Shown: one piece after another, positions 1-6,950 of the stretch | Layout: each line of letters opens with the position of its first letter | Numbering within the stretch: position 1 is the first letter of the stretch | From: Deltaproteobacteria bacterium | Lineage (GTDB): Bacteria; Desulfobacterota; DSM-4660; Desulfatiglandales; HGW-15 | Assembly (NCBI GenBank): GCA_016926135.1 | Contig: JAFGPH010000380.1 | Coordinates: 1-6,950, forward strand | Reading direction: 5' to 3' | Length of the DNA stretch: 6,950 bases | Notes under the pieces: generated by a model | Told to the model about the DNA's origin: nothing | The model's database searches: none | Seen by the model: only the letters and a program-made list of their open reading frames with translations | Translations under genes and position numbers: made by a program

Positions 1-836
1 AGCTTGAAGAGCCTCAGGAAGGGACGGTGTTCCTGGACGGCAACGAGATCACCGATCTGAAGGGGGAGGGGCTGAGGACCTATCGGCGAAAGGTTCAGAT
101 GATCTTTCAGGATCCCTACCAGTCCCTGAATCCGCAGCTTTCCATCTTTGAGAGCGTTGCAGAACCCCTCATCATCCACAGGATAGGTGCGGGCCCGGAA
201 CGCCGGGCGCAGGTCCTGAGCACCCTCAGGGCGGTGGGCCTTTCACCGCCCGAGGACTACATCCAGCGCTATCCGCATCAGCTGAGCGGGGGCCAGAGAC
301 AAAGGGTTGCCATTGCCCGGGCCATGGTCCTCAGGCCCGAAGTGGTAGTGGCCGATGAGCCCACGTCCATGCTGGACGCATCCTATTCGGCGCAGATTTA
401 CAATCTCCTTCTGGAATTGAGGGATCAGTTCCATGTCACCATCCTTTTCATCACCCATAACCTGGCTGCGGCAAAATATCTCTGTGATCGAATCGCCGTG
501 ATTTACAGGGGTACTCTCATGGAAGTCGCCTCCGCGGAGGAGTTGATCCGGCGCCCCAAACATCCCTATACCCAGGCCCTGATTGATGCCCTGCCCAAGT
601 TCGGCCACTGCGAAGGGATCAGGAGATACGACGCTCTTCTGGAGAGCGAGCGGGAGGGTGCGGATGGACCCTGCTGTCCCTTCTTTGTGCGATGTGCAAA
701 GGCCCGGCCGGAAAAATGCGGCAGAGAGGTGCCTCCCCTCCAGGCCTTCGGCTCCGACTCTCAGGTGGCCTGTTTCTACGCGGAGTCCTGGGAAGGGATG
801 GAGACGGAATCCGGGCAATGCTACTTCGGCACCTAG
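1..836 (+). CDS. Oligopeptide/dipeptide ABC transporter ATP-binding protein (OppF/DppF type), 5'-truncated by window edge
   Basis: This is the cytoplasmic ATPase that powers a peptide- or nickel-type importer. The frame is open to the left edge (first full codon at base 3, reading LEEPQEGTV), so the Walker A loop lies outside the window and the GTG at 27 is not a real start. Counting from that GTG, the visible motifs are the Q-loop (MIFQDPYQSLNP, about 25-36), the ABC signature LSGGQ (86-90), Walker B ending in DE (110-111), a D-loop with the slightly unusual MLDAS, and the H-loop His in FITHN (144). The C-terminal oligopeptide-transporter extension follows, with HPYTQAL (179-185) and a cysteine-rich tail (CC at 216-217, Cys 223, 231 and 249) typical of OppF/DppF. 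The permease and OppD-like genes are expected just upstream. The next gene overlaps its end by 19 nt, implying co-transcription. Family is certain; the transported substrate cannot be read from this subunit. Confidence 0.95.
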   Translation, partial: LEEPQEGTVFLDGNEITDLKGEGLRTYRRKVQMIFQDPYQSLNPQLSIFESVAEPLIIHRIGAGPERRAQVLSTLRAVGLSPPEDYIQRYPHQLSGGQRQRVAIARAMVLRPEVVVADEPTSMLDASYSAQIYNLLLELRDQFHVTILFITHNLAAAKYLCDRIAVIYRGTLMEVASAEELIRRPKHPYTQALIDALPKFGHCEGIRRYDALLESEREGADGPCCPFFVRCAKARPEKCGREVPPLQAFGSDSQVACFYAESWEGMETESGQCYFGT

Positions 837-2254
837 AGGATGCGGTTGGCCTGTTCTCTTCCGTGAGGGGCAGCCTGGTGGGCGTGGGGATGACGGCCTA
901 TTCCAGGTTCATCCCCTCCTATCTCTGCCGGCCTTACCATATCGTTGCCCTCCGGAAGACACGAGATCTCCCGGCCCTGAGACGGAGGGCGGAGATATTC
1001 TGTCTTGAAGAGGAAATCGGCCGGTCCGTGAGGGAATCGGATTTCAACTCGACCAGTCTCCTCTCACACCCGCTCACGCAGGGGTACCTGCAGAAGCTCC
1101 CCGATCCGAAATACCTGCTCCTGTATCAGAGCTACCCCGAGCTGGAGGACCTGGCAGGACGAGAAGGATGGAACCTTCTTGCCAATCCCGCCCGCATGCG
1201 GTTGGAGGTGGGAGAACGAGGGTTCTTCCGTGCCCTGATCGAAGAGCTTTGCCTGAACCGGATACCGGGAGACATGGTGCCCATAGGCGAGATGTGGTCC
1301 AGGGGATACCGCCACTGGGCCGGCAAGCTGGGGACCAAGCTCGCGATCCAGTTGCCCGAGGTCCGGCAGGGCGGCGGAAAGGGGACCTTCTTCATCTCGT
1401 CGGAACCGGGGTTCCGAGCGCTCCGGGAACGTCTGGGAAGGGGGATCTGGCGGGGTTCGAGGCTGGAGACGGCATCCATCCGGACCTTCATCGAAGGCAC
1501 ACCGGCGAGCCTGGCCCTTTGCGTTACAAAGAGGGGAATCCTTGTTTCAGGACTCCAGAGACAACTCATCGACCTGTCCTACACCTGGGGCTTACCGGAA
1601 AATGGGGTTTTCTGCGGCCATTCCTGGGGGGAGCCTTCATGGCCTCTCGCCGTCAGCGAGGAGGCGCTCTCCCAGGCCTCGACCATAGGCGGGTTTTTGA
1701 TGCGAAGGGGCTACCGGGGAATCCTCGGAATCGATCTGATCATTGACAGGGTGGACGGCCGGGTGTATCCGGTGGAACTCAACCCCAGGTTCACCGGTGC
1801 CTTCCCCATGCTCTCCCAGTTACACATGCAAAGGGGGCTGATCCCCTTGGATGCCTTTCACATCATGGAGTTCATGGGTCTCTCCCATGAGACGGAAATC
1901 CTTGCGCTGAATGCAGGATACAGGGAACCCGTGAGAGGGGGCCATCTCATCCTGTTTCTCATGGCGGGAGGGAAGAGTGCCAGAGTGCCCGGCCTGCGGG
2001 GAGGTCTTTATGAGTCGGCAGCTGAAGGCGGAAACGCGCGCTATCTGGGAGAAGCCGTGGACTATGACGAAATCCGTAACGAAAGGCAGTTTATCATCAC
2101 AGACGGCCCGCCGGATGGGGAGGTGGGCTCGGACGACCCCCTCTACAGGCTGTGCCGACTTCTTTTTGCCTGTCCGCTGACGGAACCGGACGGCGGGGTC
2201 TCGGGAAGCGCCCTTCGGACTGCCGAGTGGGTCCATCGCATGATCCTGGAGTGA
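818..2254 (+). CDS. ATP-grasp domain protein, substrate unknown (probable carboxylate-amine ligase)
   Basis: A 478-residue protein with the layout of an ATP-grasp ligase. Such enzymes activate a carboxylate as an acyl phosphate and join it to an amine or similar nucleophile. An N-terminal Rossmann-like pre-domain begins at GSLVGVG (about 18-24). A family-like stretch NLLANPARMR...FFRALIEELCLNRIP follows (119-150). Then come the ATP-binding Lys in TKLAIQLP (174), a glycine-rich loop GGGKGT (185-190), the strand IRTFIEGT, and the metal-binding pair Asp in GILGID (301-306) and Glu/Asn in VELNPR (319-324). The last 110 or so residues are not recognised. The ATG at 818 is chosen because an upstream ATG at 692 adds only an Arg/Gly-rich stretch lying inside the ABC gene, while the ATG at 890 would cut into the first beta strand. 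The gene is sandwiched between a peptide-type ABC ATPase (19-nt overlap) and an amidohydrolase (4-nt gap). A role in making or recycling an amide-linked small molecule is therefore plausible but inferred. Confidence 0.85.
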   Translation: MLLRHLEDAVGLFSSVRGSLVGVGMTAYSRFIPSYLCRPYHIVALRKTRDLPALRRRAEIFCLEEEIGRSVRESDFNSTSLLSHPLTQGYLQKLPDPKYLLLYQSYPELEDLAGREGWNLLANPARMRLEVGERGFFRALIEELCLNRIPGDMVPIGEMWSRGYRHWAGKLGTKLAIQLPEVRQGGGKGTFFISSEPGFRALRERLGRGIWRGSRLETASIRTFIEGTPASLALCVTKRGILVSGLQRQLIDLSYTWGLPENGVFCGHSWGEPSWPLAVSEEALSQASTIGGFLMRRGYRGILGIDLIIDRVDGRVYPVELNPRFTGAFPMLSQLHMQRGLIPLDAFHIMEFMGLSHETEILALNAGYREPVRGGHLILFLMAGGKSARVPGLRGGLYESAAEGGNARYLGEAVDYDEIRNERQFIITDGPPDGEVGSDDPLYRLCRLLFACPLTEPDGGVSGSALRTAEWVHRMILE

Positions 2255-2258
2255 ACAC

Positions 2259-3053
2259 ATGGCGCCGGAGAGGACGGAACTGATGTACCCCTTTGTGATT
2301 TCCTTGCCGCACTGCTCCAGCCGGGTTCCGCCGGATATCCGGAGGTCTCTGGCTCTCTCCGACGAAGAGATCGAGGAGTCAACGGACGTGGGAACAGCGG
2401 AGATCTTCGGGGCGGCTCCGGCGATGAAGGTGCTCTGTGCCGAATGGAGCAGGCTGACGGTGGACCTGAACCGGGACCCGGCCCAGAGAGACCAGAAGGG
2501 GGTTGTGGCCTTCATCGACTATGAGGGTCGAAACATCTACCACAAAGCTGGCGCGCCGGATCAGGAGGAGGTGGAGCGACGGATCCTTGCCTACTATCGA
2601 CCTTACCATGATCGGTTGAGGGCGGCCCTGAGGAAACCGGGGGTGGTCGGCCTGATCGACTGCCACTCTCTCTACGGGATCGGCCCCCCTGAAGCGCCCG
2701 ATCCGGGAGAGAAGAGAAAGGACCTGGTGCTCAGCAACAACGGCGATCACCGAGGATGCGACCATCCCACCCGTGGGCGGGCAACGTGCCCTTCCGGTCT
2801 GCTGACGGTGATGAAGCGGATATTCGAGGAGCAGGGATTCTCGGTATCCATCAACCGGCCCTATGCGGGGGGTTTCATTACGACCCATTACGGTCGTGAA
2901 CTGGTGGGCGTGGGGAAAATGGCCGTCCAGATCGAAATCAACCAGGATCTTTACTGTGAACCCGGGAGCCTGCGGTTGGCTTCGGAGAAAGTCAGGGCCG
3001 TGAGGCAACGCGTCCTGGCGGCGTTTTCGGAGATGGAGAAAAGAATGCCATGA
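2259..3053 (+). CDS. N-formylglutamate amidohydrolase family protein
   Basis: A 264-residue member of the N-formylglutamate amidohydrolase family, metal-dependent hydrolases that cleave N-formyl-L-glutamate and related N-acyl amino acids. Visible family motifs are PHCSSRVP (17-24), DVGTAEIF (43-50), DLNR (69-72), DCHS (134-137), NRPYAGGF (199-206) with a nearby His 210, and QIEINQDLY (224-232). The Asp/His/Glu residues in these blocks are the likely metal ligands. No signal peptide is seen, so it should act in the cytoplasm. The ATG at 2259 lies 4 nt after the ATP-grasp stop, with GGAG at the end of that gene serving as a ribosome site. The ATG at 2283 (MYPFVISLPH) follows GAGAGG and is a fair alternative that loses 8 non-conserved residues. 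No histidine-degradation genes are present nearby, so formylglutamate itself may not be the substrate. The pairing with an ATP-grasp protein suggests hydrolysis of a product or intermediate of that enzyme. Confidence 0.92.
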   Translation: MAPERTELMYPFVISLPHCSSRVPPDIRRSLALSDEEIEESTDVGTAEIFGAAPAMKVLCAEWSRLTVDLNRDPAQRDQKGVVAFIDYEGRNIYHKAGAPDQEEVERRILAYYRPYHDRLRAALRKPGVVGLIDCHSLYGIGPPEAPDPGEKRKDLVLSNNGDHRGCDHPTRGRATCPSGLLTVMKRIFEEQGFSVSINRPYAGGFITTHYGRELVGVGKMAVQIEINQDLYCEPGSLRLASEKVRAVRQRVLAAFSEMEKRMP

Positions 3054-3078
3054 CCGGAAAAGCATGACGGAAGGGCCG

Positions 3079-3411
3079 TTATTTCTTTTCCTTGCCCACC
3101 ACGAGCCCGTTCCTGAAATTGACCGTGTACCCCTCAGGATAGTAGTAGTGAAAGGTCCAACGGTGCCCCTTGCGTTGCACTTTTTTCATGTCCAGGGGCT
3201 TTCCGAGCAGTGAGAGGACGTCTTTTTCCGTCATTCCGTTTGAGACCTTTTCGAAGCTCTCCTGATGGAAGGGGATGGCCTTGTACTCGGTCATCTCCTC
3301 CAGGGATATGGGTTCCTCCCGGTACTTGAGTTCCTGTGACCACCCTTGGGTGGCGAGGAGGATGCTCAGGACACAAAAAAGGGTCGCCCGTGAAGCTCTC
3401 CTGAAAATCAT
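3079..3411 (-). CDS. Small exported protein with BamE/SmpA-OmlA-like domain
   Basis: A 110-residue protein on the minus strand. Residues 1-25 form a signal peptide: positive RRASR, then a hydrophobic LFCVLSILLA core, with likely signal peptidase I cleavage after GWS at 25. Cys 13 lies in the hydrophobic core without a good lipobox, so a lipoprotein is unlikely. The mature part carries VSNGMTEKDVLSLLGKP (about 56-72), the hallmark of SmpA/OmlA/BamE-like small outer-membrane or periplasmic domains, followed by beta strands (WTFHYYYPEGYTVNFRNGLVVG). I see the fold signature only. It is not necessarily BamE of the outer-membrane assembly complex. The start is placed at the ATG at 3409-3411, because an almost perfect Shine-Dalgarno (AAGGAGGTGA, 3417-3426) sits 5 nt before it. 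The GTG at 3418-3420 lies inside that ribosome site and is unlikely to be used. Its end converges with the amidohydrolase gene, 25 nt away. Confidence 0.82.
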   Translation of the reverse strand: MIFRRASRATLFCVLSILLATQGWSQELKYREEPISLEEMTEYKAIPFHQESFEKVSNGMTEKDVLSLLGKPLDMKKVQRKGHRWTFHYYYPEGYTVNFRNGLVVGKEKK

Positions 3412-3416
3412 TATCT

Positions 3417-3426
3417 TCACCTCCTT
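3417..3426 (-). promoter_or_regulatory. Strong Shine-Dalgarno that decides the start of the BamE-like gene
   Basis: On the minus strand the ten bases AAGGAGGTGA match the anti-Shine-Dalgarno sequence throughout. They end 5 nt before the ATG at 3409-3411. They overlap the alternative GTG (3418-3420), which argues against that codon as the start. Confidence 0.75.
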
Positions 3427-3438
3427 CCTGATAGGAGT

Positions 3439-3467
3439 TTGACTTTAATCCCTTTCCTCCCTATCCT
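3439..3467 (+). promoter_or_regulatory. Candidate sigma-70-type promoter for the radical SAM / alkyltransferase pair
   Basis: TTGACT (3439-3444) and TATCCT (3462-3467) are separated by 17 nt, matching the sigma-70 consensus at 5/6 and 4/6. Transcription would begin near 3474, giving a leader of about 45 nt before the proposed CTG start at 3519. Its -35 overlaps the -10 of the opposing minus-strand candidate and vice versa, so the two promoters would compete. Prediction by eye only. Confidence 0.42.
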
Positions 3468-3470
3468 CAA
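3442..3470 (-). promoter_or_regulatory. Candidate sigma-70-type promoter for the BamE-like gene
   Basis: On the minus strand, TTGAGG (3470-3465) and TAAAGT (3447-3442) are separated by 17 nt, a moderate match to the -35/-10 consensus (4/6 and 4/6). Transcription would start near 3434, leaving a leader of about 22 nt that contains the strong ribosome site. It overlaps the oppositely directed candidate at 3439-3467. Prediction by eye only. Confidence 0.35.
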
Positions 3471-3503
3471 CACAAAACGGCCTGAATACCGTCCGCAAGA
3501 CTT

Positions 3504-3512
3504 AGGAGGTGA
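3504..3512 (+). promoter_or_regulatory. Strong Shine-Dalgarno placing the radical SAM start at a CTG codon
   Basis: AGGAGGTGA at 3504-3512 is a near-perfect ribosome-binding site. Six bases after it, in the radical SAM frame, comes CTG (3519-3521). The only conventional in-frame start, TTG at 3549, is 36 nt away and has no purine-rich site before it. Confidence 0.7.
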
Positions 3513-3518
3513 GTCGCC

Positions 3519-4448
3519 CTGCGCAGGTATCGGGACTACAACACCTACTTGAGGGAAATCTTCGGGGAGAGGGTTCAGAAGATCCCGCTGGATGCGGGCT
3601 TCAACTGTCCCAACCGTGACGGGACCCTTTCCTTCACGGGCTGTGTCTTCTGCGACAGGCGGGGATCAGGCACCGGGGCCATGCTCGATCACGGCAGGAC
3701 CATCGGGGAGCAGGTCGTCGAGGGCATCCGGCATGGGGCACAACGTTACGGGGCCAGGAAGTTCATCGCCTACTTCCAGTCCTTCACGAACACATATGGG
3801 GCAGTCCCCCTGCTGAAGGAGATCTATGACAAAGCCCTTGTGCACGAGGGGATCGTCGGCCTCTCCATCGGCACAAGGCCTGATTGCGTGAACCGGGAGG
3901 TCCTCGACCTTCTCGGCTTTTACAGGGAGAGATATCTCGTTTGGATCGAATTGGGTCTTCAGTCGGCCCACGACGCGACCCTTCAGAGGATCAACCGAGG
4001 ACACGACGTGGCGGCCTTTGAAAAGGCCGTCCTGATGGCGGATCGGTCGGGGCTGAATGTGTGCGCCCATGTCATTCTGGGTCTGCCGGGCGAGACGCCC
4101 GGGATGATGCGTCAAACGGCACGCTATGTGGGGGGACTCCCTCTGGAAGGGGTCAAAATCCATCTCCTCTATGTGGTGAGGGACACGCCCCTGGCGAAAT
4201 GGCACCAAGAGGGGATATTCCAGTGCCTTGAGAGAGAGGAGTATGTGGATCTGGTGGTGGATTTCCTGGAAAGGATCCCACCGGCCATGGTGGTTCAGAG
4301 GCTCACGGGGGACCCCTTCGGGGTGGATCTGGTGGCGCCCCTCTGGGCGAAGGAGAAGACCGGAACCCTCCACCGTATCAGGAAAAGGCTGGAAGAGAGG
4401 GACACGTGGCAGGGGAAGAAACACGGATCGTCTATTGCTGGCAGATGA
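3519..4448 (+). CDS. Radical SAM protein of the TIGR01212/YhcC type
   Basis: A radical S-adenosylmethionine protein of 309 residues if begun at CTG 3519, about the size I recall for E. coli YhcC. The iron-sulfur ligands are Cys 30, 42 and 45 in a C-x11-C-x2-C arrangement (CPNRDGT...GCVFC), the wide spacing typical of this family instead of the classical C-x3-C-x2-C. Other family blocks are SIGTRPDC (115-122), WIELGLQS (141-148), HVILGLPGE (183-191), VKIHLLYVVRDTPLA and VVQRLTGD (257-264). The reaction is not firmly known. The start is argued from the ribosome site and because RRYRDYNTYL before the TTG at 3549 looks like the family's usual N-terminus. The frame closes at a TGA at 3510. The next gene begins inside its last 43 nt, and a further in-frame ATG of that gene overlaps this stop as ATGA, so the two are translationally coupled. 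Confidence 0.92.
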   Translation: MRRYRDYNTYLREIFGERVQKIPLDAGFNCPNRDGTLSFTGCVFCDRRGSGTGAMLDHGRTIGEQVVEGIRHGAQRYGARKFIAYFQSFTNTYGAVPLLKEIYDKALVHEGIVGLSIGTRPDCVNREVLDLLGFYRERYLVWIELGLQSAHDATLQRINRGHDVAAFEKAVLMADRSGLNVCAHVILGLPGETPGMMRQTARYVGGLPLEGVKIHLLYVVRDTPLAKWHQEGIFQCLEREEYVDLVVDFLERIPPAMVVQRLTGDPFGVDLVAPLWAKEKTGTLHRIRKRLEERDTWQGKKHGSSIAGR

Positions 4449-4924
4449 GCCTGGAAGGGCTGAGGGTCTGCCTGGCATCGTCCGGAAGGGGTGCGCTCAG
4501 GATCGGTCTCAGTCTGGAGGCAGAGTTTGCCTGCCTGGACTATTTCAGGGACTTGCTGGCGCCGGCGGTGCTACGGATAGATCGGAACATGAACGCATCC
4601 CTGATCGAGGCGGTAGATGCTGCGTGGCACAACCGACCTGTGCGCAGACCCGTTCTCCCGGAGGAACACGGAACCCGCTTCCAGAGGTCGGCATGGGAAG
4701 CGATCGCCCGGATCCCCTTTGGGGCGACCCGGACCTATGGGGAGGTTGCCCGCATGGTCCGAAGACCGCTCGCAGCCAGGGCGATCGGTCAGGCCATGGG
4801 TCGCAACCCTCTTCCCCTCATCTTTCCGTGACACAGGGTGGTGGCCGCCCGGGGTCTAGGCGGCTTCACAGGTGGGCTGGATGTGAAGAAGTTTTTGCTG
4901 AGCCGGGAAGGGGTGAGGTTCTAG
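4406..4924 (+). CDS. ogt: Selenocysteine-containing methylated-DNA--protein-cysteine S-methyltransferase (O6-alkylguanine-DNA alkyltransferase), TGA at 4829-4831 read as Sec
   Basis: A DNA-repair protein that takes the alkyl group from O6-alkylguanine onto its own active-site residue in a single-turnover reaction. Read through the TGA it has 172 residues: an N-terminal beta region (IVYCWQM...LRIGL), then GTRFQRSAWEAIARIPFGATRTYGEVA (89-115) with the base-flipping Tyr 111 and helix-turn-helix, Arg 125 in the DNA-intercalating position (AARAIG), Asn 134 in GRNPLPLIF, then P141-U142-H143-R144-V145, the glycine-rich GLGGFTGG and the terminal LLSRE with Glu 168. All family landmarks are present; only the catalytic Cys codon is TGA. 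The conservation of 30 residues after the TGA and a SECIS-like hairpin directly behind it argue for selenocysteine over a nonsense mutation. GTG 4406 follows GAGAGG by 5 nt and preserves the first strand. ATG 4445, overlapping the radical SAM stop as ATGA, is an alternative (Sec at 129). The TAG stop lies on the edge of a palindromic repeat. Confidence 0.9.
4829..4831 (+). other. Selenocysteine codon (TGA) at the alkyltransferase active site
   Basis: The TGA takes the place of the Cys codon in the invariant P-C-H-R-V motif. Upstream in frame the sequence reads NPLPLIFP; downstream it reads HRVVAARGLGGFTGG. In bacteria, Sec insertion needs tRNA-Sec, SelA, SelD and SelB, none of which is in this window. 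Confidence 0.88.
4838..4869 (+). promoter_or_regulatory. Bacterial SECIS element for the alkyltransferase
   Basis: The hairpin begins 6 nt after the TGA, inside the coding sequence. The lower stem GUG (4838-4840) pairs with CAC (4867-4869), then G4841 with U4866. U4842 is bulged, G4843 pairs with U4865, and GCCGCC (4844-4849) pairs with GGCGGC (4859-4864). The nine-base apical loop (4850-4858) contains GGUCU at 4853-4857. The bulged U and the GGU(CU) loop are the features that SelB recognises in the E. coli fdhF SECIS. The distance from TGA to loop (about 20-25 nt) suits bacterial elements, although the stem between bulge and loop is longer here (7 bp against 3). There is no U-tract after it, so it is not a terminator. 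Confidence 0.85.
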
Positions 4925-5078
4925 CAGGTTGCTGAAAAACACCCATCTGCAGCGTTGCCCTCACCCCTCGTCGCTGCGACGTACTGGCATGTACGCCTCG
5001 CTCCTCGGGATTTCGGGCGCCTTGCATCTGGATGCTTTTCAGCAACCTGCCCAAGGGACTTTTCCAGCAGCCTGCTAG
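4921..5078. repeat. Palindromic intergenic repeat (REP/MITE-like) between convergent genes
   Basis: Bases 4924-5050 form an imperfect 127-nt palindrome. The outer arms GCAGGTTGCTGAAAA (4924-4938) and TTTTCAGCAACCTGC (5036-5050) are exact inverted copies, and the centre is a CGTAC/GTACG stem (4980-4984, 4991-4995) around TGGCAT, exactly at the midpoint. A further near-copy of the right end follows at 5061-5078: it matches the inverse of 4921-4938 at 16 of 18 positions and forms a degenerate direct repeat with 5036-5050. The TAG stop codons of the alkyltransferase gene (4922-4924) and of fabD (5075-5077) both lie in the repeat termini. No transposase frame is inside. It could act as a two-way transcription terminator, or be a mobile element remnant. 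I recall similar sequences from Desulfobacterota intergenic regions, but could not check. Confidence 0.8.
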
Positions 5079-6016
5079 GAAAGGGCGTCGAGAAGGGACT
5101 TCAGACCCTTCATGTCTCCCACATTGAAAAGCGCTACATTACTCTCGCGGGGCAGCGTTTTCTTCAGGAGGCCGATCAGTACGTTTTTGGGACCCACCTC
5201 CACGAAGGCATCCACGCCCTGGTCGAGCATCCTGAGCATGATCTCGTTCCACCTCACGGGCCGGGTCAGTTGCTGGGCCATGACCTCCTTGATCCTCCCG
5301 GGATCGGTTTCGGCCTCTGCCTCGGCGTTGAAGAGCATGGGGACCCGCGGCTCGGAAAAAGAGATTTCCTCCATGAAGTCGCGGAAGTCTTTTACCCCGT
5401 CCCTCATCAGGGGGCTGTGCCAGGCACCGCTCACATTGAGGGGGATCGCCTTGCCGCCCTTCTGCTTGATCAGGTCCATGGCAAGCCTGAGAGATTCTTG
5501 CTGTCCGGTGATGACGATCTGCTGGGCCGTGTTGTAGTTGGCAATGCCGATGACACCCTCCTCTGCCGCGAGGCGGACGACCTCCTCCACCTCCTCCTTG
5601 CGAAGACCCATGACTGCCGCCATGGAGCCGGGATTCAGGATGGCTTCCCTGTGCATGAGTTCGCCCCTCTTCTTGGCGAGAAGGAGGGCGTCTCGTTCCG
5701 AGAGGACCCCTGCCGAGACGAGGGCGGCACACTCTCCTACGCTGTGTCCCGCACAAACGGTGGGTCGGACCTGAGATCGGTTCAGGGCCCTCAGACAGGC
5801 CAGGTTCACCGCTGTGACGGCCGGTTGGAGATTCACCGTCAGGGTCAACTCCTCCATAGGGCCTTGGAAGCAAAGCCTGGACAGGGGCTTCAGGCAAATC
5901 TCATCCAGCAGGTCGAAGAGTTCACGCGCCTGCTCCATTTGGAGGGCCAGGTCGAGACCCATTCCGACCACCTGAGACCCTTGACCGGGAAAAAGAAAGG
6001 CGATTCTCTCAGCCAT
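5075..6016 (-). CDS. fabD: Malonyl-CoA:acyl carrier protein transacylase
   Basis: A 313-residue FabD, which moves the malonyl group from CoA to acyl carrier protein to supply fatty acid synthesis in the cytoplasm. The N-terminal FLFPGQGSQ (7-15) supplies the oxyanion-hole Gln 11. The nucleophile is Ser 92 in GHSVGE, Arg 117 (KKRGELM) binds the malonyl carboxylate, and His 200 in GAWHSPLM completes the catalytic dyad. The block EVGPKNVL near the C-terminus is also family-typical. Length is normal and no key residue is missing. The start at 6016 is supported by GGAGGAGA ending about 7 nt upstream. It is the last gene of a minus-strand unit, 19 nt after the preceding gene. Its TAG stop is supplied by the palindromic repeat end. 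The other fatty acid synthesis genes (fabH, fabG, acpP) are not beside it on the downstream side. Confidence 0.97.
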   Translation of the reverse strand: MAERIAFLFPGQGSQVVGMGLDLALQMEQARELFDLLDEICLKPLSRLCFQGPMEELTLTVNLQPAVTAVNLACLRALNRSQVRPTVCAGHSVGECAALVSAGVLSERDALLLAKKRGELMHREAILNPGSMAAVMGLRKEEVEEVVRLAAEEGVIGIANYNTAQQIVITGQQESLRLAMDLIKQKGGKAIPLNVSGAWHSPLMRDGVKDFRDFMEEISFSEPRVPMLFNAEAEAETDPGRIKEVMAQQLTRPVRWNEIMLRMLDQGVDAFVEVGPKNVLIGLLKKTLPRESNVALFNVGDMKGLKSLLDALS

Positions 6017-6035
6017 CAGGGTCTCCTCCGCTCAT

Positions 6036-6581
6036 CTACTTCTGGGGTTCTCCCATCTTCCTGTAGAAGAGCTGCTCCATGGCGATGTCATATTCCCGGG
6101 AACCGGGCACCAGGGACTTGGTGCGGGAGAGTTGCTGCAGGATTTCATCCTCTGCTCTGGTGAATTCCGTGTTAATCCGGTTGATCACACCATTGACGAT
6201 CTGGTAGATCTCCAGGTCCGTGCCGTAGACATCAATCACACAGGGGTCATTGATGACGACCTCCAGGATATACTGGGTCATGTAAAGGGAGATGGGATTG
6301 GGGCGGGGCAAAAGATCCCGGAGGGGGGCTACGAAATACTTGAACTCAAACTCGTTCAACCTTTGGAATTTCTTCAGTCCCTTCAGAAGGAGTTCGGACA
6401 GGGCCGCAGGAGAGTCCGTTTCGATGACCTTTTCCATCAGGAGGGCCTGATGCAAACGGCTGTTCATCGCGGACAGTTTGAACTTGAAAAACCTGTCTCG
6501 CTGGAAGAGCTCCCGTTTTTCCTTCCTTTCAAGTCTGTCAAGAAGTTTGTCTTGAACCTTCCCGCTGTCGAATCTCTTCAT
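6036..6581 (-). CDS. Conserved-looking protein of unknown function
   Basis: A 181-residue protein that I do not recognise. The first 30 residues are highly charged (MKRFDSGKVQDKLLDRLERKEKRELF) and probably helical. The middle (60-90) is mostly amphipathic helix (LLLKGLKKFQRLNEFEFKYFVAPLRDLL). A compact segment follows with PNPISLYMTQYILEVVINDPCVIDVYGTD (about 94-122), and the end reads VPGSREYDIAMEQLFYRKMG. There is no signal peptide, membrane segment or metal motif, so it should be cytoplasmic. Normal codon use, lack of low complexity, and a position between a zinc-ribbon gene and fabD with only 19 nt to fabD support a real gene. A weak AGGG lies 6 nt before the ATG. The function could relate to the neighbours only by association. 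Confidence 0.82.
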   Translation of the reverse strand: MKRFDSGKVQDKLLDRLERKEKRELFQRDRFFKFKLSAMNSRLHQALLMEKVIETDSPAALSELLLKGLKKFQRLNEFEFKYFVAPLRDLLPRPNPISLYMTQYILEVVINDPCVIDVYGTDLEIYQIVNGVINRINTEFTRAEDEILQQLSRTKSLVPGSREYDIAMEQLFYRKMGEPQK

Positions 6582-6659
6582 GGTTGACCCTACCGGCTCC
6601 TTTTCGGGACAACGTGAACTCGGAGGAGTCCGGCGCCTTTGGCAACAAGACCCTGCCGA
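6582..6659 (-). other. Short spacer between the zinc-ribbon gene and the unknown gene
   Basis: Seventy-eight bases with no reading frame of note. I see no convincing promoter or terminator in it, so read-through from the zinc-ribbon gene into the unknown gene and fabD is the simplest view. Confidence 0.4.
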
Positions 6660-6950
6660 TCAGGCCTCGTTCTTGTTGCTGGAGCTTGTCGAATGGTTTG
6701 AACTCGGAGTTGAATCGGTCGACTTTGCCTCCTTGGCCGGGGACTCCTTCTCTTTCTTCTTCGTGGCCTCCCTCGTCCCGCTCTTGGATGCATAGTCCGT
6801 CACATACCAGCCCGTACCCTTTAAATGAAAGGCGCTCTGAGAAATCAGCTTTCTCAGTTTCCCGTTGCAGATCTCGCATCTCGACAGCGGCGAGTCGGAA
6901 AATTTCTGCCAGACCTCCGTCTGGTGACCGCACTTCTTGCATTCATACTC
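6660..6950 (-). CDS. FmdB-family zinc-ribbon protein, 5' end cut by window edge
   Basis: The minus-strand frame is open from the right edge to a TGA at 6660-6662, giving 96 visible residues; by family comparison only the first three or four (M-P-x-Y-like) are missing. The visible part starts EYECKKCGHQTEVWQKF and carries two CxxC knuckles (Cys 4/7 and 25/28 of the visible chain) that bind one zinc. It continues with the FmdB-family block LRKLISQSAFHLKGTGWYVTDYA. Residues 55-96 are a Lys/Ser/Thr/Asn-rich, probably disordered tail. FmdB-type proteins were named as regulators of formamidase and amidase genes, but most are small putative regulators without a proven job. It is the first visible gene of the minus-strand unit; 78 nt separate it from the next gene. 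A different, longer frame over the same bases is only a shadow. Confidence 0.9.
   Translation of the reverse strand, partial: EYECKKCGHQTEVWQKFSDSPLSRCEICNGKLRKLISQSAFHLKGTGWYVTDYASKSGTREATKKKEKESPAKEAKSTDSTPSSNHSTSSSNKNEA

Follow-up and report, generated by a model that had tools for sequence, protein, structure and literature searches.

A conserved in-frame UGA at the catalytic position of a deltaproteobacterial alkylguanine-DNA alkyltransferase likely specifies selenocysteine

An alkylguanine-DNA alkyltransferase gene on a 6,950-nucleotide stretch of a deltaproteobacterial contig (the window) carries a TGA exactly where the family has its catalytic cysteine. This UGA is very likely decoded as selenocysteine (Sec) by SelB and tRNA-Sec with the help of a hairpin behind it (Table 1), in which case the protein would alkylate its own selenium. 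The first-pass annotation had proposed Sec in place of the catalytic cysteine, and this interpretation is supported by the conservation of the UGA, by a SECIS-type hairpin, and by Sec machinery in related genomes; Sec insertion in the window's organism is a prediction from sequence.

Table 1. Features of the window (coordinates are window positions).
Feature	Coordinates	Strand	Details and basis
Alkylguanine-DNA alkyltransferase gene	4406–4924	+	GTG start, one in-frame TGA, TAG end; 172 residues with the TGA read
TGA in place of the catalytic Cys codon (residue 142), predicted to encode selenocysteine	4829–4831	+	Translation
Predicted SECIS hairpin, 6-bp stem GCCGCC/GGCGGC	4844–4864	+	Stem conserved in TGA genes
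Apical loop CGGGGTCTA, G second, 18 nt after the TGA	4850–4858	+	Sequence compared with the bacterial SECIS model
tRNA-modification radical SAM gene MnmL/YtqA, overlapping the alkyltransferase start	3549–4448	+	TIGR01212, E 1.4e-101; synteny
fabD	5075–6016	-	Stays beside the alkyltransferase locus in several relatives
Ordinary neighbors: oligopeptide ABC transporter ATPase, ATP-grasp protein, N-formylglutamate amidohydrolase, weak BamE-like protein, DUF507 protein, zinc-ribbon protein	1–3420 and 6036–6950		

In the standard reading, the alkyltransferase frame is an open reading frame of 141 amino acids that ends at the TGA. With TGA translated as U, the frame contains this single U, within the sequence IFP-U-HRVV-AARGLGGFTGG, and continues for 30 residues to the TAG. 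The active-site motif reads P-U-H-R, which retains the family's P-C-H-R except for UGA in place of the Cys codon. The PF01035 model matches residues 92–170 of the read-through protein, across the TGA (E 4.5e-30; 103.8 bits, cut-off 27), and TIGR00589 matches it as well (E 1.9e-28; 98.3 bits, cut-off 46.4). The translation and the PF01035 match confirm what had initially been read from the DNA, namely a lone in-frame TGA at the catalytic Cys codon of P-C-H-R followed by 30 family-matching residues before a TAG. The asparagine located eight residues before the catalytic residue, equivalent to Asn137 of human AGT, is present in all 32 TGA rows and all 13 Cys rows of the alignment. Residues 1–70 are outside the best-matching stretch in all 47 sequence matches, except for matches starting at residue 69 or 67.

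A structure was predicted with cysteine placed at the UGA site and an alignment of 38 rows (mean pLDDT 84.9). Among solved structures searched with Foldseek, the predicted fold resembles M. tuberculosis Ogt (4wxd), the C-domain of E. coli Ada (1sfe), and human AGT (1eh6), sharing a common fold with them (Foldseek probability 1.00, query TM 0.65–0.74). The P-C-H-R context aligns in each case, with cysteine in the known proteins and UGA in the window. Alkyltransferase-like proteins (ATLs) have tryptophan or alanine at the catalytic Cys position. This identity was rejected for the window gene, as its codon is TGA and relatives with a sense codon have TGC or TGT.

The UGA is widely shared by relatives, as the first-pass annotation had suggested checking. 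A protein search yielded 2458 homologues above threshold; among the 120 listed, 64 have their last residue immediately ahead of the catalytic Cys (including the window's own product, P0002) and 56 read P-C-H-R. A scan of one genome per species gave TGA at 7, TGC at 56, and TGT at 17 of the best 80 of at least 568 loci. We then considered the related class, consisting of 85 genomes (among them L004, a Desulfobacteraceae MAG, and L006, delta proteobacterium NaphS2). The window protein has 46 matches in these genomes with E no higher than 1e-25; a single TGA is present in 30 of them and no stop in 16. The PF01035 model identifies 84 places in 71 of the 85 genomes, of which 38 contain one stop, one per genome and TGA in every case; TAA and TAG occur within none of the 84. 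The catalytic codon was read in 53 genes (the window plus 52 loci) and is TGA in 40, TGC in 12, and TGT in one. All 40 TGA genes, which include the 38 class places, have the TGA exactly at the catalytic codon and an open frame behind it. Chance is excluded by this sharing of TGA at the same codon. Across the phylum, a search matched at least 356 of 395 genomes among the matches listed, which comprise the stronger ones and do not bear on TGA outside the class. Irregular TGA genes were also seen: a deletion after the UGA in L122 has taken out six residues together with the hairpin, L123 reads P-U-P-R, and L125 has one additional residue, extends 113 residues beyond the UGA, and folds strongly (-33.0).

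The hairpin behind the UGA is conserved along with it. Numbering the U of UGA as nucleotide 1, the stem pairs nucleotides 16–21 with 31–36; counts are for 32 ungapped TGA genes and 13 Cys genes, with L122 and L125 left out because of their indels. All 32 TGA genes form five or six of the six pairs, compared with a mean of 3.78 (sd 0.17) upon synonymous reshuffling, and none of 500 reshuffles was as high as observed. The Cys genes form 4.46 pairs versus 3.82 when reshuffled (4 of 500 as high), and thus also lie above their own reshuffles. Considered as a seven-pair stem, 91.1% of cells are paired in TGA genes versus 64.8% in Cys genes, and covariation in the TGA genes exceeds that of all 500 shuffles. 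The consensus fold has an energy of -11.51 kcal/mol for TGA genes versus -1.3 kcal/mol for Cys genes. A published bacterial SECIS model calls for a loop of 3–9 nt with G in its first two positions, a stem of 4–16 bp, a spacing of 16–37 nt, and a minimum free energy of -7.5 kcal/mol or lower (PMC13188914). By reading, the window hairpin (9-nt loop, 6 bp, G second, 18 nt spacing) is within this model. The energy limit, the only one scored over all rows, is reached over nucleotides 14–38 by every one of the 32 ungapped TGA genes and by a single Cys gene out of 13. The first-pass annotation had raised the contrary case of an isolated nonsense mutation with Cys relatives lacking a hairpin; this case fails, in that TGA and hairpin are conserved together in relatives.

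Folding of the window sequence depends on how much of it is included. When nucleotides 1–54 fold freely, a nearer stem is preferred and the conserved stem has a probability of 0.04; without nucleotides 1–12, which would be covered by a ribosome stopped at the UGA, this rises to 0.92. Over nucleotides 13–54, 25 of 32 TGA genes and 1 of 13 Cys genes form the conserved stem with a probability above 0.5. Simple single-sequence folding z-scores were near zero and uninformative, and an Rfam search of the window gave no match. Like the SECIS of E. coli fdhF, the window hairpin is close behind the UGA and has GGTCT in its loop (nucleotides 25–29 in the window, 22–26 in fdhF, NC_000913), but the stem sequences are unrelated. 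GGTC occurs in the loop region of only 9 of the 32 TGA genes, and the highest of 500 reshuffles equals 9. A scan for residues separating Sec from Cys forms (leaving out L140–L146, L122, and P0118) found no clear active-site signature. The only distinguishing residue close to the site is 149 (U+7), which lies inside the hairpin and is glycine in 20 of 32 TGA rows and asparagine or aspartate in 10 of 13 Cys rows. This mark is a tendency only, since the 56 Cys homologues from the protein search are also often glycine here (16, versus 14 with asparagine or aspartate).

Both tRNA-Sec and SelB were found in 66 of the 85 class genomes each. The 38 genomes with a TGA gene have tRNA-Sec in 32 cases, SelB in 34, both in 29, and at least one in 37; G002 has the TGA gene, and neither SelB nor tRNA-Sec was found in it. 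The machinery does not provide a discriminating test, because most class genomes without a TGA gene carry SelB or tRNA-Sec too (44 of 47, Fisher p 0.62). The anticodon is TCA in five of five tRNA-Sec loci checked. A weaker tRNA-Sec match (53–60 bits) was observed in 11 of the 85 genomes. It is located less than 400 nt from a SelB match in G055, G056, G058, G059, G064, G067, G081, and G082, and at ~1.4 kb in G027 and ~4 kb in G034. This arrangement resembles an additional, linked selC-selB pair, in many cases alongside the usual tRNA-Sec.

These data bear on other explanations of the UGA. Were the TGA a nonsense mutation or a sequencing error, the gene would be a pseudogene with a 141-amino acid product devoid of an active site. 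Gene callers do terminate the protein at the TGA, homologue entries are likewise truncated, and some relatives appear damaged (L122 and L123). Conservation of the TGA across relatives leads us to reject this explanation: the same codon is TGA in 40 genes, TAA or TAG never takes its place among the 38 class places, substitutions behind the UGA fall mostly at third codon positions (13.45 per pair versus 6.71 and 3.38), and the hairpin is conserved. We regard a pseudogene as extremely unlikely. Nor is TGA a universal sense codon, as it terminates the window's open reading frames at 692–2254, 2259–3053, and 3549–4448; with neighboring frames ending in TGA, the codon is not simply a sense codon in the window.

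The UGA could instead be read as another amino acid, for example cysteine by a tRNA-Cys with anticodon UCA, yielding an ordinary Cys alkyltransferase. Such tRNAs exist, and cysteine is the family's residue at the catalytic site. The five tRNA-Sec loci checked all bear anticodon TCA, SelB occurs in 34 of the 38 TGA genomes, a SECIS-type hairpin is present, and neighboring genes in the window terminate with TGA, all of which makes this reading very improbable. A further idea is that regulation is the main point, with selenium supply determining whether a full-length Sec enzyme or the 141-amino acid product is made. Both products are in principle possible from a UGA, and in 31 of the 38 TGA genomes no further PF01035 place was found at E 1e-8 (genome completeness not given), so that repair would follow selenium supply in them. 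However, there is no hint of a function for the short form, from which the nucleophile and the final helix are missing, and the other seven genomes have a second, stop-free place. A switch of this kind as the gene's chief purpose is hardly credible.

TGA at the catalytic codon occurs in three subfamilies. Most of the 40 TGA genes (34) are of the window type, two are Ogt-like (L130 and L131), and four consist of a short C-domain only (L134–L137). Among 120 listed homologues of the Ogt-like type, 110 break off just ahead of the UGA (one being identical to the L130 product), nine have Cys, and one is unclear; a strict search for this type found none in 148 phylum genomes (no positive control). 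For the short type, in which truncated forms fall below the length needed to enter the listing, 120 listed homologues comprise 94 with Cys, 21 with Trp, and five without a match. The 21 read P-W-H-R at the catalytic site, and one of them (P0247) is 90% identical to a TGA gene product; these are either true ATL-like proteins or cases of TGA rendered as Trp by a gene caller. A hairpin with a GGTC-type loop follows the UGA in the four short-type and two Ogt-like loci, which are few genes and provide a lead only. A quick tree built from 118 rows places both Sec and Cys rows within the short type (support 100) and within the Ogt-like type (support 99), and grouping all 40 Sec rows into a single clade is rejected (p 5.5e-5). 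Like the 38-row alignment, the tree used a hand-picked part of the listed homologues; P0134 was left out of it. The tree requires a minimum of 17 changes; given its 97 columns and the 49 of 111 branches left open, however, the safe statement is "at least three". As two further subfamilies carry TGA at the catalytic codon, the switch there likely happened at least three times.

The genomic context of the gene also connects Sec and Cys forms. The alkyltransferase GTG start is inside the 3' end of the upstream gene MnmL/YtqA, whose own true start may be further upstream. MnmL/YtqA precedes the alkyltransferase gene on the same strand in 32 of the 34 TGA loci of the window's subfamily (window counted), the remaining two having less than 300 nt of upstream sequence. 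It is likewise upstream in 6 of 13 Cys loci (L101, L106, L117, L126, L138, and L139), with the other seven located elsewhere. Because MnmL/YtqA adjoins both kinds, Sec and Cys are found at the same orthologous position in different genomes, and they appear to have replaced each other there repeatedly. The one Cys gene below the -7.5 kcal/mol limit, L117 of NaphS2 (-15.2), groups with TGA gene L120 in the tree. This gene appears to have reverted from Sec to Cys while keeping a remnant hairpin; reversion with a remnant signal has been described in other families (PMC1794560). Downstream, an inverted repeat (4924–5050) with 28-nt arms, 86% complementary and 71 nt apart, starts on the final base of the alkyltransferase gene's TAG and is perhaps a small mobile or REP-like element.

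Sec alkyltransferases as a kind have been predicted before, and the window gene adds a new member. The first-pass annotation's guess that computational surveys may list the family proved correct: "methylated-DNA-protein-cysteine methyltransferase" (PF01035/COG0350) appears among the predicted selenoproteins of a 2008 GOS survey and of two reviews, with one GOS sequence listed and ABB14497.1 given as the example in the reviews (PMC2398784, PMC9312934, PMC13188914). These belong to the same family and have Sec predicted from UGA; they may be of the window's subfamily, the Ogt-like one, or the short one. The 2026 review of the two cites Zhang and Gladyshev 2007 (Olavius algarvensis) for the alkyltransferase as a selenoprotein, and the main texts of PMC1914089, PMC12013277, and PMC8318568 do not mention the family under the named terms. 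No test of a natural Sec alkyltransferase was found in the open-licence literature, outside of which most subscription papers lie. Human AGT engineered with Sec145 protects E. coli from MNNG (PMC4150793). It has Sec at the same catalytic position as predicted here, but is artificial, UAG-directed, and without a SECIS. Asn137 becomes dispensable in this engineered protein, whereas the asparagine, which assists in generating the thiolate, is retained in every TGA row here. A selenolate should not need it, and its retention may reflect pocket geometry or fitness for Sec/Cys exchange.

In the proposed mechanism, SelB and tRNA-Sec would decode the UGA as Sec, aided by the hairpin at 4844–4864. The selenolate would attack O6-alkylguanine in DNA, and the alkyl group would move to the protein's selenium, leaving, by analogy with the family, Se-alkyl-selenocysteine as the protein's end state. 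A selenolate is both a better leaving group and a better nucleophile. On this basis, selenium may have been recruited independently into the three subfamilies for a multi-turnover enzyme that passes the alkyl group to a second acceptor rather than for a suicide protein, a proposal we consider improbable.

Most selenoproteins use selenium catalytically and recover it. By the family mechanism, single-turnover suicide repair in the Sec alkyltransferases would spend one selenium atom per repaired lesion, unless the adduct is reversible; yet 38 of the 85 class genomes have retained the trait. Many of the TGA genes sit in protein collections as truncated products without an active site. The natural Cys orthologues at the same locus are a ready control for why cells would pay for Sec.
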